In this document: positions 1 to 64,000 of the stretch, piece after piece
How positions within the stretch are numbered: position 1 is the stretch's first letter
Layout of the letters: the number at the start of each line of letters is the position of its first letter
Source: Planctomycetota bacterium
GTDB lineage: Bacteria > Planctomycetota > Phycisphaerae > Phycisphaerales > SM1A02
Direction of reading: 5' to 3'
Length of the DNA: 64,000 bases
NCBI GenBank assembly: GCA_003671025.1
Contig: QWPW01000001.1
Coordinates: 1 to 64,000 of the forward strand
Translations under genes and position numbers: made by a program
Notes under the pieces: generated by a model
What the model saw: only the letters and a program-made list of their open reading frames with translations
What the model was told of the DNA's origin: nothing
Database searches by the model: none

Positions 1-194
1 CGGGTGGCACGCGGCGAAAGCCCTCCGTCAATCAAGATCTGTCGCGATGCATCGGGCGTGATCACGCGCAGCACCGCGCCATTGCCCGAGGAACTCGAGC
101 CTAGCACGGCAAATTCGAGCGTTGCGCCGCGCGTTTCATTGCGCGCAGCACTCGCTGCTTGCGCGAACAGCGCTCCCGCAACGGAAGGAATCAT
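1..194 (-). CDS. MBL-fold metallo-hydrolase (YycJ/WalJ-like), partial
   Basis: This gene runs off the left edge, so only its first 64 codons are present. The ATG at 194-192 overlaps the lpxA stop as ATGA, which implies translational coupling. After about 25 poorly conserved residues the protein reads FAVLGSSSSGN and then ILIDGGLSPR. That pattern (a first beta strand, a GSxSSGN turn, then LIDxGLS) is the N-terminal signature of the YycJ/WalJ branch of metallo-beta-lactamase-fold hydrolases. The metal-binding HxHxDH motif would lie beyond the edge and cannot be checked. The family assignment comes from this N-terminus alone. Members are thought to be DNA-end or nuclease-like phosphoesterases, but no role can be assigned here. 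Confidence 0.75.
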   Translation of the reverse strand, partial: MIPSVAGALFAQAASAARNETRGATLEFAVLGSSSSGNGAVLRVITPDASRQILIDGGLSPRAT

Positions 195-1021
195 TCGGCC
201 TCCGCCATTGTCGCACCGAACGAGCGCGCGCTCGCAACGCGGCCATGTCGGGTGGTGATTCCACGCTTGGACGCGCGGACAAATGCGATGTATTCGTCGG
301 CAACGGGATGGCCCGCGAGCGTTTCCAGTTGCGCGCGACGCTGTGAAAACGGCTCTTTCGCGCGAATCAGGATTCCGTAAATCGTGCGCACCATGTCGAT
401 GTCGTCACTGCTCGCACCACCGCGCTTGAGTCCGATGCGGTTGTAGCCGCCGACATAATTTGTCGCGGTGAGTGTGAAGAACGGACAGACATCGCGTCCC
501 GCGCCCGTGAGTCCGCCGATCATCGCGCCGCGACCGATGCGCGAGAACTGGTGAATACCTGCGCCGCCACCGGTGATGACGCGGTCGCCGATTTCGGCGT
601 GGCCTGCGACGTTGGTGGTGTTCGCCAACGTGCAGTCGTCGCCCACCTGCACATCGTGCGCGAGATGCGAACACGCCATGAGATAGTTGCGATTTCCCAC
701 GCGCGTGGGGCGATCGTCGCGCGTCGCTCGATGAATCGTGACATGTTCGCGCAGCGTGTTGTGGTCACCGATGACAACGCCACTGCCCAACTTCGTCGGC
801 GCAAAGCTGCGGTCTTGCGGCGCAAATCCCAGGGTGACGCCGGGGTAGCACACGTTGGCGCTCCCCATGATCATCGGTCCATGCACATGCACATTGGCGA
901 TGAGCACGCTTCCCGCGCCGATGCGAATCTCGCCCGAGAGTACGCAGTAGGGGCCGATTTCGACATCGTCGGCAAGATCAATCGTGCCGCTGAGAATTGC
1001 AGTGGGATGAATCTTGGACAC
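191..1021 (-). CDS. lpxA: UDP-N-acetylglucosamine acyltransferase LpxA
   Basis: LpxA carries out the first acyl transfer of lipid A synthesis, from acyl-ACP to UDP-GlcNAc, in the cytosol. The 276-aa product, read from a GTG at 1021, compares with about 262 aa in E. coli. The open frame continues upstream, but the family N-terminus (VSKIHPTAILSGTIDL) begins at this GTG. Hexapeptide repeats of the left-handed beta-helix fill roughly residues 5-190. The catalytic-histidine segment is recognisable as LMACSHLAHDVQVGD, followed by the typical VITGGGAGIHQFSRIG stretch and a helical C-terminus. It supports a Gram-negative outer membrane. lipB diverges from it across 55 bp, and the downstream hydrolase start overlaps its stop. 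Confidence 0.93.
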   Translation of the reverse strand: MSKIHPTAILSGTIDLADDVEIGPYCVLSGEIRIGAGSVLIANVHVHGPMIMGSANVCYPGVTLGFAPQDRSFAPTKLGSGVVIGDHNTLREHVTIHRATRDDRPTRVGNRNYLMACSHLAHDVQVGDDCTLANTTNVAGHAEIGDRVITGGGAGIHQFSRIGRGAMIGGLTGAGRDVCPFFTLTATNYVGGYNRIGLKRGGASSDDIDMVRTIYGILIRAKEPFSQRRAQLETLAGHPVADEYIAFVRASKRGITTRHGRVASARSFGATMAEAE

Positions 1022-1076
1022 GCGAGCGATTGTACGGATTGATGCTCGGCTCGTACTCTCTGATGAGGAGTTACGT

Positions 1077-1847
1077 ATGGACACGCTCGGCGAGTCGGAG
1101 TTCATCAAGGTCATCAATCTTGGTCGCATCGGATACGCCGACGCGCTCGCGTTGCAGCGTGAGACGCACGAGCAGCTCATCGCCGGTCGCGTCCATACTT
1201 TGCGAAATCCTGCACCAATGACCGTGTTTCTGCTCGAGCACGATCCGCCAGTGATCACGGTGACGCGACGGGTGCACGCGGCGGCGCATGTTCTCGCAAG
1301 CGATGATGTGTTAGCGCAGCACGGGATCGAACGCATCGAGACCGATCGCGGCGGCGATGTCACCTATCACGGACCTGGGCAATTGGTGGCGTATCCAATT
1401 CTTGATCTCGCGCGTCTGCAGCTCAAGGTCCATCCATACGTGCGTTGGCTCGAGAAGTGCATCATCGACACACTCGCGCTCTCGCATCTCGAAGGCGTGC
1501 GCGATTCCAGCGCAACCGGTGTGTGGGTTGGAGAAGCGCAGCAACCGCAGCGCAAGATTGCGGCGATCGGTGTGCGCCTCTCGCGTTTCGCTTCGCTGCA
1601 TGGATTCGCGCTCAACGTGGCGCCCAACCTCGCGCACTTTGACTTGATTGTTCCCTGCGGATTGGCGCGGCCGGTGACCAGTGTGCACGCCGAACTTGAG
1701 CGCGCACGCGTGGGCGAATCGACCCATGCAGTGCGGACGATTCCGCGAGTCGAGCCGTCAATGAACGCGGTGAAACACGCGGTGACGCATTGGTTCATCG
1801 ACGAAGTTGCGCGGCTGATGCGAGCGGTGTCATCAACACAAGCGTGA
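1077..1847 (+). CDS. lipB: Octanoyl-(acyl carrier protein):protein transferase LipB
   Basis: LipB moves octanoate from ACP to the lipoyl domains of 2-oxoacid dehydrogenases and GcvH, the first step of endogenous lipoate synthesis. The product is 256 aa. The expected motifs are present: RGGDVTYHGPGQLVAYPI at about residues 91-108, the catalytic lysine K160 in RKIAAIGV, and the catalytic cysteine C194 in VPCGL. An in-frame ATG exists 63 bp upstream, but the ATG at 1077 follows a GAGGAG Shine-Dalgarno sequence and puts the first conserved strand near the N-terminus. No lipA is seen nearby, so the second lipoylation step must be encoded elsewhere. Confidence 0.94.
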   Translation: MDTLGESEFIKVINLGRIGYADALALQRETHEQLIAGRVHTLRNPAPMTVFLLEHDPPVITVTRRVHAAAHVLASDDVLAQHGIERIETDRGGDVTYHGPGQLVAYPILDLARLQLKVHPYVRWLEKCIIDTLALSHLEGVRDSSATGVWVGEAQQPQRKIAAIGVRLSRFASLHGFALNVAPNLAHFDLIVPCGLARPVTSVHAELERARVGESTHAVRTIPRVEPSMNAVKHAVTHWFIDEVARLMRAVSSTQA

Positions 1848-1913
1848 GCAACTGTGGGCACTTGTCGCGTCAACACACTCGCGCGCGGCGCGCTTGGTCA
1901 ATACACTTCGCCC

Positions 1914-2660
1914 ATGATTCGTACTGATCGCATCGTCGTTGTGGCCGCGCTCGCACTCTCGGTGGTCGCTCTCGTGACCTCGCTCAAAACTGCAGGAAAC
2001 ACGGGTGCAATGCTCGGTTCACCCGCAGTGGCGGGTACGCCGTTGGCCAATGATCTCGGGCCTGCGGATGCCGTGCTCTTCAACACTGAAGCGGGCAAAG
2101 ACGCGCTGCGCGTCGCGGCCAAAGACGGTCGCCTCTCGTGGGGCGATCGCGCCACCAACCGCGTGTGGAGCGTCGCCGCGGTCGACATCGACAGCGTGAT
2201 GAAGAAGATTCTCCAAGGCACCAGCTACGAAGAAAAGCGCAGCGAAGCGCAGGAAACTTCCAAAGCCGAAGAAGCGGAGTTCAACAAGCGTCTCGAAGAG
2301 CTCAGGGCGAAGTTTCCGTTGCCCACCGACGGCACCGCGCCTTCCGCCGAGGCGCAGCAAGCAGTCGCGACGCTGCAGCAGGAATACAACCGTTGGCTCG
2401 AAGGCATGCGTCGCCGCGACGAGAAGATCGCGTCAGAGCAGTTCGAACAGGCGTATCGCGAACTGGTCACCGCAGTCGAAGCAGTGAGCGAGAAGGAATC
2501 GATCGATCTCGTCTTCCGCTTCTATCCCACCGCGGATCCGTTCGAGGCCACCCGCGCCGGTGAAGCGCTCGCGCAGATTCAAGCGCGCACGTTCCTCAAG
2601 TATCCAACCTCGATCGACATCACCGCCGACGTGATGAAAGTGCTCAACCTCACCGAGTAA
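1914..2660 (+). CDS. OmpH/Skp-like periplasmic chaperone
   Basis: The 248-aa product starts with a positively charged tip and a hydrophobic segment (about residues 6-23), a signal peptide or anchor, followed by an alanine/glycine-rich linker. From about residue 85 it becomes strongly charged and helical, with many E, K, R and Q residues (for example YEEKRSEAQETSKAEEAEF). This is the layout of Skp/OmpH tentacle proteins, which hold unfolded outer-membrane proteins in the periplasm. The length exceeds E. coli Skp (161 aa) because of the N-terminal linker and a C-terminal globular part. The frame is open from 1854, but the ATG at 1914 gives the proper signal peptide. The subfamily is judged from architecture only. 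Confidence 0.6.
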   Translation: MIRTDRIVVVAALALSVVALVTSLKTAGNTGAMLGSPAVAGTPLANDLGPADAVLFNTEAGKDALRVAAKDGRLSWGDRATNRVWSVAAVDIDSVMKKILQGTSYEEKRSEAQETSKAEEAEFNKRLEELRAKFPLPTDGTAPSAEAQQAVATLQQEYNRWLEGMRRRDEKIASEQFEQAYRELVTAVEAVSEKESIDLVFRFYPTADPFEATRAGEALAQIQARTFLKYPTSIDITADVMKVLNLTE

Positions 2661-2678
2661 GCAAATCTCAAAAAACGC

Positions 2679-2722
2679 AACGCCGCTCGCGCGCTCTCCA
2701 AGCCGCGGGCGGCGTTTCTTTT
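2679..2722 (+). terminator. Rho-independent terminator after the OmpH-like gene
   Basis: AACGCCGC (2679-2686) pairs with GCGGCGTT (2709-2716), followed by TCTTTTC. It lies 20 bp after the stop codon at 2660 and points the same way as lipB and the OmpH-like gene. Confidence 0.75.
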
Positions 2723-2726
2723 CACC

Positions 2727-2771
2727 CACGAATCACAACCGCACGAATCACAACTGCACGAATCACACTCG
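2727..2771. repeat. 15-bp tandem repeat, three copies
   Basis: CACGAATCACAACCG at 2727-2741 is repeated at 2742-2756 (one change) and 2757-2771 (two changes). It lies directly after the terminator and outside any gene. Confidence 0.85.
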
Positions 2772-2800
2772 ACGCCGCCGCTGAACGCGGCCCTAGCCAG

Positions 2801-3126
2801 CAGCCATTACTCAATCCGAGGAAGCAGCGCAGCTGCGACCGTAGTTCACTAAGGACGCCGCCCCAGCCAAAGGGAGCGGCCGCAGCCGCGACCGCTCCAA
2901 CATCGCGCGGGAGCAGCCATTACTCAATCCGAGGAAGCAGCGCAGCTGCGACCGTAGTTCACTAAGGACGCCGCCCCAGCCAAAGGGAGCGGCCGCAGCC
3001 GCGACCGCTCAAACATCGCGCGGGAGCAGCCATTACTCAATCCGAGGAAGCAGCGCAGCTGCGACCGTAGTTCACTAAGGACGCCGCCCCAGCCAAAGGG
3101 AGCGGCCGCAGCCGCGACCGCTCCAA
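2801..3126. repeat. 113-bp tandem repeat, nearly three copies
   Basis: Copies start at 2801, 2914 and 3027, an exact 113-bp period. The third copy breaks off at the lepA stop codon. By eye the copies differ by about one base (CTCCAAC versus CTCAAAC). Each unit contains a GAGCGG...CCGCTC inverted repeat able to form a hairpin, and a CGCAGCTGCG palindrome. The last hairpin ends a few bases past the lepA stop on the minus strand, so it may serve as the lepA terminator. No gene is seen in this stretch. Confidence 0.9.
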
Positions 3127-4932
3127 CTAGTCCCCCTGATCCAAAATCGCCATAAACGCACCCTGCGGGATCGACACGGAGCCGATCTGTTTCATGCGCT
3201 TTTTGCCTTCTTTTTGCTTCTCGAGCAGCTTGCGCTTGCGTGAGATGTCGCCGCCGTAGCACTTGGCAGTGACGTTCTTGCGCATCGACTTGATCGATTC
3301 GCGAGCGATGACTTTGCCGCCGATGGCTGCTTGCAGCGCGATCTCAAACTGGTGTCGCTCGATCTGCTCTTTGAGCTTGGAGAGGATGACGCGCGAGCGT
3401 TGTTCCGCGCTGTCGCGGTGGCAGATGAGCGAGAGCGCTTCGACGACATCACCGTTGACCAGGATCGACACCTTCACCAGTTTGTCGGCGCGATAGGAGG
3501 TGATCTGATAGTCCATCGTTCCGTATCCGCGCGTCACCGACTTCAGCTTGTCATAGAAGTCGTAGATGATTTCCGCGAGAGGAACTTCGTATTTCAGAAT
3601 CTGACGAGACGTGCTGATCATCTCTTGCGCGAGGAACACGCCGCGGCGCGACTCCGCGAGTTTCATGAGATCGCCGATGTTCTCGTTGGGGCAGATGATG
3701 TCGATCTTCACGATCGGTTCGCGAATCCCCGCGATGACCGAGCCATCGGGCAAGTCGGCAGGATTGTGGATTTCAACCTGCGTGCCGTCGGTGAGATCGA
3801 TCATGTACGACACGGTGGGGGCGGTTTGCACAATCGCCACGCCGCCTTCGCGCTCGAGTCGCTCTTGCACGATGTCCATGTGCAGAAGTCCTAAGAATCC
3901 GCAGCGAAAGCCGAAGCCCAATGCTTCTGAGTGCTGCGTTTCAAAGGTAAAGCTCGCGTCATTGAGATGGAGTTTTTCGATCGCCTCGCGCAGCTGTTCG
4001 AAGTCAGACTTCTTGCCCAGCTCGTCGGCGCTCGACGGATAGAAATCGCAGAAGACCATCTGCTTTGGCTCTTCGTAGCCTTCGAGTGCGACGTCTGCGG
4101 GATCATTTTCCAGAGTGATGGTGTCACCGACACGCACATCGCCCAGCGTCTTCATGCCCGCGCACACCGAGCCGACTTGCGCTTGACGGAGTTCCTTGAC
4201 TTTCTGCGGAAACGGCGTGTAACGCAGCATTTCGGTGACGTTGAACGTGCGCTGGGTTCCCATCATGCGAATCTTGTCGCCCTGTTTGAGATGCCCGTCG
4301 AGGATGCGCACATACATCACCACGCCGCGGTAATCGTCGTACTTCGCATCGAAGACCAGCGCGCGCAGTTTGGTGCCGGTTGAAGGCTTTGGTGCGGGCA
4401 GTCGCTCGCAAATCGCATCGAGCAGTTCATCGATGCCTTCTCCAGTCTTCGCAGAAACGTAGATGCAATCTTCGGCGGCAAAGCCGAAGACTTGCTCGAC
4501 TTCCATGGCCACGCGATCGGGGTCCGCAGCCGGAAGATCGATCTTGTTGATCACCGGAATAAGCGTGAGGTCGCCCGCCACCGCGAGATACGCGTTGGCC
4601 ACGGTTTGCGCTTGCACGCCTTGGGTTGAGTCAACCACCAACACCGCGCCTTCGCACGCTTTGAGTGCGCGCGAAACTTCGTATGTGAAGTCCACGTGCC
4701 CTGGCGTATCGATGAAGTTGAGTTCGTACTCTTCACCTTTATAGGTGTGCTTCACCGTGACGGCGGACGCTTTGATGGTGATGCCGCGCTCTCGCTCGAG
4801 GTCCATTGAGTCGAGCAATTGTGCTCGGGCCTCACGGGCAGAGACTGCTTTGGTGGCTTGCAGGAGGCGGTCGGCGAGGGTGCTCTTGCCGTGGTCGATG
4901 TGCGCGATGATGGAGAAGTTGCGGATATTCAC
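3127..4932 (-). CDS. lepA: Elongation factor 4 (LepA), back-translocating GTPase
   Basis: LepA is a ribosome-bound translational GTPase that acts on stalled or mis-translocated ribosomes. Reading from a GTG at 4932 gives 601 aa, the normal family length. The longer open frame to 5244 adds 104 residues without family character. G1 (AHIDHGKST) begins about eight residues in, and switch II (DTPGHVDF) and NKID follow. The LepA-specific C-terminus is recognisable, with a lysine-rich end (SRKRKLLEKQKEGKKRMKQ). It is the last gene of a minus-strand run starting at 9265. The 113-bp repeats follow its stop at once. Confidence 0.97.
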   Translation of the reverse strand: MNIRNFSIIAHIDHGKSTLADRLLQATKAVSAREARAQLLDSMDLERERGITIKASAVTVKHTYKGEEYELNFIDTPGHVDFTYEVSRALKACEGAVLVVDSTQGVQAQTVANAYLAVAGDLTLIPVINKIDLPAADPDRVAMEVEQVFGFAAEDCIYVSAKTGEGIDELLDAICERLPAPKPSTGTKLRALVFDAKYDDYRGVVMYVRILDGHLKQGDKIRMMGTQRTFNVTEMLRYTPFPQKVKELRQAQVGSVCAGMKTLGDVRVGDTITLENDPADVALEGYEEPKQMVFCDFYPSSADELGKKSDFEQLREAIEKLHLNDASFTFETQHSEALGFGFRCGFLGLLHMDIVQERLEREGGVAIVQTAPTVSYMIDLTDGTQVEIHNPADLPDGSVIAGIREPIVKIDIICPNENIGDLMKLAESRRGVFLAQEMISTSRQILKYEVPLAEIIYDFYDKLKSVTRGYGTMDYQITSYRADKLVKVSILVNGDVVEALSLICHRDSAEQRSRVILSKLKEQIERHQFEIALQAAIGGKVIARESIKSMRKNVTAKCYGGDISRKRKLLEKQKEGKKRMKQIGSVSIPQGAFMAILDQGD

Positions 4933-5011
4933 GGGAATCGAGGAGTGTAGCGAAGCCGCGCACACGCACGCGGCATCGCGTGCATCTGTGAGGAATGAGT
5001 ACACGTTTTCG

Positions 5012-5251
5012 CTAGGAAAGCGGCCACAAAAAGCGATACAGCCGCTGCCAAAGGCTCGAGGTTGGCGCACGAATGCTCGGCGGAATCGGCCCGCGGCGTG
5101 GAGTATTGGTGGCGTCACGACGCGCTGCTTCATGTGCAGCACGCGCACGAGCTTGCTCGGCATTGTGCTGAGCGCGGCGCGATTCGCGTTCTTCATCGGT
5201 CTCGTCCCACAGCATGAGAAACTCGACGGCCACCCAATCGTCATCGTCCAT
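5012..5251 (-). CDS. Small acidic-then-basic protein, 79 aa, unknown
   Basis: I do not recognise this protein. The ATG at 5251 follows an AAAGGA Shine-Dalgarno sequence at good spacing, and the gene sits in the nagZ-lepA gap on the same strand (40 bp after nagZ, 79 bp before lepA). The first 22 residues are acidic (MDDDDWVAVEF...DETDEE), the middle is arginine/alanine-rich and probably helical (about 23-45), and the end is proline-rich with a terminal aromatic stretch (SLWQRLYRFLWPLS). It lacks a signal peptide and a clear membrane helix. The ribosome binding site and position support a real gene. A comparison with other planctomycete lepA loci would settle it. Confidence 0.55.
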   Translation of the reverse strand: MDDDDWVAVEFLMLWDETDEERESRRAQHNAEQARARAAHEAARRDATNTPRRGPIPPSIRAPTSSLWQRLYRFLWPLS

Positions 5252-5291
5252 GGGTCGTCCTTTCGTTCGCGTCGTGTACGAGTTGCTTGAC

Positions 5292-6278
5292 TCAGACAGG
5301 ACGCGCGTGTCGCGCTGCGAGAGCAGTGAGACGCGCGCGCGATTGCTCAATTCGTTGCAGCGAAATTTTTCCGTCCATCACTGCGGCGGCCAACGCGTCG
5401 ACAACTTCATGTTGCACCTCGACGTGATGACAGCACAAGAGCGCGTCGACGCCCGCTTGCACGGCGCGCACCGCCGCATTGCCGCATCCAAAATGATCGG
5501 CAATTGCCTTCATTTCAAGGTCATCGGTCACAATCACGCCTTTGAATCCGATCTCGTCGCGCAGCAGTGCCAGCGCTTTCGAACTCATGGTCGCGGGTGT
5601 GCCTGGGTCAAGTGCTTCAAACACGACATGCGCAGTCATCACGCAACTCACACCGGCTTTCACTGCGGCGTGGAAGGGGAGCAACTCGCACTGACGTAAT
5701 CGATCGATGCCGTGCGTGAGTCGCGGAAGATGAAAGTGCGAGTCCTGATCTGTGTCGCCGTGGCCAGGAAAATGTTTGGCGCACGACGCGACCTCGGACT
5801 CGAGTCCTTCGATCAACGCGCTCCCCAGCGTTGCGACGGTGTGCGCGTCGCGCGCGAAGGAACGATTGCCGATCACGGGGTTCGCCTCATTCGAGTCAAT
5901 GTCAACCACTGGCGCGAGATTGATGTCAAAGCCGGCGCCGCGCACTTGGGCACCGAGCTGTTGCCCGACTTCGCGCACGCGATCAGGACTCCACGTGCCC
6001 AGCGTGCGCATCGCAGGAAACGCTGCAAAACCCTCGGTAAGCCGCGCGACGCGGCCGCCTTCTTGATCGACACTGAGCAAGAGCGGACCACCGGTGATCG
6101 ATTTGAGTTCGCCGATGAGCGAGCGCGTTTCGTCGCGCGTGCCCACGTTGCGCGCGAAAAGGATCACGCCCGAAACGCCGTCGCGGATCAAATGCGTCGT
6201 GTCTGCGGAGGGAACTTTTCCATCAAAGCCGATCCAAAGCAATGGGCGCACGAGATCTTGCGCGGCGCGCGTGTTCAT
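5292..6278 (-). CDS. nagZ: Beta-N-acetylhexosaminidase NagZ (glycoside hydrolase family 3)
   Basis: NagZ removes GlcNAc from 1,6-anhydro-muropeptides during peptidoglycan recycling. The 328-aa product has the GH3 barrel motifs: WIGFDG near the N-terminus, SVDQEGGRVARL, the family signature KHFPGHGDTDQDSH, and GVIVTDDLEMKAI with the nucleophile aspartate. The ATG at 6278 gives a start about 13 residues before the first strand; the longer frame to 6380 runs into rimO. It lies 19 bp after rimO, so co-transcription is likely. No signal peptide is visible, which fits a cytosolic recycling enzyme. Confidence 0.92.
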   Translation of the reverse strand: MNTRAAQDLVRPLLWIGFDGKVPSADTTHLIRDGVSGVILFARNVGTRDETRSLIGELKSITGGPLLLSVDQEGGRVARLTEGFAAFPAMRTLGTWSPDRVREVGQQLGAQVRGAGFDINLAPVVDIDSNEANPVIGNRSFARDAHTVATLGSALIEGLESEVASCAKHFPGHGDTDQDSHFHLPRLTHGIDRLRQCELLPFHAAVKAGVSCVMTAHVVFEALDPGTPATMSSKALALLRDEIGFKGVIVTDDLEMKAIADHFGCGNAAVRAVQAGVDALLCCHHVEVQHEVVDALAAAVMDGKISLQRIEQSRARLTALAARHARPV

Positions 6279-6297
6279 AGAGGCAATGTTAGAGAAC

Positions 6298-7848
6298 TCA
6301 GTGTTTGCGCGCCAACGGCAGCGAGATCTTCTTCTCGAGTTCGTCGGTGGGAACAGCGATGAGGTCGTAGCCGTTGGCATCCATCACAGTGCAGCGCACC
6401 AGCTCTCCCGCCGAACGTTTTTCCGCAGACTGCACATACGTCAGCGAGTCAATCGCGGGCGCTTGAAAGTACGCACGACCGGTGTAGAGCGCGCCGCCCT
6501 TGCTCACGCCCGTCGTCGCCTTCGACTTCGCGCGTCCCGCCGCGGGGCCGTCGATGAGCACATCAAACTGTGCCTTGGATTGTGCTTGCAATTTGGCGTT
6601 TTCAAAGGCGATTTCCTGCTGCAAAAGCATGATGCGCTCTTCGCGTTCACGCTTGACTGCATCGGGAACCGCCAGCGCGGGGTCCTTCTCCATCGTGCCC
6701 GCGGGCGTGCCATCTTCGGCGGAGTAGCGGAACACGCCCATCATGTCGAACTGCTGCTCGCTGATGAAGTCGCACAGTTGGTCGAAGTCATCTTCGGTTT
6801 CGCCGGGGAAGCCGACGATGAAGGTGGTGCGAATGGCGATGCCCGGCATCGCGCTGCGCAGTTTCTCGAGCAGGCCTTCGGTGTGTTTGCGCGTCGTGTG
6901 TCGACGCATCGACTTGAGCATCGCGTCGCTCGCGTGTTGCAGCGGCATGTCGATGTACTTCACGATGTTGTCAAGGTTGGCCAACGCATCGATGGACGCG
7001 TCGTCGAAGTTGGAGGGATACGCGTACATCAAGCGCATCCAACCGCCACCGAATTCGCGCGCGACATCGTTGACGCCTTTGAGCAATCCAGGCAATCCGC
7101 GCTCGTAGCCGACATCCATGCCGTAACTGGTCGTGTCTTGTCCGATGAGATTCAATTCAAACGCGCCGCTGGCCATGAGCCCGCGCGCTTCATTGAGAAT
7201 GTCGTCGATTGGTTTCGAACGCATCTTGCCGCGAATCGAAGGAATGGTGCAAAACGCGCAGCGCTGATTGCATCCTTCGCTGATGCGCAAGTACGCCCAG
7301 TGACGCGGCGTGAGTCGCACGCGATCGGCATCGCCTTCGAAGTAGCCGATGCCCTTGCCATCTTTTCCATTGACCGTGAGCCCGACGGTTTCCAGTCCGC
7401 GTGCAGCTGCCGCTTGCAATGCGTTGCCCGCGATCCAGTATTTCGGAGCCTTTTCGCCCAGTTCTTCGCGTGATTCACCGCCGACGGCGTCGACGATGTG
7501 ATCGCGATCAAACACGCCCACCATCGAGTCGATGCCGGGAGCCCACTCCAAAAGTTTGGCGCGATGTCGTTGCACCAAGCATCCCGCGACAACCACGCGC
7601 TTGATCTCGCCGCGCTCTTTGCGACGAATGGCATCATGAATCACTTCGAGTGATTCGTCTTTGGATGCCTCCAAGAAACCGCAGGTATTGACCACGATGC
7701 AATCGGGTCGTTGATCTTCGTTGACCAACTCGAAGCCTGAATTTTTCAGCACGCCCAACATCTTCTCGCTGTCCACGAGATTTTTGGGACAGCCAAGGCT
7801 GACGAAGCTCACGCGAGACACAGAGGCAGTCGGGGGGCGGGATGTCAT
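6298..7848 (-). CDS. rimO: Ribosomal protein uS12 methylthiotransferase RimO
   Basis: RimO is a radical-SAM enzyme that adds a methylthio group to an aspartate of ribosomal protein uS12. The 516-aa product has the UPF0004 domain with cysteines C20 (SLGCPKNLVDSE), C56 and C90 for the auxiliary cluster. The radical-SAM motif CNQRCAFC gives C193, C197 and C200, and a TRAM-like C-terminus follows. The preceding RLTPRHWAYLRISEGC separates RimO from MiaB. At 516 aa it is longer than E. coli RimO (441 aa); extra sequence lies between the N-terminal and radical-SAM domains. The ATG at 7848 is chosen because the first family strand starts at residue 12. Confidence 0.95.
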   Translation of the reverse strand: MTSRPPTASVSRVSFVSLGCPKNLVDSEKMLGVLKNSGFELVNEDQRPDCIVVNTCGFLEASKDESLEVIHDAIRRKERGEIKRVVVAGCLVQRHRAKLLEWAPGIDSMVGVFDRDHIVDAVGGESREELGEKAPKYWIAGNALQAAAARGLETVGLTVNGKDGKGIGYFEGDADRVRLTPRHWAYLRISEGCNQRCAFCTIPSIRGKMRSKPIDDILNEARGLMASGAFELNLIGQDTTSYGMDVGYERGLPGLLKGVNDVAREFGGGWMRLMYAYPSNFDDASIDALANLDNIVKYIDMPLQHASDAMLKSMRRHTTRKHTEGLLEKLRSAMPGIAIRTTFIVGFPGETEDDFDQLCDFISEQQFDMMGVFRYSAEDGTPAGTMEKDPALAVPDAVKREREERIMLLQQEIAFENAKLQAQSKAQFDVLIDGPAAGRAKSKATTGVSKGGALYTGRAYFQAPAIDSLTYVQSAEKRSAGELVRCTVMDANGYDLIAVPTDELEKKISLPLARKH

Positions 7849-7870
7849 GGATCGGCGAGTGTAGATTGAC

Positions 7871-9265
7871 TCAGTGCGTTGCAACGAACCCGTAGAGACC
7901 GCGACGTGAGATTTCGCGCCAGACTTCGTCGGCGATCTCGCTCGGTCGCTCGCCGCGCGCGATGGATTCGCGCGCGTGCGTCGAAGAAACTTCGATGGCG
8001 TCGAGTGGAAGCAGCCACGAGGTCGAGTCCGCGAACCCGTTTTCGCGGCCGAATTCCCCAAGAAACGCCATTGCAGCGTCACGCGTCTCGGGTGCACGCA
8101 ACACCACGGCGGGAGTCGCGAGCATCAACAGATCGCGCCATCGATGCCATCGAGTGAGCTCGCGCATCGCATCGCTGCCCACAAGAAATCGCAGCGCGCC
8201 CTTGAGTTCGGGGCATTCATTGAGCAGTTGTTGCACCGTATCGACGGTGTAACTAGGACCCTCACGCGTGAGCTCGAGCGCCGAGAGCCGAATCTCTCCT
8301 GCGCAAGACGCACTGGTGTGCGAAAAATTGGCCGCGCACATTGCCAGTCGCGCCGATGCATCAGCACGCGGAGTGTCACTCTTGAGCGGATTGATCGCCG
8401 TGGGCATCACGATCGCGCACGGCGCATGGAGTGCGAACATCGCTTCTTCGAGCATGGTTGCGTGTCGCGTGTGTGGCGGATCAAACGAACCGCCGTAGAG
8501 CAGCAACGGGTTTTGCGCACTGCATCGGCTCGTCGCGTCGAGACATCCCAGCGCGTCGGCGGTGAACGATGCGTGACGCATCGCACGGCGAGCGTTGCGC
8601 GCGAGTGGCACAAGTTCGAGCGCCAAGCGCGGCCGACGGATGATCGATGCCAGCACGCGAGCGATGCGCGTTTCGCCGCGCGCATCGAGAAAGCCAGCGC
8701 ATTCCGCAGGGAGCGTGTGCGTAGCGTCATCACTCACACCGCGCACAACGGCCCAAGGTAAGCCCGCATCGATGGCGCACTGTGCAAAGGTGAACGACTC
8801 CATGTCGACGAGTTGCGCGCGCGACGCTTCGTGCAATTCACGCTTCTGCGTCACACAGTGCATCACGGTGGGCGACTCAACAATGGTGGATTCTTGTTCG
8901 CTGCTGATCCCGCGCGCGAGCAGCGGAGATCTCAGCGTGCGTCCATCGATGGCGCGCACTTCACGCACAAGATGATCTGAACCGGCGCGGACCTCGCGCG
9001 AAAGCGCACCGCACGTCCCTAGCAATATCACCATCGATGGATCGGTGATGGGCCAACGATGTCGCTGCGCAAATGCGTCGCGAATGTTGTCGGCACCGAC
9101 GCCGGTAGTCATCGAGGGGAGCTTTCCAAAACGGGTAAACGTGTGGCGCTCGAATCCCAGTGGGCACATCACCAACGGCGGCGCGGCCGTGCGCAGCAGC
9201 GTGCCCAACGCCGCGGTTTCCCGCGCAAAGACGTGTGAACTTGAGGTTGAAGTGGGGGATGGCAC
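7871..9265 (-). CDS. Fusion: nucleosidase/phosphorylase-like domain + nicotinate-nucleotide adenylyltransferase (NadD)
   Basis: The 464-aa protein appears to join two enzymes. Residues 1 to about 215 look like the purine-nucleoside phosphorylase/MTA-SAH nucleosidase fold: VILLGTCGALS at about 79-89, VDMES at 153-157 and VSDDA at 177-181, the positions of the nucleoside-binding Met-Glu and catalytic Asp. Residues 254-464 are NadD, which forms deamido-NAD from nicotinate mononucleotide and ATP. Its motifs are GGSFDPPH at 258-265, FLVGSDAM near 360 and SSTHAR at 427-432. The usual HxGH turn reads HTRH here. The start is a GTG with no clear ribosome binding site, so a slightly different start is possible. 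The gene heads the rimO-nagZ-lepA run, 22 bp before rimO. Confidence 0.85.
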   Translation of the reverse strand: MPSPTSTSSSHVFARETAALGTLLRTAAPPLVMCPLGFERHTFTRFGKLPSMTTGVGADNIRDAFAQRHRWPITDPSMVILLGTCGALSREVRAGSDHLVREVRAIDGRTLRSPLLARGISSEQESTIVESPTVMHCVTQKRELHEASRAQLVDMESFTFAQCAIDAGLPWAVVRGVSDDATHTLPAECAGFLDARGETRIARVLASIIRRPRLALELVPLARNARRAMRHASFTADALGCLDATSRCSAQNPLLLYGGSFDPPHTRHATMLEEAMFALHAPCAIVMPTAINPLKSDTPRADASARLAMCAANFSHTSASCAGEIRLSALELTREGPSYTVDTVQQLLNECPELKGALRFLVGSDAMRELTRWHRWRDLLMLATPAVVLRAPETRDAAMAFLGEFGRENGFADSTSWLLPLDAIEVSSTHARESIARGERPSEIADEVWREISRRGLYGFVATH

Positions 9266-9415
9266 GAATGTGAAAGGCAGGGTTTGCGGATGCGTCGAGC
9301 GCTATTTCTCACGTGCGCACCGGCTGGCTTTCATCGACCACCGACGGCGGATCCGACACGACAGTGTGGTGCAAACTCGCTCCGCATGTGCGAGCCAACG
9401 CACACAGGTGATATT

Positions 9416-9424
9416 GCTATCATC
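9416..9424 (+). promoter_or_regulatory. Candidate -10 element of tRNA-Glu(UUC)
   Basis: GCTATCATC, containing TATCAT, lies 21 bp before the tRNA. The identical 9-mer lies before the other tRNA-Glu at 18264-18272. No good -35 box is visible at 17 bp. Confidence 0.4.
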
Positions 9425-9444
9425 TTCGCCCTAAGACTTCGACT

Positions 9445-9519
9445 GGCCCCATCGTCTAGCCTGGTCTAGGACACCTCCTTTTCACGGAGGTAACCAGGGT
9501 TCGAATCCCTGTGGGGTCA
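9445..9519 (+). tRNA. tRNA-Glu, anticodon UUC
   Basis: A 75-nt cloverleaf with acceptor GGCCCCA (9445-9451) pairing with TGGGGTC (9512-9518), including one G-U pair, and discriminator A. The anticodon arm is CCTCC-TTTTCAC-GGAGG with TTC at positions 34-36. The T-arm reads CAGGG-TTCGAAT-CCCTG. CCA is not encoded. It is closely similar to the second tRNA-Glu at 18317. Confidence 0.97.
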
Positions 9520-9923
9520 CTTCGGTGAGAGATGCGGTTGTGCAGGTGTGTGAAACACCTGCGAACTGGCGCGTACGACGCGCCCTTCCGCCGCCGCAAG
9601 AACGGCAAACACCACACATCGCAACATGAGTTCGTCGCCATTGGCGCATGATTGTGCGCGAAGGCTGCCGCTGGGCACGGCGCGAAGTACTTCGCATTAC
9701 CTCGCATCGCAGCGGTGGCGCGCGTTCATCCATTGCGTTCAACCATTGCGTTCAACCAACGTTCGACAAGTCTTTGATCATCGCGTTTGGCTTGTGCTCA
9801 GGCCCGCTCGAGCAACGGTGATCGATGCTCTGCGCGCCTGTGATCGTGCGTGAGACTCCACAACCCGCTTGTTACAAACGCGTGGTCGACGCAGGCAGGA
9901 GGGCGATCTACCTTTCGCCTGCC
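9520..9923. other. Gene-free stretch between tRNA-Glu and the VIT/VWA gene
   Basis: I see no gene here. An 8-bp hairpin (GCAGGTGT...ACACCTGC, 9542-9562) follows the tRNA and may end or process its transcript. CATTGCGTTCAAC occurs twice in tandem near 9731. The only Shine-Dalgarno-like sequence for the next gene (AGGAGGG, 9897-9903) is about 20 nt from its ATG and lies in the loop of a possible GCAGGC/GCCTGC hairpin (9891-9922). Confidence 0.6.
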
Positions 9924-12329
9924 ATGATCCACATTCGCTCCAACATCTCGTGCCTCTCGCGCAAGCTCACGGCGCTCATGCCGCTGTTTTGCGCCGGTTT
10001 ATTGCAGTTTTCCGACTCGACGACCTACGCGCAAGTCGTCGTGCCCACCCCAGTGCCGCCGACGTGGACCACTCAGTTTCCACCGGAAGTCACTCATGTG
10101 ATCGTTCCGCAACACCGCGTGTTGACGTTTCGCCCTGAGTTTGCCCAGGGAGTTGTGCTCAAGGGTGTTGACGCGGCGATCGTGATCAACGGCTCGGTGG
10201 CGCACACCACGCTTGAAGTCACGGTTGAGAATCTCTCGTCGCAGATCGCGGAAGCGGTGGTGCTCGTCCCCGTTCCCGCGCATTGCACGGTGACGCGATT
10301 CTCCTACAGCGCGGCGAGCATCGCCGGCGCGTCACGCAGCGAAGGGGTCGCACGCGTCATGCCCAAAGCCGACGCGCGCGCTCTCTACGACTCCATCGTG
10401 CGCGCCAGTCGCGATCCCGGACTGCTGGAGTTTGCAGGATCCGCACTGCTGCGCTCGAGCGTGTTTCCCATCGCCGCTGGTTCGCAACAACGCATGCGCA
10501 TCGAGTGGGAAGAGCTGTTGCAAACTCACGAGGGACGCATCGATTACATGTTGCCGCGCAGTGAGAGCGTGCGTCAGACGGTGCCGTGGACGGTGCAACT
10601 CACGGTCGTGCAATCGGCACCGATCGCGGCGGTGTATTCGCCCAGTCACGGGCTCGTCGAAGTGCGACGAACCGACGCCGCCACGGAGCGGCAGTACACG
10701 CTCGACGGCTTGTCGCAAGCCGCTCCGGGACCGTTCCTGGTGAGCATTCTCAGCGCAAAACAAGGCGAAACCGTCACTAGCATCGCGGCGTATCCCGATC
10801 CCACCCAAGGCGGCGGATACTTCATGTTGCTCGGTGGGCTCGCGGCGCAAGCAGGTGCGGCCTCGACGCTGACGCGCGAAGTCACTGTCGTGCTTGATCG
10901 CTCGGGAAGTATGGCTGGAGGCAAACTCGATCAAGCGAAAAACGCGGCGCTGCAAGTGATTGAAGGCTTGCAAGACGGCGAGTGGTTCAACGTCATCGAC
11001 TACTCCAACGCGGTGGGATTGTTCGCGCCGGCGCCCGTGCGTCGAAACGCGGAGAGCGTCGCGCAAGTGCGCACGCATCTCGCCTCATTGCATCCCAGCG
11101 GTGGAACCAATATCTCAGATGCGCTCATCGAAGCGTTGCGTCAACCGCACACCGATGCAACGTTGGGCATCGTCCTGTTTCTCACTGATGGACTTCCCAC
11201 GGTGGGTCAAACGTCGGAGCGCGCGATTCGCGAAATTGTCGAGAAGGGAAATCTCCATCAACGGCGCGTGTACACCATCGGCGTCGGCGCTGATGTCAAT
11301 GTTCCACTGCTTGATCGAGTCGCCGACCTCACGCGTGCACGTACGACCTACATCTTGCCTGGTGAAAATGTCGAACTCAAAGTGGCGCAAGTGGCGCAGC
11401 AGTTGCGCGGGCCGATCTTGGCGGATGTTGCGCTGACCGCGCGCCTGCCTTCGGGCGCGGAGGACACGGCACGTATTCGCGATCTCGCACCACGGCGCAT
11501 TCCCGATGTCTTCGCAGGCGAGCAACTGGTCGTGTTCGGCTCATATCTGGGCGAAACACCCACGATTCTCGATGTTTCTGCCCGAAGTCCGACAGGAAAG
11601 GTCGCGGCAAAGATTCCCTTTGATCCGACGCACGCGTCCACGCGTCACGGATATGTCGCGCGACTTTGGGCCACGCGTCGCATCGCTGAGCTCGTGGATG
11701 AAGTGCGTCAGTTCGCGGGTGATCAGCCGAGTCCAGCTCTTGGCAGCAACGTTGCGCTCAATGATCCTCGCGTGAGCGAACTCGTTGATGAGATCGTTCG
11801 GTTGAGTGGGCGCTTTGGTGTACTCACTGAATACACCGCGTTCTTCGCCGATGAAGGCACCAACCTCGGCGATTGGAAAGCGCTCGCAGGCGGTTGCCAA
11901 GATCTCTTGCAATCGCGCGCCGCAGGACAGCGCAGCGGACAGGGCGCAGTGAATCAAGGAATCAACTTCAACGAGATGAAGGGCAAGTCGCAACTCGCGT
12001 ACGACAATCGCTTCGTCGATCAATCGATGCGCGAGACTCGCATCATGAATGTGCAGCAAGTCTCCGATCGTTGCTTCTACAACAACACCGGCACGTGGGT
12101 CGACTCGCAATTGGTCGCGAGCAACGCACAAGCCGCAGCACCCGCGATCAAACCCGAATCGATTCACATCGATGAGACCATCGAGTTCGGCAGCGATCGT
12201 CATCTCGAACTCGTCAATGAACTCGCGCAAGAGGGTCGTCAGTCGATGCTCTCACTCCTAGGCGACACCATCATTCGTCATCACTCCAAGAACATCTTGT
12301 TGCGCAATCCACAAACCCCAGGATGCTGA
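9924..12329 (+). CDS. Secreted VIT- and von Willebrand A-domain protein
   Basis: The 801-aa product has an N-terminal signal peptide (hydrophobic 15-30, likely cleavage after TTYA near residue 36). A VIT (inter-alpha-trypsin-inhibitor type) domain occupies about 65-200. A VWA domain follows at about 318-500, with the metal-binding MIDAS motif DRSGS at 325-329 and the later SGGTN and TDG elements. The C-terminal third is unlike anything I recognise. VIT/VWA proteins are abundant in planctomycetes and usually act outside the cytoplasm in adhesion or complex assembly, but the partner here is unknown. A second VWA gene follows after 18 bp and a two-component system lies downstream. The frame is open from 9825; the ATG at 9924 gives the signal peptide. 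Confidence 0.85.
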   Translation: MIHIRSNISCLSRKLTALMPLFCAGLLQFSDSTTYAQVVVPTPVPPTWTTQFPPEVTHVIVPQHRVLTFRPEFAQGVVLKGVDAAIVINGSVAHTTLEVTVENLSSQIAEAVVLVPVPAHCTVTRFSYSAASIAGASRSEGVARVMPKADARALYDSIVRASRDPGLLEFAGSALLRSSVFPIAAGSQQRMRIEWEELLQTHEGRIDYMLPRSESVRQTVPWTVQLTVVQSAPIAAVYSPSHGLVEVRRTDAATERQYTLDGLSQAAPGPFLVSILSAKQGETVTSIAAYPDPTQGGGYFMLLGGLAAQAGAASTLTREVTVVLDRSGSMAGGKLDQAKNAALQVIEGLQDGEWFNVIDYSNAVGLFAPAPVRRNAESVAQVRTHLASLHPSGGTNISDALIEALRQPHTDATLGIVLFLTDGLPTVGQTSERAIREIVEKGNLHQRRVYTIGVGADVNVPLLDRVADLTRARTTYILPGENVELKVAQVAQQLRGPILADVALTARLPSGAEDTARIRDLAPRRIPDVFAGEQLVVFGSYLGETPTILDVSARSPTGKVAAKIPFDPTHASTRHGYVARLWATRRIAELVDEVRQFAGDQPSPALGSNVALNDPRVSELVDEIVRLSGRFGVLTEYTAFFADEGTNLGDWKALAGGCQDLLQSRAAGQRSGQGAVNQGINFNEMKGKSQLAYDNRFVDQSMRETRIMNVQQVSDRCFYNNTGTWVDSQLVASNAQAAAPAIKPESIHIDETIEFGSDRHLELVNELAQEGRQSMLSLLGDTIIRHHSKNILLRNPQTPGC

Positions 12330-12347
12330 CTTCAAAGCAGGAATCAC

Positions 12348-13634
12348 ATGAACACCATGCACAACACTCCGGTCATTACCACCGTTTTTACCCTTGTTTC
12401 TACGACTTTTGTCGGCGCCGTCGCGCTCGCGCAGAGCACACCCGTCGCTTCGCCTGCCGCGCCCGCGGTTGCGTCACCGGTCGCGCCGCCAGTTGCAGGA
12501 GTTCCCGTGGCAGAGGCGCGTCCGATGGTGGAGCTCGCGATTTGCCTCGACATCTCGGGCAGCATGGACGGTTTGATCGACAGCGCAAAGGCGCGCTTGT
12601 GGAGCATCGTCAATGACCTCGCCACCGCGAAACCAGTTCCGCGCGTGCGCGTCGCGTTGCTCACGTACGGTTGTGATGCATACGACTCGACGATGGGTTG
12701 GGTCGTGGTGGACTCTGGGCTCACTGAAGATCTCGATCTCATCTCGCAAAAGTTGTTTGCGCTCAAGACCAACGGCGGCACCGAGCTCGTTGGTCGCGTC
12801 GTGAACAAGGCGGCGCAAACACTGGCATGGTCGTCGGACTCCAACGCGTTGCGCATGATCATCGTCGCGGGCAACGAAGCTGCGGATCAAGATTTGGAAG
12901 TGACCTATCAGCAAGCGAGTCGCACCAGCATTGAGCGCGGTGTTCTCGTGAACAGCATTTACTGCGGAGATGCGAATGATTCACTCGCGTCAACGTGGGG
13001 CAATGTCGCGCGTCTCGCGGATGGCCAATTCTTCTGCATCGATCAGAGCATGGGCGCGCTCGTTGCCGAGACTCCCTTTGACAAACAACTCGCCGAACTC
13101 TCGATGTCGATCAACGCGACCTACCTGGCGTGCGGCACGAAGGGGGAGGCGGCGTGGGCCAATCAATCGGCGCAGGATGCCAATGCGCTCGGACTCAGCG
13201 GAGGAGCAGCGGCGCAACGCGCGGCTAGCAAGAGCAGCGCGATCTATGACAACCGCGCGTGGGATCTCGTCGACGGTTGTGCCGCTGGCGAAATGAAACT
13301 CGAAGAGATGAAGGACGAGGATCTGCCCGAATCGATGCGCGGCAAAACGCTGGGCGAAAAGCAGGCGATTCTCGCGACTCAGCAAGGGGAACGCGCGCGG
13401 ATTCAACAAGAGATTCAGGCGCTGCAAGTTCAGCGTGAAGCGTTCCTGACCGACGTCAAGCGCAAGGCCGCAACCACCCAGGGCGTATCGCTCGACGATG
13501 CGCTCAAGCAAGCGATTCGCACCCAAGCGACGGCGAAAGGCTTCAAGTTTGAGACTCCTGCGCTTCCCGTTCCAGTCGCGGCGAACACGGCCGCAGCCAC
13601 AACGCAAACTGCGGCGGGGCAATCGAAGAACTGA
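12348..13634 (+). CDS. Secreted VWA-domain protein with coiled C-terminus
   Basis: The 428-aa product has a signal peptide (hydrophobic about 8-27, likely cut after ALA), then an alanine/proline/valine-rich linker (30-58). A VWA domain spans about 60-235 with MIDAS DISGS at 68-72 and a TNGGTE element. A charged, probably coiled segment follows (about 330-370, rich in E, K and Q), and the end is alanine/threonine-rich. The ATG follows AGGA at good spacing, 18 bp after the VIT/VWA gene, so the two are probably one operon. Binding a divalent cation and a protein ligand through the MIDAS is expected for the family; the ligand is unknown. Confidence 0.8.
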   Translation: MNTMHNTPVITTVFTLVSTTFVGAVALAQSTPVASPAAPAVASPVAPPVAGVPVAEARPMVELAICLDISGSMDGLIDSAKARLWSIVNDLATAKPVPRVRVALLTYGCDAYDSTMGWVVVDSGLTEDLDLISQKLFALKTNGGTELVGRVVNKAAQTLAWSSDSNALRMIIVAGNEAADQDLEVTYQQASRTSIERGVLVNSIYCGDANDSLASTWGNVARLADGQFFCIDQSMGALVAETPFDKQLAELSMSINATYLACGTKGEAAWANQSAQDANALGLSGGAAAQRAASKSSAIYDNRAWDLVDGCAAGEMKLEEMKDEDLPESMRGKTLGEKQAILATQQGERARIQQEIQALQVQREAFLTDVKRKAATTQGVSLDDALKQAIRTQATAKGFKFETPALPVPVAANTAAATTQTAAGQSKN

Positions 13635-13657
13635 GATGCGCTCGTTGGGCACAGACG

Positions 13658-13692
13658 CGCTGCTCGCTTGATGATCCATCAAGCGAGCAGCG
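13658..13692 (+). terminator. Hairpin terminator after the VWA genes
   Basis: A perfect 16-bp stem (13658-13673 with 13677-13692) with a 3-nt ATC loop, followed by TGTTGTG. The stem is very strong but the T tract is weak, so RNA 3'-end protection is an alternative role. Confidence 0.65.
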
Positions 13693-13800
13693 TGTTGTGA
13701 TGAAGTAGCGCTGTGCAGCGCAGAGGAACCGAGCGATCATTCATCAATCACAATCATGTCACGCGCGAAGGCGCATCCCTATTGCGTACCATTTTGATTC

Positions 13801-14523
13801 ATGAGCACTAGCAAGCCACGAGTGATGGTTGTGGAAGACGACCCAGCGATCCGCGCGGGTCTCTGTGATGTGCTTCGTTTTGGCGGATACGTTCCACTTT
13901 CATGCGCGCGCGGCGACACCGCGGTCGCGGAGATTCTCGCGTCGCTGCCTGATCTTGTGCTGCTTGATGTGATGCTTCCTGGTGGAGATGGGTTCGCGAT
14001 TTTGCGCGCGGTGCGAACGATTCACGCCAGCATGCCCATCGTGATGGTGACGGCGCGCGGCGATGAGGTTGATCGCATCGATGGACTTGAACATGGCGCC
14101 GATGACTACGTGGTCAAGCCATTCAACGCGCGCGAACTCCTCGCGCGTGTCGGCGCGGTCTTGCGTCGAAGCGCGGAACGCCCCGCGAGTGTGCACACGA
14201 TTACGCTGGGCAACGCGATGGTTGATCTCGCGCGTTGCGAAGCTCGATTCATCGACAGCACAAATGTGAAGTGCGCCACGCTCAGTGCGCGCGAAGCCGA
14301 AGTGCTGCGTGTTCTTGCGTCCAATCGCACGCGCGTGATTTCGCGCGAAGAACTGTTGCGCGTGGTGTGGGCCGTCGATCCGCGCGGCGCCGAGACGCGC
14401 GCCGTCGACATGCAGATGGTGCGCCTGCGCGAATCGTTAGCGGCGGTTGGCCTCGACGCATTAATCGAAACAGTGCGCTCCAAGGGCTATCGATTGGCCG
14501 CGCACGCCGAGGTGCGCCCATGA
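13801..14523 (+). CDS. OmpR/PhoB-family response regulator
   Basis: The 240-aa product has a receiver domain (about 8-120) with acidic pocket E12-D13-D14, phospho-acceptor D56 (LLDVMLPG), T83 and K105 (VVKPF). A winged-helix DNA-binding domain follows (about 135-235), ending in the typical ETVRSKGYRL motif. Its stop overlaps the start of the next gene, a histidine kinase, as ATGA, so the two form a two-component system. No Shine-Dalgarno sequence precedes the ATG, suggesting a very short or absent leader. Targets are unknown; the neighbouring VWA operon and MFS gene are candidates by position only. Confidence 0.93.
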   Translation: MSTSKPRVMVVEDDPAIRAGLCDVLRFGGYVPLSCARGDTAVAEILASLPDLVLLDVMLPGGDGFAILRAVRTIHASMPIVMVTARGDEVDRIDGLEHGADDYVVKPFNARELLARVGAVLRRSAERPASVHTITLGNAMVDLARCEARFIDSTNVKCATLSAREAEVLRVLASNRTRVISREELLRVVWAVDPRGAETRAVDMQMVRLRESLAAVGLDALIETVRSKGYRLAAHAEVRP

Positions 14524-16565
14524 AGCGGCGTCGCGCGTGGTGGGCCGGAGCACTCGCGGTGGCGTGGTTGGCCACGATTGCGGGACTGTGGCTTGTGACC
14601 AGTTCACTGCGCGCGTTGGAAGTGAGTCAGGCGCAGTCGCAGGCGGAATTCGCGCGCGCGCAAGCAATTCGTCTCGCGCTGTGGCGCATGGATGGATGGA
14701 TGACCCCGCGCATTGCCCGTGAATCCGCGCGCAGCGTGAGTGAGTACTCATCGTTCTTCGCGCCGCGCGACACCGTCAATCGACTGCTGCAATCAGTTCC
14801 CCAAGGTGAAGTGTTGCAGCCCAGTCCGTTGCTGTTTGGCTCGCCCGATTGGATCCCGATGCATTTTGAGTGGCGCGCCGACGGCACACTCACCAGCCCA
14901 CAAGTTCCGCAAGGCAATCAACTCGACTTAGCCGAAGGTCAGTACTTCACGCAGGGCGTGCCGGCCGAACGAGCGGAACGATTGCGCCAACTCAAAGCAT
15001 TACTCGAAGCGTCGAAGCAACCGCTCGACCTCTGCGTTGCGCAAGCAGAGGCGTCCAACGAATCGGTGGCCAACGCGTGGAGCACGCCGCGTGAGTTGAT
15101 GTCTCCGCCATCGCTACCAGACGCGAAGTCCTCAAGCAGCGAGCAATCGAACCGGCCAACGAAGGTTCCAACGAAAGGACAAATCAAGGGCATCGTTGAG
15201 GATCAAACTGCGGGCGACGCAAGCGCTGCAAACTCGACGAGTCTAGGCGTTGATGACTACGCCACGCGCGCACGCACCTCCAACGAAGCACAGCAACCCT
15301 CTCAGAAGCAACCTCCCTCGGCGCGTGGCGCGCAACAACAGAGCGCCGCGGCGAAGGCGTCGCAGGGCAAGCGCGAGTCGTTCGCTGGCGGGCTCAATTC
15401 GAAGGATGCTGAAGTGATCAAGGAGACCGCGCCGACGCCGCAGTCGGCGCAAATGCAGGAAAACAAAGGGTTTCTTGAGGATGCGGTGGGACCGCTGGTT
15501 CCAGCGTGGCTCTCGACCGATCCGCCTCAACTCGCGTTCTTGCGCAGTGTGAGTGAGAACGGCGAGCGGCGCGTGCAAGGATTTCTTGTCGATTGGCCGT
15601 TGCTCTGCGCCAGTCTGCTCGCGCAAGTTTCAGATCTCACGATGGACGCGCGATTGGTTCCCGTCCTCGTCGGTAGCGAACACTTTGCGCCTTCGCGTTT
15701 GGCCAGTATTCCCGCAGAGTTGCAAGGAGAGTTCGCGGTGATCCTGCCTGCGGACAGTGGCGCATCGAACACACCTGCGCTGATCTTCGCGTGGGCCGCT
15801 GCACTGATGGCGCTTGCCGCCGCGGTCTTGGCGGCGTGGATGGGAATCTCGTTTGGCGAACGACAAGCGCGCTTCGCTTCCAGCGTGACGCATGAGTTGC
15901 GCACGCCGCTCACCACATTTCAACTCTACGCACAGATGCTGCGCGACGGAATGGTGACCGATGAGGTGCGTCGACAAGAATGTTTGGACACGCTCTGTCG
16001 CGAGTCGGTGCGGCTCTCGCACCTCGTCGAGAATGTGCTCAGCCTCTCGCGACTTGAGCGCGATCCCAACGCGCGTACACGCTCAAGCACGATCAGTGGC
16101 GACGAACTCGAAGCGCTCATCGAGGCGATTGCGCGCGAGCGCGCGGTCGAAGCGGTGCACTCGGTGCACAATCAACTCAACGGCGCGCGGGCGCATATCG
16201 ACACCGAGGCGCTCTCGCAGATCGTGGCCAATCTCATCGAAAACGCCGCGAAATACGGGCGAAATCTCCAGGAGCAGGCGCGTATCGAAATCACGCTGCG
16301 CGCCGACGGAGACTGCCTGATCGTGCGCGTGCGCGATCATGGCTGCGGAATTGCCGCGCGCGATACCGCGGCGATCTGGCGTCCCTACGGCCGTGTGCAG
16401 CGCGAGGGCAACGGTCAGTCTGGTCTTGGATTGGGACTGGCCGTTTCGCGTGCGCTCGCCACGCGCATGGGCGGAACATTGTCCTTACTCGAGAGCCGCA
16501 TCGGTGAGCGCGGAGCGATCTTCGAATTGCGCGTGCCACACGCGATCTTTCGCGCGCCGGAGTGA
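14520..16565 (+). CDS. Membrane sensor histidine kinase with long low-complexity periplasmic region
   Basis: The 681-aa product overlaps the regulator stop by 4 nt. TM1 is about 9-29 and TM2 about 419-441. Between them lies an unusually long extracytoplasmic part whose middle (about 200-320) is rich in S, A, Q, K and T and looks disordered. The cytosolic kinase has the H box with H458 (SSVTHELRTPLTT), the N box (IVANLIENAAKYG, about 568-580), G1 (DHGCGI, 606-611) and G2 (GLGLGLAVS). All catalytic motifs are intact. No recognisable PAS, Cache or HAMP domain is seen, so the signal is unknown. Confidence 0.92.
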   Translation: MKRRRAWWAGALAVAWLATIAGLWLVTSSLRALEVSQAQSQAEFARAQAIRLALWRMDGWMTPRIARESARSVSEYSSFFAPRDTVNRLLQSVPQGEVLQPSPLLFGSPDWIPMHFEWRADGTLTSPQVPQGNQLDLAEGQYFTQGVPAERAERLRQLKALLEASKQPLDLCVAQAEASNESVANAWSTPRELMSPPSLPDAKSSSSEQSNRPTKVPTKGQIKGIVEDQTAGDASAANSTSLGVDDYATRARTSNEAQQPSQKQPPSARGAQQQSAAAKASQGKRESFAGGLNSKDAEVIKETAPTPQSAQMQENKGFLEDAVGPLVPAWLSTDPPQLAFLRSVSENGERRVQGFLVDWPLLCASLLAQVSDLTMDARLVPVLVGSEHFAPSRLASIPAELQGEFAVILPADSGASNTPALIFAWAAALMALAAAVLAAWMGISFGERQARFASSVTHELRTPLTTFQLYAQMLRDGMVTDEVRRQECLDTLCRESVRLSHLVENVLSLSRLERDPNARTRSSTISGDELEALIEAIARERAVEAVHSVHNQLNGARAHIDTEALSQIVANLIENAAKYGRNLQEQARIEITLRADGDCLIVRVRDHGCGIAARDTAAIWRPYGRVQREGNGQSGLGLGLAVSRALATRMGGTLSLLESRIGERGAIFELRVPHAIFRAPE

Positions 16566-16685
16566 GTGCTCCTGCGCCTAAGCGTGAGCCATGCACGCAC
16601 GAGCATGTTTATGCATGGCTCGATTTACGCCGCGTGTCTGGCAGCACGAACTCATCGCGCGGCTGACTGCGTAGAATTTGCGCTC

Positions 16686-18146
16686 ATGGCTCAAAGCACA
16701 TCGATCTCGAAGCGCCAACTCTGGCAAGTGATTGGCGCATCGAGCGTGGGGACCATGATTGAGTGGTATGACTTTTATATTTTCGGAAGTCTCGCCACCA
16801 TCATCGCGCCGCTTTTTTATCCCAGCGGAAACGACACGCTTGCGCTGATCGCGTATCTCTCAACTTTCGCGGTGGGGTTCGTGGTGCGCCCGTTTGGAGC
16901 GCTGGTCTTCGGGCGCATCGGTGATGTCGTCGGCCGCAAGTATGCGTTTCTGGTCACGCTGATCATCATGGGTGGTGCGACGGCGCTGGTGGGATTTCTT
17001 CCAACCTATGCGAGCATCGGAGTCGCGGCGCCTATCGCCTTGCTGCTCATTCGAATTCTGCAAGGACTCGCACTCGGTGGCGAGTACGGCGGCGCCGCGG
17101 TGTATGTCGCCGAGCATGTTCCCGACGGAAAGCGCGGGTTTTACACGAGTTTTATTCAGATCACCGCGACCCTGGGACTCTTCCTATCACTCATCGTGAT
17201 CCTCACCGTGCAGAACATGCTTGGAGTCGAAGCGTTTCGCGAGTGGGGTTGGCGCGTGCCGTTCTTGATCTCGATTCTTCTGGTCGGTGTCTCGCTGTAC
17301 ATCCGACTGCGCATGAAAGAGTCGCCGATCTTCGAGCACCTCAAGAGCACGGGCATGCGATCCATGGCTCCGTTGCGCGAAGCCTTCACTCAACGCGACA
17401 ATCTCAAGCGCGTGCTGGTCTCGCTCTTCGGCGCTACCGCGGGGCAAGGAGTCGTTTGGTACACGGGGCAGTTCTACGCGCTCTTCTACTTGCAGACGAT
17501 TCTCAAAGTGCACGCGACCAGTGCCAACTACATCGTGGCCGCAGCGTTGTTGCTGGGCATGCCGTTGTTCATCGTGATGGGCGCGCTGTCGGATCGCATC
17601 GGTCGCAAGAAGCTGATGATGTCGGGCTGTTTGCTCGCGGCGATTTTGTACATCCCTATCTATCACGCCATGCAATCGGTCGCAGGGAACGCGGTGGTGA
17701 CGGTCACATCGCAACGCAGCAGCGTGACCGGCGCGGTGAGTCTCACGCCGCAGTCACTCGTTGACGGCGTGTTGGTGAATGCGCCTGAGGTGCTGACTTT
17801 TCACACCCTCGGCGAACTCGCATCCAACGGTACGGCGTGGATGTTGGTCGGCCTGATCTTCGTGCAGTTGATCTTCGTCACGATGGTGTACGGACCGATT
17901 GCGGCGTATCTCGTCGAGGCGTTTCCTGCGCGCATTCGCTACACCGCGCTTTCGCTGCCCTATCACATTGGCAACGGAATCTTCGGCGGACTGCTGCCAT
18001 TGATCGGGCTGCTCATCGTGGCCAGCACGGGCAACATTTATGCGGGGCTCTATTACCCCATCGCCATCGCGGGATTGACGTTTGTGATTGGCTCGATTTG
18101 GCTGCAAGAAACCCATCAACACAAGATTTGGGATGAGGTGCGTTGA
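16686..18146 (+). CDS. MFS transporter, metabolite:H+ symporter (ProP/ShiA type)
   Basis: The 486-aa product has about 12 hydrophobic segments. The opening GTMIEWYDFYIFG, the loop motif GRIGDVVGRKYAF, the downstream GLALGGEYGGAAVYVAEH and the second loop DRIGRKK are the signature of the metabolite:H+ symporter family (proline/betaine, shikimate, citrate or alpha-ketoglutarate transporters). The substrate cannot be told from the sequence. An insert of about 60 residues with serine/threonine-rich sequence sits between the eighth and ninth helices. The frame is open from 16566, but the ATG at 16686 matches the family start. It lies 120 bp after the kinase gene. Confidence 0.88.
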   Translation: MAQSTSISKRQLWQVIGASSVGTMIEWYDFYIFGSLATIIAPLFYPSGNDTLALIAYLSTFAVGFVVRPFGALVFGRIGDVVGRKYAFLVTLIIMGGATALVGFLPTYASIGVAAPIALLLIRILQGLALGGEYGGAAVYVAEHVPDGKRGFYTSFIQITATLGLFLSLIVILTVQNMLGVEAFREWGWRVPFLISILLVGVSLYIRLRMKESPIFEHLKSTGMRSMAPLREAFTQRDNLKRVLVSLFGATAGQGVVWYTGQFYALFYLQTILKVHATSANYIVAAALLLGMPLFIVMGALSDRIGRKKLMMSGCLLAAILYIPIYHAMQSVAGNAVVTVTSQRSSVTGAVSLTPQSLVDGVLVNAPEVLTFHTLGELASNGTAWMLVGLIFVQLIFVTMVYGPIAAYLVEAFPARIRYTALSLPYHIGNGIFGGLLPLIGLLIVASTGNIYAGLYYPIAIAGLTFVIGSIWLQETHQHKIWDEVR

Positions 18147-18263
18147 GCGTGGGTTCTCGCGCGATGTGCGCGCGCATCCACCGCGCGGTCATCGCATGAT
18201 GGACCGCGCACTCGATCGAGATCGCGCGCATCGCCCACGCTATGGACGGCCTTGCGTCACTTC

Positions 18264-18272
18264 GCTATCATC
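18264..18272 (+). promoter_or_regulatory. Candidate -10 element of tRNA-Glu(CUC)
   Basis: GCTATCATC is identical to the element before the first tRNA-Glu. TGGACG lies 17 bp upstream of TATCAT as a possible -35 box. The tRNA starts 45 bp downstream. Confidence 0.45.
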
Positions 18273-18316
18273 GCTGCCCGCGGTCGTGAGACATTGGACC
18301 GCAACTCTGCACTAAG

Positions 18317-18391
18317 GGCCCCATCGTCTAGCCCGGTTCAGGACATATCCTTCTCACGGATAGAACAGGGGTTCGAATCCCCTTGGGGTCA
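18317..18391 (+). tRNA. tRNA-Glu, anticodon CUC
   Basis: A 75-nt cloverleaf with the same acceptor stem as the first tRNA-Glu. The anticodon arm TATCC-TTCTCAC-GGATA carries CTC at 34-36. The T-arm reads AGGGG-TTCGAAT-CCCCT, with discriminator A and no encoded CCA. The two tRNAs differ mainly in the D-loop, anticodon stem and variable region. Confidence 0.97.
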
Positions 18392-18397
18392 CTATTG

Positions 18398-18434
18398 AAA
18401 CTGCGTCGAGCTTGCTCGGCGCAGTTTCGCTTTT
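18398..18434 (+). terminator. tRNA-Glu(CUC) terminator
   Basis: AAACTGCGTCGAG (18398-18410) pairs with CTCGGCGCAGTTT (18415-18427), with a 4-nt loop and a CGCTTTTAG tail, starting 7 nt after the tRNA. Confidence 0.8.
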
Positions 18435-18465
18435 AGCGTTCCGCCTTGCGATTGAGCGTGCGAAT

Positions 18466-18732
18466 GTGCGACGCAAACCGCGCGCGCGGTACCTTGTCGT
18501 TGTGTTCACGCTCGGCCTGCGCATTCTCCTTGGAGTCGTGATCGCGCTCGCGTTGACGCAATTCGTGCTTCGTCAACGGGTGCGACGACTGATCGCTCAG
18601 GAGCATGCGCGTCCTGCAAGAACCAAGCCCGAAGCGCCGATAGAGCGGCAGAGACTGGCGGAATTGGATCCGGCACAAGCGTTGGCGAAACTTCGCGCCA
18701 CCGCGGATTCCGCGGCAAAAATAGACTCTTGA
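18466..18732 (+). CDS. Small membrane protein, 88 aa, unknown
   Basis: I do not recognise this protein. The open frame begins inside the tRNA terminator at a TTG (18412), which is unlikely as a start. A GTG at 18466 gives a basic N-terminus (VRRKPRARY), one membrane helix (about 9-32) and a charged cytosolic tail rich in R, A, E and Q. It ends 18 bp before aroB on the same strand, so it could be co-transcribed. The start is uncertain and the gene may be spurious; the compositional switch from helix to charged tail argues for it. Confidence 0.4.
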   Translation: MRRKPRARYLVVVFTLGLRILLGVVIALALTQFVLRQRVRRLIAQEHARPARTKPEAPIERQRLAELDPAQALAKLRATADSAAKIDS

Positions 18733-18750
18733 CCAGACACATGACGCGCA

Positions 18751-19917
18751 ATGATGGCTGACCAACGCATCCCGATCGATATCCCCAATTCGCCGACGAG
18801 CCTCACGGTGGGACGCGGCGCAATCACGCGGTTGGCAGCGATTTTCGCCGCCGAACAGATCCCACTCGCGCAGCGTTGCGTGCTGCTTGTGAGTGATGCC
18901 AACGTCGCGGCACATGCCGCGAGAGTCCACCAGACGCTTCTCGCCGCAGGCGCGCGGGTTTCAGGCGTCGAACTGGTCGCAACCGAAACCGACAAGTCGA
19001 TGCGCGCGATCGAAGTCGTGTGGAACGCGCTGCTCGAAGCAGGCGCATCGCGCGGCGCGCTGCTGGTTGCTGTCGGCGGCGGACTCATCGGAGACGTCGC
19101 GGGATTTGCCGCCGCGAGTTACTTACGCGGCATCGATCTGGTGCAGATTCCAACCACGCTCTTAGCCATGGTCGATGCGTCTATCGGCGGCAAGACCGGC
19201 ATTAATCTGACCCTGCCTCGCGGTGGACTTGGAAAAAATCTCGCGGGCGCGTTCTGGCAACCGCGCGTGACCATCGCCGACAGCGACACGTTGACAACTC
19301 TCGGGCAACGCGAGTTGCGCGCGGGACTGGCCGAATGCGTCAAGCACGCGGTGATCGCCGGCGGCGCGCTGTGGACGCAACTCGAGTCCGACGCCGCGAA
19401 TCTCGCGCAAGCGGGTGTCGTTGCGCGCCAAGCGGGCAACGGTGGGACGCAATGCGTGGAGAGTCTGCGGGCGCTGGATCGCCTGATTCCTGCGGCAGCG
19501 CAGGTGAAAGCGCAGATCGTGGCTCGTGATCCGCATGAACGTTCGGAGCGAGCGTTGCTCAATCTCGGGCACACGTTTGGTCACGCGATCGAGACGATTC
19601 CTGAACTGAAACTTAATCACGGTGAGGCGGTGGCGATTGGACTTGTCGCCGCTCTGCGCACTGCAGTCGCGCTTGCGATGTTGGACCCCAACGATGAAGC
19701 TCGCGTGAAGGCGTTGCTTGTCGCGTGCGGCTTACCCACTTCGTTGTCTCAACCGGTTTCCGCCGCAGAAATTCGCCGGCGCATGGGCTTCGACAAGAAA
19801 AACGACGGCAGCACATTGCGACTGATTCTTCCGCGCGCGATTGGCCGAGTCGAGATCGTGAGCGATCCATCAAGCGCCGCAGTGAGCGCGGGCCTCGTCG
19901 CCATCGGCGCGGTCTGA
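18751..19917 (+). CDS. aroB: 3-dehydroquinate synthase AroB
   Basis: AroB cyclises DAHP to 3-dehydroquinate, the second step of the shikimate pathway, using NAD and a divalent metal. The 388-aa product carries the NAD-binding GGGLIGDVAGFAAASYLRG stretch, then IPTTLLAMVDASIGGKTGIN, FWQP, the metal/active-site region AECVKHAVI, and LLNLGHTFGHAIE with two metal-ligand histidines. An insert of about 15 residues (QAGVVARQAGNGGTQ) follows the AECVKHAVI helix. Two ATGs lie 3 bp apart at the start (18751 and 18754), and neither has a clear ribosome binding site. No other aro gene is adjacent. Confidence 0.96.
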   Translation: MMADQRIPIDIPNSPTSLTVGRGAITRLAAIFAAEQIPLAQRCVLLVSDANVAAHAARVHQTLLAAGARVSGVELVATETDKSMRAIEVVWNALLEAGASRGALLVAVGGGLIGDVAGFAAASYLRGIDLVQIPTTLLAMVDASIGGKTGINLTLPRGGLGKNLAGAFWQPRVTIADSDTLTTLGQRELRAGLAECVKHAVIAGGALWTQLESDAANLAQAGVVARQAGNGGTQCVESLRALDRLIPAAAQVKAQIVARDPHERSERALLNLGHTFGHAIETIPELKLNHGEAVAIGLVAALRTAVALAMLDPNDEARVKALLVACGLPTSLSQPVSAAEIRRRMGFDKKNDGSTLRLILPRAIGRVEIVSDPSSAAVSAGLVAIGAV

Positions 19918-19983
19918 ACAAACGAAAAACCGCGCACGCGATTTTTCCCGACTCACTCGGTCACTGGCCGATATCGAAACTCC

Positions 19984-21408
19984 ATGCGAGTCGCCGCGAT
20001 CGTGAATCAGAAGGGTGGTTGTGGCAAAACCACAACGGCCGTCAACCTCTCCGCACTCTTGGCGCGCGAGGGAAGTCGCACGCTCTTGGTGGACATGGAT
20101 CCACAGTCGCATTGCGCGGCGGGGCTCGGGGTTCCCGACCACGGCATTGAGCGCACCATCGCGGATGCGCTGCTGTGTGATCACAGTCAGCCGCCGCGCG
20201 CGAGCGATTACCTCTGGGAAGTCGCGCGCAATCTGATGCTCGCTCCCTCGAGCGTCTCGTTGGCCGCGCTCGAAGCGCCCAATGGTCCGCTCGCTTCTCG
20301 GCTTGATCGCGATCGTCGTTTGGCGCGCGTGCTCGCGGCGTGGCAAGACCAATTCGATTGGTGCATCGTCGACTGTCCGCCCACAATTGGTTTGCTCTCG
20401 TTCAACGCACTGCGCGCGGCGGACATCGTGATCATTCCGGTAGAGACTGGATATTTCAGCTTGAAAGGCGCGGAAAAGCAGGCGGAAATGATGCGCACGG
20501 TTTCCGCGCGCTTTGGTCGCGACATTCCGTTTCACATCCTGCCCACGCTGGTCAATGACTCACGCTCGCTTTCGCGCGATGTGTTGGCGCAACTGGGCAA
20601 ACGCTTCGCCGATTCGTTGCTTCCCTTCGCCGTGCATGAGCATGATGAACTGCGTGAGGCGGCCAGTTACGGTCAGGCGATTACCGAGTTCGCGCCGACA
20701 TCCGCGGCCGCCGAGGAGTTCACCGTGTTGGCGCAGTGGCTGCAGAAACAGACCAACACACCCTCGGTCCTCCTCGAGGTTGAGCAAACGCAATTGACGA
20801 GTATTGAAACATTCGCCGCCGTCACCATGCCCGCAATGAATGCGTGGAGCGCGAGTGCGGTGCACGATCCCACGCCATCGAATGGACGCACGCACGGTGG
20901 TTCGGTCAACACCTCTGCAACGGATGTCGCCGTTTCTCAGCGAAGCGCAGCTGCAACCAATACCAGCGCGCCCGTCTTGGCTGCGCCCGGACGCGCGGCG
21001 GATCTCGTCATGCGACTGCGCGCGCTCGCCGATCGGTCGCGTCAAGCAGCCACGGTGGGTGGAGGGTTTGGAGTGCGCGTTAGTCGCAACGGAATTGCTT
21101 TGTTTTCCCAGCCTTCAACGCCGCGCGCGCTCTCGGTGATTGGTGATTTCAATGACTGGAATCCCCATGCAACGCCGTTGCTGGTCAGCGCGGATGGAAC
21201 TCGATTGGAGGCAGCAGTCACGCTCGCTGCCGGTCGTCATTGCTATCGAATCGTGGTGGACGGGATCGAAACGCTCGATGAGTTCAATCTGCATCGGCGG
21301 GGGTCAACCACCGACATGGGCGTTAATCTGATCGAGGTTCCTGAGTTTCTCGCAACTCACGACGCATGCGCAAATGTGAGTGGATCTGAGCAGGGTGGAC
21401 AATCATGA
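19984..21408 (+). CDS. ParA/Soj-type ATPase fused to a C-terminal CBM48-like domain
   Basis: Residues 1-255 of this 474-aa protein are a ParA/Soj ATPase with deviant Walker A KGGCGKTT (10-17), switch I region LVDMDPQ (35-41) and Walker B VDCPP (129-133). The family normally drives positioning of DNA or large complexes. A linker (about 256-360) is rich in T, S, A and N. Residues about 365-455 form an immunoglobulin-like domain with VIGDFNDWNPHATPL (385-399), the hallmark of the CBM48/AMPK-beta glycogen-binding fold, followed by AGRHCYRIVVDG. The ATP site looks intact. The start of the next gene overlaps its stop as ATGA. No parB or replication gene is nearby, so a chromosome-partition role is unlikely. 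Confidence 0.85.
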   Translation: MRVAAIVNQKGGCGKTTTAVNLSALLAREGSRTLLVDMDPQSHCAAGLGVPDHGIERTIADALLCDHSQPPRASDYLWEVARNLMLAPSSVSLAALEAPNGPLASRLDRDRRLARVLAAWQDQFDWCIVDCPPTIGLLSFNALRAADIVIIPVETGYFSLKGAEKQAEMMRTVSARFGRDIPFHILPTLVNDSRSLSRDVLAQLGKRFADSLLPFAVHEHDELREAASYGQAITEFAPTSAAAEEFTVLAQWLQKQTNTPSVLLEVEQTQLTSIETFAAVTMPAMNAWSASAVHDPTPSNGRTHGGSVNTSATDVAVSQRSAAATNTSAPVLAAPGRAADLVMRLRALADRSRQAATVGGGFGVRVSRNGIALFSQPSTPRALSVIGDFNDWNPHATPLLVSADGTRLEAAVTLAAGRHCYRIVVDGIETLDEFNLHRRGSTTDMGVNLIEVPEFLATHDACANVSGSEQGGQS

Positions 21409-22811
21409 GTATGGTGCACGGACCGTTTGATTCTGTCGCGGGCGCATTTCTTGATGCACCCAATCCTGTGCGCGCTGGGGCCGTGAGTGCTCGCCGCACC
21501 ATCGCCTTGGTGGGCAGCATGCCTTCGCCGGTTGGCTTGTGGTTGCGTCAAGTGGCGGAGAGTCACGCGCGCGAGCGCGGCCCCGTGTGCATGCTGCGAC
21601 TCGAGAGCGACGCAGTGCAGCTCCAACTCTTTCGCGCCACAGGACTGCGCCCGCCCATGCGCGCCGATGCCTCGCTCGAAGAGATGATTCGCGCCCTCGC
21701 GCCCATCGTGACCAACTGGATTGTCGTTCCCGCGAGCGGCGAACTTGCGGCGATCCCTGCGGGCGCGACCGACTTGCTGTTGCTGTCCTCGACGGATGAG
21801 CCTGCGGTGCTCGCGGCCTACACGCTGCTCAAGCAGGTCGCCGTCGCTCGAACCGAAGGCGTGTTGCGCGGCGCCAGTCCACCGATCGCCCTACAGATGC
21901 TCGGCTCGGCCCTTGAAGAATGCGCCGACGCGGCGGAGTCGCTCGCTGTCACTGCGCGTGAGTACTTGCAGTTGGATTTGCGCTTTCACGGCGGAATTCA
22001 TCGCATTGCGCCCACCGAACCCACGTTGCAGAAGATCTTCGACTACGACCCGCCACGCCTCGAGCAGGTGTTCGAGATGATTCGTCTCGCCGAGTCGAAC
22101 AACAGCAGCAGCGCGCGCGGTGAACGATTTGCGCCGCGTGCCGAACGCGTGCGACCGCGCACATCCGCGCCAACAGATTTTGCTTCGGCGCATCTCGCGC
22201 CAACTGCGACGCCCGCCAACACGCGCGCAGCAGATCAGGCGCTCGACGCCGCTCCGATTCCCTTCATGGTCAGCGACGCGCCAGTCTTTACGGGCGCGCG
22301 CGGTCCTGCCCCGGTGTCTTCGCCGCGAATCGATCCGATGCCCACGCGAGCATCGAGCGCACCACGCGCGACCATCGCGCCCGCGCCCGCAGTCGCATTC
22401 GCCGTCCCCTCACTGGCGCCGATGCCGAGTCTTCCTGTGCGCGTTCGTGCAGTCGAGGGTGAACTACCCTCGCCGCTCACTGCGGAACTCGCAGGTCTCG
22501 TGTTGCTTCCGTTGAGAGCTCCGCGCGAACCTTCGATCGAACTCGCCATCGACGGCGCAGGTCAGTTGCATGTGATCGGACACGCTCGCGTGATGACCGC
22601 GCTCCTGCGCGTGCGCGCGTGGGCCATCGAACACGCGACGATTCTCCGACTCGCACATCCTGCGTTGGTGAGCGCTGATGCCCCGATGATTGATGTGGTG
22701 GTCACAGAATTGCGCGAGGCGCAGCCGATGGATGGCGCGACGGTCTACCTCTTCACTCATGTGGAGATGGCTGGCCGACATGGGCATCTCGTGCAACTGA
22801 TCAGTGTCTGA
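21405..22811 (+). CDS. Unknown protein with a MinD/FlhG-like fold lacking the P-loop
   Basis: The 468-aa product is translationally coupled to the ParA-CBM48 gene by a 4-nt overlap. Residues about 28-180 resemble a MinD/FlhG ATPase in outline: a first strand RTIALVGS, then PSPVGLWLRQVAESHARERG where a P-loop and helix would be, a strand VCMLRLES, and ATDLLLLSSTDEPAVLAAYTLLKQV, which parallels the MinD segment ending in DAYALIK. The Walker A lysines are absent, so nucleotide hydrolysis is unlikely. A proline/alanine-rich linker (about 230-370) leads to a small C-terminal domain (about 375-468). The fold assignment is inference from weak similarity and order of elements; no family is certain. 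Confidence 0.6.
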   Translation: MSMVHGPFDSVAGAFLDAPNPVRAGAVSARRTIALVGSMPSPVGLWLRQVAESHARERGPVCMLRLESDAVQLQLFRATGLRPPMRADASLEEMIRALAPIVTNWIVVPASGELAAIPAGATDLLLLSSTDEPAVLAAYTLLKQVAVARTEGVLRGASPPIALQMLGSALEECADAAESLAVTAREYLQLDLRFHGGIHRIAPTEPTLQKIFDYDPPRLEQVFEMIRLAESNNSSSARGERFAPRAERVRPRTSAPTDFASAHLAPTATPANTRAADQALDAAPIPFMVSDAPVFTGARGPAPVSSPRIDPMPTRASSAPRATIAPAPAVAFAVPSLAPMPSLPVRVRAVEGELPSPLTAELAGLVLLPLRAPREPSIELAIDGAGQLHVIGHARVMTALLRVRAWAIEHATILRLAHPALVSADAPMIDVVVTELREAQPMDGATVYLFTHVEMAGRHGHLVQLISV

Positions 22812-22849
22812 TCAGTGCCTGATCACGCGACCTGCCACCAACAATTCGT

Positions 22850-23887
22850 TCACTGCGGCAACGACGATTCGAGCACGCGTGCCAGGTTTTTCGCGGCAAA
22901 CTGCGCGCGCCACCCATGCTCTGGCATTGCGGCGAGCGCGCCAAAACCTGCGCGGCTCAAACCGTCAAGCAATCGTCCGTAGTGTTCCGTTGATTGAATC
23001 TCTAGCGGTAGTTGCTCGCGTCCGAAGCCGCCGTCGAGATCGCTTCCAAGACCAACGCGTGACGCGCCTGCGATGCGCGCAACATGCATGGTGTGAGCGA
23101 CGCAATCGTCAATCGTCGCACGGCGGCCGTCGGCGAGAAACCGTCCATACAGATTGAGTCCGATCCATCCATCGCGATCGCGAATGGTGGCGATTTGCTC
23201 ATCAGTGATGTGACGCTCACTGTGGGGCAAGAGCGCTGCGGCATTCGAATGCGAAGCAATGATGCGCGCCGACGAGTGCGCGCACAGATCATCAAACGCG
23301 GCGCGTGAAAGATGCGAAGCGTCGTGCAAGATGCCCACGCTGTCGAGCGCATCCACCATGCGTTTTCCAATCGGCGTCAGCCCGCCTGCGCGTGCGTTGC
23401 CTCCTGCGTAACGGCTTCCGTGTCCCCAACTCAAACCCACAACTCGAAGTCCTTGTGTGTGCCACCACGCCACTTCATCGGGCGTTGATATGGGATCGGC
23501 GCACTCCATGAGAATCACGATTCCCAGAGGGCCCTCACCGCGCAACGCGCGCGCAAGATCTTCGCGCGTGCGCACGATGCTGATTTCTCCCGCGCGTTCC
23601 ATCGCGTGATACCACTCGAGTTGCGCGACACCGACTCGATGCGCGCCCTCGACGTCCTCAGAATCTCGGTACGCAACCGCTTCGATCGCACTGTCGCCGC
23701 CGAGCTCAGTAAAAATAGTTCCCAGCGCAACACGCACGCCGCCGCTGCGCAGCGCGGGAAGCGTGAGCGCGTGCGGCGCATCATCAGGCACGCTTTGCAG
23801 CATGTCGCGCCCATTAAGCGCGAGATACGCAAGGTCAAGATGGCCGTCGATCCAGTGCAGAGGCGCGTCGTGGTGATCCGAATTCAT
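22850..23887 (-). CDS. Membrane dipeptidase-like metallopeptidase (family M19)
   Basis: The 345-aa product belongs to the renal dipeptidase family. The first metal motif is DGHLD (14-18, His16 and Asp18), although the usual DGHND reads DGHLD here. Later elements are the bridging glutamate region LMECADPIS, the histidine in GLSWGHGSRYAGGN, IASHSNA, and the substrate-binding VGLGSDLDGGFG. There is no signal peptide, so it is probably cytosolic. It would hydrolyse dipeptides, or D-containing dipeptides of peptidoglycan. It converges on the ParA-CBM48 gene pair and diverges from the DUF2752 gene across 62 bp. Confidence 0.85.
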   Translation of the reverse strand: MNSDHHDAPLHWIDGHLDLAYLALNGRDMLQSVPDDAPHALTLPALRSGGVRVALGTIFTELGGDSAIEAVAYRDSEDVEGAHRVGVAQLEWYHAMERAGEISIVRTREDLARALRGEGPLGIVILMECADPISTPDEVAWWHTQGLRVVGLSWGHGSRYAGGNARAGGLTPIGKRMVDALDSVGILHDASHLSRAAFDDLCAHSSARIIASHSNAAALLPHSERHITDEQIATIRDRDGWIGLNLYGRFLADGRRATIDDCVAHTMHVARIAGASRVGLGSDLDGGFGREQLPLEIQSTEHYGRLLDGLSRAGFGALAAMPEHGWRAQFAAKNLARVLESSLPQ

Positions 23888-23949
23888 CGCACGGAAGGTA
23901 CTCCCGACGCAACCATCGCGCGTGCTCGATCGATACCCTGCGTCTCCTC

Positions 23950-24480
23950 ATGGACGCGACTGGCGGCACCAATTCCAACGTGAGCGAGCACCCGCCGTAC
24001 CCGCTGCTCCCAAACACAGATGCGCGCGAGTCATCGCTCGCGCCCGCATTGACCATCGAAGCGGTGGCTCGTCGCCGATTCGCGGCACTCTTGGTGATGG
24101 TCGGCGCCGGCGCGCTGCTGCTCGTCGCATGGATGCTCACGCCATCACCAAACGGTTTCGGGACCCACCACGCGCTCGGACTTCCTCCGTGTTCATGGCC
24201 GGAACGCTTCGGAGTACCATGTCCTTCTTGTGGCATGACGACGGCGTTTGCGTACGCGACCAAGGGGCGATTTGTCGCGAGCTTTCTCGCTCAACCAATG
24301 GGTTTCCTGTTGGCGATGGGAACAGGAATGGCCTTCGTCGGCGCGGCGTGGACGCTCGCAAGTGGGCGCACAGTGTGGCCAGTGTTTGAACGAATCTGGA
24401 CTGCGCGCGGCGCGTGGTTTCTCGGCTTGGCCATGCTGCTCGCGTGGGGCTACAAGGCCGTGATCATGAAGTGGGGCTGA
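23950..24480 (+). CDS. DUF2752 membrane protein
   Basis: The 176-aa product has three or four hydrophobic helices and the DUF2752 signature: an N-terminal helix, then LPPCSW, and VPCPSCGMTTAF with C91 and C94, followed by a region around QPMGFLL. The function of this family is unknown; the Cys-x-x-Cys suggests metal or disulfide chemistry at the membrane. The first 35 residues are polar and of low complexity. It lies just before the two lipoprotein genes on the same strand, with a 44-bp gap. Confidence 0.85.
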   Translation: MDATGGTNSNVSEHPPYPLLPNTDARESSLAPALTIEAVARRRFAALLVMVGAGALLLVAWMLTPSPNGFGTHHALGLPPCSWPERFGVPCPSCGMTTAFAYATKGRFVASFLAQPMGFLLAMGTGMAFVGAAWTLASGRTVWPVFERIWTARGAWFLGLAMLLAWGYKAVIMKWG

Positions 24481-24524
24481 GATAGTGTTGGTGACAATCC
24501 GTTGGAGTACTCGAGCGACCTGCT

Positions 24525-25214
24525 ATGAAAACTTTGATTCGCACTCAACCATCATCTTCGCTTGTCGTTCGTGTGTTCTTGGGATCATTGGTGGCCAGTG
24601 CGATCGCCGCGCAAAGCGGTTGCGTCGCGGCCGCAGTCAGCGCGATAGGTCAGCAGATTGAGCGCGGCAAAAAACTTGACGTGCCCGCGGCCTACGACGG
24701 CCTTGAGAATCACACCTCCGCGGTCATCGTCAACGCTGACTACGCGACGCTGGTCGAACATCCCGATGTCGTGGGAAACGTCACCGCCAATGTTGCGGTG
24801 CGCATTCGTCGTGAAGTCAAAGGCGCTTCCGTGCTGCCGCCGGGCGAGGTGCTCGACTGGCAATATCGCACGCCGCAATGGCGCGCGATGCCTTACGGCG
24901 AAATCGCTAAAGAACTCGGAGTCGAGCGACTCGTGTTCATCGACCTCTACGAATACCGCCTGAATCCCGTGGGAAACAGCTATTTGTGGGATGGCGTCGC
25001 TGGCGCCAACATCGGCGTGATCGAAGCAGACGGCTTGGCGCCCGATGAGTTTGTCTTCACCACCAATCTCGTGCAACGCTTCCCTGACAAGGATGGTGTG
25101 GGAAAAGAATCCGCGCGTCGTGAAGACATTCAGCGCGGCTTGATCACGCTGTTTGTGCAACACGCTTCGTGGATCTTCTACCGTCACATCGAAGACAAGT
25201 ATCCGCAGACTTGA
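24525..25214 (+). CDS. Probable lipoprotein, 229 aa, unknown
   Basis: The N-terminus is a type II-like signal (basic MKTLIRTQ, hydrophobic stretch to residue 29) ending QSGC, an imperfect lipobox with Cys33. The rest is a soluble alpha/beta domain: VIVNADYATLVEHP, then PYGEIAKELGVERLVFIDLYEYRLNP, and a C-terminal FVQHASWIFYRHIEDKYPQT. I do not recognise the family. The length and layout resemble its neighbour at 25298, and both probably sit in the same envelope process. Confidence 0.65.
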   Translation: MKTLIRTQPSSSLVVRVFLGSLVASAIAAQSGCVAAAVSAIGQQIERGKKLDVPAAYDGLENHTSAVIVNADYATLVEHPDVVGNVTANVAVRIRREVKGASVLPPGEVLDWQYRTPQWRAMPYGEIAKELGVERLVFIDLYEYRLNPVGNSYLWDGVAGANIGVIEADGLAPDEFVFTTNLVQRFPDKDGVGKESARREDIQRGLITLFVQHASWIFYRHIEDKYPQT

Positions 25215-25297
25215 CTCGGTGCCGCGCCGCTGCTCGACCGCGCGCTGACGGCACGTTGACCGCACATTGAACGCACGCCTCTTGTTGGATCTCTCTC

Positions 25298-26011
25298 ATG
25301 CCACAAACTCATCACTATCTTCGCGCACGCTCCCTTGCTGCACTGGCGCTTGCGGGAGGCATGCTCGTCGCGCTTCCCTGCATGCAGTCGTGCAACATCG
25401 TTACTCCGGCGGCCTATGTTCTCGAAGGCCCAGGCATGATCGACGCGGAGTACATCCTGCTTGATCGCAAGACCGTGGTGTTTGTCGATGATCCGCGCAA
25501 CATTCTTCCGCGCACTTCGCTGCGCACGACTATTGGCGATCTCATTTCGTTTGACTTGATGGAACGCAAGATTCTCACTTCCACGGTGGCGACACGCGAT
25601 GCCATTGGCGTCTCGCGCGCAAGCGGTGGGGTGAGCGCGGATCGACTGAAATCACTCGAGGCCATCGGGCGCGCGCTCGACTGCGCGCAAGTGATTCAGA
25701 TTCAACCAACGGTCTTCGATGTCGCGGGACGATCGGACACCAACGGCATTCGTCCGACCGCGATCGTTCGCGTCAAAGTGATCGATGTGGAGGCGCGCGT
25801 TCGCCTCTATCCCGTCGCAGAAGTGCTGCCCGAAGGCCGCGAAATCATCGCGTCAATTCGCGAGAGCGATCCCGACTCACTGCGCACCCGCGGCGGTCGC
25901 GCACAGGCGGAAGAAGCGTTGGCCAAGGTGTTGGCCCGCGAGATTGCTGAGCTGTTCTACAAGCATGATCGCATTGATCTAGGCGAAAACCTCGGAACGC
26001 GAAAGCAGTAG
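25298..26011 (+). CDS. Probable lipoprotein, 237 aa, unknown
   Basis: The protein begins with a signal peptide (hydrophobic about 12-28) and a run PCMQSC, an imperfect lipobox. The mature part opens with a predicted beta strand and RKTVVFVDDPRN, then a helix (TTIGDLISFDLMERKI), a DRLKSLEAIGRALDCAQVIQIQPTVFD segment, and a helical end (EEALAKVLAREIAELFYKHD). The last element is like the ending of the preceding lipoprotein. No enzyme motif is seen. It is 83 bp after its neighbour and 6 bp before the next gene, so it is probably in an operon. Confidence 0.65.
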   Translation: MPQTHHYLRARSLAALALAGGMLVALPCMQSCNIVTPAAYVLEGPGMIDAEYILLDRKTVVFVDDPRNILPRTSLRTTIGDLISFDLMERKILTSTVATRDAIGVSRASGGVSADRLKSLEAIGRALDCAQVIQIQPTVFDVAGRSDTNGIRPTAIVRVKVIDVEARVRLYPVAEVLPEGREIIASIRESDPDSLRTRGGRAQAEEALAKVLAREIAELFYKHDRIDLGENLGTRKQ

Positions 26012-26017
26012 TCGCTG

Positions 26018-27037
26018 ATGGGCTTAGTGGAATCTTCCGACGCGGCGCGGCCTGCGTTGTCACAAGACGCGACTCTCTCGCTCGGCGCGCGCGACCAACC
26101 CGCTGCGCTTCACGTTGTTGCACTCGAAGAGGCTGGGCCATGCACGCTGCGCGCGCTGGCGCAATCGGCGCGCGCGGGTGACTCGGTGTTGGTACTTGGT
26201 GCCCGTCGCGGCGTTGATGCGCTGCGTGAGTACGGACTTGCGCGCACCGTGACTTGCGAAAATGTTTTACGCGTCGGGGGTTCGTGGCGACTCTGCGTTC
26301 GAGCGATTGCCGCTGCCGCCAAGGGCTTCAATCGCATCACTGCCTACGGCGTGCGCGCGCAGCAGATCATGCACCGCGCGGGATGTCTCCATTGCGCGCG
26401 CGGGCATCTCGATGCCTCGGCGCATGTGTCTGCGCGATGCGATGACAATCGCGCATCACTACGACGCGCGCTGGGAATCGCAGCGCATGAAGCAGCAGTC
26501 TTGGTTGTGGCCGAGCCAGCGGCGTGGACCGATCTTCGCTTCATTGCCCACGGCGCAAGCATGGCCTACGTCGGCGGCGCGCGGATACGGCTTATCGTTT
26601 CGCCCAATGTTCCCGCACTAGCCGAAGCGGGTTCGTGGATGACGCGAGCGGCCGGAGAACTCGCACTGCACGCGGATGAGCGCGCGGAAGAACCGTGGCA
26701 ACTGCTCGATGCGATCGACGGAATCATCATGGATCGCGATGGCGGAGTGGAAGCGCCCGTGCGTTGCATTGGTGATCGCACTCGTCATCCGCTCGATGCA
26801 CGTTGGAAACTGAGTTTGGGAACGCCTTCGCCGTTGCCTGCGTTGGTGGCGCTTGGCGCAGGAATTCCTGCGCTCGTGCACAGCGACATTGATCTCGGTG
26901 CGCACTCGACATCACCACTGGTGACGCGGTTTGATCGCAACATCGCGGCACTTGCGCGCGCGTTCGCCGCGGTCGCGCAACGGGTTCCTCATGCGCACAC
27001 GCTTCAACCAAGCAGCGCAAGCGCCGCGTCGCGATAG
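26018..27037 (+). CDS. Glycosyltransferase-4-like protein, divergent
   Basis: The 339-aa product is not confidently assigned. An N-terminal half with ALAQSARAGDSVLVLGARRG and a C-terminal half with RASLRRALGIAAHEAAVLVVAEP and LVALGAGIPALVHSDI have the spacing of the two Rossmann-like lobes of GT4 glycosyltransferases. The catalytic E-x7-E signature is not evident, so it may be inactive or something else. A Cys-x-x-Cys (GCLHCARGH) lies at about 122-130. Its 3' end overlaps the convergent amidohydrolase by 34 bp. Confidence 0.4.
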   Translation: MGLVESSDAARPALSQDATLSLGARDQPAALHVVALEEAGPCTLRALAQSARAGDSVLVLGARRGVDALREYGLARTVTCENVLRVGGSWRLCVRAIAAAAKGFNRITAYGVRAQQIMHRAGCLHCARGHLDASAHVSARCDDNRASLRRALGIAAHEAAVLVVAEPAAWTDLRFIAHGASMAYVGGARIRLIVSPNVPALAEAGSWMTRAAGELALHADERAEEPWQLLDAIDGIIMDRDGGVEAPVRCIGDRTRHPLDARWKLSLGTPSPLPALVALGAGIPALVHSDIDLGAHSTSPLVTRFDRNIAALARAFAAVAQRVPHAHTLQPSSASAASR

Positions 27038-28098
27038 AGCACGCGCAGCAGATCCGCAGGGAGTGCGAGTCCGCGCAGCGCCGGCGAATCCATCACCGTA
27101 AATCGCGCGGGATCAACCATCGCCAAATCAGGATCAGAGATCGGTGAGGTGGTCTCGCCCGACGCTTCCCACATCATGCGCAGAGCCCAGTAGCGACTGG
27201 CGTAAAGCTCGCGCGCGCTCTCGTGACTCGTCGCTTTGAGAGCCATTTCGCCCGACTTTTCGCCACCTCGCAGATGCTCATCGGTGGTCACGGTGTCGGT
27301 GCCGAAGAGAATTCTTCCGCGCCACTTCTGCAGGAAGCTGATGACTTCATCGCGCGGATGACGACCGAGTTCGCGCACCATCCACTTGGTCGCGCTGGTA
27401 TCGAGCGAAAGATTGGGATGCGCTTCGAGCAAGCGATCGAGAAAGACGAGGTCCTCAGGAAATCCGCCCATGTGCGCGGCGATCCACGGCATGGTGAAGC
27501 GATCAAGCGCGCGTCGCAGTGGCGCGTAGTGATCGAGCTTGACGCCGTACTTCGCATGATCGGTGTACTTCGCGGCGAACCACGTGTCGGGATCGGCGAC
27601 GTGCGTCATGCAGATCATCCCCAGTCGTTGCGCAAGTTTGAGTTGCTCGGTGCGCATCGGTCCATCGAGCGCGAGCAGCGCAGGGTCGCCAGCTTCAACA
27701 CCAAAGTCGATGAAGCGTGGCGCGTTCCAAAACTTGACGATGCGTGTGCCTGCTTCGCGATACTTCTCGATACGCGCGAGGTATCCCGTGCCGTGCGAGT
27801 CGCGTCGATCTTTGCCGTACCAATCGGGCACTGCGATGAACTCGAGTGCGCTGCCAAAACGCTCGCGCAGTGCAGGAATATCCTCCAAACGCGACATGGA
27901 GTAGGTGCGCTCGATTCCGTACCCAAGCGCGATCGGCGCCCAGATGGCGCTTGCGTCGAGTCCGTTGATGTGCGCGTGCGCATCGATGATGCCAAAGCCA
28001 AGCGCGGGCATGCGCGCGACTTCAGCGTCAAAATCGAGGCCGGTGCGATTGGACGGGTTGTCGCGCAAGGCAGTGCGCACGGGAGTCAACGGAAGCAT
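27004..28098 (-). CDS. Amidohydrolase-superfamily metal enzyme
   Basis: The 364-aa protein has a TIM-barrel metal site: HAH in IIDAHAHING (about 40-44), MTHVAD, AAHMGGFPEDL and LFGTDTV. These give the usual four or five metal ligands of amidohydrolase-2 type enzymes (aminocarboxymuconate decarboxylase-like or uronate isomerase-like). It has no signal peptide. The substrate is not predictable. It overlaps the GT-like gene tail-to-tail. Confidence 0.75.
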   Translation of the reverse strand: MLPLTPVRTALRDNPSNRTGLDFDAEVARMPALGFGIIDAHAHINGLDASAIWAPIALGYGIERTYSMSRLEDIPALRERFGSALEFIAVPDWYGKDRRDSHGTGYLARIEKYREAGTRIVKFWNAPRFIDFGVEAGDPALLALDGPMRTEQLKLAQRLGMICMTHVADPDTWFAAKYTDHAKYGVKLDHYAPLRRALDRFTMPWIAAHMGGFPEDLVFLDRLLEAHPNLSLDTSATKWMVRELGRHPRDEVISFLQKWRGRILFGTDTVTTDEHLRGGEKSGEMALKATSHESARELYASRYWALRMMWEASGETTSPISDPDLAMVDPARFTVMDSPALRGLALPADLLRVLYRDAALALLG

Positions 28099-28136
28099 CG
28101 CTTCGATACTAGCTCCTCGTCAGGGCTGCGCGCGCG

Positions 28137-28748
28137 TCATGATTTGTTGCGACGACTCTTCACCGACGCGCGTTCCGCAGCGCCACTGCGCGGGCGATCA
28201 CTCGGTGACGCCGCTGCGCTCGCGCTATCAACGGCGACGCGTGGCCGCGCATGCCGAGTTTCCGCGGCGCGCGAAAGCGTCATCGCCGCGCTTAGTCGAT
28301 TGACAGCAGCAACGCCCGCGCCTGCAGCATGAACCACTCCGATGTAGAGCTCGAAGTTTGTCTCCATATCAAGGTGGCGCACGACCTCGCAGTCAAACCA
28401 CGCGACGCATCGCGTGACAATCGGCGCGCCCATAGTGCCGCGTTGATGGGGATACGCGAAGAACGGGTCTTCACCGATGCGTCGCTCCGGACCGAAGACG
28501 CGCTGGAGATGGCGCTCGCTCGAGTCAAGCAGCGAGATCGCAAAGGTGCGGCTGTCGCGAATCAGCGGCGAGAGCGGATGCCCCTTCTCCATCGCCACCA
28601 GCAACATCGCGGGATTGGTGCCGCATTGCTGCACGCGTTCGATGATGCGACCGTCGCGGATGTCGCCGTACGCCGTGGTGAGCAGGTAGCTCGCGGTGGG
28701 CAGCCGCGACAGGGTGGAGATGATTTCCTCAGTCGGTGGGTGGAGCAT
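28137..28748 (-). CDS. Flavin reductase-like FMN-binding protein
   Basis: The 203-aa product resembles flavin reductase-like proteins: a split-barrel start, LPTASYLLTTAYGDIRDG, then MLLVAMEKGHPLSPLIRDSRTFAISLL and ELYIGVVHAAG. These correspond to the FMN-binding core seen in small flavin reductase components. The last 45 residues are a basic, low-complexity tail. The ATG at 28748 fits the family start better than the longer frame to 28793. It diverges from mraZ across 215 bp. Confidence 0.75.
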   Translation of the reverse strand: MLHPPTEEIISTLSRLPTASYLLTTAYGDIRDGRIIERVQQCGTNPAMLLVAMEKGHPLSPLIRDSRTFAISLLDSSERHLQRVFGPERRIGEDPFFAYPHQRGTMGAPIVTRCVAWFDCEVVRHLDMETNFELYIGVVHAAGAGVAAVNRLSAAMTLSRAAETRHARPRVAVDSASAAASPSDRPRSGAAERASVKSRRNKS

Positions 28749-28897
28749 GCGCGTTCCGAACGAAACTCTGGAAACAGGACAGACGCGCCGCAAACAAATT
28801 GCGAAAGAATCGCGCGTCGTAACCTGTTGAATATGCGACGGTTACGCGAACACGCCAATGGAATTGCGCGAGAGAAGCAAAAATTTTCTCAAGAGAG

Positions 28898-28932
28898 TGG
28901 GGAAAAGTGTTGAAAGGTGGGGCATGGTGGAG
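28898..28932 (+). promoter_or_regulatory. Candidate MraZ operator, four direct repeats
   Basis: TGGGG (28898), TGTTG (28908), TGGGG (28918) and TGGAG (28928) occur at an exact 10-bp period, 32-66 bp before the mraZ ATG. MraZ of E. coli and Mycoplasma binds TGGGN direct repeats spaced by 5 nt (10-bp period) at its own promoter, so this reads as an autoregulatory site. Two of the four units match the consensus exactly. Confidence 0.7.
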
Positions 28933-28963
28933 TATCTTCCCATTGTTCAGCAGGAGCCAACGC

Positions 28964-29425
28964 ATGTTTCTCGGCGAGTTTGAGCATTCTCTCGACGCAA
29001 AGCAGCGGCTGGCCTTCCCGGCTGAGATCCGTGACGGTCTGAAGTCAGACATTCACGGCGAGAGTTTGGTGGCGATCCCAGGAGCCAACGGCTCGCTTTG
29101 GATCTGGCCGGAGAAGACATTCGAGACCATGGCAGCAGGGCAGACCCGAGGATTTGTTCGCAGTCAGGAGCAGATGGAAATGGATCGCTACGTGTTCTCG
29201 CGGGCAGCTCGGCTGACCTTCGACAACGCGGGTCGGATCCGAATCCCCGATCGGCTCTTGCAAGAGTTTGGATTGAAAGGCCGGGTCACGATTCTTTGCG
29301 CGTTCGATCACTTCGAACTGAGTGACGCCGATGCCTGGAAGACCGAGTTCGCGCAAGCGAGCGAGAAGGGCAAGGGCGACTACTACTACCGACGGCTTGA
29401 CCCGTCGCGCAAAGATAAAGCCTGA
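28964..29425 (+). CDS. mraZ: Transcriptional regulator MraZ
   Basis: The 153-aa product has two SpoVT/AbrB-like domains: MFLGEFEHSLDAKQRLAFPAE at the start and a second with RLTFDNAGRIRIPDRLLQEFG. The second half carries the DxxGR-type element. The ATG at 28964 is preceded by CAGGAG. In most bacteria mraZ heads the division and cell-wall (dcw) cluster followed by rsmH; here no rsmH, ftsL or ftsI follows, only non-coding DNA and csrA on the other strand. It probably represses its own promoter through the 10-bp repeats upstream. Confidence 0.9.
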   Translation: MFLGEFEHSLDAKQRLAFPAEIRDGLKSDIHGESLVAIPGANGSLWIWPEKTFETMAAGQTRGFVRSQEQMEMDRYVFSRAARLTFDNAGRIRIPDRLLQEFGLKGRVTILCAFDHFELSDADAWKTEFAQASEKGKGDYYYRRLDPSRKDKA

Positions 29426-29438
29426 AGCCAGCCAGTGA

Positions 29439-29468
29439 TTGAGTGTGGATAGAAGTTCGACTACAAGT
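29439..29468 (+). promoter_or_regulatory. Candidate promoter of the mraZ-csrA intergenic RNA
   Basis: TTGAGT (29439-29444) and TACAAG (29463-29468) are separated by 18 bp. Each matches four of six consensus bases. It would start transcription near 29475. Confidence 0.35.
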
Positions 29469-29474
29469 AACGCT

Positions 29475-29847
29475 AGTCTCGTGAGTTTCGAGACCAGACA
29501 TTGACTATAACGGCGAGTGTTGGTGGCACGCGACCGAGTCCGGAAGGACGCGGATGCGATTGGAACGAACTGTGAGTCTTCGCGACATGGACCGTTGCGA
29601 ACCTCACTGCGAGGAAACATCAGCTTTGCTGGTGGCGGGCACGCGAACGCGCATGGATGCGCTTTCGCACGAGCGTTGAGGCAACGCCCGGTCGCTCGCA
29701 GAAGTCTGTAACGCGGGTGCGTGCAGACATCTTCGCCTCGTTCTACTCAGCCAAGGACGGCCTGAGGAGTCAGTTGAGGTTGGCACGGACCGCTGGCCTT
29801 CAAGATTTGCGGCTCCGACCTTACGAGGTCGGAGCTGCTTTTTTTTT
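29475..29847 (+). ncRNA. Candidate structured non-coding RNA, GGA-rich, about 370 nt
   Basis: No convincing protein gene lies between mraZ and csrA. The plus strand holds a chain of hairpins: 29474-29498; 29534-29553 with a GGAA tetraloop; 29618-29634; 29700-29732; and a terminator with TACG loop at 29809-29838 plus nine T. Eleven GGA triplets occur between 29542 and 29833, about twice the random expectation for this composition; one pair flanks the GGAA loop. CsrA binds GGA in loops, and csrA is the adjacent, opposite-strand gene. The RNA does not match RNase P, tmRNA, SRP or 6S signatures that I know. The 5' end is inferred only. Confidence 0.55.
29809..29847 (+). terminator. Strong rho-independent terminator
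   Basis: A 13-bp stem (29809-29821 with 29826-29838) closed by a TACG tetraloop is followed by a short C and nine T (29839-29847). It ends the plus-strand unit after mraZ. Confidence 0.95.
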
Positions 29848-29866
29848 GCACTTCGTCGACATCCAT

Positions 29867-29898
29867 CAAACAAAACCCGCGCCACATGGACGCGGGTT
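29867..29898 (-). terminator. csrA terminator
   Basis: On the minus strand AACCCGCG (29898-29891) pairs with CGCGGGTT (29881-29874) and is followed by TTGTTTG. It lies 65 bp after the csrA stop. Confidence 0.8.
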
Positions 29899-29962
29899 GG
29901 AGGGCAATCGGTACTGTTGACCCCGCTCGAACTTGGACGACTCAGGACGTGCTCGTCGCGAG

Positions 29963-30196
29963 TCAGCCGCCTTCGGTCGCGGGTCGGATGGAGCCGATGA
30001 TGCCGCGATCGGCGTTGTCACCCGCCGCGAGGATTTGGTCGGCCACCTCACGGCGATGCACCTCAACGGTGCGCGGGAACTCAAAGGCAACGCGCACGCG
30101 GTCGCCCTTGATGTTGACAATGCGAATGACGCCAATGGGAGACGCGGGATCTCCGATGACGACTTCTTCACCTTCACGACGAGTAATCACGAGCAT
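29963..30196 (-). CDS. csrA: Carbon storage regulator CsrA
   Basis: CsrA is a homodimeric RNA-binding protein that recognises GGA in mRNA leaders and blocks or stabilises translation. The 77-aa product begins MLVITRREGEEVVIGD and continues through VRVAFEFPRTVEVHRREV, with the RNA-contacting residues at both edges of the fold and a short C-terminal tail. A strong AGGAGGT ribosome binding site precedes it. It lies 196 bp after the NifU-like gene on the same strand. In many bacteria csrA is tied to flagella, with fliW; none is present here. Confidence 0.95.
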   Translation of the reverse strand: MLVITRREGEEVVIGDPASPIGVIRIVNIKGDRVRVAFEFPRTVEVHRREVADQILAAGDNADRGIIGSIRPATEGG

Positions 30197-30392
30197 GCTG
30201 AGGACCTCCTGTCCGGGCCGATGGACCCGTTCGCCACATGACGAACGTGATCAGCCTACCCGAGAGCCGTGGGCGAGGGAAGAAGATCTTCTGACATTCG
30301 GGGTCGGGCCCATCGATCGGTCGGATGTTCGGTGACCCCAACCGTTGCGAAGAGCGACGCCTCGCCAGAGCAAGGCCGCGATCGCGTCGCAG

Positions 30393-30689
30393 TTACGGCA
30401 CCGATTCCACACGGATGCCGGCACCTAACTCGGTGCGCAGCGCTCGTTCGATGCCGTGATGGAGCGTCATACCCGCCGAAGGGCAGCCGACGCAGGCGCC
30501 GTGAAAGCGCACTTTGACCAACCCATCGTCGTCGATCGAAACGAACTCGACATCGCCGCCGTCTTCGCGCACTGCGGGGCGCACGAGTTCGAGCACGCGC
30601 TGGACTTCTTTCGCGCTCGGGAACTTTGTCGGTGAGCCTGCGTCGGCCGCCGTGGTCACGTCAGTCGGGAGGTTGCGCGCGTTTGACAT
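30393..30689 (-). CDS. NifU-like (Nfu) iron-sulfur cluster scaffold
   Basis: The 98-aa product is the C-terminal NifU domain: VRPAVREDGGDVEFVSIDDDGLVKVRFHGACVGCPSAGMTL, with C66 and C69 as CxxC, which binds a transient Fe-S cluster for transfer to apoproteins such as LipA. A 25-residue low-complexity N-terminus precedes it. It diverges from the lipoprotein gene across 63 bp. No other isc or suf gene is nearby. Confidence 0.93.
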   Translation of the reverse strand: MSNARNLPTDVTTAADAGSPTKFPSAKEVQRVLELVRPAVREDGGDVEFVSIDDDGLVKVRFHGACVGCPSAGMTLHHGIERALRTELGAGIRVESVP

Positions 30690-30752
30690 CGATCACCGAT
30701 GATACGGTCTCGATGCGCGCGATTGCGCACACGACTTGTCAGAAAGTGATCC

Positions 30753-32207
30753 ATGCTCGATACGACCTTCCTCGCTGCTCGTCCCGTCATGCTCGCTTTG
30801 CTGCTGCTAGGGGCGAGTCAATGCACCCTTTTGAGTTGCACGGGCGGGCCCGAGAGCGTGAAGAATCCCGCGGAGGTCCTCTCGCGGACCGGCCTCTCGC
30901 GCGAGACTTACTTCGATGCCATTGACGCGGCGCGCATGCGCGGTGTTGATGACGCGACCAAACTTGCACTGCGGCGCATGATTGCTGGCGAGGGCTATGC
31001 GGTCGATGCGCGCGAGCGTGCGTTTATCCTGCTTTACGAAGTCGATCGCGCGCAACTCATCGCGGCGATGTCCAACAGTTTGCCCAAGATGAGCGACATC
31101 TCTTGGCGTGGACGCGTGTGTGTGTTGATCGGTGAACGTCGCATCGAGGAGCTCGTTCCTACGCTGATTCGCGCGTGGGCGGTTCCCGTTCCGGGCTTCT
31201 TCGAAGACGCGGTTCGCCCCGAACGAGCCGCGTTGGGAGCCGTGGTGGGTGAAGATCAAGTGAGCGCGACACTCGTGCGCACGATGCGTGAATCCAGCCC
31301 TATGACCCAAGCGAACCTGCGTGCGCGGTGCTGGGAGTTGCTCATGAAGAACGGAAGTCAAACGCAACTGCGCGCGCTGTTGGCCGATCCCGCGGCCATC
31401 GCCGACGACGGAATGCTGCTCGACATCGCACGGTTTTCTGCGGCACTTGGACCGTTGCCCACCACGCGTGAAGAGATTCTTTGGGTGCGCAAACTGTGCG
31501 AGCCTTCGCGCGCAGCGTTCTTCGAAGCGGCGCGCGCGGCGACCGCGCAGATGCCTGTCGCGCGGCGCGAGTCGTTGGAAATTCGCGCGCTGCCCATCGC
31601 GCAAGCCGCGTCGATACGTCGTCCACAACTGTTGACCGCGTCAGAGAGCGAACTGTTCGAAGAGATCCTCGTGCGAACAAAGGAGCGCAAGAAGGCGTCG
31701 CCTGATTTCACCGGATACGGCTCTGGTTTCAGCGAGACGCTCTACGAACAGCGCGATCGCCTCAATTGGGCGGACCTCGCAGGAATGGTCTTGGCTCTCG
31801 ACTTGTTGAGCGAAGAGGCGCTGCTGCGACACGTCTTCGAAACCGCCGATCGCGATCGCGAGGATCGCACCACCGAGTACGGCGGCGTGATCGCGCTCGA
31901 CAGTTCCGCGCGCGGCGAATTGCTCGAGTTTGCGCCGCGTGCGAAGTCGAGTGATCTGCGCTACGAAAGTCCGCAAGCGTTGTTCGACGCGTTGTACACG
32001 GGCCTGTTTCACTGCCACAACCACACGCAGAAGTACGACAACGCTGATTTCTCCGGGCCGCATCTCGGCGATTTCGCGTTCTCTGATAGCGCGCGTTGCA
32101 ACGGCCTCGTGTTCACGTTTCTCTCGGCGGATCTTCTCGATGTGGACTTCTACCGCCATGGTCAAGTGGTGGTTGATCTTGGCGCGGTGCTGAGGCCGCA
32201 GGGCTGA
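30753..32207 (+). CDS. Probable lipoprotein, 484 aa, unknown
   Basis: The signal peptide (hydrophobic 13-27) ends in TLLSC, a good lipobox with Cys29. The body is mostly helical, with pairs like LRRMIAGEGYAVDARERAFILLYEV and TREEILWVRKLCEPSRAAF that resemble irregular helical (HEAT-like) repeats. The C-terminal part (about 390-484) contains a histidine-rich HCHNHTQKYD and ends in strands with aromatic residues. I do not recognise the family. It is followed after 1 bp by the M48 peptidase gene, and the two may work together at the inner face of the outer membrane. Confidence 0.65.
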   Translation: MLDTTFLAARPVMLALLLLGASQCTLLSCTGGPESVKNPAEVLSRTGLSRETYFDAIDAARMRGVDDATKLALRRMIAGEGYAVDARERAFILLYEVDRAQLIAAMSNSLPKMSDISWRGRVCVLIGERRIEELVPTLIRAWAVPVPGFFEDAVRPERAALGAVVGEDQVSATLVRTMRESSPMTQANLRARCWELLMKNGSQTQLRALLADPAAIADDGMLLDIARFSAALGPLPTTREEILWVRKLCEPSRAAFFEAARAATAQMPVARRESLEIRALPIAQAASIRRPQLLTASESELFEEILVRTKERKKASPDFTGYGSGFSETLYEQRDRLNWADLAGMVLALDLLSEEALLRHVFETADRDREDRTTEYGGVIALDSSARGELLEFAPRAKSSDLRYESPQALFDALYTGLFHCHNHTQKYDNADFSGPHLGDFAFSDSARCNGLVFTFLSADLLDVDFYRHGQVVVDLGAVLRPQG

Positions 32208-32208
32208 G

Positions 32209-33645
32209 ATGCAACTCGCGATCATCGTGCAACTTTCAATCGCGATGCTTGCGACAGAATTCGCGGGCCTGCTTCCGATCGACGCATGGGTTGGCGTGAG
32301 CATCGCGCTCACGGGCCCGTTGGCCGCGTTGCTCATGGGAATGCTGCTGGCGCATCGAGCCCATCGAGGGATGAATCGCTTCGACCGTCGGGGCGTCGAG
32401 CGAATGTTCACATTCAATGCGCGTGCACCATGGTTGGCCACGATGTGTATGGCCGTGGCCGCAATGAGCGCGTTGCCATTGGGTCTGGACAATGCCCTGT
32501 TTGACGGCGCTTCCGCAGTGTTTTTGATGGCATGCGCGCTCACGGCCACGCTCGCAACCTACTTCAATGCCTCGGGCGTCGAACGACGCCTGCGTGAGGC
32601 CGCGATCGTGCGACAACTCGACAGCAAGGTGCCGCTGCAGAGTATTCCTACGCGCGCGGCCTACGTTCTGGCGCAGGCGCGTGCGGGCTTGCTTCCGATG
32701 CTGGCGCCGTTGCTTGTCCCGTTGCTGCTCTCGCAAATCGCGCGCGTGTTGGCTCAGCAGTACTACCCCGATTATGTTGACGAAGCGCAGTTTTGTGGCG
32801 CAATTCTGGGGGCGTTGCTGTTGCTCTCACTGGTCTCGCTGTTGGTGCCGAGGCTGTTGGGATTGCATCGACTCGCTCCGGGCGAGTTGCGCAGCGATCT
32901 CGAATCGCTCGCGCGCGATGCCGGCGTAGGCGTGCGCGAAATCTGGGTATGGCCGACCGATGGACTGGTCGCCAACGCCGCGGTCATGGGCATGTTGCCC
33001 GGACTGCGTTGCGTGATGTTGTCCGATGCGCTTCTTGAATGCATGCCTCGCGACGAGGTACGTGCCGTCATGGCTCATGAGCTTGGCCACGTCGCGCGCA
33101 AGCATCTGCCGTGGATGATTGTGGTGGTGCTCGCCTGTTGGACGCTTGCAGGATTTGTGGCCACGCCCATCGCGGAGTGGTCGTTCAACAGGTTGGCAAT
33201 CGATATGGACGAAGTCGCGCGCGAGCAACTCTTGCAAGGCGCCGTCGTCGTGCGCGATCTTGGAGTGCTGGTGATGGGATTGTGCGCATTTGGCTTTGCC
33301 AGTAGGCGATTTGAGCGACAGGCGGACAGTTACGCAGTGCAACTTCTGAGCTCGCGCGTCGGAAGTGACCAGGCCGCGCCGGCGGCAGTTGATGCGATGG
33401 TCGGCGCGCTGGGGTCGGTCGCGCTGCTCAACCACGTCGCGGTTTCGCGAGGAAGTTGGCGTCACGGTTCGATCGCGTGGAGGCAAGAGTATCTGCGCAA
33501 TTTGCAAGGCCGCGCGCACGGCGGTGTGACGCAAGGGACGTTTGCCATTGGCGGGTTGGCCAACGACTCACTGATTACCTGCATCCGATGGGGCGCGCTC
33601 GCGGTGATCATCGCGGGATGGGCGATGGGGTTGCGTCTGCTGTAA
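32209..33645 (+). CDS. Membrane-bound M48-family zinc metallopeptidase
   Basis: The 478-aa product has several membrane helices in its first half. The zinc motif HELGH (H290-E291-H294) continues with VARKHLPWM, as in the HtpX/Oma1 (M48) family, and a third ligand glutamate is expected in ERQADSYAVQLL. Two further helices lie between the zinc motif and this element. It would cleave damaged membrane proteins in the inner membrane. It is 1 bp after the lipoprotein gene and 47 bp before dapF. Confidence 0.88.
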   Translation: MQLAIIVQLSIAMLATEFAGLLPIDAWVGVSIALTGPLAALLMGMLLAHRAHRGMNRFDRRGVERMFTFNARAPWLATMCMAVAAMSALPLGLDNALFDGASAVFLMACALTATLATYFNASGVERRLREAAIVRQLDSKVPLQSIPTRAAYVLAQARAGLLPMLAPLLVPLLLSQIARVLAQQYYPDYVDEAQFCGAILGALLLLSLVSLLVPRLLGLHRLAPGELRSDLESLARDAGVGVREIWVWPTDGLVANAAVMGMLPGLRCVMLSDALLECMPRDEVRAVMAHELGHVARKHLPWMIVVVLACWTLAGFVATPIAEWSFNRLAIDMDEVAREQLLQGAVVVRDLGVLVMGLCAFGFASRRFERQADSYAVQLLSSRVGSDQAAPAAVDAMVGALGSVALLNHVAVSRGSWRHGSIAWRQEYLRNLQGRAHGGVTQGTFAIGGLANDSLITCIRWGALAVIIAGWAMGLRLL

Positions 33646-33692
33646 ACCAGTGCGCAGCGGAGCGGTGTTCATGCGCGCGCTACACTCGCTTC

Positions 33693-34679
33693 ATGCGCTT
33701 TATCAAGATGCACGGCATCGGCAATGACTACGTCTACATCGATGGTGCGCTGAACGCGACGCTGGATTTCCCCCGCGTTGCGCGATTAGTCAGTGATCGT
33801 CACCTCGCCATTGGCAGCGATGGATTGATCGCCGTTTGTCCTCCAACGCGCGCCGACGCGCATCTGCGCATGCGGATGTTCAACGCGGATGGAAGCGAAG
33901 GCGAGATGTGCGGCAACGGCATTCGCTGCGTCGCGAAGTTTGCGATCGATCGCGCAATGGCCAGCGCAAATCCGCTGCGCATCGAAACTGGTCGCGGTGT
34001 TCTCGAGGTCGCGTGGGAGCGTGGAGGCGATGGACGCGTTGCATCGGCGAGTGTCATGATGGGGACGCCCATCCTCGCGAGTGCGCAGATTCCTGCACAA
34101 ATCAAGGGAATTTCGGCGGCCGCGCACGTAGTCGCGCACGCAATTGATCTCGCCCGCTTTGGCCCCAACGATTGGTGGAAGTCCGCCAACGTGCAGCCGC
34201 ACATGACGTTAGTTTCGATGGGAAACCCTCACGCAATCTTTGTGTGCGATGACCCCGCGTTGGTCCCGCTCGAATTGGTGGGGCCACACATCGAACGCGA
34301 CTCGTGGTTTCCTGCGCGCATCAACGCGCATTTCGTTCGCTTCGAATCGAATGGTTCGCGCGCCACCATGCGCACATGGGAGCGCGGCTCAGGCATCACC
34401 CTCGCATGCGGCACAGGCGCGAGCGCGGTGTGCGTCGCCGGCGTGCTGCTCACGAAATGCGGTCGCACGCTGCACGCGCAACTCCCTGGCGGATCACTGC
34501 GCCTCGATTGGCCACACGATGAAGCAAGTGTGTGCATGACTGGTGGCGCGACTGAAGTCTTTGCCGGCGAAGTTGATCTCGATGCGCTCGCGGCCTCACT
34601 CTCTGTTGGAGTGAGCGAGACACGCGCGCCAAGTGATTCGCTTGCCCATGACTGTGTGCAAGGAGCAACGCATGGCTGA
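33693..34679 (+). CDS. dapF: Diaminopimelate epimerase DapF
   Basis: DapF interconverts LL- and meso-diaminopimelate for peptidoglycan and lysine. The 328-aa product begins MRFIKMHGIGNDYVYID, the family start, and has both active-site cysteines in MCGNGIRCV and LACGTGASAV. The frame is open far upstream, but this start matches the fold. The C-terminus has an extra tail of about 25 residues. Its stop overlaps the start of the M20 peptidase gene by 8 nt. Confidence 0.96.
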   Translation: MRFIKMHGIGNDYVYIDGALNATLDFPRVARLVSDRHLAIGSDGLIAVCPPTRADAHLRMRMFNADGSEGEMCGNGIRCVAKFAIDRAMASANPLRIETGRGVLEVAWERGGDGRVASASVMMGTPILASAQIPAQIKGISAAAHVVAHAIDLARFGPNDWWKSANVQPHMTLVSMGNPHAIFVCDDPALVPLELVGPHIERDSWFPARINAHFVRFESNGSRATMRTWERGSGITLACGTGASAVCVAGVLLTKCGRTLHAQLPGGSLRLDWPHDEASVCMTGGATEVFAGEVDLDALAASLSVGVSETRAPSDSLAHDCVQGATHG

Positions 34680-35907
34680 CGAACTTACAACGCTCGAGCA
34701 ACTGATGCTGACGAAGTTGCGCGCGCGCGAAGCGTCGATGGAGAACGATTTGCGCGAGTTCGTGTCGATTCCCACCGGCACGGGGTACGAGGAAGGGCTC
34801 ACACGTTTTCGTGCGCTCATGCGCGAGCGCTTGACGGCACTCGGTGCAGAAATCAGCGAAATTGCAGGGGATTTACGGCCTTCGTGGGTCACGCAGCCGA
34901 ATCAGCGTGGCGACATTACGGCGCCGGTTGCCTTGCGCGCAGAGAGTCGCGCTGCACGCGCGGGTCGAACGCCGCGCGTCCTGATCACGGGACATCTCGA
35001 CACCGTGCACGATCCGTACGGAGCGTTTCAATCGCTCTCACGCATCTCGTCGACACGCGCGACAGGACCCGGCGCGATCGACATGAAGGGCGGCCTGGTC
35101 ATCATGTTGCATGCGTTGGAAGTGCTGCAGGAATGTGGCGTCGAAATCGCGTGGACCGTGCTGCTCAACTCCGATGAAGAAACCGGAAGCCTTCATAGCG
35201 CGCGCGCGATTCGCGCCGAAGCTCGTGCTCATGCGCTCAGCGGAGGCATCGGTCTTGCGATGGAACCGTCGCTGCCCGATGGTTCGCTGGTTCTCGAACG
35301 CCTCGGTTCGGCAACGTTTCGCATCGAGTGTCTCGGCCGCGCCGCGCACGCGGGGCGCGACTTTGCCCATGGCATCAGTGCGGTGAACGCGCTTGCTCAA
35401 CGCATTCTCGACGCAGCGAAACTGGTCGACCTCGATGCGGGAACCGTCATCAACATCGGTCCACTCGAAGGCGCGAAGACCACCAACATCGTGGCCGACT
35501 CTGCTCGTGCGTGGGGCAATGCGCGCTTTCGTGATTCGGCGCGCGACGCGATGGTGGAGCGCGGTCTGCGCGCGATGGCTACCAATGCGCAATCGCCACT
35601 CCCGCACACCAACATTGAATATGAAGCGAATCGGCCAGCCAAGCCAGAGATTCCCGCCGTGCGCGCGATCGCCACGGAATTGGCCACCATCGCGCACGTG
35701 ATCGGCGAGCCCATCGGCTTTGGAAAATCAGGCGGCGTGAGCGACGGCAATCTCATGCAAGCGGAGGGGCTGCCCACGCTCGACACGCTCGGTCCGCGCG
35801 GCGGCAATCTGCATCGCAGCGACGAGTACATCGAACTTGACTCCATGGTGCCGCGCTGCGCGATGTTGGCCATTTTCCTCACCCGTCGAACACGCGTTGA
35901 CCAGTAA
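34672..35907 (+). CDS. M20-family metallopeptidase (glutamate carboxypeptidase-like)
   Basis: The 411-aa product has the M20 dizinc site: GHLDTVHDPYGAF, GPGAIDMKGG, the catalytic Glu pair in SDEETGS, and the later zinc His in GGNLHRSDE. The dimerisation domain sits between about 215 and 330. The M20A branch includes carboxypeptidase G2, which removes C-terminal glutamate from N-acylglutamates. The start at 34672 follows AAGGAG and overlaps dapF by 8 nt. It lies 124 bp before the succinyl-transfer operon, which lacks a succinylglutamate desuccinylase, so it is a candidate for that step. Acetylornithine or succinyl-DAP deacylase is an alternative. Confidence 0.85.
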   Translation: MADELTTLEQLMLTKLRAREASMENDLREFVSIPTGTGYEEGLTRFRALMRERLTALGAEISEIAGDLRPSWVTQPNQRGDITAPVALRAESRAARAGRTPRVLITGHLDTVHDPYGAFQSLSRISSTRATGPGAIDMKGGLVIMLHALEVLQECGVEIAWTVLLNSDEETGSLHSARAIRAEARAHALSGGIGLAMEPSLPDGSLVLERLGSATFRIECLGRAAHAGRDFAHGISAVNALAQRILDAAKLVDLDAGTVINIGPLEGAKTTNIVADSARAWGNARFRDSARDAMVERGLRAMATNAQSPLPHTNIEYEANRPAKPEIPAVRAIATELATIAHVIGEPIGFGKSGGVSDGNLMQAEGLPTLDTLGPRGGNLHRSDEYIELDSMVPRCAMLAIFLTRRTRVDQ

Positions 35908-36031
35908 CGCGGCGCAATTGCCCACGCCTCGGCTGCAGCCTCTCCCATCGATGAACCGACAAGAGATGTCCGCAGATATGTTGATCCGCCCGTGTGGACG
36001 CTTCGACGGTGTGACCTGAAAGCCCGCGTCT

Positions 36032-37486
36032 ATGACTACCTCTGCGACCACGACTATGACCACTTCTGCCGTTCACACTCTCGGTGCCTCGTTGCATGCG
36101 AACCCCGCGATTGAGGCCGCGATTGCCACGATACGGCGCGAGCTCGCACAAACGCAGCATCAGCTCACGGGCGCGCGCGCGGGCAACGTGCAACTCAAAC
36201 TTTCGCTCGACGAGCATCTCGCGCGTGCCACCGAGGTTCGCGGTCGCGCACCGCTCTATCCCTACATCGGTTCGGGACTGGGCAACGGCGCGTTGGTGGA
36301 ACTGCTTGATGGCAGCGTGAAGTGGGATCTCATCAACGGCATCGGTGTGCACATGTTTGGTCACGGCGATGGCGAAGTGATCGAAGCGTCGATTCGCGCG
36401 TCGCTCTCTGATTTGGTGATGCAGGGCAACTTGCAATTCAACAGCGACGCGATCGAGTTCGGCGAATTTCTCGCACACGAAGCCGCGCGCACCTCGCGAT
36501 TGAAGCACTGCTTCATCACCAACTCAGGATGTATGGCCAACGAAGCGGCGCTGAAGTTGTGCCAACAAAAGACCAATGCCGCGCCACGCATCATCGCCTT
36601 CGCGGATTGCTTCATGGGTCGCTCGACCACGATGTCGCAGATCGGAGATACCGCGGCGTATCGCCAAGGCATCGCGCTCAACATTCACGTCGACTACTTG
36701 CCGTTCTATGACGCGACGCAGGGCGCGCGTTCCATCGAAGCAACGGTGGCGCAACTCGAACAACTCATTCATCGATATCCCGGGCAACACTGCTGCTTGA
36801 TCGCGGAACTCGTGCAAGGCGAGGGCGGCTTTCATACCGCGCCGCGCGAGTTTTTCGTCGCGCTATTCGAAGCGGCCAAGAAGGCGGGCATCCCAGTGTG
36901 GGATGACGAGGTTCAATCGTTTGGCCGCACAGAAAGCATGTTTTGCTTCGAGCGACTCGACCTTGGTCAGTACATCGACGTCGTCACTGTGGGCAAGATC
37001 TCGCAAGCATGCGCGTGTTTGTACACCGCAGATTTCAATCCGCGCGCTGGCTTGCTTTCAGGCACGTTCGCCGCATCGAGCAGCGCATTCGCCACCGGAC
37101 TTTGCATGCTGCGTCGTCTGCAATCAGGTGGTTACTACGGGCGCGACGGTCGCATTGCGCGACTGTTCAACGCGTACCAGACGTGCGCGCAAGCATTCGT
37201 CGCCAAGCATCCTGAATGGTTTCCCGCGGTGATCACTCCGTCGGGATCCCCCATGGCTAGCGTGATCGGCGGCACCGGTGGAATGATGCGCTTGACGCCG
37301 TTTGGTGGCAATCGCGAGCGCATCGGCAAACTGCTCGCGCATCTCTTCGAGGACGGGGTGATCGCGTTCAGTTGCGGCCACGGTCCCTATCACTTGCGCC
37401 TTCTTCCTCCCGTGGGCGTGATGACGCCTGAGCAATTCGTTCCCGTGTTCGAGATCATGGAGAAATCGTTCGCACGAACGAACTAA
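36032..37486 (+). CDS. Class III aminotransferase of the succinyl-arginine/ornithine operon
   Basis: The 484-aa product is a PLP-dependent aminotransferase: substrate/cofactor segments TNSGCMANEAALKLC and WDDEVQSFGRT are followed by the Schiff-base lysine K322 in VGKISQ. It is longer than AstC/ArgD (about 400 aa) because of a serine/threonine-rich start and an N-terminal region. The next gene is astA after 16 bp and astD follows, so its substrate is probably N2-succinylornithine. Lysine 6-aminotransferase is a less likely alternative. It appears to open a three-gene operon. Confidence 0.8.
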   Translation: MTTSATTTMTTSAVHTLGASLHANPAIEAAIATIRRELAQTQHQLTGARAGNVQLKLSLDEHLARATEVRGRAPLYPYIGSGLGNGALVELLDGSVKWDLINGIGVHMFGHGDGEVIEASIRASLSDLVMQGNLQFNSDAIEFGEFLAHEAARTSRLKHCFITNSGCMANEAALKLCQQKTNAAPRIIAFADCFMGRSTTMSQIGDTAAYRQGIALNIHVDYLPFYDATQGARSIEATVAQLEQLIHRYPGQHCCLIAELVQGEGGFHTAPREFFVALFEAAKKAGIPVWDDEVQSFGRTESMFCFERLDLGQYIDVVTVGKISQACACLYTADFNPRAGLLSGTFAASSSAFATGLCMLRRLQSGGYYGRDGRIARLFNAYQTCAQAFVAKHPEWFPAVITPSGSPMASVIGGTGGMMRLTPFGGNRERIGKLLAHLFEDGVIAFSCGHGPYHLRLLPPVGVMTPEQFVPVFEIMEKSFARTN

Positions 37487-37502
37487 CGGAACTCGACGAC
37501 TC

Positions 37503-38564
37503 ATGTTTGTGATTCGCCCTGCCATACTCGATGATCTTCCGACGCTGCTCAAGCTGGCGAAGATGGTGCACTTCATCAATCTTCCCGCGGACAAAGATCT
37601 GCTTGCCGCAAAGATCGGTCGTAGCCGCAAGAGTTTTGCCGGCGATGTCACCGACATTCGTCAGCGCGAATTTATGTTTGCGCTCGAAGACCACGAGTCG
37701 AACGAAGTGATCGGCACATGCTCGGTGTTGGGTTGCGTGTCCTGGGAAGGGCACCCGCACATCTATCTCAAGACTGGTCGGCGCGAGATGTACAGCGCAG
37801 ACTTGCAGGGCGGACAAGTGCACACCACGATCGAGATCGCGACAGACACGAGTGGACCAAGTGAAGTCGGCGGACTCATTCTCGCGCCAGGATTTCGCGG
37901 TCATCCGCAACGACTCGGTTCATTGCTCTCACTCATTCGCTTTCACTTCATCGGTTTGCATCCCGAGCTGTTTTCCCAGCGAATTCTCGCGGAAATGATG
38001 GGTCCACTCACGCCGGACTCGGGCACGTTGCTCTGGGAATACCTCGGTCGTCGCTTCATCAATCTCTCGTACAAAGAAGCGGATCTGTTCTCCTCACGGT
38101 CGAAAGAGTTCTTGCTTTCACTGTGGCCTAAAGGCGAGATCTTGGTCTCACTGCTTCCACCCGAAGCGCGCGCACTCATCGGTCGCGTGGGTGATGAAAC
38201 CGAACCTGCGAAACGCATGCTGGAGAACCAAGGCTTCAAGTATCACGGTCATGTCGACCCGTTTGATGGAGGTCCGTACCTTGATACGCGCGTCGCGGAG
38301 ATTCCGTTGGTGAAAGCAACGACATCGATGACCGTGGGCGAACCCGCGGATGACGATGTCGACTTTGGCACTGCAGAAGCGTTTGTCAGCCACAAGGGAC
38401 GCGGTGGATTTCGCGCGACTCGAACTGGCTACGCGATTGACGGTGATCGGCTGATTCTTCCGAACACAACGCGCGAAGCCATCAGCGTGTCAACCAATGC
38501 AAGCGTGGGATTCACACCACTTCCAGAGGCGAAGCTCAAGCATCGTCGCGCTAAGAAATCTTGA
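37503..38564 (+). CDS. astA: Arginine/ornithine N-succinyltransferase AstA
   Basis: AstA transfers succinyl from succinyl-CoA to the alpha-amino group of arginine or ornithine. The 353-aa product opens with MFVIRPAILDDLPTLLKLA and contains SEVGGLILAPGFRGHPQ and SLLSLIRFHFIGLHPELF, which are typical of the AstA family. Its length matches (about 340 aa). It lies 16 bp after the aminotransferase gene and 15 bp before astD. No astB is present, so ornithine may be the substrate. Confidence 0.92.
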   Translation: MFVIRPAILDDLPTLLKLAKMVHFINLPADKDLLAAKIGRSRKSFAGDVTDIRQREFMFALEDHESNEVIGTCSVLGCVSWEGHPHIYLKTGRREMYSADLQGGQVHTTIEIATDTSGPSEVGGLILAPGFRGHPQRLGSLLSLIRFHFIGLHPELFSQRILAEMMGPLTPDSGTLLWEYLGRRFINLSYKEADLFSSRSKEFLLSLWPKGEILVSLLPPEARALIGRVGDETEPAKRMLENQGFKYHGHVDPFDGGPYLDTRVAEIPLVKATTSMTVGEPADDDVDFGTAEAFVSHKGRGGFRATRTGYAIDGDRLILPNTTREAISVSTNASVGFTPLPEAKLKHRRAKKS

Positions 38565-38579
38565 ACCCACGAGGCTTCG

Positions 38580-40085
38580 ATGCTCGCTTCCTCCGCGTAC
38601 CTCACGCGCGCACCGTGTGATTACATCGATGGAGTGTTTCGCCCGCTCTTAGGCGACGCGATCACGACGCGCGATCCCGCGTGTCCGACAACAGTGGTGT
38701 GGTGTGGAACGCCGCAGTTGTCCCACGCGCAAGATGCGGTTGATGCGGCTCGTCGCGCGTTGCCTGCATGGAGCAACAGCACACTCGAGTATCGCATGGC
38801 GTTGCTGAGGCGTTGGCGCGATGTCTGCGTCACGCATGCGCCGCGTTTGGCTGCGGCGATCTCGCGCGAAACAGGCAAATTGCACGGCGAAGCGCAACTC
38901 GAAGCGCGCATCGTCGCGGAGAAAGTTGCCATCACGCTCGAAGAGCGCGTGCTCGCGCGCGTTGCAGGATTCGAAGTTGCTGCGGGCGTGGGCAAGACGG
39001 GCGTATGCACCTTTCGTCCGCACGGCGTGATGGTGGTGCTCGGCCCTTACAACTTTCCCGCGCACTTACCCAACGGTCACATCGTGCCTGCGTTGCTCGC
39101 GGGAAACACCATCGTGTTCAAGCCCAGTGAGAAGGGCGCGTCGGTGGGACAACTCATGGCCGAGCTCGCGCATGAGGCGGGATTTCCTGCGGGGGTCTTC
39201 AATGTGGTGCAAGGCGACGGCGCGATTGCATCGTGGCTCTCAACGCATGTGCAAGTGGATGGCGTGCTCTTCACTGGTTCGTTCGCAGTTGGTCGGCGCA
39301 TACTCGAGGCGAACCTCGACACGCCAGGACGATTGCTCGCGCTCGAGATGGGTGGATCCAATCCCGCAGTGATCACGACGCACGCAAACTTGCGCAACGC
39401 CGCGATCGAATGTGCGCGCAGTGCCTTCGCCACCACGGGACAACGATGCACATGCACGCGGCGCATCATCGTGCTCGATGCGGTGGCCGATCGATTCATT
39501 CCTGCGTTTCTCAAACTTGCTTCGACGCTGTTGATTGCGGCAGCGGATGACGGTGTGCCCGCGTTCATGGGACCGTTGGTGACGAACGAAGCGCGTGAGA
39601 GCGTGCTCCGTGCGCAACAAACATTCGCGTCGAGCGCGCGCATGCTCTTGGAAGCGACGCCGCTGGATCGTCCAGGATTTTTCCTCGCACCGGGCGCAGT
39701 TGAGGTTGATCGCTTCGAACGCACCACTCAAGAAGTGGAGATTTTCGGCCCATTCGTGCAGATTTCTCGCGCGCGCGACCTCGACGATGCGATCGAGCAA
39801 TGCAACGCCACCAACTTCGGACTCGCGGCGAGTTTGTTCAGCGACAGTGATGATGAGTGGCGCGAATTCTTCGCGCGCGTGCGCGCAGGCTGTCTCAATC
39901 GCAACACAGGTACTGCGGGAGCGAGCAGCAAACTTCCCTTTGGTGGACTCGGACGCAGCGGAAATCATCGTCCCGCGGGAGCGTTTGCAATCGACGCATG
40001 CGCCTATCCCGTCGCGACCATGATCGACAATGCAGATCCTCCAATTCCGCAGGGGATGCTGGTCGACGAGCGTCTGCTGGGTTAG
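38580..40085 (+). CDS. astD: N-succinylglutamate 5-semialdehyde dehydrogenase AstD
   Basis: AstD oxidises succinylglutamate semialdehyde to succinylglutamate using NAD(P). The 501-aa product has the ALDH fold with GPYNFPAHLPNGHIVPALLAGNTIVFKPSEK, catalytic region EMGGSNPAV, the nucleophile Cys in TTGQRCTCTRR and the ending NRNTGTAGASSKLPFGGLGRSGNHRP characteristic of AstD. It closes the operon. The next terminator-like structure lies 230 bp further on. Confidence 0.93.
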   Translation: MLASSAYLTRAPCDYIDGVFRPLLGDAITTRDPACPTTVVWCGTPQLSHAQDAVDAARRALPAWSNSTLEYRMALLRRWRDVCVTHAPRLAAAISRETGKLHGEAQLEARIVAEKVAITLEERVLARVAGFEVAAGVGKTGVCTFRPHGVMVVLGPYNFPAHLPNGHIVPALLAGNTIVFKPSEKGASVGQLMAELAHEAGFPAGVFNVVQGDGAIASWLSTHVQVDGVLFTGSFAVGRRILEANLDTPGRLLALEMGGSNPAVITTHANLRNAAIECARSAFATTGQRCTCTRRIIVLDAVADRFIPAFLKLASTLLIAAADDGVPAFMGPLVTNEARESVLRAQQTFASSARMLLEATPLDRPGFFLAPGAVEVDRFERTTQEVEIFGPFVQISRARDLDDAIEQCNATNFGLAASLFSDSDDEWREFFARVRAGCLNRNTGTAGASSKLPFGGLGRSGNHRPAGAFAIDACAYPVATMIDNADPPIPQGMLVDERLLG

Positions 40086-40161
40086 ATCCGCGCGCGCTCG
40101 AATTCCGTGAATAGGGGAATCGCCTAGTGGCCGCGGGCCTCGCGCCGCACGATAATCATGG

Positions 40162-40346
40162 TGTTGGAGGGTCAAGTCACAACGCGTCATCGGAGCCCAT
40201 CCCGGGGGGCCCTGTCGCGCGTAAGTGCCTGAGGCCTCCATGGAAGCTGTGACCCGACGACTCCTCACGATGGGTCCTCTCGCAAGAGAAATGCTTCCTG
40301 TTAGGGACGAGTTCCATGCGGCCGCAAGGCCGCATGGGGCTTTTTT
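40162..40346 (+). ncRNA. Candidate structured RNA, about 185 nt
   Basis: GATAAT at 40151-40156 is a good -10 box, placing a start near 40162. The transcript would end in the terminator at 40314-40346. Internal pairings include GGAG/CTCC with GTCACA/TGTGAC on either side of a long arm, GGGCCC within it, and a TCTC-GCAA-GAGA hairpin (40278-40289). The length fits 6S RNA, but I cannot align it to a 6S bubble. No open reading frame of any length with coding character occupies it. It lies between the convergent astD and glyS genes. Confidence 0.5.
40314..40346 (+). terminator. Strong terminator with GCAA loop
   Basis: A perfect 10-bp stem (40314-40323 with 40328-40337) closed by GCAA, then GGC and six T (40341-40346). 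It ends the first intergenic RNA. Confidence 0.95.
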
Positions 40347-40419
40347 AGACTGCACGCATCGACGAACTCAACGCAATTGGATGGAATGATTTCGCTTGGA
40401 CCGCTCGGACGTTGAATCG

Positions 40420-40605
40420 TTCCGAGGACCCGAAGGTCGCTTCCGCAGGTTTTCGATGAAACCTTGCACCGTCTGACTTCAATCGGACGATGTTTAACTT
40501 GACAGCACGGTTCAGAGCGAGATTCGCTCGAGGCCGTGCACGGACCACCACACGATGCGGCGTTGAGTGCTGCGGAAAGGCACACGACGCCGCGTCGTAT
40601 TTTTT
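40420..40605 (+). ncRNA. Second candidate structured RNA, at least 185 nt
   Basis: Five hairpins follow one another without coding character: GACC-CGAA-GGTC (40427-40438); a bulged GCAGGTTT stem (40445-40467); CGTCTGA/TCGGACG (40470-40489); a compound stem GCACGG-GAGCGA with TCGCTC-CCGTGC (40505-40539); and the terminator at 40552-40605. The 5' end is not defined, and no matching promoter is clear. I do not recognise the RNA family. Together with the first RNA it fills the gap between astD and glyS. Confidence 0.55.
40552..40605 (+). terminator. Terminator of the second intergenic RNA
   Basis: ACGATGCGGCGT pairs with the left part of ACGCCGCGTCGT (ending at 40598), an approximately 12-bp stem with a 20-nt loop that could hold a further fold, then six T (40600-40605). 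Confidence 0.85.
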
Positions 40606-40692
40606 ATGTTGAGGCGATGAACGTGCCATCGAGGCACACAGCGATATGACCGCAAAAACAGCGGGAATTCAACGAGGCGTTCGCGAGTCGAC

Positions 40693-42255
40693 TTAGTTGC
40701 CAACGCGCTCGGCGATGAACGCGGGAATCTGATCAAGCGCCACGCGCTCCTGCGCTTGAGTGTCGCGATGACGAATCGTGGCGGTGTTGCTGCTCGCGCC
40801 ATCGTGATCAACGGTGATGCAGAAGGGCGTGCCCGCTTCGTCCATGCGCGCGTAGCGTTTGCCGATCGATTGCTTCTCGTCGAACTCCACGGTGTGCTTC
40901 TTGCGCAGCTCGCGATAGAGGCGCTCGGCGATTTCGGGAAGGCCGTCTTTGTTGACCAGCGGAAACACGCCGGCTTTCACAGGCGCCATGCGCGGATCAA
41001 ACTTCATGAACACTCCCGAAGCACGCGACGGATCAGGCGTGTACGCCTCGCATAGCAACGCGAGCGTCCCGCGATCAGCGCCCGCCGACGGTTCGATGAC
41101 GTGGGGGAAGTAGCGCTCGTTCTTCTCTTGATCGAAGTAGCGCATCTTCTCGCCCTTGCCGCAATGCGTCGCGTGTGCTTTGAGGTCGAAGTCCGCGCGG
41201 TGCGCGATTCCTTCGAGTTCTCCAAAGCCCGGCGCGGTGAAAGGGAATCGGTATTCGATGTCGCTCGTACCCGCGCCAACTTTGGCGTAGTGCGCGAGTT
41301 CGTCGCGGTCGTGTTCGCGCAGAATGAGATTCTCACTCGCGAGGCCGATCTGCTTCCACCACGAAAAACGCCAGTCGCGCCACCACTGGTACCACTCGTT
41401 GGCAGTCTCGGGACGAATGAAGAACTCAATCTCCATTTGTTCGAATTCGCGGCTGCGGAAGGTGAAATTGCGCGGTGTGACTTCGTTGCGAAAGGCCTTG
41501 CCAATCTGGGCAATTCCAAAGGGCACACGCACACGGGTGGAATCGCACACGTTCCAAAAGTTCGTGAAGATGCCTTGCGCAGTCTCGGGGCGTAGATACG
41601 CGAGTGAGTTCTCATCGCGCACCGCACCACAGTTGGTTTCAAACATCAGACTGAACTGACGGGGCTCGGTGAGCGTGCCAATCTCTTTCGCGTTTGGCCC
41701 GACGGTGCGCGCACGTTCTTCCGCGGTGATGGTGGGAAACGCGCGCAGCACATGACGCGCAGGATCGAGCACATCGCGCTTCTCGTAGCGCGTGAGCGCC
41801 TTCACGGCTTGCGCGCGTTGCTCCTCATCATTCTCGATAAACGCATACAGCCGCGCGCCTACTTCGACCGCGCCGAGCACCACGATGTGGTCCGCGCGGT
41901 AGCGCTGCTTGCTCTCACGGCAATCGACCATCGGATCGTTGAAGCCCGCGACATGCCCCGAGGCAATCCATGTCTTAGGATTCATAATGATGGTGCAATC
42001 GATGCCCACGATGTCGACGGCGTTGCCATCGGGACCGATGAGCTCGCGCTCCACCACATCGTTCCACCACGCGTTTTTCAGATTGCGCTTGAGTGAGGTG
42101 CCGAGCGGGCCGTAATCCCAAAACCCGTTGATTCCCCCGTAAATCTCGGAGGATTGGAAGATGAAGCCACGCCTGCGGCAGAGCGCGACGATGTCTTCCA
42201 TCTTCTTAGGGGCAGCGGGGAGGTCGGTGGATGGCGCAGTGATGACGTCAGACAT
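40693..42255 (-). CDS. glyS: Glycyl-tRNA synthetase, dimeric (class II, GlyRS1)
   Basis: The 520-aa enzyme charges tRNA-Gly. Its features are the start MEDIVALCRRRGFIFQSSEIYGG, motif 2 in FRNEVTPRNFTFRSREFEQMEIEFF, and an anticodon-binding domain at the C-terminus with HDGASSNTATIRHRDTQAQERV. It is the single-subunit type found in eukaryotes, archaea and some bacteria, not the GlyQ/GlyS heterotetramer. The ATG at 42255 was chosen over the much longer frame. folE precedes it on the same strand by 104 bp. Confidence 0.96.
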   Translation of the reverse strand: MSDVITAPSTDLPAAPKKMEDIVALCRRRGFIFQSSEIYGGINGFWDYGPLGTSLKRNLKNAWWNDVVERELIGPDGNAVDIVGIDCTIIMNPKTWIASGHVAGFNDPMVDCRESKQRYRADHIVVLGAVEVGARLYAFIENDEEQRAQAVKALTRYEKRDVLDPARHVLRAFPTITAEERARTVGPNAKEIGTLTEPRQFSLMFETNCGAVRDENSLAYLRPETAQGIFTNFWNVCDSTRVRVPFGIAQIGKAFRNEVTPRNFTFRSREFEQMEIEFFIRPETANEWYQWWRDWRFSWWKQIGLASENLILREHDRDELAHYAKVGAGTSDIEYRFPFTAPGFGELEGIAHRADFDLKAHATHCGKGEKMRYFDQEKNERYFPHVIEPSAGADRGTLALLCEAYTPDPSRASGVFMKFDPRMAPVKAGVFPLVNKDGLPEIAERLYRELRKKHTVEFDEKQSIGKRYARMDEAGTPFCITVDHDGASSNTATIRHRDTQAQERVALDQIPAFIAERVGN

Positions 42256-42359
42256 AAGAAGGATCCGCGCCAACAAGTGAACCGTGAGTTCGCGTGGCGC
42301 CAAAGGGAAGTGTGGTTCGTGAACGAAACGACGAAAGGCTGAGAGCAGCGTCCATCGAA

Positions 42360-42953
42360 CTAAGACAGTTTCAATCCCAGCAGCGTGAAGAGTTCCATGC
42401 GCGCCGCGGGATTGGTGAGGAATGAGCCGTGCAATTTGGAAGTGGTGGTCACCGCGCCAGGTTGCCGCACGCCGCGATAGCACATGCAGAAGTGCCGCGC
42501 TTGTATGACCACCGCAACACCATGAGGACGCAGGGTGGTGTTGATCGCGTTGGCCACTTGCGCGGTGAGTTTCTCTTGCACCTGAAGTCGCTTGGAATAG
42601 ATGTCGACAACGCGCGCCAACTTCGACAATCCCACCACCCGACCGTTAGGGATGTAGGCCACATGCGCCTTGCCTACAAACGGCACCATGTGATGCTCGC
42701 AGTGGCTGTGCACTTCGATGTCTTGCAACAACACGAGCTCGTCGTAACCCTCAATCTCGCCGAAGGTGCGCGAGAGCGGCTCGAGCGGATCGGCGCTGTA
42801 TCCCCAAAAGTGTTCGTGCATTGCCTTGACCACCCGCGCGGGCGTGTCGAGCAGACCTTCGCGGTCGGGGTCGTCGCCGATGTATCCCAAGAGTGCGCGC
42901 ACGTTCGCCATGGCGGCAATCGCTTGGGGCGAATTCATGTCGGGTTCAAGCAT
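42360..42953 (-). CDS. folE: GTP cyclohydrolase I FolE
   Basis: FolE converts GTP to dihydroneopterin triphosphate for folate synthesis. The 197-aa product has the zinc and active-site elements HSHCEHH (two histidines and a cysteine), [22 protein letters not shown], and CMCYRGV with the second zinc Cys. An ATG at 42953 is used; one five codons later is possible. It is about the family's usual length (about 190-220 aa). It diverges from the ureohydrolase gene across about 190 bp. Confidence 0.95.
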
Positions 42954-43144
42954 GGGGCGAAGATGGTAACGGTTGTGTCTTGGTGTTGCAGCGAGGTTGA
43001 TGCGCGCCTCGCGGGCGAACGGTCACGCAAATGGCGCCTCGCGTCGTATTCTGCTCCCGCGCATGAGCAACGCAAAAACGCCGCAGCCGCTGTCGAGGAC
43101 ACCAGCCGCGAAGCAGTCGGCGATTTGCTCGGAGGAACGCAACA

Positions 43145-44257
43145 GTGAGTGCGAACGATGAGTGGCTTTCGTGTTACCGCGCGCCCGATGCCAACACGCG
43201 CGCTTCATGGTCGGGCCGAGATGACGGAGCCGCGGTCGATGAGCAGCGCTGGCATCAAGCGATTCGTTTGATTGACTTGCGCGAAGATCCCGAGCATTGC
43301 TTCGAGCCCACGATTGCCTTCATCGGTTACGCGAGCGATCTCGGAGTGCGCGCCAATCAAGGTCGCGCCGGCGCCGCCGAGGGTCCTGCAAGGTTGCGTG
43401 CGCGCATGGCGTCGCTGCCCATGATCAACAATTTAGTGCTGCTTGATTGCGGTGACATCGTCGCGCGCGACAGCGTGTTGGAGACGCAAGAAGCGTTGGC
43501 GGAAGCAGTCGAGCGCATCGTGCGTTCTGGCGCGTTGGTGTTCGTACTCGGTGGTGGACACGATCAAGCGTTCGGCCATTTTCTCGGCGTCGCGCGCGGT
43601 CGTGGAACTCCTCCGGCGTGCGTGAATTTCGACGCGCATCTTGATCTTCGTCCCATGCCCGCGAGCGGTCCCAACTCGGGCACGCCGTACACCCAAGCAT
43701 GGGATTGGTGTCGTTTGCACAGCGCGCCGTTTCGCTATGTCGCGTTGGGTGTGCAGCGCTTGGGCAACACCGAACTCATGTTTACTCGGGCACAACACGC
43801 AGCGGCGTCGATCGTCGACGCGGATGGTTTCGCGCTCGACATGCTCGATGTGGTGATGGAAGCCGTGAACGATTCGATTGACGACGCGGAGATTTGTGTG
43901 TCGATTGATCTTGATGTTTTTGCCGCAGCGTTTGCGCCCGGCGTAAGTGCGCCGACAGCGATGGGCATCGCTCCTGACGCTGCATTTCGCAGAGTTTTGC
44001 GCGGGTTGTTGGATTCACGACGCGTGCGTGGTGTCGAGATCGCCGAGTTGTGTCCGCCGCTTGACATCGATGATCGCACCGCGCGGCTCGGCGCTTCGAT
44101 TGCCTACGAAATCGCACTCACCATCGCCACCATTCCCGATGACGATGCGGATGGGGATGACGACAACGATGAGAGCGAAGGCGACATCGATGGAGATGAA
44201 CGCAACGACGACGGCGATGATCAATCACCTGAGCATCGACGCGGAGTCGACGAGTGA
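43145..44257 (+). CDS. Ureohydrolase, formimidoylglutamase (HutG)-like, with acidic tail
   Basis: The 370-aa product is of the arginase/agmatinase/formimidoylglutamase fold. Mn-ligand motifs are GGGHD (H139), NFDAHLDLRP (D163, H165, D167) and SIDLDVF (D255, D257). LGVQRLGNT and the extended loop fit HutG best, but agmatinase or arginase activity cannot be excluded. After residue 330 there is an unusual tail of about 30 residues that is mostly D and E, then a short basic end. It starts at a GTG preceded by GAGG. The next gene overlaps its stop as GTGA. No hutH, hutU or hutI is nearby. Confidence 0.85.
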   Translation: MSANDEWLSCYRAPDANTRASWSGRDDGAAVDEQRWHQAIRLIDLREDPEHCFEPTIAFIGYASDLGVRANQGRAGAAEGPARLRARMASLPMINNLVLLDCGDIVARDSVLETQEALAEAVERIVRSGALVFVLGGGHDQAFGHFLGVARGRGTPPACVNFDAHLDLRPMPASGPNSGTPYTQAWDWCRLHSAPFRYVALGVQRLGNTELMFTRAQHAAASIVDADGFALDMLDVVMEAVNDSIDDAEICVSIDLDVFAAAFAPGVSAPTAMGIAPDAAFRRVLRGLLDSRRVRGVEIAELCPPLDIDDRTARLGASIAYEIALTIATIPDDDADGDDDNDESEGDIDGDERNDDGDDQSPEHRRGVDE

Positions 44258-45189
44258 GCGCGATTCGCATCGGTGTCGACATCGGCGGCACCAAGATTGA
44301 AGCCGCAGTCGTGCGTGGCGAGAGCGAAGTGTTGTGGCGCGAGCGCGTCGCTACTCCGCAAGGTGAATACGACGCAACTGTGGAAGCGGTGGCCACTCTC
44401 GTCGCACGCGCGGTTCATGATGTCACCACGAAACATGCGCTTGCGACCCAGCTTCCCGTTGGTCTCGGTGCGCCCGGATCCATCTCGCCGCGCACGGGAT
44501 TGCAGCGGAACTCAAACTCGATTTGCCTCAATGGTCGGCCGTTTCGCGAAGATCTCGCGCGTGCATTGCAGCGTCCGGTGCGCATGGCCAACGATGCGAA
44601 TTGCTTTGCGCTCGCCGAAGCTGTCGCTGGCGCTGCGCGAGGCGCGCGCTGTGTCTTTGGCGTGATTCTTGGAACGGGCGTTGGCGGCGGAGTCGTGATC
44701 GATCGCGTCGCACATGAAGGACGCAACGCCGTCGGTGGTGAGTTTGGTCACGGCCAACAGCAGGGGCTCGCGCTCGAGGCGTTGCGCGAACAGCGCACGC
44801 ATGAGCCGCGCGCGTGCTACTGCGGTCAAGTCGATTGTCGTGAGCAGTACATCGCGGGCAGCGCGATCGAACGCGAGTTCACCCAACGGACTCAACGCGT
44901 ACTCAAGTTGATTGAGATCGAAGCGGCGGCGCACGCGGGTGATCGCGACGCCTCTGCGGCCATCGCGCGTTGGGCCGAGCGCGTCGCGGCGTCGCTGGGT
45001 GATGTGATCAATCTGCTCGATCCCGATTGCATCGTGCTCGGTGGAGGCGCAAGTAATTTGCGCGCCGCCATTGACGTGGTGGCGCCGCGCGTGGCCCATT
45101 ACACCTTTGGCGATTGTTGCACCACGCCCATCGTGCGCGCAGAACTCGGCGACAGCGCTGGCGTCATCGGCGCCGCGTGGTTGTGGTGA
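44254..45189 (+). CDS. ROK-family sugar kinase
   Basis: The 311-aa product begins VDIGGTKIEAAV, the ATP-binding phosphate-1 motif, and has GAPGSISPRTG, NDANCFALAEAV with the catalytic Asp, and GTGVGGGVVID. The ROK zinc motif is CYCGQVDCREQYIAGSAIE, with three cysteines and the usual His in FGHGQQ. It would phosphorylate glucose, fructose, N-acetylglucosamine or N-acetylmannosamine; the sequence does not decide. It is coupled to the ureohydrolase gene by a 4-nt GTGA overlap, an odd pairing. Confidence 0.88.
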   Translation: MSAIRIGVDIGGTKIEAAVVRGESEVLWRERVATPQGEYDATVEAVATLVARAVHDVTTKHALATQLPVGLGAPGSISPRTGLQRNSNSICLNGRPFREDLARALQRPVRMANDANCFALAEAVAGAARGARCVFGVILGTGVGGGVVIDRVAHEGRNAVGGEFGHGQQQGLALEALREQRTHEPRACYCGQVDCREQYIAGSAIEREFTQRTQRVLKLIEIEAAAHAGDRDASAAIARWAERVAASLGDVINLLDPDCIVLGGGASNLRAAIDVVAPRVAHYTFGDCCTTPIVRAELGDSAGVIGAAWLW

Positions 45190-45243
45190 AACCCCTAGAA
45201 AACGTGTGTTTTCGCAAACTTGTTCGCGAGCGACCTCGCGGAC

Positions 45244-46563
45244 TCATTCGAAGCGATGCGCATCAAGCGCCGAAACATCGACGCACGTTTTTTTGCCCGC
45301 GATGATCTGCGCCATCGCTTTACCCGTGACCGGTCCAAGCGTCATCCCCATCATCGCGTGACCAGTAGCGATGTAGAGGCCGGGCTTGTTGCGCACGCCG
45401 CCAATGATGGGCAGTCCATCCGATGTGCACGGGCGATAGCCGGCCCAGCGCGCGATCGGCGTCATCGCCTCGATGCCGCGCAGATACGCATCGCTGCCTT
45501 TCATAAGCATCGCTAATCGCTCGTTCATCCACGGCTCACCCAACGGCGCGATCTCCAGCGTGCCTGCAAGACGCAGCTGCGATTTTCCATCGTGCTTCAT
45601 TGGCGTGACTGCGACAAACGTCTCGTGCAACACCATGCCCGTGCTCGGCGCAGCAGGCGCGTTGTCGCTGGGATACTCCAATTGCATGTGGTAGCCACGC
45701 GCGCCTTGCATGGGAATCTTGACGCCGACAAGCCGCGCTAACGCATCGCTCCACACGCCCGCGGCAATGACGACGCCGTCGGCCAACAGCGTCTCGCCAT
45801 TCTCAAGTTGCACCGCAGTGATCGTTCCGCTGCGCGTCTGGCGAAAGTTTTTCACGGTCGTCTCAAAGCGAACGGTCACGCCATGCTTGGGAAGCGCTGC
45901 GACCAATCCACCAATCAAATCGTGCGGTGCGCAGTGCGCGCTGTCCTTCATATGAATCGCGCCCGCGACGTTCTCGCGCAAGCAGGGCTCGCGCTGCAAC
46001 AACTCCGCTTGGTCATAGCGTTGCCATCGGTAGCCGAACTGCTCGAGGCTCTGCGCTTCCGCCTGCGCGTGGGCCATGTTCTCTGGCTTCATCACCACAT
46101 CGAGCCAGCCATCGCGCGCGTAGTCGCAGCGGATTTGCTCCTCTTGCAGCATGTTTTCGAGGATTTCGAGAGTCTGCCAGCCCATGGCGGCCAGACATTT
46201 CATCGCCCGCGCGAGATGGCGCTCGTTGCAATGAAGATGAAAGTTCCACAACCACGTGAGCAACTCGCGGTCGAGCCGTGGCTTGATGTACAGCGGTGCG
46301 GTGCGCGAGAACATCCACTTGATTCCACGCAGCGAAGCGCCGGGACGCGTGAGCGGATAGTGGCCGATGGAAAGCAATCCAGCGTTTCCGCCCGACGCGC
46401 CCAGCGCGATTTCGGCGTTCGCCGCGCGCTCGACCACAGTAACGCGATAGCCCATCTTTGCGAGATGCCACGCAGTCGAGGCGCCGACGATGCCCGCGCC
46501 AACCACCACGATGTGTTTCGAAAATCCAGGAGTGAGCGCGACGGAATGCATCGGATGAGCCAT
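45244..46563 (-). CDS. D-amino-acid dehydrogenase-like FAD oxidoreductase (DadA family)
   Basis: The 439-aa protein opens with the dinucleotide-binding GAGIVGASTAWHLAKMGYRVTVVER (about 21-45) and has the DAO-family ATGHAMMGMTLGPVTGKAMAQII near the end. Its middle NAGLLSIGHYPLTRPGA is typical of D-amino acid dehydrogenase small subunits. Quinone-linked oxidation of D-amino acids is the likely reaction, but sarcosine or glycine oxidase relatives share these motifs. The start at 46563 gives about 16 residues before the nucleotide-binding strand. Confidence 0.82.
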   Translation of the reverse strand: MAHPMHSVALTPGFSKHIVVVGAGIVGASTAWHLAKMGYRVTVVERAANAEIALGASGGNAGLLSIGHYPLTRPGASLRGIKWMFSRTAPLYIKPRLDRELLTWLWNFHLHCNERHLARAMKCLAAMGWQTLEILENMLQEEQIRCDYARDGWLDVVMKPENMAHAQAEAQSLEQFGYRWQRYDQAELLQREPCLRENVAGAIHMKDSAHCAPHDLIGGLVAALPKHGVTVRFETTVKNFRQTRSGTITAVQLENGETLLADGVVIAAGVWSDALARLVGVKIPMQGARGYHMQLEYPSDNAPAAPSTGMVLHETFVAVTPMKHDGKSQLRLAGTLEIAPLGEPWMNERLAMLMKGSDAYLRGIEAMTPIARWAGYRPCTSDGLPIIGGVRNKPGLYIATGHAMMGMTLGPVTGKAMAQIIAGKKTCVDVSALDAHRFE

Positions 46564-46645
46564 AGCGTGGCGAGCATACTCGCTGTCGACTCGATCGCCG
46601 ATCACTGCTGGCGCGATGCGCAGCGCCACTGCTCCCACAATGCAA

Positions 46646-46674
46646 CAGGCGCCGAGCGAAGTGCTCGGCGCCTG
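46646..46674 (-). terminator. tlpA-like gene terminator
   Basis: A perfect 12-bp stem (CAGGCGCCGAGC with its complement) around a 5-nt loop, 55 bp past the stop of the TlpA-like gene. On the minus strand it is followed by TTGCATTGTG. It could also help insulate the convergent side of DadA. Confidence 0.7.
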
Positions 46675-46728
46675 CAGTTGTTGTCGTTGTTGTCACGCGT
46701 GGCCGATGCGTGTTCAGTCACATCATGA

Positions 46729-47859
46729 TCAGGTCTTGCTCAGCGCCGCTTGGTACTTCTTGAGCGTGGCTTCCATCCCCGTCTTCATCGCGCCATCAGG
46801 CGTGCACCCGAGCGCTTCTTGTTGGATCGCGATGGCTTTGACGGTGTTGTTTTGCAAGAAGTAGATCGCGGCGAGCGTATCCAACATCGCGCCTTCGTTG
46901 TTCTTAGTGAGTTCGCAGGCGCGCTGGGCCGCTTGCAACGCGATGTCGAGGTTGCGCTCCTTGAACTCCTTGTCGTCGGCGATCATCCACGCCAATTGAT
47001 TCATCGTCGATGGGTTTGTTTTTCCACTTTCGAGCACATCGGTCGCAACAACCCATGCTTCTGCGGGCTTTTCTGCGGGTCCCGCGAGAATCTGGATGAG
47101 CTGGATCTTGAGTGCATCATTCGGCGCAACGTTGATTGCTTGACGTAATGCGTCGATGGCCGTGCTGTAGTTTCCGGTCGTCTTCGCGTCGCGCAGCGCG
47201 AGCGCGACAGCGCGACGGATTTCGTTGGCCGCGCGTTCGGGCGCAGCGCGCTTGACTTCGGCGGCCAAGTCCCACGACCCGTCAAGAATCTTGGCCAGCG
47301 GCGCATCCATGCTTTGCGGATGTCCGATCCATGCGACCTTGCCGGTTCCATCAACGATGAACGAACAGGGGATCCCGTTCTGCCCCGCGGCGCGCATCCA
47401 CGGAAGGCTCATCTTGGCGGGGTCGCTCGCGTAGACCACGCGATAGCCCATGCCATCGCCCTTGTCGTTCACGAAGGTCTTGACCTTCTCAAGTTTGGCG
47501 CTCTCATCGCTGCCGCGCTCGCTTGCCGCGACGCTGATCACGATGACTTCAGGGTGATCCTTCTGCACTTGCGTGAGATGCGGCATCACTCTGATGCACG
47601 GACCACACCATGTCGCCCAAAACTCGATGACGTGAACCTTGCCCGCTTCAAGGGTCGTGATTGGATCGCCTTTGATCCACTGATCAACTTGAAAGGCTGG
47701 CGCCGCGTCGCCCAAACCGAGACTCTTCATAGGCGCAGCGGGCGCGACTTGCTTCGCCGCTTGCACTTGAGTCGCAGGGACCACCGCAGGCGTTTCGCGC
47801 GCGTTGGATTGCGCGATGGGGAGTAGCGTCAGCACGAGACAGAGTGGCAGAGGAATCAT
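46729..47859 (-). CDS. TlpA-like thioredoxin-fold protein with helical-repeat C-terminus
   Basis: The 376-aa product starts with a signal peptide (hydrophobic 4-17) and a 30-residue Q/A/V/P linker. A thioredoxin domain (about 50-195) has the redox motif FWATWCGPCIR. The C-terminal 180 residues are helical with TPR-like pairs (TAIDALRQAINVAPNDALKIQLIQ and AIQQEALG). It probably acts as a periplasmic reductase or thiol-disulfide exchanger. It lies 121 bp downstream of folD on the same strand. Confidence 0.82.
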   Translation of the reverse strand: MIPLPLCLVLTLLPIAQSNARETPAVVPATQVQAAKQVAPAAPMKSLGLGDAAPAFQVDQWIKGDPITTLEAGKVHVIEFWATWCGPCIRVMPHLTQVQKDHPEVIVISVAASERGSDESAKLEKVKTFVNDKGDGMGYRVVYASDPAKMSLPWMRAAGQNGIPCSFIVDGTGKVAWIGHPQSMDAPLAKILDGSWDLAAEVKRAAPERAANEIRRAVALALRDAKTTGNYSTAIDALRQAINVAPNDALKIQLIQILAGPAEKPAEAWVVATDVLESGKTNPSTMNQLAWMIADDKEFKERNLDIALQAAQRACELTKNNEGAMLDTLAAIYFLQNNTVKAIAIQQEALGCTPDGAMKTGMEATLKKYQAALSKT

Positions 47860-47980
47860 GAGAAGTCCTTCAAGAGTGCTGTGAGAATCGCGCGCAACGG
47901 CCACGTTGCGCAGAAGTGAATGCTAACAAGCAGTGCCCGCACGAAAGGCAAATTGTGTGCACGCATGACATTGGCGGGAC

Positions 47981-48826
47981 TCAACGCAGCGCTGCATCAA
48001 CGGTGTTGCGCAGCAGCATCGCCACTGTCATCGGGCCAACTCCGCCAGGAACAGGCGAGATGAAACCAGCCACGGCTCGCACTTCATCAAATGCAACATC
48101 ACCCACGGTCTTGGACTTGCCGTCGCTGTCGACGACTCGGTTGATGCCAACATCGATGACCACCGCGCCCGGCTTCACCATGTCGGCACGAATGAGATTA
48201 GGCACGCCTGCTGCGGCAACTAACACATCGGCGCCGCGCGTGAGTTGCGCCAATTCGCGGGTGAACTTGTTGGTCGAGATCACCGTGGCTTCGGCGCGCA
48301 TGAGCAGCACCGCGATTGGCTTTCCCACGATGTTGGATGCACCAACGATGACCACCCGTGCGCCGCGCAATTCGATGCCGGTGGATTCAATCATCTCGAC
48401 GGCAGCGAGCGCAGTGCATGGCACCAAGCTGCGTCGGCCGTAGACGACGTTTCCAATGTTCGCGGGATTGACGCCTTCGACATCTTTGTCGCTGGCGATG
48501 AGCGACTGCACACGTTCGACATCAACTCCCATAGGAAGCGGAAGGTGCAACATGATCGCGCGCACATCTTCTTCTGTGTTGAGCAGAAGGACGCGGCCGG
48601 CAATCTCGCCGTAGCCCGCACCTTCGGGAAGTCGGTGCAGTCGGTACTCGATGCCTACTGCCGCGCAGGTTTTCGCTTGATTTTCGGCGTACACCGAGGC
48701 GGCGCGATCATGTCCCACCAACACTGCGTCGAGGCGCGCTGGTCGTCCACTGCTCTTGAGTCGCGTAACTAATTGTGCGCGCACGCGTGCGCTGAGCTCT
48801 TTGCCGTCGATCAGGATTGCACTCAC
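47981..48826 (-). CDS. folD: Bifunctional methylenetetrahydrofolate dehydrogenase/cyclohydrolase FolD
   Basis: FolD interconverts 5,10-methylene- and 10-formyl-tetrahydrofolate in one-carbon metabolism. The 281-aa product has the substrate site with YAENQAKTCAAVGIE (active-site lysine near 53), LPLP, and the NAD(P)-binding VIVGASNIVGKPIAVLL. The C-terminal signature PVPGGVGPMTVAMLL is intact. It starts at a GTG overlapping the purC stop by 4 nt (GTGA), so folate and purine synthesis are translationally coupled here. Confidence 0.96.
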   Translation of the reverse strand: MSAILIDGKELSARVRAQLVTRLKSSGRPARLDAVLVGHDRAASVYAENQAKTCAAVGIEYRLHRLPEGAGYGEIAGRVLLLNTEEDVRAIMLHLPLPMGVDVERVQSLIASDKDVEGVNPANIGNVVYGRRSLVPCTALAAVEMIESTGIELRGARVVIVGASNIVGKPIAVLLMRAEATVISTNKFTRELAQLTRGADVLVAAAGVPNLIRADMVKPGAVVIDVGINRVVDSDGKSKTVGDVAFDEVRAVAGFISPVPGGVGPMTVAMLLRNTVDAALR

Positions 48827-49800
48827 GAAGCGTCTCCCTCTGCCCATGACGGCAGTGCGAGTTTGGCCAGCGCTTCTTCATAGCGCGCGAGGGTGGCTTG
48901 TATGACATCAGCGGGAAGTTCAGGACCAGGCGCTTCTTTGTTCCACGCGCCAGTCGCCACCAACTCAAGGAGATAGTTGCGCACAAACTGTTTGTCGTAA
49001 CTCTCTTGTTCGCGACCAACTTTATAACTCTGTGCGGGCCAGTAGCGCGAGGAATCAGGAGTGAGCACTTCGTCGACGAGAATGAGTTCGTCGGTCGCGT
49101 TTCCCTCGGCATCGAGCGCGAATCCAAACTCAAACTTCGTGTCTGCGAGGATCACGCCTCGTTCGAGCGCGTAGTCGCTGGCCGCCTCATAGATCGTGAG
49201 GGTTAGTTCGCGCAAGCGCTCCATGAGTTCGCGTCCGACCAATGAACTGGCTTGCTCAATCGAGACGTTTTCGTCGTGACCTTCGTCGGCCTTGGTCGCT
49301 GGAGAAAAGATCGGTTCAGGCAACACGCTGCACTGTTGCAGTCCGCGCGGAAGCTCGACTCCGCACACCTTTCCGTTCCCGCGGTATTCATTCCAACCGC
49401 TGCCTGCGAGATAGCCGCGGGCAACGCATTCAATAGGAATGACCTGCGCAGCGCGGCAGAGCATGGAACGCCCAGCAAGTGAGGCGCGATCGTGCGCGTT
49501 GAGTCCTTCGACCAAAGAAAGATCGGTTCCTATGACATGGTCACCGATGATCGCACGCCGGCGCAGAAACGAAAACCAACCCAAGCTCATGGACGTGAGG
49601 ATGACACCTTTGCTTGGAACAGGAGTGGGCATCACCACATCAAACGCGCTCAAGCGATCAGTGGCGACGATGACCAGCGGCGACCCTGGTTCTGCGCTGG
49701 CGCGATACACGTCGCGCACTTTGCCTTGACGACGCGCGGGCAGCGGGAGGTCGGTGCGAAAAACTGCGGCGCAAGAAAGTCCTGAGATCGGAGATGACAT
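48823..49800 (-). CDS. purC: Phosphoribosylaminoimidazole-succinocarboxamide synthase PurC
   Basis: PurC joins aspartate to CAIR to make SAICAR in purine synthesis. The 325-aa product has ATDRLSAFDVVMPTPVPSKG, the conserved ECVARGYLAGSGWNEYRGNGKVCG, NVSIEQASS, LADTKFEFGFALD and DEVLTPDSSRYWPA. The length is that of the longer SAICAR synthases. The ATG at 49800 was chosen over the open frame to 50013. Its stop overlaps folD. The promoter is presumably in the 240-bp gap to the divergent GH10-like gene. Confidence 0.96.
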   Translation of the reverse strand: MSSPISGLSCAAVFRTDLPLPARRQGKVRDVYRASAEPGSPLVIVATDRLSAFDVVMPTPVPSKGVILTSMSLGWFSFLRRRAIIGDHVIGTDLSLVEGLNAHDRASLAGRSMLCRAAQVIPIECVARGYLAGSGWNEYRGNGKVCGVELPRGLQQCSVLPEPIFSPATKADEGHDENVSIEQASSLVGRELMERLRELTLTIYEAASDYALERGVILADTKFEFGFALDAEGNATDELILVDEVLTPDSSRYWPAQSYKVGREQESYDKQFVRNYLLELVATGAWNKEAPGPELPADVIQATLARYEEALAKLALPSWAEGDAS

Positions 49801-50041
49801 CGTGTCGCAGAGTACACTCTCGCATCTGCCTCTTGTCGAGGCCGCGCGCGGGGAAGACATCCGCCAAACTGAGTCCGACGTGGTGTCGGCAGCCATGTCG
49901 AAAGCGATGTGGAAATGAACGGGCGAATCGGCGCGTTTTGGGTCGAGATCGTCAACATATCGCGACGGGCTCGGCACGGACGCAGCGCTCAATGCGCGCT
50001 CCGCACAGCGCAACGCTTCAACGGATGGGCAACGATTTTTG

Positions 50042-51529
50042 ATGTATCGATTTCGCGTTTATGACCCCGCCGGGCCCGATGGATCTTGGAGCCTTCAGAG
50101 CGCACACCTTGTGGGCTCTGATGGGCGCTCGGCGCCTGGAATCATCCGACGCGATGGCGCGTTCATCGTCTGTGAGCCCGAAGGAAATCGCAGCATCGGT
50201 CTCGCATTGCTCGTCTCCGTTGGGGCAGACGAACGCACGGTGTTGCAAACATGTTTGCTTCCCGCGCGTCCCGAGCCGTATGACCTCTCGATTGAGATCG
50301 CGCGTTGGGCCATCAAACAATGGCTCGAGCGTTGTGAGGCGTGGCAGATGTGGCGGCCTTCGCTCTCTGCGGATTCAGCGGAAAAATGGGAAGACGCGCG
50401 GGTTTGCTTTCGCGCGGCGCTCAAGTGCGACGATCCCGTCGAGGCCGAGCGATTGGCGCGCAAGTCGATTGCGGTAGGCATCGATGCCGCAGAGTCGCTC
50501 ACCGAGCGTCACGCAGATTTCTTGCTCGCGCAACGCTTTCGTCGCAAAGGCGCGAGCGCGGCTACGTTTGGTGTGTGCGTTGATCCAGCGTTGCCACCAA
50601 CAGTTGCGTCATGCGCGGCCGCGAAGCTCTTTGATGTCATCGCGTTGCGCACCTCGTGGCGGGAGATCGAACCAAAGGCGGGCAAGCGTGATTACAGCAA
50701 ACTCGATGCATGGATGCAGTGGGCGACGAACGAGCGCAAGTTCATCGTGCTCGGACCGATTCTCGATTTCAGCGTGCGCAACGGAGCGCCCTGCGAACTC
50801 CCCGCGCACGTGATCGCCGCGCTGAAGAAGCCCAAGCAGTTTCGCGAACTCGTGCATGATCACGCCACCGACATCGCGTCGCGTTATCCCGGCGTCAAAC
50901 TCGCGATCGCCAGCAGCGGCACCAATCTTCCGTACTGGGGCGGGTATGGACTCGATCAAATCTTCGATTGGATGCGCGTCGCAATCACGTCGTTGCGCAC
51001 CGCGAATCGTTCGCTCAACAGCATGATCGAACTGCAATCGATCGCGGGCGAAGAGTGGAAGGGCGCGACGAACTTCGCGTGGCCGGTCTCGTTTGTGCAG
51101 CGCATCGTCAGTGAAAATCTGCCCATCGCAGCGATCGGCTTGCGCGTCGTTGAAGGCGTGGGCAGCGATGCGGTGCACGATTTGCTCACGCTCGCGACGG
51201 TGATCGATCGGTTTCGCGGGCTCGAAGTACGCACGTTGGTGAGCGCGTTTGGAATGCCCAGCGCTGGCGCGACTGATCGAGTCGGCGTGCGACGCGCAGG
51301 ATGGAGTGACGAAGTGCAGCGCGCGTGGGGCGGTTCCATGGCACGCGTCGCATTGGGCCGACCGTTCATCGAGGCCGCGTGGTGGTCGCGATTGCAAGAC
51401 GCCGCGGGAGGACCACATGATGGAGTCCTCGACGTTGCGGGCCGCGCGAAACCTGTGCTCCGTGAACTTGTCGAGTTGAAGCGTCGCGTGTCCGTCCCGT
51501 TGGGTGGATTGGAAGTGGATGTCGTATGA
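50042..51529 (+). CDS. GH10-like TIM-barrel protein
   Basis: The 495-aa product is not a canonical xylanase. Residues about 170-290 read AATFGVCVDPAL..., SWREIEPKAGKRDYSKLDAWMQWATNERKFIVLGPILDF, which matches the WxxIEPxxGxYDF pattern of GH10 barrels. The first 130 residues are a separate N-terminal domain. The acid/base NE and nucleophile ELD motifs of GH10 are not clear; MIELQSIAGEEW may stand in. Many planctomycetes have such GH10-like proteins of unknown activity. There is no signal peptide. It overlaps the ComEA-like gene by 4 nt. Confidence 0.6.
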   Translation: MYRFRVYDPAGPDGSWSLQSAHLVGSDGRSAPGIIRRDGAFIVCEPEGNRSIGLALLVSVGADERTVLQTCLLPARPEPYDLSIEIARWAIKQWLERCEAWQMWRPSLSADSAEKWEDARVCFRAALKCDDPVEAERLARKSIAVGIDAAESLTERHADFLLAQRFRRKGASAATFGVCVDPALPPTVASCAAAKLFDVIALRTSWREIEPKAGKRDYSKLDAWMQWATNERKFIVLGPILDFSVRNGAPCELPAHVIAALKKPKQFRELVHDHATDIASRYPGVKLAIASSGTNLPYWGGYGLDQIFDWMRVAITSLRTANRSLNSMIELQSIAGEEWKGATNFAWPVSFVQRIVSENLPIAAIGLRVVEGVGSDAVHDLLTLATVIDRFRGLEVRTLVSAFGMPSAGATDRVGVRRAGWSDEVQRAWGGSMARVALGRPFIEAAWWSRLQDAAGGPHDGVLDVAGRAKPVLRELVELKRRVSVPLGGLEVDVV

Positions 51530-52059
51530 CTCACGCGCACTCACGGCATGACGCGTTCGCTCCGTCGGCCGTGGCCGCGTTTTCGTTGTTCGTAGTGATC
51601 ACGGCAACGAGTGCGATGATCGCAGTGACTCAATCTGCTGCGAACACGACAAGTGGCGCGCGGAGTGACGCGCGGAACAATGCGAGTGACGCGCGCGTGC
51701 GCGTCACGCCCGCCGCACACGCAATCAATCTCAACACCGCGCCCATCGCCGAGTTGTCGCTCTTGCCTGGAGTTGGTGTCGGGTTGGCTTCGCGCATTAC
51801 CAGTGATCGTGTGAAGAACGGGAACTTCGCATCGGTGGCAGATCTCGCGCGCGTTGCGGGAATCAGCAGCGGAATCATCGACAAACTGGACGAACACGCG
51901 ACGGTTGCAGCGATTGCGCGCGACGGCCGCGGTGAGGTCGTTGAAGCGCCTCGCGGAGAACCGCGCGAAAAACTTCGTTCGCCAGCGAGTTCATCCGACA
52001 CGCACTTGTCGATCATGCGCGAATCATTGCCTGAGAATTTGTCGGACGGCGACGCGTGA
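51526..52059 (+). CDS. ComEA-like membrane-anchored helix-hairpin-helix protein
   Basis: The 177-aa product has an N-terminal membrane anchor (about 15-35), a serine/alanine/arginine-rich linker, and a ComEA-type HhH domain at about 65-115 (INLNTAPIAELSLLPGVGVGLASRI, then FASVADLARVAGI). Such proteins bind double-stranded DNA at the envelope in natural transformation, but HhH proteins of this size serve many roles. The C-terminal 60 residues are polar. It lies between the GH10-like gene (4-nt overlap) and mfd (4-nt overlap), without other competence genes. Confidence 0.75.
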   Translation: MTHAHSRHDAFAPSAVAAFSLFVVITATSAMIAVTQSAANTTSGARSDARNNASDARVRVTPAAHAINLNTAPIAELSLLPGVGVGLASRITSDRVKNGNFASVADLARVAGISSGIIDKLDEHATVAAIARDGRGEVVEAPRGEPREKLRSPASSSDTHLSIMRESLPENLSDGDA

Positions 52060-55000
52060 CGGGCGAGAGCGCCACGACGGCCGCGCACGCAGATGCCACA
52101 GCATTTGCCGATGAACTTTCGCTGCGCGTGTTAGCGCCGCTGCTCGAGCAGGCACTTGCGCGCGGCGGAACCACTGCCGTCGAAGGCTCCGCAGGAAGTC
52201 TTCCCGCATTCATCGTGCGTCAAGCGGTGAGCGCGTTGTTGGTGGACACAGCATCGACCGCGTCGCGCAACACGGCCACGGTGTTGATGGTGGTCGCGCA
52301 TCTCGATGAAGCCGATGACGCCGTCGAAGAGTTGCGCGCACTGGGCGTTTCTGCCGCGATTTTCCCTGCATTGGAAGTACTTCCGGGCGAAACCAGTCCC
52401 AGCGCCGAACTCACCGTGGCGCGATTGGCTGTCGTGCGTGCGTTGGTCGAAGGCGCACCGCCGCGCGCGATCGTCGCACCAATCGCAGCGCTCATGCAAG
52501 CAGTGCCGTCGCCCTCGCGACTTCCTTCGTTGGTGCGACAACTGCGTACGGGCACGCGCATCGCACCCACATCGTTGGTCACGTGGCTCGTCGAAGGTGG
52601 ATACACGCGCGTCGATGCCGTCGAGTCACCTGGCGAAGTTGCGGTGCGCGGAGGAATCGTCGATGTCTGTCCGCCCGGCGGATCGGCCGCGGTGCGCATC
52701 GATTTCTTCGGCGACGAAATTGAGCGCATGTTTGAAATCGATCTCGCGACGCAAGCTTCGGATCGACGCATCGACTCGACTGAGCTCATCGCGGTTTCTC
52801 TCGACGCAATCATTGGAGATGAGAAGACGCGCGCGAGTTCTGGCGGCGCATCGACGCTTGCGTTGAGCGAGTTGCTGCCCGCGCGCACATTGGTCGTGCT
52901 CACGGAAATGTCTGAAATCCTCGAGCAAGCGAGGGCATATTGGGATCGTGTGCGCGATGCGCGCGGCGTGTACGGCCCGCCCGCGACGATCAGCGCGCTC
53001 GTGAAAACCGCATGCGCAACGCTGGAATTGCACGCATTTGGCGCAGCGGGCGCGGGCGCGATTCGTCTTGCCGCACGCGCGTTGCCCATCTTTCATGAAG
53101 ACCCCGCGACGGCTGCGGGCGAGTTTGCTTCATTGGCCAATGATCGCCTCGCAGCGATTTTTTGTGAGAACGACGGCGAACGCGCGCGCATGACGGAGTT
53201 GCTTGCAGGACATGTGCATGTCGAAAAGGTGTTGCGCCCCGTCGCCCACTTGGTGCGCGGCTTCGTGATCGAACACGAGTCACGCGGATTTGTGGTCGCA
53301 CCAGCAAGCGAGATTCTGCATCGCGCTCCGGTGCGTCGACGCGGCCGCGTGCTGGCGGCTGGCCGTGCGAAAGATGCGTTTCTCGGCTTCGAACCAGGCG
53401 ATTACGTGGTGCATCGCGATCATGGCATCGCGCGCTTTGTTGGATTGCAACTCATCGCGGGCGACAGCGGTGGAGCAGTCGGCGGCACCGATTCGAATCG
53501 AAGCACAGAGAAGTCGCGCACCGGCATCGAGGGCACGCAAGAGTTTCTGACGCTTGAGTTTGACGGTGGCACCAAAGTGCATGTGCCTGCGTCGCGCATC
53601 GAATTGGTGCAGCGCTACATCGGCGCGGGCAGCGTGCGTCCGAAGTTGTCCACGATTGGTGGTCGTCGTTGGAAGCGCGCGAAAGAAGAAGCCGAGAGTT
53701 CAGCGCGTGATTTCGCCGGTGAACTTCTGCGCGTGCAAGCGGCGCGTGCTGCCACCAAAGGCATTGCCTTTCCTGCGGACACCGATTGGCAACGCGAGTT
53801 TGAGGCACAGTTTCCCTACGAAGAAACCGAGGACCAAGTCTCAGCGATCGCGGCCACGCGTCGCGACATGGAACGCGCGCGGCCGATGGATCGGCTCGTG
53901 TGCGGTGATGTTGGCTTTGGAAAAACCGAAGTCGCGATGCGCGCAGCGTTCAAAGCAGTCGATGCGGGAAAACAAGTTGCGATTCTTGTTCCGACCACAG
54001 TTCTCTGCGAGCAGCACGAGCGCACATTCAAGGAACGATTTCGCGGCTATCCCTTTCGGGTCGAGAGCGTGAGTCGATTCAAGACTGACGCGGAGCAACG
54101 TGCGACACTCGATGCCGTCGCAAGCGGAAAGGTCGATGTCATCATCGGCACGCATCGCATACTTTCCAAGGATGTCGCGTTCAAAGATCTCGGATTAGTT
54201 GTGGTGGATGAAGAGCAGCGGTTTGGTGTCGAACACAAAACGCGATTGCTCGAGTTTCGCGTGACTGCCGATGTACTCACACTTTCCGCGACGCCGATTC
54301 CGCGCACGCTGCACATGGCGATGTTGGGATTGCGCGACATTAGTTCGCTCACCACCGCGCCCGCGGATCGACGCGCGATCGTGACCGAAGTGATCCCGCA
54401 CAATTGGCGGCGCATTCAACAAGCGATTCAACGAGAACTCGCGCGCGAAGGACAGATCTTCTTCGTGCACAACCGCATCACCGATCTGTGGGCTGTGGCC
54501 GACGAGCTGCAGAAGTTGGCGCCCGCCGCGCGCATTGCCGTGGGCCACGGGCAGATGGAACCAAAGGAACTCGAGCACGCGATGTTGCGCTTTATGCGGC
54601 GCGAAGCAGACATTTTGGTCTCGACCACCATCATCGAGAGCGGCATCGACATTCCCACCGCCAACACGATCATCATCAACAACGCGCATATGTTCGGGCT
54701 CTCCGAGCTGCATCAACTGCGCGGGCGCGTCGGTCGCTGGAAGCATCGCGCCTACTGCTATCTCGTGTTGCCCAAGGATCGTCCAGTGCGTGCCGATGCA
54801 CTCAAGCGACTTCATGCGGTAGAAGAATTTTCCATGCTCGGCGCAGGATTTCGCATCGCGATGCGCGACCTCGAATTGCGCGGCGCGGGCAATCTCTTAG
54901 GTGAAGAGCAGAGCGGTCACATCTGCGCCGTCGGTTACGAAATGTATTGCCAACTACTCGAGCAAGCGGTCTCGAGTCTGCGCAATGAGGTCAAGGTGAG

Positions 55001-55454
55001 TCCGCTCGATACCGTTGTCGACATCGGACTTGTTGGCACCGTGCCCAAGGGTTGGATTCCTAGTGACGCGCGACGAATGGAAGCGTATCGGCGCATCGGA
55101 CAGGCCGACACGCTTGACGCGTTGGCTCGCGTGATCACGGATCTCGAGAGCGCCTACGGCGAAGCGCCGCTCACCACCAAGACTCTGCTTGAGATCGCGG
55201 AAGTGCGGCTGCGCTGCGCGACGCTCGGGATTCGTTCGGTGGTGCGCAAGGATCAAGATGTGATTTTTCGCACGACGCGTCCGCGAGAACTCGAGCGCTT
55301 GCTCGCAGGAATTCAGGGCGCGGTGCGGGTGGTGGGCGACATCGGCGGCAGCGCAGACGAGAGCGGGGTGACCGACGTGTATCTGCGTCCACCGAAGGCT
55401 TTCCTCGAGCCAAAGTCACTCGCCGCCGTGCTGCGCAAACGCCTCGCGCTGTGA
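52056..55454 (+). CDS. mfd: Transcription-repair coupling factor Mfd
   Basis: Mfd removes RNA polymerase stalled at DNA damage and recruits UvrA. The 1132-aa product shows the UvrB-like N-terminal module (about 30-330), the CarD-like RNA polymerase-interacting domain (about 440-540, starting GDYVVHRDHGIARFVGL), helicase motif I GDVGFGKTE (K623), DEEQ (718-721), SATPIPRTLHMAMLGLRD, and the TRG region, with a C-terminal inhibitory domain. It starts at a GTG overlapping the HhH gene. The length is normal (E. coli 1148 aa). Insertion GDSGGAVGGTDSNRSTEK in the CarD-like part is unusual. Confidence 0.96.
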   Translation: MTGESATTAAHADATAFADELSLRVLAPLLEQALARGGTTAVEGSAGSLPAFIVRQAVSALLVDTASTASRNTATVLMVVAHLDEADDAVEELRALGVSAAIFPALEVLPGETSPSAELTVARLAVVRALVEGAPPRAIVAPIAALMQAVPSPSRLPSLVRQLRTGTRIAPTSLVTWLVEGGYTRVDAVESPGEVAVRGGIVDVCPPGGSAAVRIDFFGDEIERMFEIDLATQASDRRIDSTELIAVSLDAIIGDEKTRASSGGASTLALSELLPARTLVVLTEMSEILEQARAYWDRVRDARGVYGPPATISALVKTACATLELHAFGAAGAGAIRLAARALPIFHEDPATAAGEFASLANDRLAAIFCENDGERARMTELLAGHVHVEKVLRPVAHLVRGFVIEHESRGFVVAPASEILHRAPVRRRGRVLAAGRAKDAFLGFEPGDYVVHRDHGIARFVGLQLIAGDSGGAVGGTDSNRSTEKSRTGIEGTQEFLTLEFDGGTKVHVPASRIELVQRYIGAGSVRPKLSTIGGRRWKRAKEEAESSARDFAGELLRVQAARAATKGIAFPADTDWQREFEAQFPYEETEDQVSAIAATRRDMERARPMDRLVCGDVGFGKTEVAMRAAFKAVDAGKQVAILVPTTVLCEQHERTFKERFRGYPFRVESVSRFKTDAEQRATLDAVASGKVDVIIGTHRILSKDVAFKDLGLVVVDEEQRFGVEHKTRLLEFRVTADVLTLSATPIPRTLHMAMLGLRDISSLTTAPADRRAIVTEVIPHNWRRIQQAIQRELAREGQIFFVHNRITDLWAVADELQKLAPAARIAVGHGQMEPKELEHAMLRFMRREADILVSTTIIESGIDIPTANTIIINNAHMFGLSELHQLRGRVGRWKHRAYCYLVLPKDRPVRADALKRLHAVEEFSMLGAGFRIAMRDLELRGAGNLLGEEQSGHICAVGYEMYCQLLEQAVSSLRNEVKVSPLDTVVDIGLVGTVPKGWIPSDARRMEAYRRIGQADTLDALARVITDLESAYGEAPLTTKTLLEIAEVRLRCATLGIRSVVRKDQDVIFRTTRPRELERLLAGIQGAVRVVGDIGGSADESGVTDVYLRPPKAFLEPKSLAAVLRKRLAL

Positions 55455-55708
55455 CAATTTTTTTCAGCCGTGATCCAACCACACGCCGCGAAAAATCTCG
55501 CGCCCACGGTTCGCGCGGATCGTTACGATCCGTCCTCGCGGGATGGATCCCGCGCCACTCGCGAACCAGGTTGTGGAGATCGCGCGAGCCTCGAGCGCAC
55601 AGCGACAATGACAAAGCGGCTTTGAGTGCAGCGTTTCAGGTGAAGATTTGGTTTCGTGTGTACGGTTCAGTGCTTCAGTTCAGTGCCACAGTTCCAAGGA
55701 TGGACCTC

Positions 55709-56086
55709 ATGACAACACGCGCTTCATCGACTTCCCTCGCTTCCGCTCGCCGCGAAGTGCTTCCGCAAACACGTCGCTCGCTCACGCATAAGTTTGCCAT
55801 CAACGGCCACGAGGGTTACCTCACGATCGGCTTGTTCGATGATGGGCGTCCTGGCGAGATCTTCATCAAGATGTCGAAAGAGGGTTCCACGCTCTCGGGT
55901 CTGATTCAGGGCTTTTGCCGCGCGTTTAGCCTCTGTTTGCAACACGGGCTCAGCCATACCGAGGCATGCGAACGCTTCCGCGGCATGCGCTTCGAGCCGA
56001 TGGGCGGAACATCGAACCCTGAGATTCCCGAGTGCTCGAGCATTCTCGATTACGTCGCGCGCTACCTCCAGCATGAGTTCGACTGA
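55709..56086 (+). CDS. Free-standing TSCPD domain, NrdJ C-terminal homolog
   Basis: The 125-aa product matches the C-terminal TSCPD part of adenosylcobalamin-dependent ribonucleotide reductase (NrdJ): RRSLTHKFAINGHEGYLTIGLFDDGRPGEIFIKMSKEGSTLSGL, then MRFEPMGGTSNPEIPECSSILDYVARYL. The catalytic barrel is absent. TSCPD domains occur as separate proteins as well as NrdJ tails. It may assist a split NrdJ, as NrdJb does in Pseudomonas, or act alone as a redox or regulatory partner. The ATG at 55709 is preceded by AAGGATGG. The frame reads open from 55451, but that part has no family character. Confidence 0.85.
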   Translation: MTTRASSTSLASARREVLPQTRRSLTHKFAINGHEGYLTIGLFDDGRPGEIFIKMSKEGSTLSGLIQGFCRAFSLCLQHGLSHTEACERFRGMRFEPMGGTSNPEIPECSSILDYVARYLQHEFD

Positions 56087-56168
56087 TTCACGCGCCGAGC
56101 CTGCGCGAAGCGTCCACCAATCATGCGCTGCGAAACATTTGAGCGCGCAAACTAAGTATGAAATGAAC

Positions 56169-56193
56169 AACGCCCCGATTGAATCGGGGCGTT
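56169..56193. terminator. Shared bidirectional terminator between TSCPD and rplI
   Basis: AACGCCCCGATT (56169-56180) pairs with AATCGGGGCGTT (56182-56193), a near-perfect 12-bp palindrome around a G. It sits between two convergent genes. T-rich tails are short on both sides (GTTGCTCGTAT on plus, GTTGTTCATTTC on minus). Confidence 0.8.
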
Positions 56194-56239
56194 GCTCGTA
56201 TAACAATCAGTTCATGTCTGCCGCACAAGGCGGCAAGCA

Positions 56240-56818
56240 TCAGTCCTTCTTACGACGAGGACCCTTCGTGGCCATCTCGACGCGATCCTCGGCCTCGGAG
56301 GCTTCGATGGTCGCAGCGGCAGCTTCATCAGCATCGCGTTGAGCCTGAATCATTTCGAGCGCGCGGTCAGCAGCGATATCGATGGTGATATCCGCCTTGA
56401 GCTCCTTCTCGAATTGAATCGTGCACACATACGAACCGATGCGGCGAAACGGTGCGGCCAAACGCACAGCGCGCATGTCGACTGCGTAGCCCGCAGCGAC
56501 GAGCGCATCCGCGATGTCGCGCTGGGTGATCGAGCCGTAAAGAACGCCTTGATCGTTGCAGCTGCGCGTGAGTTTGATGTTCACGCCGGTGAGCTTGTTG
56601 ATCGTGCGCTCGCGCTGTGCGCGGGTCGCGGCGATTTCGGCAACGGCGGTGGCGCGTGCCGCCTTGAGCGACTCAATCTTCGCATCGGTCGGATGCTCAG
56701 CGAGGGCGTGGGGCAGGAGGTAATTGCGCGCAAAGCCTGCGCGGACCGTGACGAGGTCGCCGACGATGCCAAGATTTTCAACGGTACGGAGAAGAAGCAG
56801 TTCGATGGGCTTAGCCAT
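56240..56818 (-). CDS. rplI: 50S ribosomal protein bL9
   Basis: bL9 spans the large subunit and helps keep the reading frame. The 192-aa protein starts with IELLLLRTVENLGIVGDLVTVRAGFARNYLLPHALA, the N-terminal rRNA-binding domain signature. The C-terminal domain follows and is extended by about 40 residues (E. coli L9 has 149 aa), ending basic (ATKGPRRKKD). It diverges from ssb across 750 bp; in many bacteria rplI is with rpsF, ssb and rpsR, but here it stands alone. Confidence 0.93.
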   Translation of the reverse strand: MAKPIELLLLRTVENLGIVGDLVTVRAGFARNYLLPHALAEHPTDAKIESLKAARATAVAEIAATRAQRERTINKLTGVNIKLTRSCNDQGVLYGSITQRDIADALVAAGYAVDMRAVRLAAPFRRIGSYVCTIQFEKELKADITIDIAADRALEMIQAQRDADEAAAATIEASEAEDRVEMATKGPRRKKD

Positions 56819-57568
56819 GATTCGCTGTCCTGGAGCAAAGCGCTCCGTGAGTTAGGACGCGAACATCCACCGTGGACGAGCGCGCCCAACGAGTGGCGAG
56901 CCCCACAGTATGAACGAAATCCGCTGCGAAGGAAAGGGGTTGAGAGGTCTGTGGCCTCGAACTTGATCGCGCACGGACGCTCGGCTCGAGCAACGAACTC
57001 GGCGCGCGCTGCGCTGCGGTGAGCAGACTCTCGATTGAATCGAAGCGCGCAGATGAGAGGCGATCGATCGATGCTTCCGCAGTCGAGCGGGGCGGCGACG
57101 CTCCGAGTTGAAGTGCTCGACGACGAGTGACCGGAAATCTCTTGCGAAAAGCGACCGTGAATGACCTGTCGATTAGATACCCTGATAGAATCCGAACATC
57201 GCGTTGGCGCTACTCTCCCTGTGTGAGTCGGTGTCGGCGTTGGTGCGAAGCAGCGAAATGGCCATAAAACAGCCGTGAAAACACTACGAAACTGCGCTGC
57301 GCAGGACATGAACTGGGACATGAACTGGGATTGAGAAGAGAAACCGCGGGCCAATGCCGTCGGCTCCGAAACCATGCAGTTTGAGGCGTGGCGCGGGCAA
57401 AGTCTCACACGAACCAATCGCGCACCCGCGCGGAGTCAGCACAAGCATCCGCGAGATCGCGGAAGAAGCACGACCTCTGCGCGCAGGCGCGGACACAACA
57501 ACCTCTGCGCGAAGGCGCGGACAAAACAACCTCTGCGCGAAGGCGCGGACAAAACAAGGAGTCAGCAA
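56819..57568. other. 750-bp gene-free stretch between rplI and ssb
   Basis: I find no gene, tRNA or recognisable RNA here. A 12-bp unit (GGACATGAACTG) is tandemly duplicated at 57304-57327. The 28-bp repeats of the ssb leader occupy 57474-57557. The only long open frame (57374) is a shadow of the ssb leader. Promoters for both rplI and ssb must lie here. Confidence 0.6.
57474..57557 (+). repeat. 28-bp tandem repeat, three copies, in the ssb leader
   Basis: CCTCTGCGCG followed by AGGCGCGGACAAAACAA occurs at 57474, 57502 and 57530 (28-bp period). The first copy differs at two positions. The array ends 11 bp before the ssb ATG, so a ribosome binding site (AAGGAG, about 57556-57561) lies at its edge. 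Confidence 0.9.
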
Positions 57569-58057
57569 ATGGCGAGTTACAACAAAGTCATTCTCATGGG
57601 CAATCTCACACGCGATGTTCAGACCAAGCAGGTCGCGGGCAATCAGACGGTGGCGGAACTCGCTATCGCCGTGAATCGCAAGTACCGCACCAAGGAAGGC
57701 GAGGATCGCGAAGAAGTGACCTTCATCGATTGCGAGTGCTGGGGTCCGCGCGCGGAAGTGATCGCGAAGTACTTCTCGAAGGGCAAGCCGATTTTCCTCG
57801 AGGGTCGACTCAAGCTTGATTCATGGGAAGACAAAGACGGCCAGAAGCGCTCCAAGATGCGCGTGGTCATCGAGGACTTCCAGTTCGTGGAGAGTCGCAG
57901 CGGTGGCGGTGGTGGTGGCGGCGGCGGCGAATCAAGTCGTGGCGGCGGAGATGAGTACTCGGCGCCACGCGGAAATCGCGGCGGTTCGAGCGGTCAATCA
58001 TCTGGTCAATCCGGCGGCGGCCACGCTGGAATTCAGGAAGACGACATCCCGTTTTGA
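57569..58057 (+). CDS. ssb: Single-stranded DNA-binding protein
   Basis: SSB coats single-stranded DNA and recruits repair proteins by its C-terminal tip. The 162-aa product has an OB fold (about 1-110, with NKVILMGNLTRDVQTK and TFIDCECWGPRAEVIAKYFSKGKPIFLEGRLKLDSW) and a glycine/serine-rich linker. The tail is DDIPF, the canonical acidic tip. AAGGAG at about 7 nt precedes the ATG. Its leader holds the 28-bp repeats. Confidence 0.96.
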   Translation: MASYNKVILMGNLTRDVQTKQVAGNQTVAELAIAVNRKYRTKEGEDREEVTFIDCECWGPRAEVIAKYFSKGKPIFLEGRLKLDSWEDKDGQKRSKMRVVIEDFQFVESRSGGGGGGGGGESSRGGGDEYSAPRGNRGGSSGQSSGQSGGGHAGIQEDDIPF

Positions 58058-58146
58058 TTCAGGCGGGCGATCGCACCTCGCGAACGCGTTGAGATGAGAG
58101 CCTTGCGCATCGGTTGTTGATGCCAACGACTCGGGCAGGATCAGAG

Positions 58147-58178
58147 CCACTCGCAGGGCCGAGTGGGTGTTGTTCTGT
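58147..58178 (+). terminator. Probable ssb terminator
   Basis: CCACTCG (58147-58153) pairs with CGAGTGG (58160-58166) over a 6-nt loop, then GTGTTGTTCTG. It lies about 90 bp after the ssb stop. Confidence 0.6.
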
Positions 58179-58224
58179 AGGCACACCGGGCGGATGTGAG
58201 GGCTTCGTCCTGTCGCTTTCGCGT

Positions 58225-58476
58225 GCTTTCGCGCGGGTTCGTGCTACCGCGTGGGTTCGTGCTTTCGCGCAGGCCCGTGCTTTCGCGCATGCTCACGCTT
58301 TCGCGCAGGCTCACGCTTTCGCCTGGGTTCACGCTTTCGCCTGGGTTCACGCTTTCGCGTGGGCTCACGCTTTCGCGCAGGCTCACGCTTTCGCCTGGGT
58401 TCACGCTTTCGCGTGGGTTCGCGCTTTCGCGCAGGCTCACGCTTTCGCGCAGGCTCACTCTTTCGCGCAGGTTCGC
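58225..58476. repeat. 18-bp minisatellite, fourteen units
   Basis: Fourteen imperfect 18-bp units (consensus GCTTTCGCGCAGGCTCAC) run from 58225 to 58476, with a broken unit after. Because 18 is a multiple of three the array stays open in several frames on both strands, encoding six-residue repeats (AFAQAH on plus, KREPAR on minus). No ribosome binding site, start codon or coding neighbour supports a protein. It lies between ssb and the GntR-type gene. Confidence 0.9.
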
Positions 58477-58605
58477 GTGCTATCGGGGTCGCCTTTGGGC
58501 ACGCGATCACGCGGGTTCGGCCTTTTGCCACGACCAACCACACTCGACGACGGGGAACAACGACTTTTGAAAAAACTCAACTTTGACGGATCCGTTAGTG
58601 ACAAA

Positions 58606-58627
58606 GTGTAGTACTGTACTAGTACAC
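58606..58627 (+). promoter_or_regulatory. Candidate GntR/YtrA operator overlapping the promoter
   Basis: An imperfect palindrome with ends GTGTA...TACAC and AGTAC arms covers 58606-58627, just before the ATG at 58630. TTGACG (58583-58588) could be the -35 box with the -10 inside the palindrome. Transcription would start in or just before the start codon, so the message is probably leaderless or nearly so, and repressor binding would block the polymerase. The palindrome form suits a YtrA-type repressor. Confidence 0.6.
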
Positions 58628-58629
58628 CG

Positions 58630-59034
58630 ATGCCACTTCCCTTTCTCATCAATCCTCTCGCGGCCATTCCGATCTTTCGTCAGATCGCGACTGGGCTAAG
58701 TGTTGCCATCGGGCGGGGCACGTACGCCGCAGGCGACTTGCTGCCCAGTGTGCGCCAGATGGCCGAGGAACTCGGGGTCAATCCCAACACGGTGCACAAG
58801 GCGATTCAAACGCTCGAGCAAGAGGGACTCGTCGAAGCGGAGCGCGGCAGGGGCATGGTGGTGCTCAGTGGCACGCGGCCGCAAGCGCGCGCATCGGGCG
58901 ACGAGGTGGTGCTGGGACATCTGAGCGAGGCGGCGCTTGTCGCGCAGTCGGCTGGAATGAGTGACGAACGGTTCAACCAACTCGTCGTGCGCGCGAGACG
59001 CGCCGCGGCGCAGCGTGAAGGAGCTTCATCATGA
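58630..59034 (+). CDS. GntR-family regulator, YtrA-type
   Basis: The 134-aa product has a winged-helix domain (IPIFRQIATGLSVAIGRG..LLPSVRQMAEELGVNPNTVHKAIQTLEQEGLVEAERGRGMVVL). The short C-terminus is typical of the YtrA subgroup, which represses its own operon with an ABC transporter. The downstream ATPase gene overlaps its stop by 4 nt. No ribosome binding site precedes the ATG. The ligand or inducer is not known. Confidence 0.9.
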   Translation: MPLPFLINPLAAIPIFRQIATGLSVAIGRGTYAAGDLLPSVRQMAEELGVNPNTVHKAIQTLEQEGLVEAERGRGMVVLSGTRPQARASGDEVVLGHLSEAALVAQSAGMSDERFNQLVVRARRAAAQREGASS

Positions 59035-60260
59035 GTCGCGAAAAAAGCGTGAACAACAGTGTTGCCGTGACTGAATCGATCGCGGGCGCGCCGCGCGCAA
59101 GGACAACCACCACACCGACCACGCGCGAGTTGCTTTCGTACGACGCAACGCTCACGAGTGAACCCGCTTCACAAAACTTCGCGCCACCCGTATCGGCGCC
59201 GCGCGTTTCTTCCGTCGCGGATGGCTCGACCGCGAATGACTCGACACCGCGTGGAGCATCGACGGCGCGTGGAGCATCGACGCCGCGTGGAGCATCGACG
59301 CCGCCTCATTCGGGCGTCGGCCTCGATTGCCGTGAACTCTCCTTGCGATTCGGTCGCGTGCAAGCGCTCGCTGAACTGACGCTGAGTATTGCGCCCTGTG
59401 AAGCTGTCGGAATCGTCGGGCGTAACGGCGCAGGAAAGAGCACGCTCTTTCGTTGCATCATTGGCGCGGAAGTCGCTGACGCGGGCACCGTGCAAACAGC
59501 ACCCGCACTGGGACGACTCGAGTTTCTTGCGCGTACCGGCTTCGTGCCCGACTCGCTCTCTGCCTACGACTGGATGCGTGCAGGTGAGGCGATCGATTAC
59601 GTCGCGCAACTACAGCCGCGCTTTGACGCGCGGTGGAGCAAGCAACTGCAAACGCTGTTGGGGATCGACCGCTCCACCAAGATTGGCAATCTCTCGCGGG
59701 GAATGGAAGCGCGATTGGCCATTGTGCTCGGTCTCTCGCACGCACCCGATCTTGTACTCCTCGACGAACCGCTGCTCGGCGTCGACTGCATCACTCACGA
59801 CGCGGTGCTCGAAGTCTTGGCGCGCATGCGTGCAGAGATCGGATGCACGATGCTCATCGCGTCGCATCAGCTCGGTGATCTCGCGCGACTGACCGATCGC
59901 GTGGCGTTCATGGAGAAGGGGCGCATTGTCGAACTGATCGACACCGATGAACTCGCTGCAGGGACGGTGCGATTGATGGTGCGCGGCGTTCCCGCCGGTT
60001 GGCGTCCTGCGGCGATCACAATGAGTGCAGGCTCCACGGCAGATTTGAACGCGACCAACAGTGCAACCTCGCGGGGCTGCTCACAAATCGTTCACGCGCG
60101 CGAGCATGGGGACGCGCTCGTTCTCACAGTGCGCGCTGATTCAAGTGACATCGAAGCATCGATCCGTGCGCAACATCCTACGGCGCGCATTGAGCGCATC
60201 GAACTCTCCATTCACGAAGCATGCGCGGATCGACTCCGCGCTTTGGAGGCACAGCCATGA
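59031..60260 (+). CDS. ABC transporter ATP-binding protein
   Basis: The 409-aa product has a long low-complexity N-terminus (about 1-95) including a STPRGAST-like repeat (about 71-90, four units). The ATPase follows: Walker A GRNGAGKST (130-138), signature LSRGM (221-225), Walker B LLDEP (243-247) and an H-loop (ASHQLGDLARLTDRVAFM). The C-terminal 100 residues are unlike standard ATPases. It overlaps the GntR-type gene and the permease gene by 4 nt each. The usual length of this subgroup is about 230-300 aa, so the N-terminal extension is odd. Confidence 0.9.
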   Translation: MSREKSVNNSVAVTESIAGAPRARTTTTPTTRELLSYDATLTSEPASQNFAPPVSAPRVSSVADGSTANDSTPRGASTARGASTPRGASTPPHSGVGLDCRELSLRFGRVQALAELTLSIAPCEAVGIVGRNGAGKSTLFRCIIGAEVADAGTVQTAPALGRLEFLARTGFVPDSLSAYDWMRAGEAIDYVAQLQPRFDARWSKQLQTLLGIDRSTKIGNLSRGMEARLAIVLGLSHAPDLVLLDEPLLGVDCITHDAVLEVLARMRAEIGCTMLIASHQLGDLARLTDRVAFMEKGRIVELIDTDELAAGTVRLMVRGVPAGWRPAAITMSAGSTADLNATNSATSRGCSQIVHAREHGDALVLTVRADSSDIEASIRAQHPTARIERIELSIHEACADRLRALEAQP

Positions 60261-62209
60261 CTCACTCAGTACTTGCCGCATCTACAGACTCACCGCGGCC
60301 AATTGATCAAAGCGCAGGGTTCGCACTGTTTGTGTTACTCAAAAAGGACGCACGGCTGGTGCTCCCAGTACTTGTGCCCGCGCTGTTCATTCTTGGCGCG
60401 TTGTGCATCGTGATGGCGGTGGCTCCGCTGGCGAAGATCGTGATTGGAAGTTTGTTTTGGATTGACCGATCGTCCATGTGGACGCGAATCGCCGCGCTTG
60501 CGCCACTCTTTCTGATCGTGTTGAGTGTGCTTCCGGCGTGGTCAGCATGCGCAATCGTCATGGGGGATGTCACGCGCGGCGGAGCACTGCTCTCAACCAT
60601 GATGCCCGTCGCCGATCGAACCAAGTGGCTCTCCAAATTCTTGGTGCTCAGTGCAGTGGTCGCGTTGCTTGCAGCGCTCTGTTTCATCATCATCTCCATC
60701 AACGCCAGCGATCCGCTGAGAGGTCAATGCATCACACTGTTTGGAGTTGATCGATGGGGCGGCCGCGTGTTCGAGTCCGATTCGAGAGCGCTCCTGATAC
60801 TCATAGGCTTGAGTGTTGGTGCCGCACTCTGGAGTGCCGCCATCGCCGCGTTCGCTCCGCCGCGCTCTGCCTATCTGCTCGCGTTGACCGTGCCTTTGTT
60901 GGTGGCACTCGCAGTCTTTGGATTGAGCGAACTGTTCGCCAGTTCGGCGCGCGCGATTGCGTTTGCGATCACCGGGTTCGAACCCAAGTTTGCGCTGCCT
61001 AGCGAGAGCGAGCTCGGTTTCATTCGATTAACTCCGCAAAACTTCGAGCTTGCTGCGGGCGAATTCCGGCCCGCGATCAGTGCGATGTGGGTGATCGCAC
61101 TGGGCGCGCTGTGCCTGTGGCATGCGCGTGGAGTCATCGCGCAGCACCGAGCCCGCGTGAGTTCGGCGTGGCGCAGAGGCGTGTCGCTCGCGGCGCTCAT
61201 CGTCGCGGGCGGAGTGGTCACTGCGGCGGTTCCTGCGGCGGTAGTGATGCGGGATTGGACTCCGTACATCCCTGCGATGAGGGCGCAACAGTTTGGCTAT
61301 GAACAAGGCTGCGCGATGACGACAAAGGAGTTGGTGGCCGCGAGTCTCACCAACACGCGGCTGGTCGAAGATGAGCAAGAGTGTCAGCGGCTTCTTGACT
61401 TCGATCTCTTCGGCCGCCGTTGGCAGTATGGGCCGCAGGGAATGTATTTCGGCGCATGGTTGACGCTTCGCACCCACTTCACGCCCGAGCGGCCGGAAGA
61501 GTCGGTGGGATTGAACTTGGCCCTCCAAGAGCGCATGTCGTCCGACCCGTCGCGCGCAGAATTGGTGCGTGCATTTCATGCAGTCATCAACGATTCGTCT
61601 CAGTTCTCACTGCATCAACGTCTCGAAGCCGCGCGTGAAGTGAGCACGCTGGCGAGTTTTGAATTGGCGGCGCGCATCCTCGTCGAGAGCGCATCACCCT
61701 GTGCGCGACTGCTCGCGATTGACTACCTCGCTCAGGTGGACGGGATGCTGCCACGCAATTCCTTCGTGGCTTCGGTGGACGGCATCGGCGATGGACTCGG
61801 CGAGGGTCTTCCTCGGTTCAGGTTCGGGGGTGAAGCCAGGAGTTTGCAATGCACGCATCGCGCGAGCGCGATTGTGTCGCTCGAAATTCTTCGCCGTCAT
61901 GTTGCGGGCATCGCGCAACAACACGCGATTTATGCAGCGAAGCGCGACGACGGCACGCTGGGATGGAACGGACCCACCATCGATCTTGCCACCATCGCGA
62001 AGGCGCGCGAAGTGCTCGAGCAGCCGATCTTTGAGCTTCGCGCGTCGTATCTCGCCGAACAGGCCCGTCAGCGCGAACTTCACGGAAGCGCGGGCGCGGC
62101 AGCGTTTACAGCGGACGGCCAGCCGGATTTTGATTGCCTCGAGTGCCGCGGGTCGGATTTGTTTGATCCTGCGATCACGGATCCCGCGTACCTGCTTCCT
62201 CAAAATTAA
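60257..62209 (+). CDS. ABC transporter permease, large
   Basis: The 650-aa product has about eight hydrophobic helices: three near residues 20-110, more between 125 and 300, with a helix near 310-330. A long hydrophilic C-terminus (about 340-650) follows, of unknown fold, with SARLLAIDYLAQVDGM and a final FDCLECRGSDLF carrying a Cys-x-x-Cys. Its ATG overlaps the ATPase stop. The large soluble end is unusual for YtrA-linked permeases. The substrate is unknown; export of a peptide or a cell-envelope stress response is plausible. Confidence 0.8.
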   Translation: MTHSVLAASTDSPRPIDQSAGFALFVLLKKDARLVLPVLVPALFILGALCIVMAVAPLAKIVIGSLFWIDRSSMWTRIAALAPLFLIVLSVLPAWSACAIVMGDVTRGGALLSTMMPVADRTKWLSKFLVLSAVVALLAALCFIIISINASDPLRGQCITLFGVDRWGGRVFESDSRALLILIGLSVGAALWSAAIAAFAPPRSAYLLALTVPLLVALAVFGLSELFASSARAIAFAITGFEPKFALPSESELGFIRLTPQNFELAAGEFRPAISAMWVIALGALCLWHARGVIAQHRARVSSAWRRGVSLAALIVAGGVVTAAVPAAVVMRDWTPYIPAMRAQQFGYEQGCAMTTKELVAASLTNTRLVEDEQECQRLLDFDLFGRRWQYGPQGMYFGAWLTLRTHFTPERPEESVGLNLALQERMSSDPSRAELVRAFHAVINDSSQFSLHQRLEAAREVSTLASFELAARILVESASPCARLLAIDYLAQVDGMLPRNSFVASVDGIGDGLGEGLPRFRFGGEARSLQCTHRASAIVSLEILRRHVAGIAQQHAIYAAKRDDGTLGWNGPTIDLATIAKAREVLEQPIFELRASYLAEQARQRELHGSAGAAAFTADGQPDFDCLECRGSDLFDPAITDPAYLLPQN

Positions 62210-62265
62210 TCGCACGCGTTGCTCGCATGCGAGCAATTCTGGCGCTGCAACAGTGCCCACAAAAG

Positions 62266-62299
62266 AACCACGGCCGCGAGATTTCTCGCGGCCGTGGTT
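62266..62299 (-). terminator. rpsF terminator
   Basis: AACCACGGCCGCGAGA pairs with its complement over a 2-nt loop, a 16-bp stem. On the minus strand it is followed by CTTTTGTG. It lies after the ABC permease stop on plus and before the rpsF 3' end on minus, so both units could use it. Confidence 0.75.
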
Positions 62300-62316
62300 C
62301 TCATGACGTGTTCATG

Positions 62317-62346
62317 ATGTGCCGACATGTGCCGACATGTGCCGAC
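62317..62346. repeat. 10-bp tandem repeat, three copies
   Basis: ATGTGCCGAC occurs at 62317, 62327 and 62337 with no change. It lies in the 3' region of rpsF. Confidence 0.9.
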
Positions 62347-62387
62347 ATCGTGATCTCACTCGGCGCCTGCGCACCGAAGTGCGTACA

Positions 62388-62858
62388 TCACTCTGCGGCC
62401 GTGTCTGAAGCAACTTCGGTGCCCGCAGCGACCGGGGCCAAAACCACGGTGACCACTGCGCCGAGCTCATTCTCTCCGCCGCCTGGCTGCGACTTGCGCA
62501 GCGCGGTTTCATCGGCGAGTTGCTGACGACCTTCCATCGCCAACATCTGCTCTGCGGAAACATGATCCGCGCGCGTGATCATCGAGCGAAGAAGTTTTTC
62601 GCTGAGACGGCAGTCGCGCTCGATGAGCGTGAGCTTCTGCGCATCGCACTTGAAGTAGGTGAGGAAGTAGACGCCGCGCTTGTTGCCCTTGATGTCGTAG
62701 GCGAGGCGACGCTCGTCCCACTTGCAAAGACTGATGACCTCGGCGCCGCCCTTGGAGAGCGTCTCGAGAACGTGATCAGCGGCGGACTGCAGATCGGCCG
62801 AGACCGTCTGCGGGAAGAGGAACATGCCTTCGTAGGCGTTGATGCGTGTTTCGGCCAT
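62388..62858 (-). CDS. rpsF: 30S ribosomal protein bS6
   Basis: bS6 sits at the platform of the small subunit. The 156-aa product contains YEGMFLFPQTVSADLQSAADHVLETLSKGGAEVISLCKWDERRLAYDIKGNKRGVYFLTYF, the family signature. A long acidic/alanine tail follows (after about residue 110) compared with 135 aa in E. coli. It is 54 bp from pth. The ATG at 62858 gives the right N-terminus. Confidence 0.93.
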   Translation of the reverse strand: MAETRINAYEGMFLFPQTVSADLQSAADHVLETLSKGGAEVISLCKWDERRLAYDIKGNKRGVYFLTYFKCDAQKLTLIERDCRLSEKLLRSMITRADHVSAEQMLAMEGRQQLADETALRKSQPGGGENELGAVVTVVLAPVAAGTEVASDTAAE

Positions 62859-62912
62859 TGTTGTTTCCAATCTGAGTGCTGCGAACAATTTCGCAACGAG
62901 TGTTGTGTGTGA

Positions 62913-63644
62913 CTAGTTCAGTTTCTCGCTCTGCGAGTTGGGCGTGTTGCCCGACTCACGAGGCGCAGGCTTTGTGGTTGTTGACTTGACTTGATCGGCC
63001 TTGTTGTCCCGCTCGGGCTTCTTCACTTCGTTTGACGACTTCTTCGCTTCACTTGAGTTGACGTCCGACACCTCAGCGCGCTTGTTGAAACGATTCATGG
63101 CCTCACTGATTCCGCGAGTGATCCAACATTCCGCGGCCTCGGCGGCGAAGCGAATCGCTTCGTCGATGAGCGGTTGTTGATCCTCACGAAATCGTCCCAG
63201 CACATAGTCTCGTTGTGGAATCCGTCCTGGCGCGTCGATGCCGATGCGGCATCGCGCGTAGGTGTTGAGTCCGAGCTTTGCTTCGATGTCTGACAGTCCG
63301 TTGTGGCCGCCGGAACTGCCTTCCATGCGCAATCGAATCGATCCGCAAGGAAGTGCAATGTCGTCGACCATCACCAGCAAGTCGCGCGATGCGTCGAGCT
63401 TGTAAAAGCGCATCGCTTCCGCCACCGAGTTTCCCGCGAGGTTCATGAAGGTCATGGGCTTGAGAAGGAGAACCTTCTCGCCGCCAGACTCGCCTTCGAT
63501 CGCAAGCGCTTGAAATCGCGCCTTCGCCGTTTGCGCACCGTCGCACACACGGCGCGCCAAACGATCGATGCAGTCGAAACCCACGTTGTGGCGGGTTCGC
63601 TGATATTCGATGCCTGGGTTGCCGAGTCCGACGACGATCTTCAT
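62913..63644 (-). CDS. pth: Peptidyl-tRNA hydrolase
   Basis: Pth releases peptides from peptidyl-tRNA. The 243-aa product opens KIVVGLGNPGIEYQRTRHNVGFDCIDRLA with the conserved Asn and catalytic His, then LLKPMTFMNLAGNSV and VMVDDIALPCGSIRLR. It has an extra tail of about 50 charged residues (K, S, D, N-rich). It lies between rplY and rpsF on the same strand. Confidence 0.95.
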   Translation of the reverse strand: MKIVVGLGNPGIEYQRTRHNVGFDCIDRLARRVCDGAQTAKARFQALAIEGESGGEKVLLLKPMTFMNLAGNSVAEAMRFYKLDASRDLLVMVDDIALPCGSIRLRMEGSSGGHNGLSDIEAKLGLNTYARCRIGIDAPGRIPQRDYVLGRFREDQQPLIDEAIRFAAEAAECWITRGISEAMNRFNKRAEVSDVNSSEAKKSSNEVKKPERDNKADQVKSTTTKPAPRESGNTPNSQSEKLN

Positions 63645-63709
63645 GGTGACTTCGAGTGAAACTATGTCTTTGAACAGGTGATGAAAGCGCGAGCAGTGCA
63701 GTTGGGCAA

Positions 63710-64000
63710 TTACTTCTTGTCGTCTTCCTTCTTCGCGGGAGCAGCAGCAGCAGGAGCGGCAGCAGCAGCAGCAGGTGCAGCAGCTTCGCCCGCAGCTTCT
63801 TCCTTGACGACTTCGACGCGCACGATGATCGCGTGTGGATCGCCTGCGAGCGTGACACCGGTTGGGAGTTTGAGATCCGCAGCGGTGAAGGTGTCGTTGT
63901 GCATCGCGGTGAGATCGATGCGGATGTGCTCAGGAATATCACGCACCTTGCAGCTCACCTGAATGTCGTTGAGTTCGTTGACGATCACGACGCCCGACTT
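63710..64000 (-). CDS. rplY: 50S ribosomal protein bL25 (CTC type), partial
   Basis: The gene runs off the right edge; its 3' 97 codons are here. The protein reads SGVVIVNELNDIQVSCKVRDIPEHIRIDLTAMHNDTFTAADLKLPTGVTLAGDPHAIIVRVEVV, the C-terminal domain of the TL5/CTC group. The last 30 residues are an alanine/proline and lysine tail (EEAAGEAAAP...). It is the 5' gene of the rplY-pth-rpsF run. Confidence 0.9.
   Translation of the reverse strand, partial: KSGVVIVNELNDIQVSCKVRDIPEHIRIDLTAMHNDTFTAADLKLPTGVTLAGDPHAIIVRVEVVKEEAAGEAAAPAAAAAAPAAAAPAKKEDDKK

Follow-up and report, generated by a model that had tools for sequence, protein, structure and literature searches.

The ParA-type ATPase encoded in the window (the whole 64,000-nucleotide stretch of DNA analysed) carries at its C-terminus a domain that, by sequence and by fold, is of the AMPK glycogen-binding type, and its gene is followed directly by that of a partner with an FlhG-like fold and no P-loop. 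This fusion is present in most of the class Phycisphaerae. The best reading is that the pair forms a ParA-type system for positioning or sensing, in which the tail binds alpha-glucan and the partner is a pseudo-FlhG, and whose contact with glucan is degenerating in the genus of the window; I place the probability of this reading at roughly 40%. The features on which it rests are collected in Table 1.

Table 1. Features of the ParA-CBM locus, with positions in the window unless another locus is named.
Feature	Position	Strand	Basis or remarks
aroB (3-dehydroquinate synthase)	18751..19917	+	Pfam; upstream neighbour limited to families f1 and f2 (neighbourhood clusters)
ParA-CBM gene	19984..21408	+	474 aa, ATG start; open reading frame of the window
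ParA/Soj-type ATPase domain, residues 1-258	19984..20757	+	AAA_31, Soj fold, phmmer
Deviant Walker A NQKGGCGKTT, residues 8-17, signature lysine K10	20005..20034	+	Homologue alignment
Disordered linker, residues 271-336	20794..20991	+	pLDDT <50; not conserved
Short helix, residues 337-356, RAADL motif (the RAAEL element)	20992..21051	+	DSSP helix in AlphaFold model
E-set/CBM48 domain, AMPK-beta type, residues 361-455	21064..21348	+	PDB profile match; pLDDT; residue counts
Partner gene	21405..22811	+	468 aa; overlaps ParA gene by 4 nt; directly 3' order-wide and in several other class families
Partner N-terminal short motif FDSVAGAFLD (consensus LAxLFL)	21426..21455	+	56/84 partners by strict pattern
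Partner pseudo-FlhG/MinD domain, residues 29-236, no Walker A	21489..22112	+	VIA, hhalign, P-loop count
Partner C-terminal alpha/beta domain, residues 345-468 (~120 residues)	22437..22808	+	pLDDT about 90
PMT/ArnT-like glycosyltransferase genes (other loci)	L045 12272-14308; L046 6334-8979; L048 1824-3512; L052 7599-9329; L042 10758-12383		

The preliminary description of this DNA had placed an intact ParA/Soj ATPase at residues 1–255, and had read a four-nucleotide overlap between the stop of its gene and the start of the next. Both hold, the domain boundary moving only to residue 258. The domain matches Pfam AAA_31 with an E-value of 8.4e-41, and a ParA crystal structure was matched by phmmer at 1.4e-36. 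The KGGxGKT[TS] P-loop with its signature lysine, and the Walker A' and B motifs (LLVDMDPQ and IVDCPP), are intact, and NQKGGCGKTT is invariant in 26 aligned homologues, the C excepted. In the AlphaFold model, the ParA part superimposes on Soj with a VIA Z-score of 35.9 (1.8 Å, 250 residues aligned, 36% identity), and the identity of the domain to solved Soj structures ranges from 30 to 36%. Since the genome also encodes a separate Soj (contig C66) and a ParB (G000:C4), while the ParA-CBM gene lies on C1, ParA-CBM is an extra ParA.

The E-set/CBM48 pattern noted earlier at about residues 365–455 is likewise confirmed, with the boundaries corrected to 361–455. As a single sequence, residues 383–453 match Pfam AMPK1_CBM with an E-value of 1.1e-4 and 22.7 bits, short of the curated cut-off of 26.8. 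A profile built from 23 relatives gives as its first PDB match the glycogen-binding domain of AMPK beta-2 (E 3.7e-13), with beta-1 next, followed by branching enzymes, pullulanase and plant glucan phosphatases. The absence of an E-set domain from a predicted structure had been named as grounds for abandoning the assignment; AlphaFold models a confident beta sandwich over residues 361–455, with pLDDT mostly above 90 (91–98 across residues 361–450). Small proteins with an open frame of ~130–170 aa, consisting mainly of a CBM48, are also found in several Planctomycetota (L175, L178, L181, L183, L184).

In order to follow the fusion through the class, a sample of 120 Phycisphaerae genomes was used, that of the window (G000) included. 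The fusion is found in about 73 of these, two of them (G323 and G358) being counted without the C-terminus having been read; among the others, two possess an orthologue lacking the CBM (G395 and G030), 44 only the other ParA, and one a fragment that is unassigned. It is nearly universal among genomes of the genus, extends to the other families of the order, and recurs in most of those of the class. Records of named genomes also put it in Phycisphaerae: the scan of these comprised the best 80 loci, for which the phylum named was Planctomycetota, except for one labelled Limnohabitans, probably mis-binned. The possibility that the two parts are always separate in homologues, and the fusion a sequencing artefact, is thus discarded. 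One planctomycete outside the class also has a ParA-CBM48 fusion, in which the site is intact (L171, G086:C274).

AMPK is the human energy sensor, and its beta subunit uses the glycogen-binding module as a glycogen sensor; in beta-1, the glucan contacts include W100, K126, W133, L146 and N150. I mapped these positions onto the CBM sequences of the class, following the proposal of the preliminary description that the aromatic residues be searched for glucan contact. In the 52 sequences from outside the genus of the window the site is largely kept, with both tryptophans and an Arg at the K126 position found in 52/52, an Asn at N150 in 46/52, and a Phe or Tyr at L146 in 49/52. Within the genus, in contrast, all 13 sequences have kept W100, but they have Glu, Thr or Ala in place of W133 and no longer possess N150. 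In the protein of the window, the W100 equivalent is W392 (in FNDW), and the W133 and N150 positions are E429 and V447, although the AlphaFold model shows that the fold is retained. Among the best 80 named loci, a CBM is present in 61 of the 74 readable ParAs, and both tryptophans in 48 of these 61 by profile alignment. In a quick ParA tree, the clade holding the family of the window (SH-aLRT 99) has 37 rows, of which 29 show a lost or degenerate CBM, compared to one of 61 outside. Loss and decay are therefore nearly restricted to that clade.

These counts bear on a first alternative, in which the CBM48 serves chiefly for contact between proteins or for autoregulation, and the system positions another cargo or the division site, with no role for sugar. 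The loss of the glucan contacts from all 13 sequences of the genus while the fold persists speaks for this, as does the lack of a recognised glycogen gene in the neighbourhoods read, but a Trp pair and an Arg without exception outside the genus, with the Asn nearly as constant, would be difficult to account for if no carbohydrate were bound. I consider this alternative rather unlikely. In the genus of the window itself, under the best reading, the module probably survives as a relic or serves as an interface between proteins, and the ParA-partner core is still conserved.

The partner is not a MinD ATPase. The preliminary description had called it MinD-like, which stands for the FlhG/MinD fold of residues 29–236, but not for the activity, as a Walker A motif or P-loop was found in none of 84 homologues; it is therefore read as a pseudo-ATPase. 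The model of the partner matches FlhG over residues 28–206 with a VIA Z-score of 12.0 (3.8 Å over 160 residues), the next family reaching 8.8; Foldseek recovers the FlhG/FleN fold with an E-value of 1.2e-6, and the profile of the partner matches that of FlhG in hhalign with an E-value of 3.4e-9. Hhalign of the partner against the ParA profile gave no match (E 0.58), and thus no sign that the partner is a copy of the neighbouring ParA. The full protein has no sequence match in Pfam, NCBIfam or the PDB, and for the C-terminal domain no family was found in Pfam or NCBIfam; a SecDF match of the C-terminus, with an E-value of 0.06, is weak and was treated as chance. In most partners, the LAxLFL motif precedes a disordered stretch.

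The partner gene adjoins the 3' side of the ParA gene in most of the order, often with the four-nucleotide overlap, and by profile it also lies directly downstream in families f97, f98, f99, f100 and f101. In f106 and a second f101 genome, the gene directly downstream resembles a divergent copy of it, and none was found in the f9, f96, f105, f108 and f109 loci examined. ParAs without a CBM keep the partner, and others keep the CBM without a partner. The ParA is thus constant, with the CBM and the partner each optional, and since each can be absent independently the two do not form one obligate device. The RAAEL motif, between the linker and the CBM, was found in 71 of 89 ParAs with a partner gene and one of 17 without, these being raw counts uncorrected for phylogeny, and it is retained in eight of the 12 ParAs that lost the CBM. 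As the motif tracks the partner and not the CBM, this pattern of sequence suggests that the helix may be the docking site for the partner.

A tie to glycogen metabolism, looked for at the suggestion of the preliminary description, did not emerge from gene content, as the fusion does not follow the GT3 synthase across the class. The synthase search covered GT3 and GT5. The GT5 synthase GlgA (TIGR02095) is above cut-off in none of the 120 genomes, with the controls positive. The eukaryote-type GT3 synthase is present in 61 of 120, but in none of the 41 genomes of the family of the window, and it shows no association with the fusion (33/73 fused and 27/46 unfused genomes, p 0.19). In the genome of the window neither synthase was found, nor did any branching enzyme reach the model cut-off. 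Across the sample, GlgB passes its cut-off in 14 genomes, and is commoner with the fusion (13/73 versus 1/46, p 0.009), a weak difference uncorrected for phylogeny. Alpha-glucan phosphorylase is found in 107 of 120 genomes, that of the window included, and is equally common with and without the fusion. Canonical glycogen genes were therefore rejected as a functional link, given that GlgA is nearly absent and neither GT3 nor phosphorylase is associated with the fusion. In the genome of the window, an alpha-glucan phosphorylase, malQ and a CBM48 amylase lie together, adjoining a sugar ABC transporter (L054 2605-8955, G000:C8).

A glycogen ligand would nonetheless fit one aspect of these data, in that the family without a synthase is the one where the CBM decays. 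Elsewhere, 40 of the 73 fused genomes have neither a GT3 nor a GT5 synthase, and many thus have an intact site although no synthase was recognised. A different alpha-glucan, or a maltodextrin, may be the ligand, or a further type of synthase may be present.

The near-universal phosphorylase could also support a second alternative, a glucan-dependent metabolic switch and not a positioning system, in which glucan would sequester the ATPase and so alter the action of the pseudo-FlhG, for instance on the flagellum or envelope. The use of the same module by AMPK beta to sense glycogen, and the FlhG fold of the partner, are in keeping with such a switch. However, the true FlhG of this genome, with an intact P-loop, sits beside flhF on another contig (L004), and the phosphorylase does not distinguish fused from unfused genomes. 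I regard this switch as improbable.

The family-conserved block at 23950-27037 of the window, next to an M19 dipeptidase gene, encodes a DUF2752 protein, a 339-aa protein, and two proteins of 229 and 237 aa, both without a Pfam family and with lipoprotein-like N-termini. In f4, f5 and G018, a PMT/ArnT-like membrane glycosyltransferase gene is found immediately 5' of the ParA-CBM gene. Along with a match of the ParA to Pfam CBP_BcsQ (E 2.4e-14), this could point to a BcsQ-like ParA that controls how a surface polysaccharide is exported, its CBM recognising either the polymer or a precursor of it. However, the NCBIfam BcsQ model (TIGR03371) scores 102.1 bits against a cut-off of 157.85, no cellulose synthase or other bcs gene was recognised among the neighbours, and the glycosyltransferase link is restricted to certain lineages and absent at the window, so that this proposal has a slim chance of being correct. 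That the protein simply partitions a chromosome or plasmid as other ParAs do, its C-terminal tail being irrelevant, is very improbable despite its Soj-like fold and its NCBIfam ParA_partition score of 108 bits (under the cut-off of 180), since the tail is conserved class-wide, no parB was found beside the gene, where the neighbour is the pseudo-FlhG, and the Soj and ParB of the genome lie elsewhere. The canonical partition and BcsQ identities were both rejected on these scores and neighbours.

The reading as a glucan-binding positioning or sensing system is favoured by the intact catalytic motifs and Soj fold, the AMPK-beta match and the contacts conserved outside the genus, and also by the linked partner, the RAAEL motif that tracks it, the coincidence of the decaying clade with the lack of GT3, and the status of the protein as an extra ParA. 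It is weakened by the lack of a class-wide association with GT3 and of a neighbouring glycogen gene, and by the independent absence of CBM and partner. The adaptor of known ParA systems is a separate protein, which also counts against an ATPase that has the tether for its cargo built in.

By analogy with other ParAs, the ATP-bound dimer would sit on the nucleoid. The partner would dock at the tail helix, and regulate or deliver the ATPase, while the CBM48 tail would bind an alpha-glucan polymer or oligosaccharide. The CBM could then tether the ATPase to a glucan body, which would be distributed over the nucleoid and divided between the daughter cells, or the level of glucan could turn the ATPase on or off, the module having a comparable role in AMPK. 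In the genus of the window, the step that ties the system to glucan would have decayed. The scheme may imply that a glucan body is positioned, or that the system is linked to division, and glycogen positioning in particular is plausible, if unproven. The more specific proposal, in which cargo is bound directly through the AMPK-type module, with the pseudo-FlhG, such that glycogen is placed or partitioned, or glucan stores are coupled to cell organisation, in bacteria lacking FtsZ, is rather unlikely.

DNA, carboxysomes and chemoreceptor arrays are among the structures that ParA ATPases organise, and no report of a storage polymer as ParA cargo was found in the literature searched. If the more specific proposal is correct, this would be the first known bacterial system that positions or spatially senses a storage polysaccharide. 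The fusion is also a candidate spatial regulator in a class whose division is unexplained: FtsZ (TIGR00065), the usual division protein, was matched in none of the 120 genomes at an E-value of 1e-20, with 13 of 14 controls giving a match. The idea of a storage-polymer cargo can be tested directly, given a fusion that spans the class and has an intact glucan site, and the relatives, in which the sugar site is intact, decayed or lost, provide a natural series.

Neither a ParA with a glycogen-binding domain nor ParA-based glycogen positioning was found in the literature searched, within which the statement of the preliminary description, that no system with this architecture is described, is upheld. 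The parts are known; their combination, its conservation across the class and the pseudo-FlhG seem not to have been described there, and what the fusion suggests is a system, so far undescribed, by which a sugar store is placed or sensed. Carboxysome positioning by McdA/McdB, and other ParA/MinD cargo systems, have been reported (PMC10241942, PMC6328274). As in McdA/McdB-type systems, a ParA ATPase gene lies here beside that of a dedicated, partly disordered partner, in a genome with more than one ParA, but the sugar-binding module is here part of the ATPase itself, a pseudo-FlhG domain is found in the partner, and no organelle genes lie nearby. With BcsQ, the protein shares a ParA-like fold and a link to polysaccharide, but it falls under the family cut-off and has no recognised bcs genes nearby; with the Soj/ParA of ParABS, it shares the ATPase domain, but it has no adjacent ParB and possesses an extra helix and the CBM. 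The partner resembles FlhG/FleN, a MinD-like ATPase, in the fold and profile of its N-terminal domain, but lacks Walker A, has an additional C-terminal domain, and is not encoded in a flagellar locus. Compared to the glycogen-binding domain of AMPK beta, the CBM differs in its fusion to a bacterial ParA, in Arg for K126 and Phe or Tyr for L146, and in the decay of the site in the genus of the window, but it is a domain of the same type (CBM48), with both stacking tryptophans and the Asn present in most of the class.
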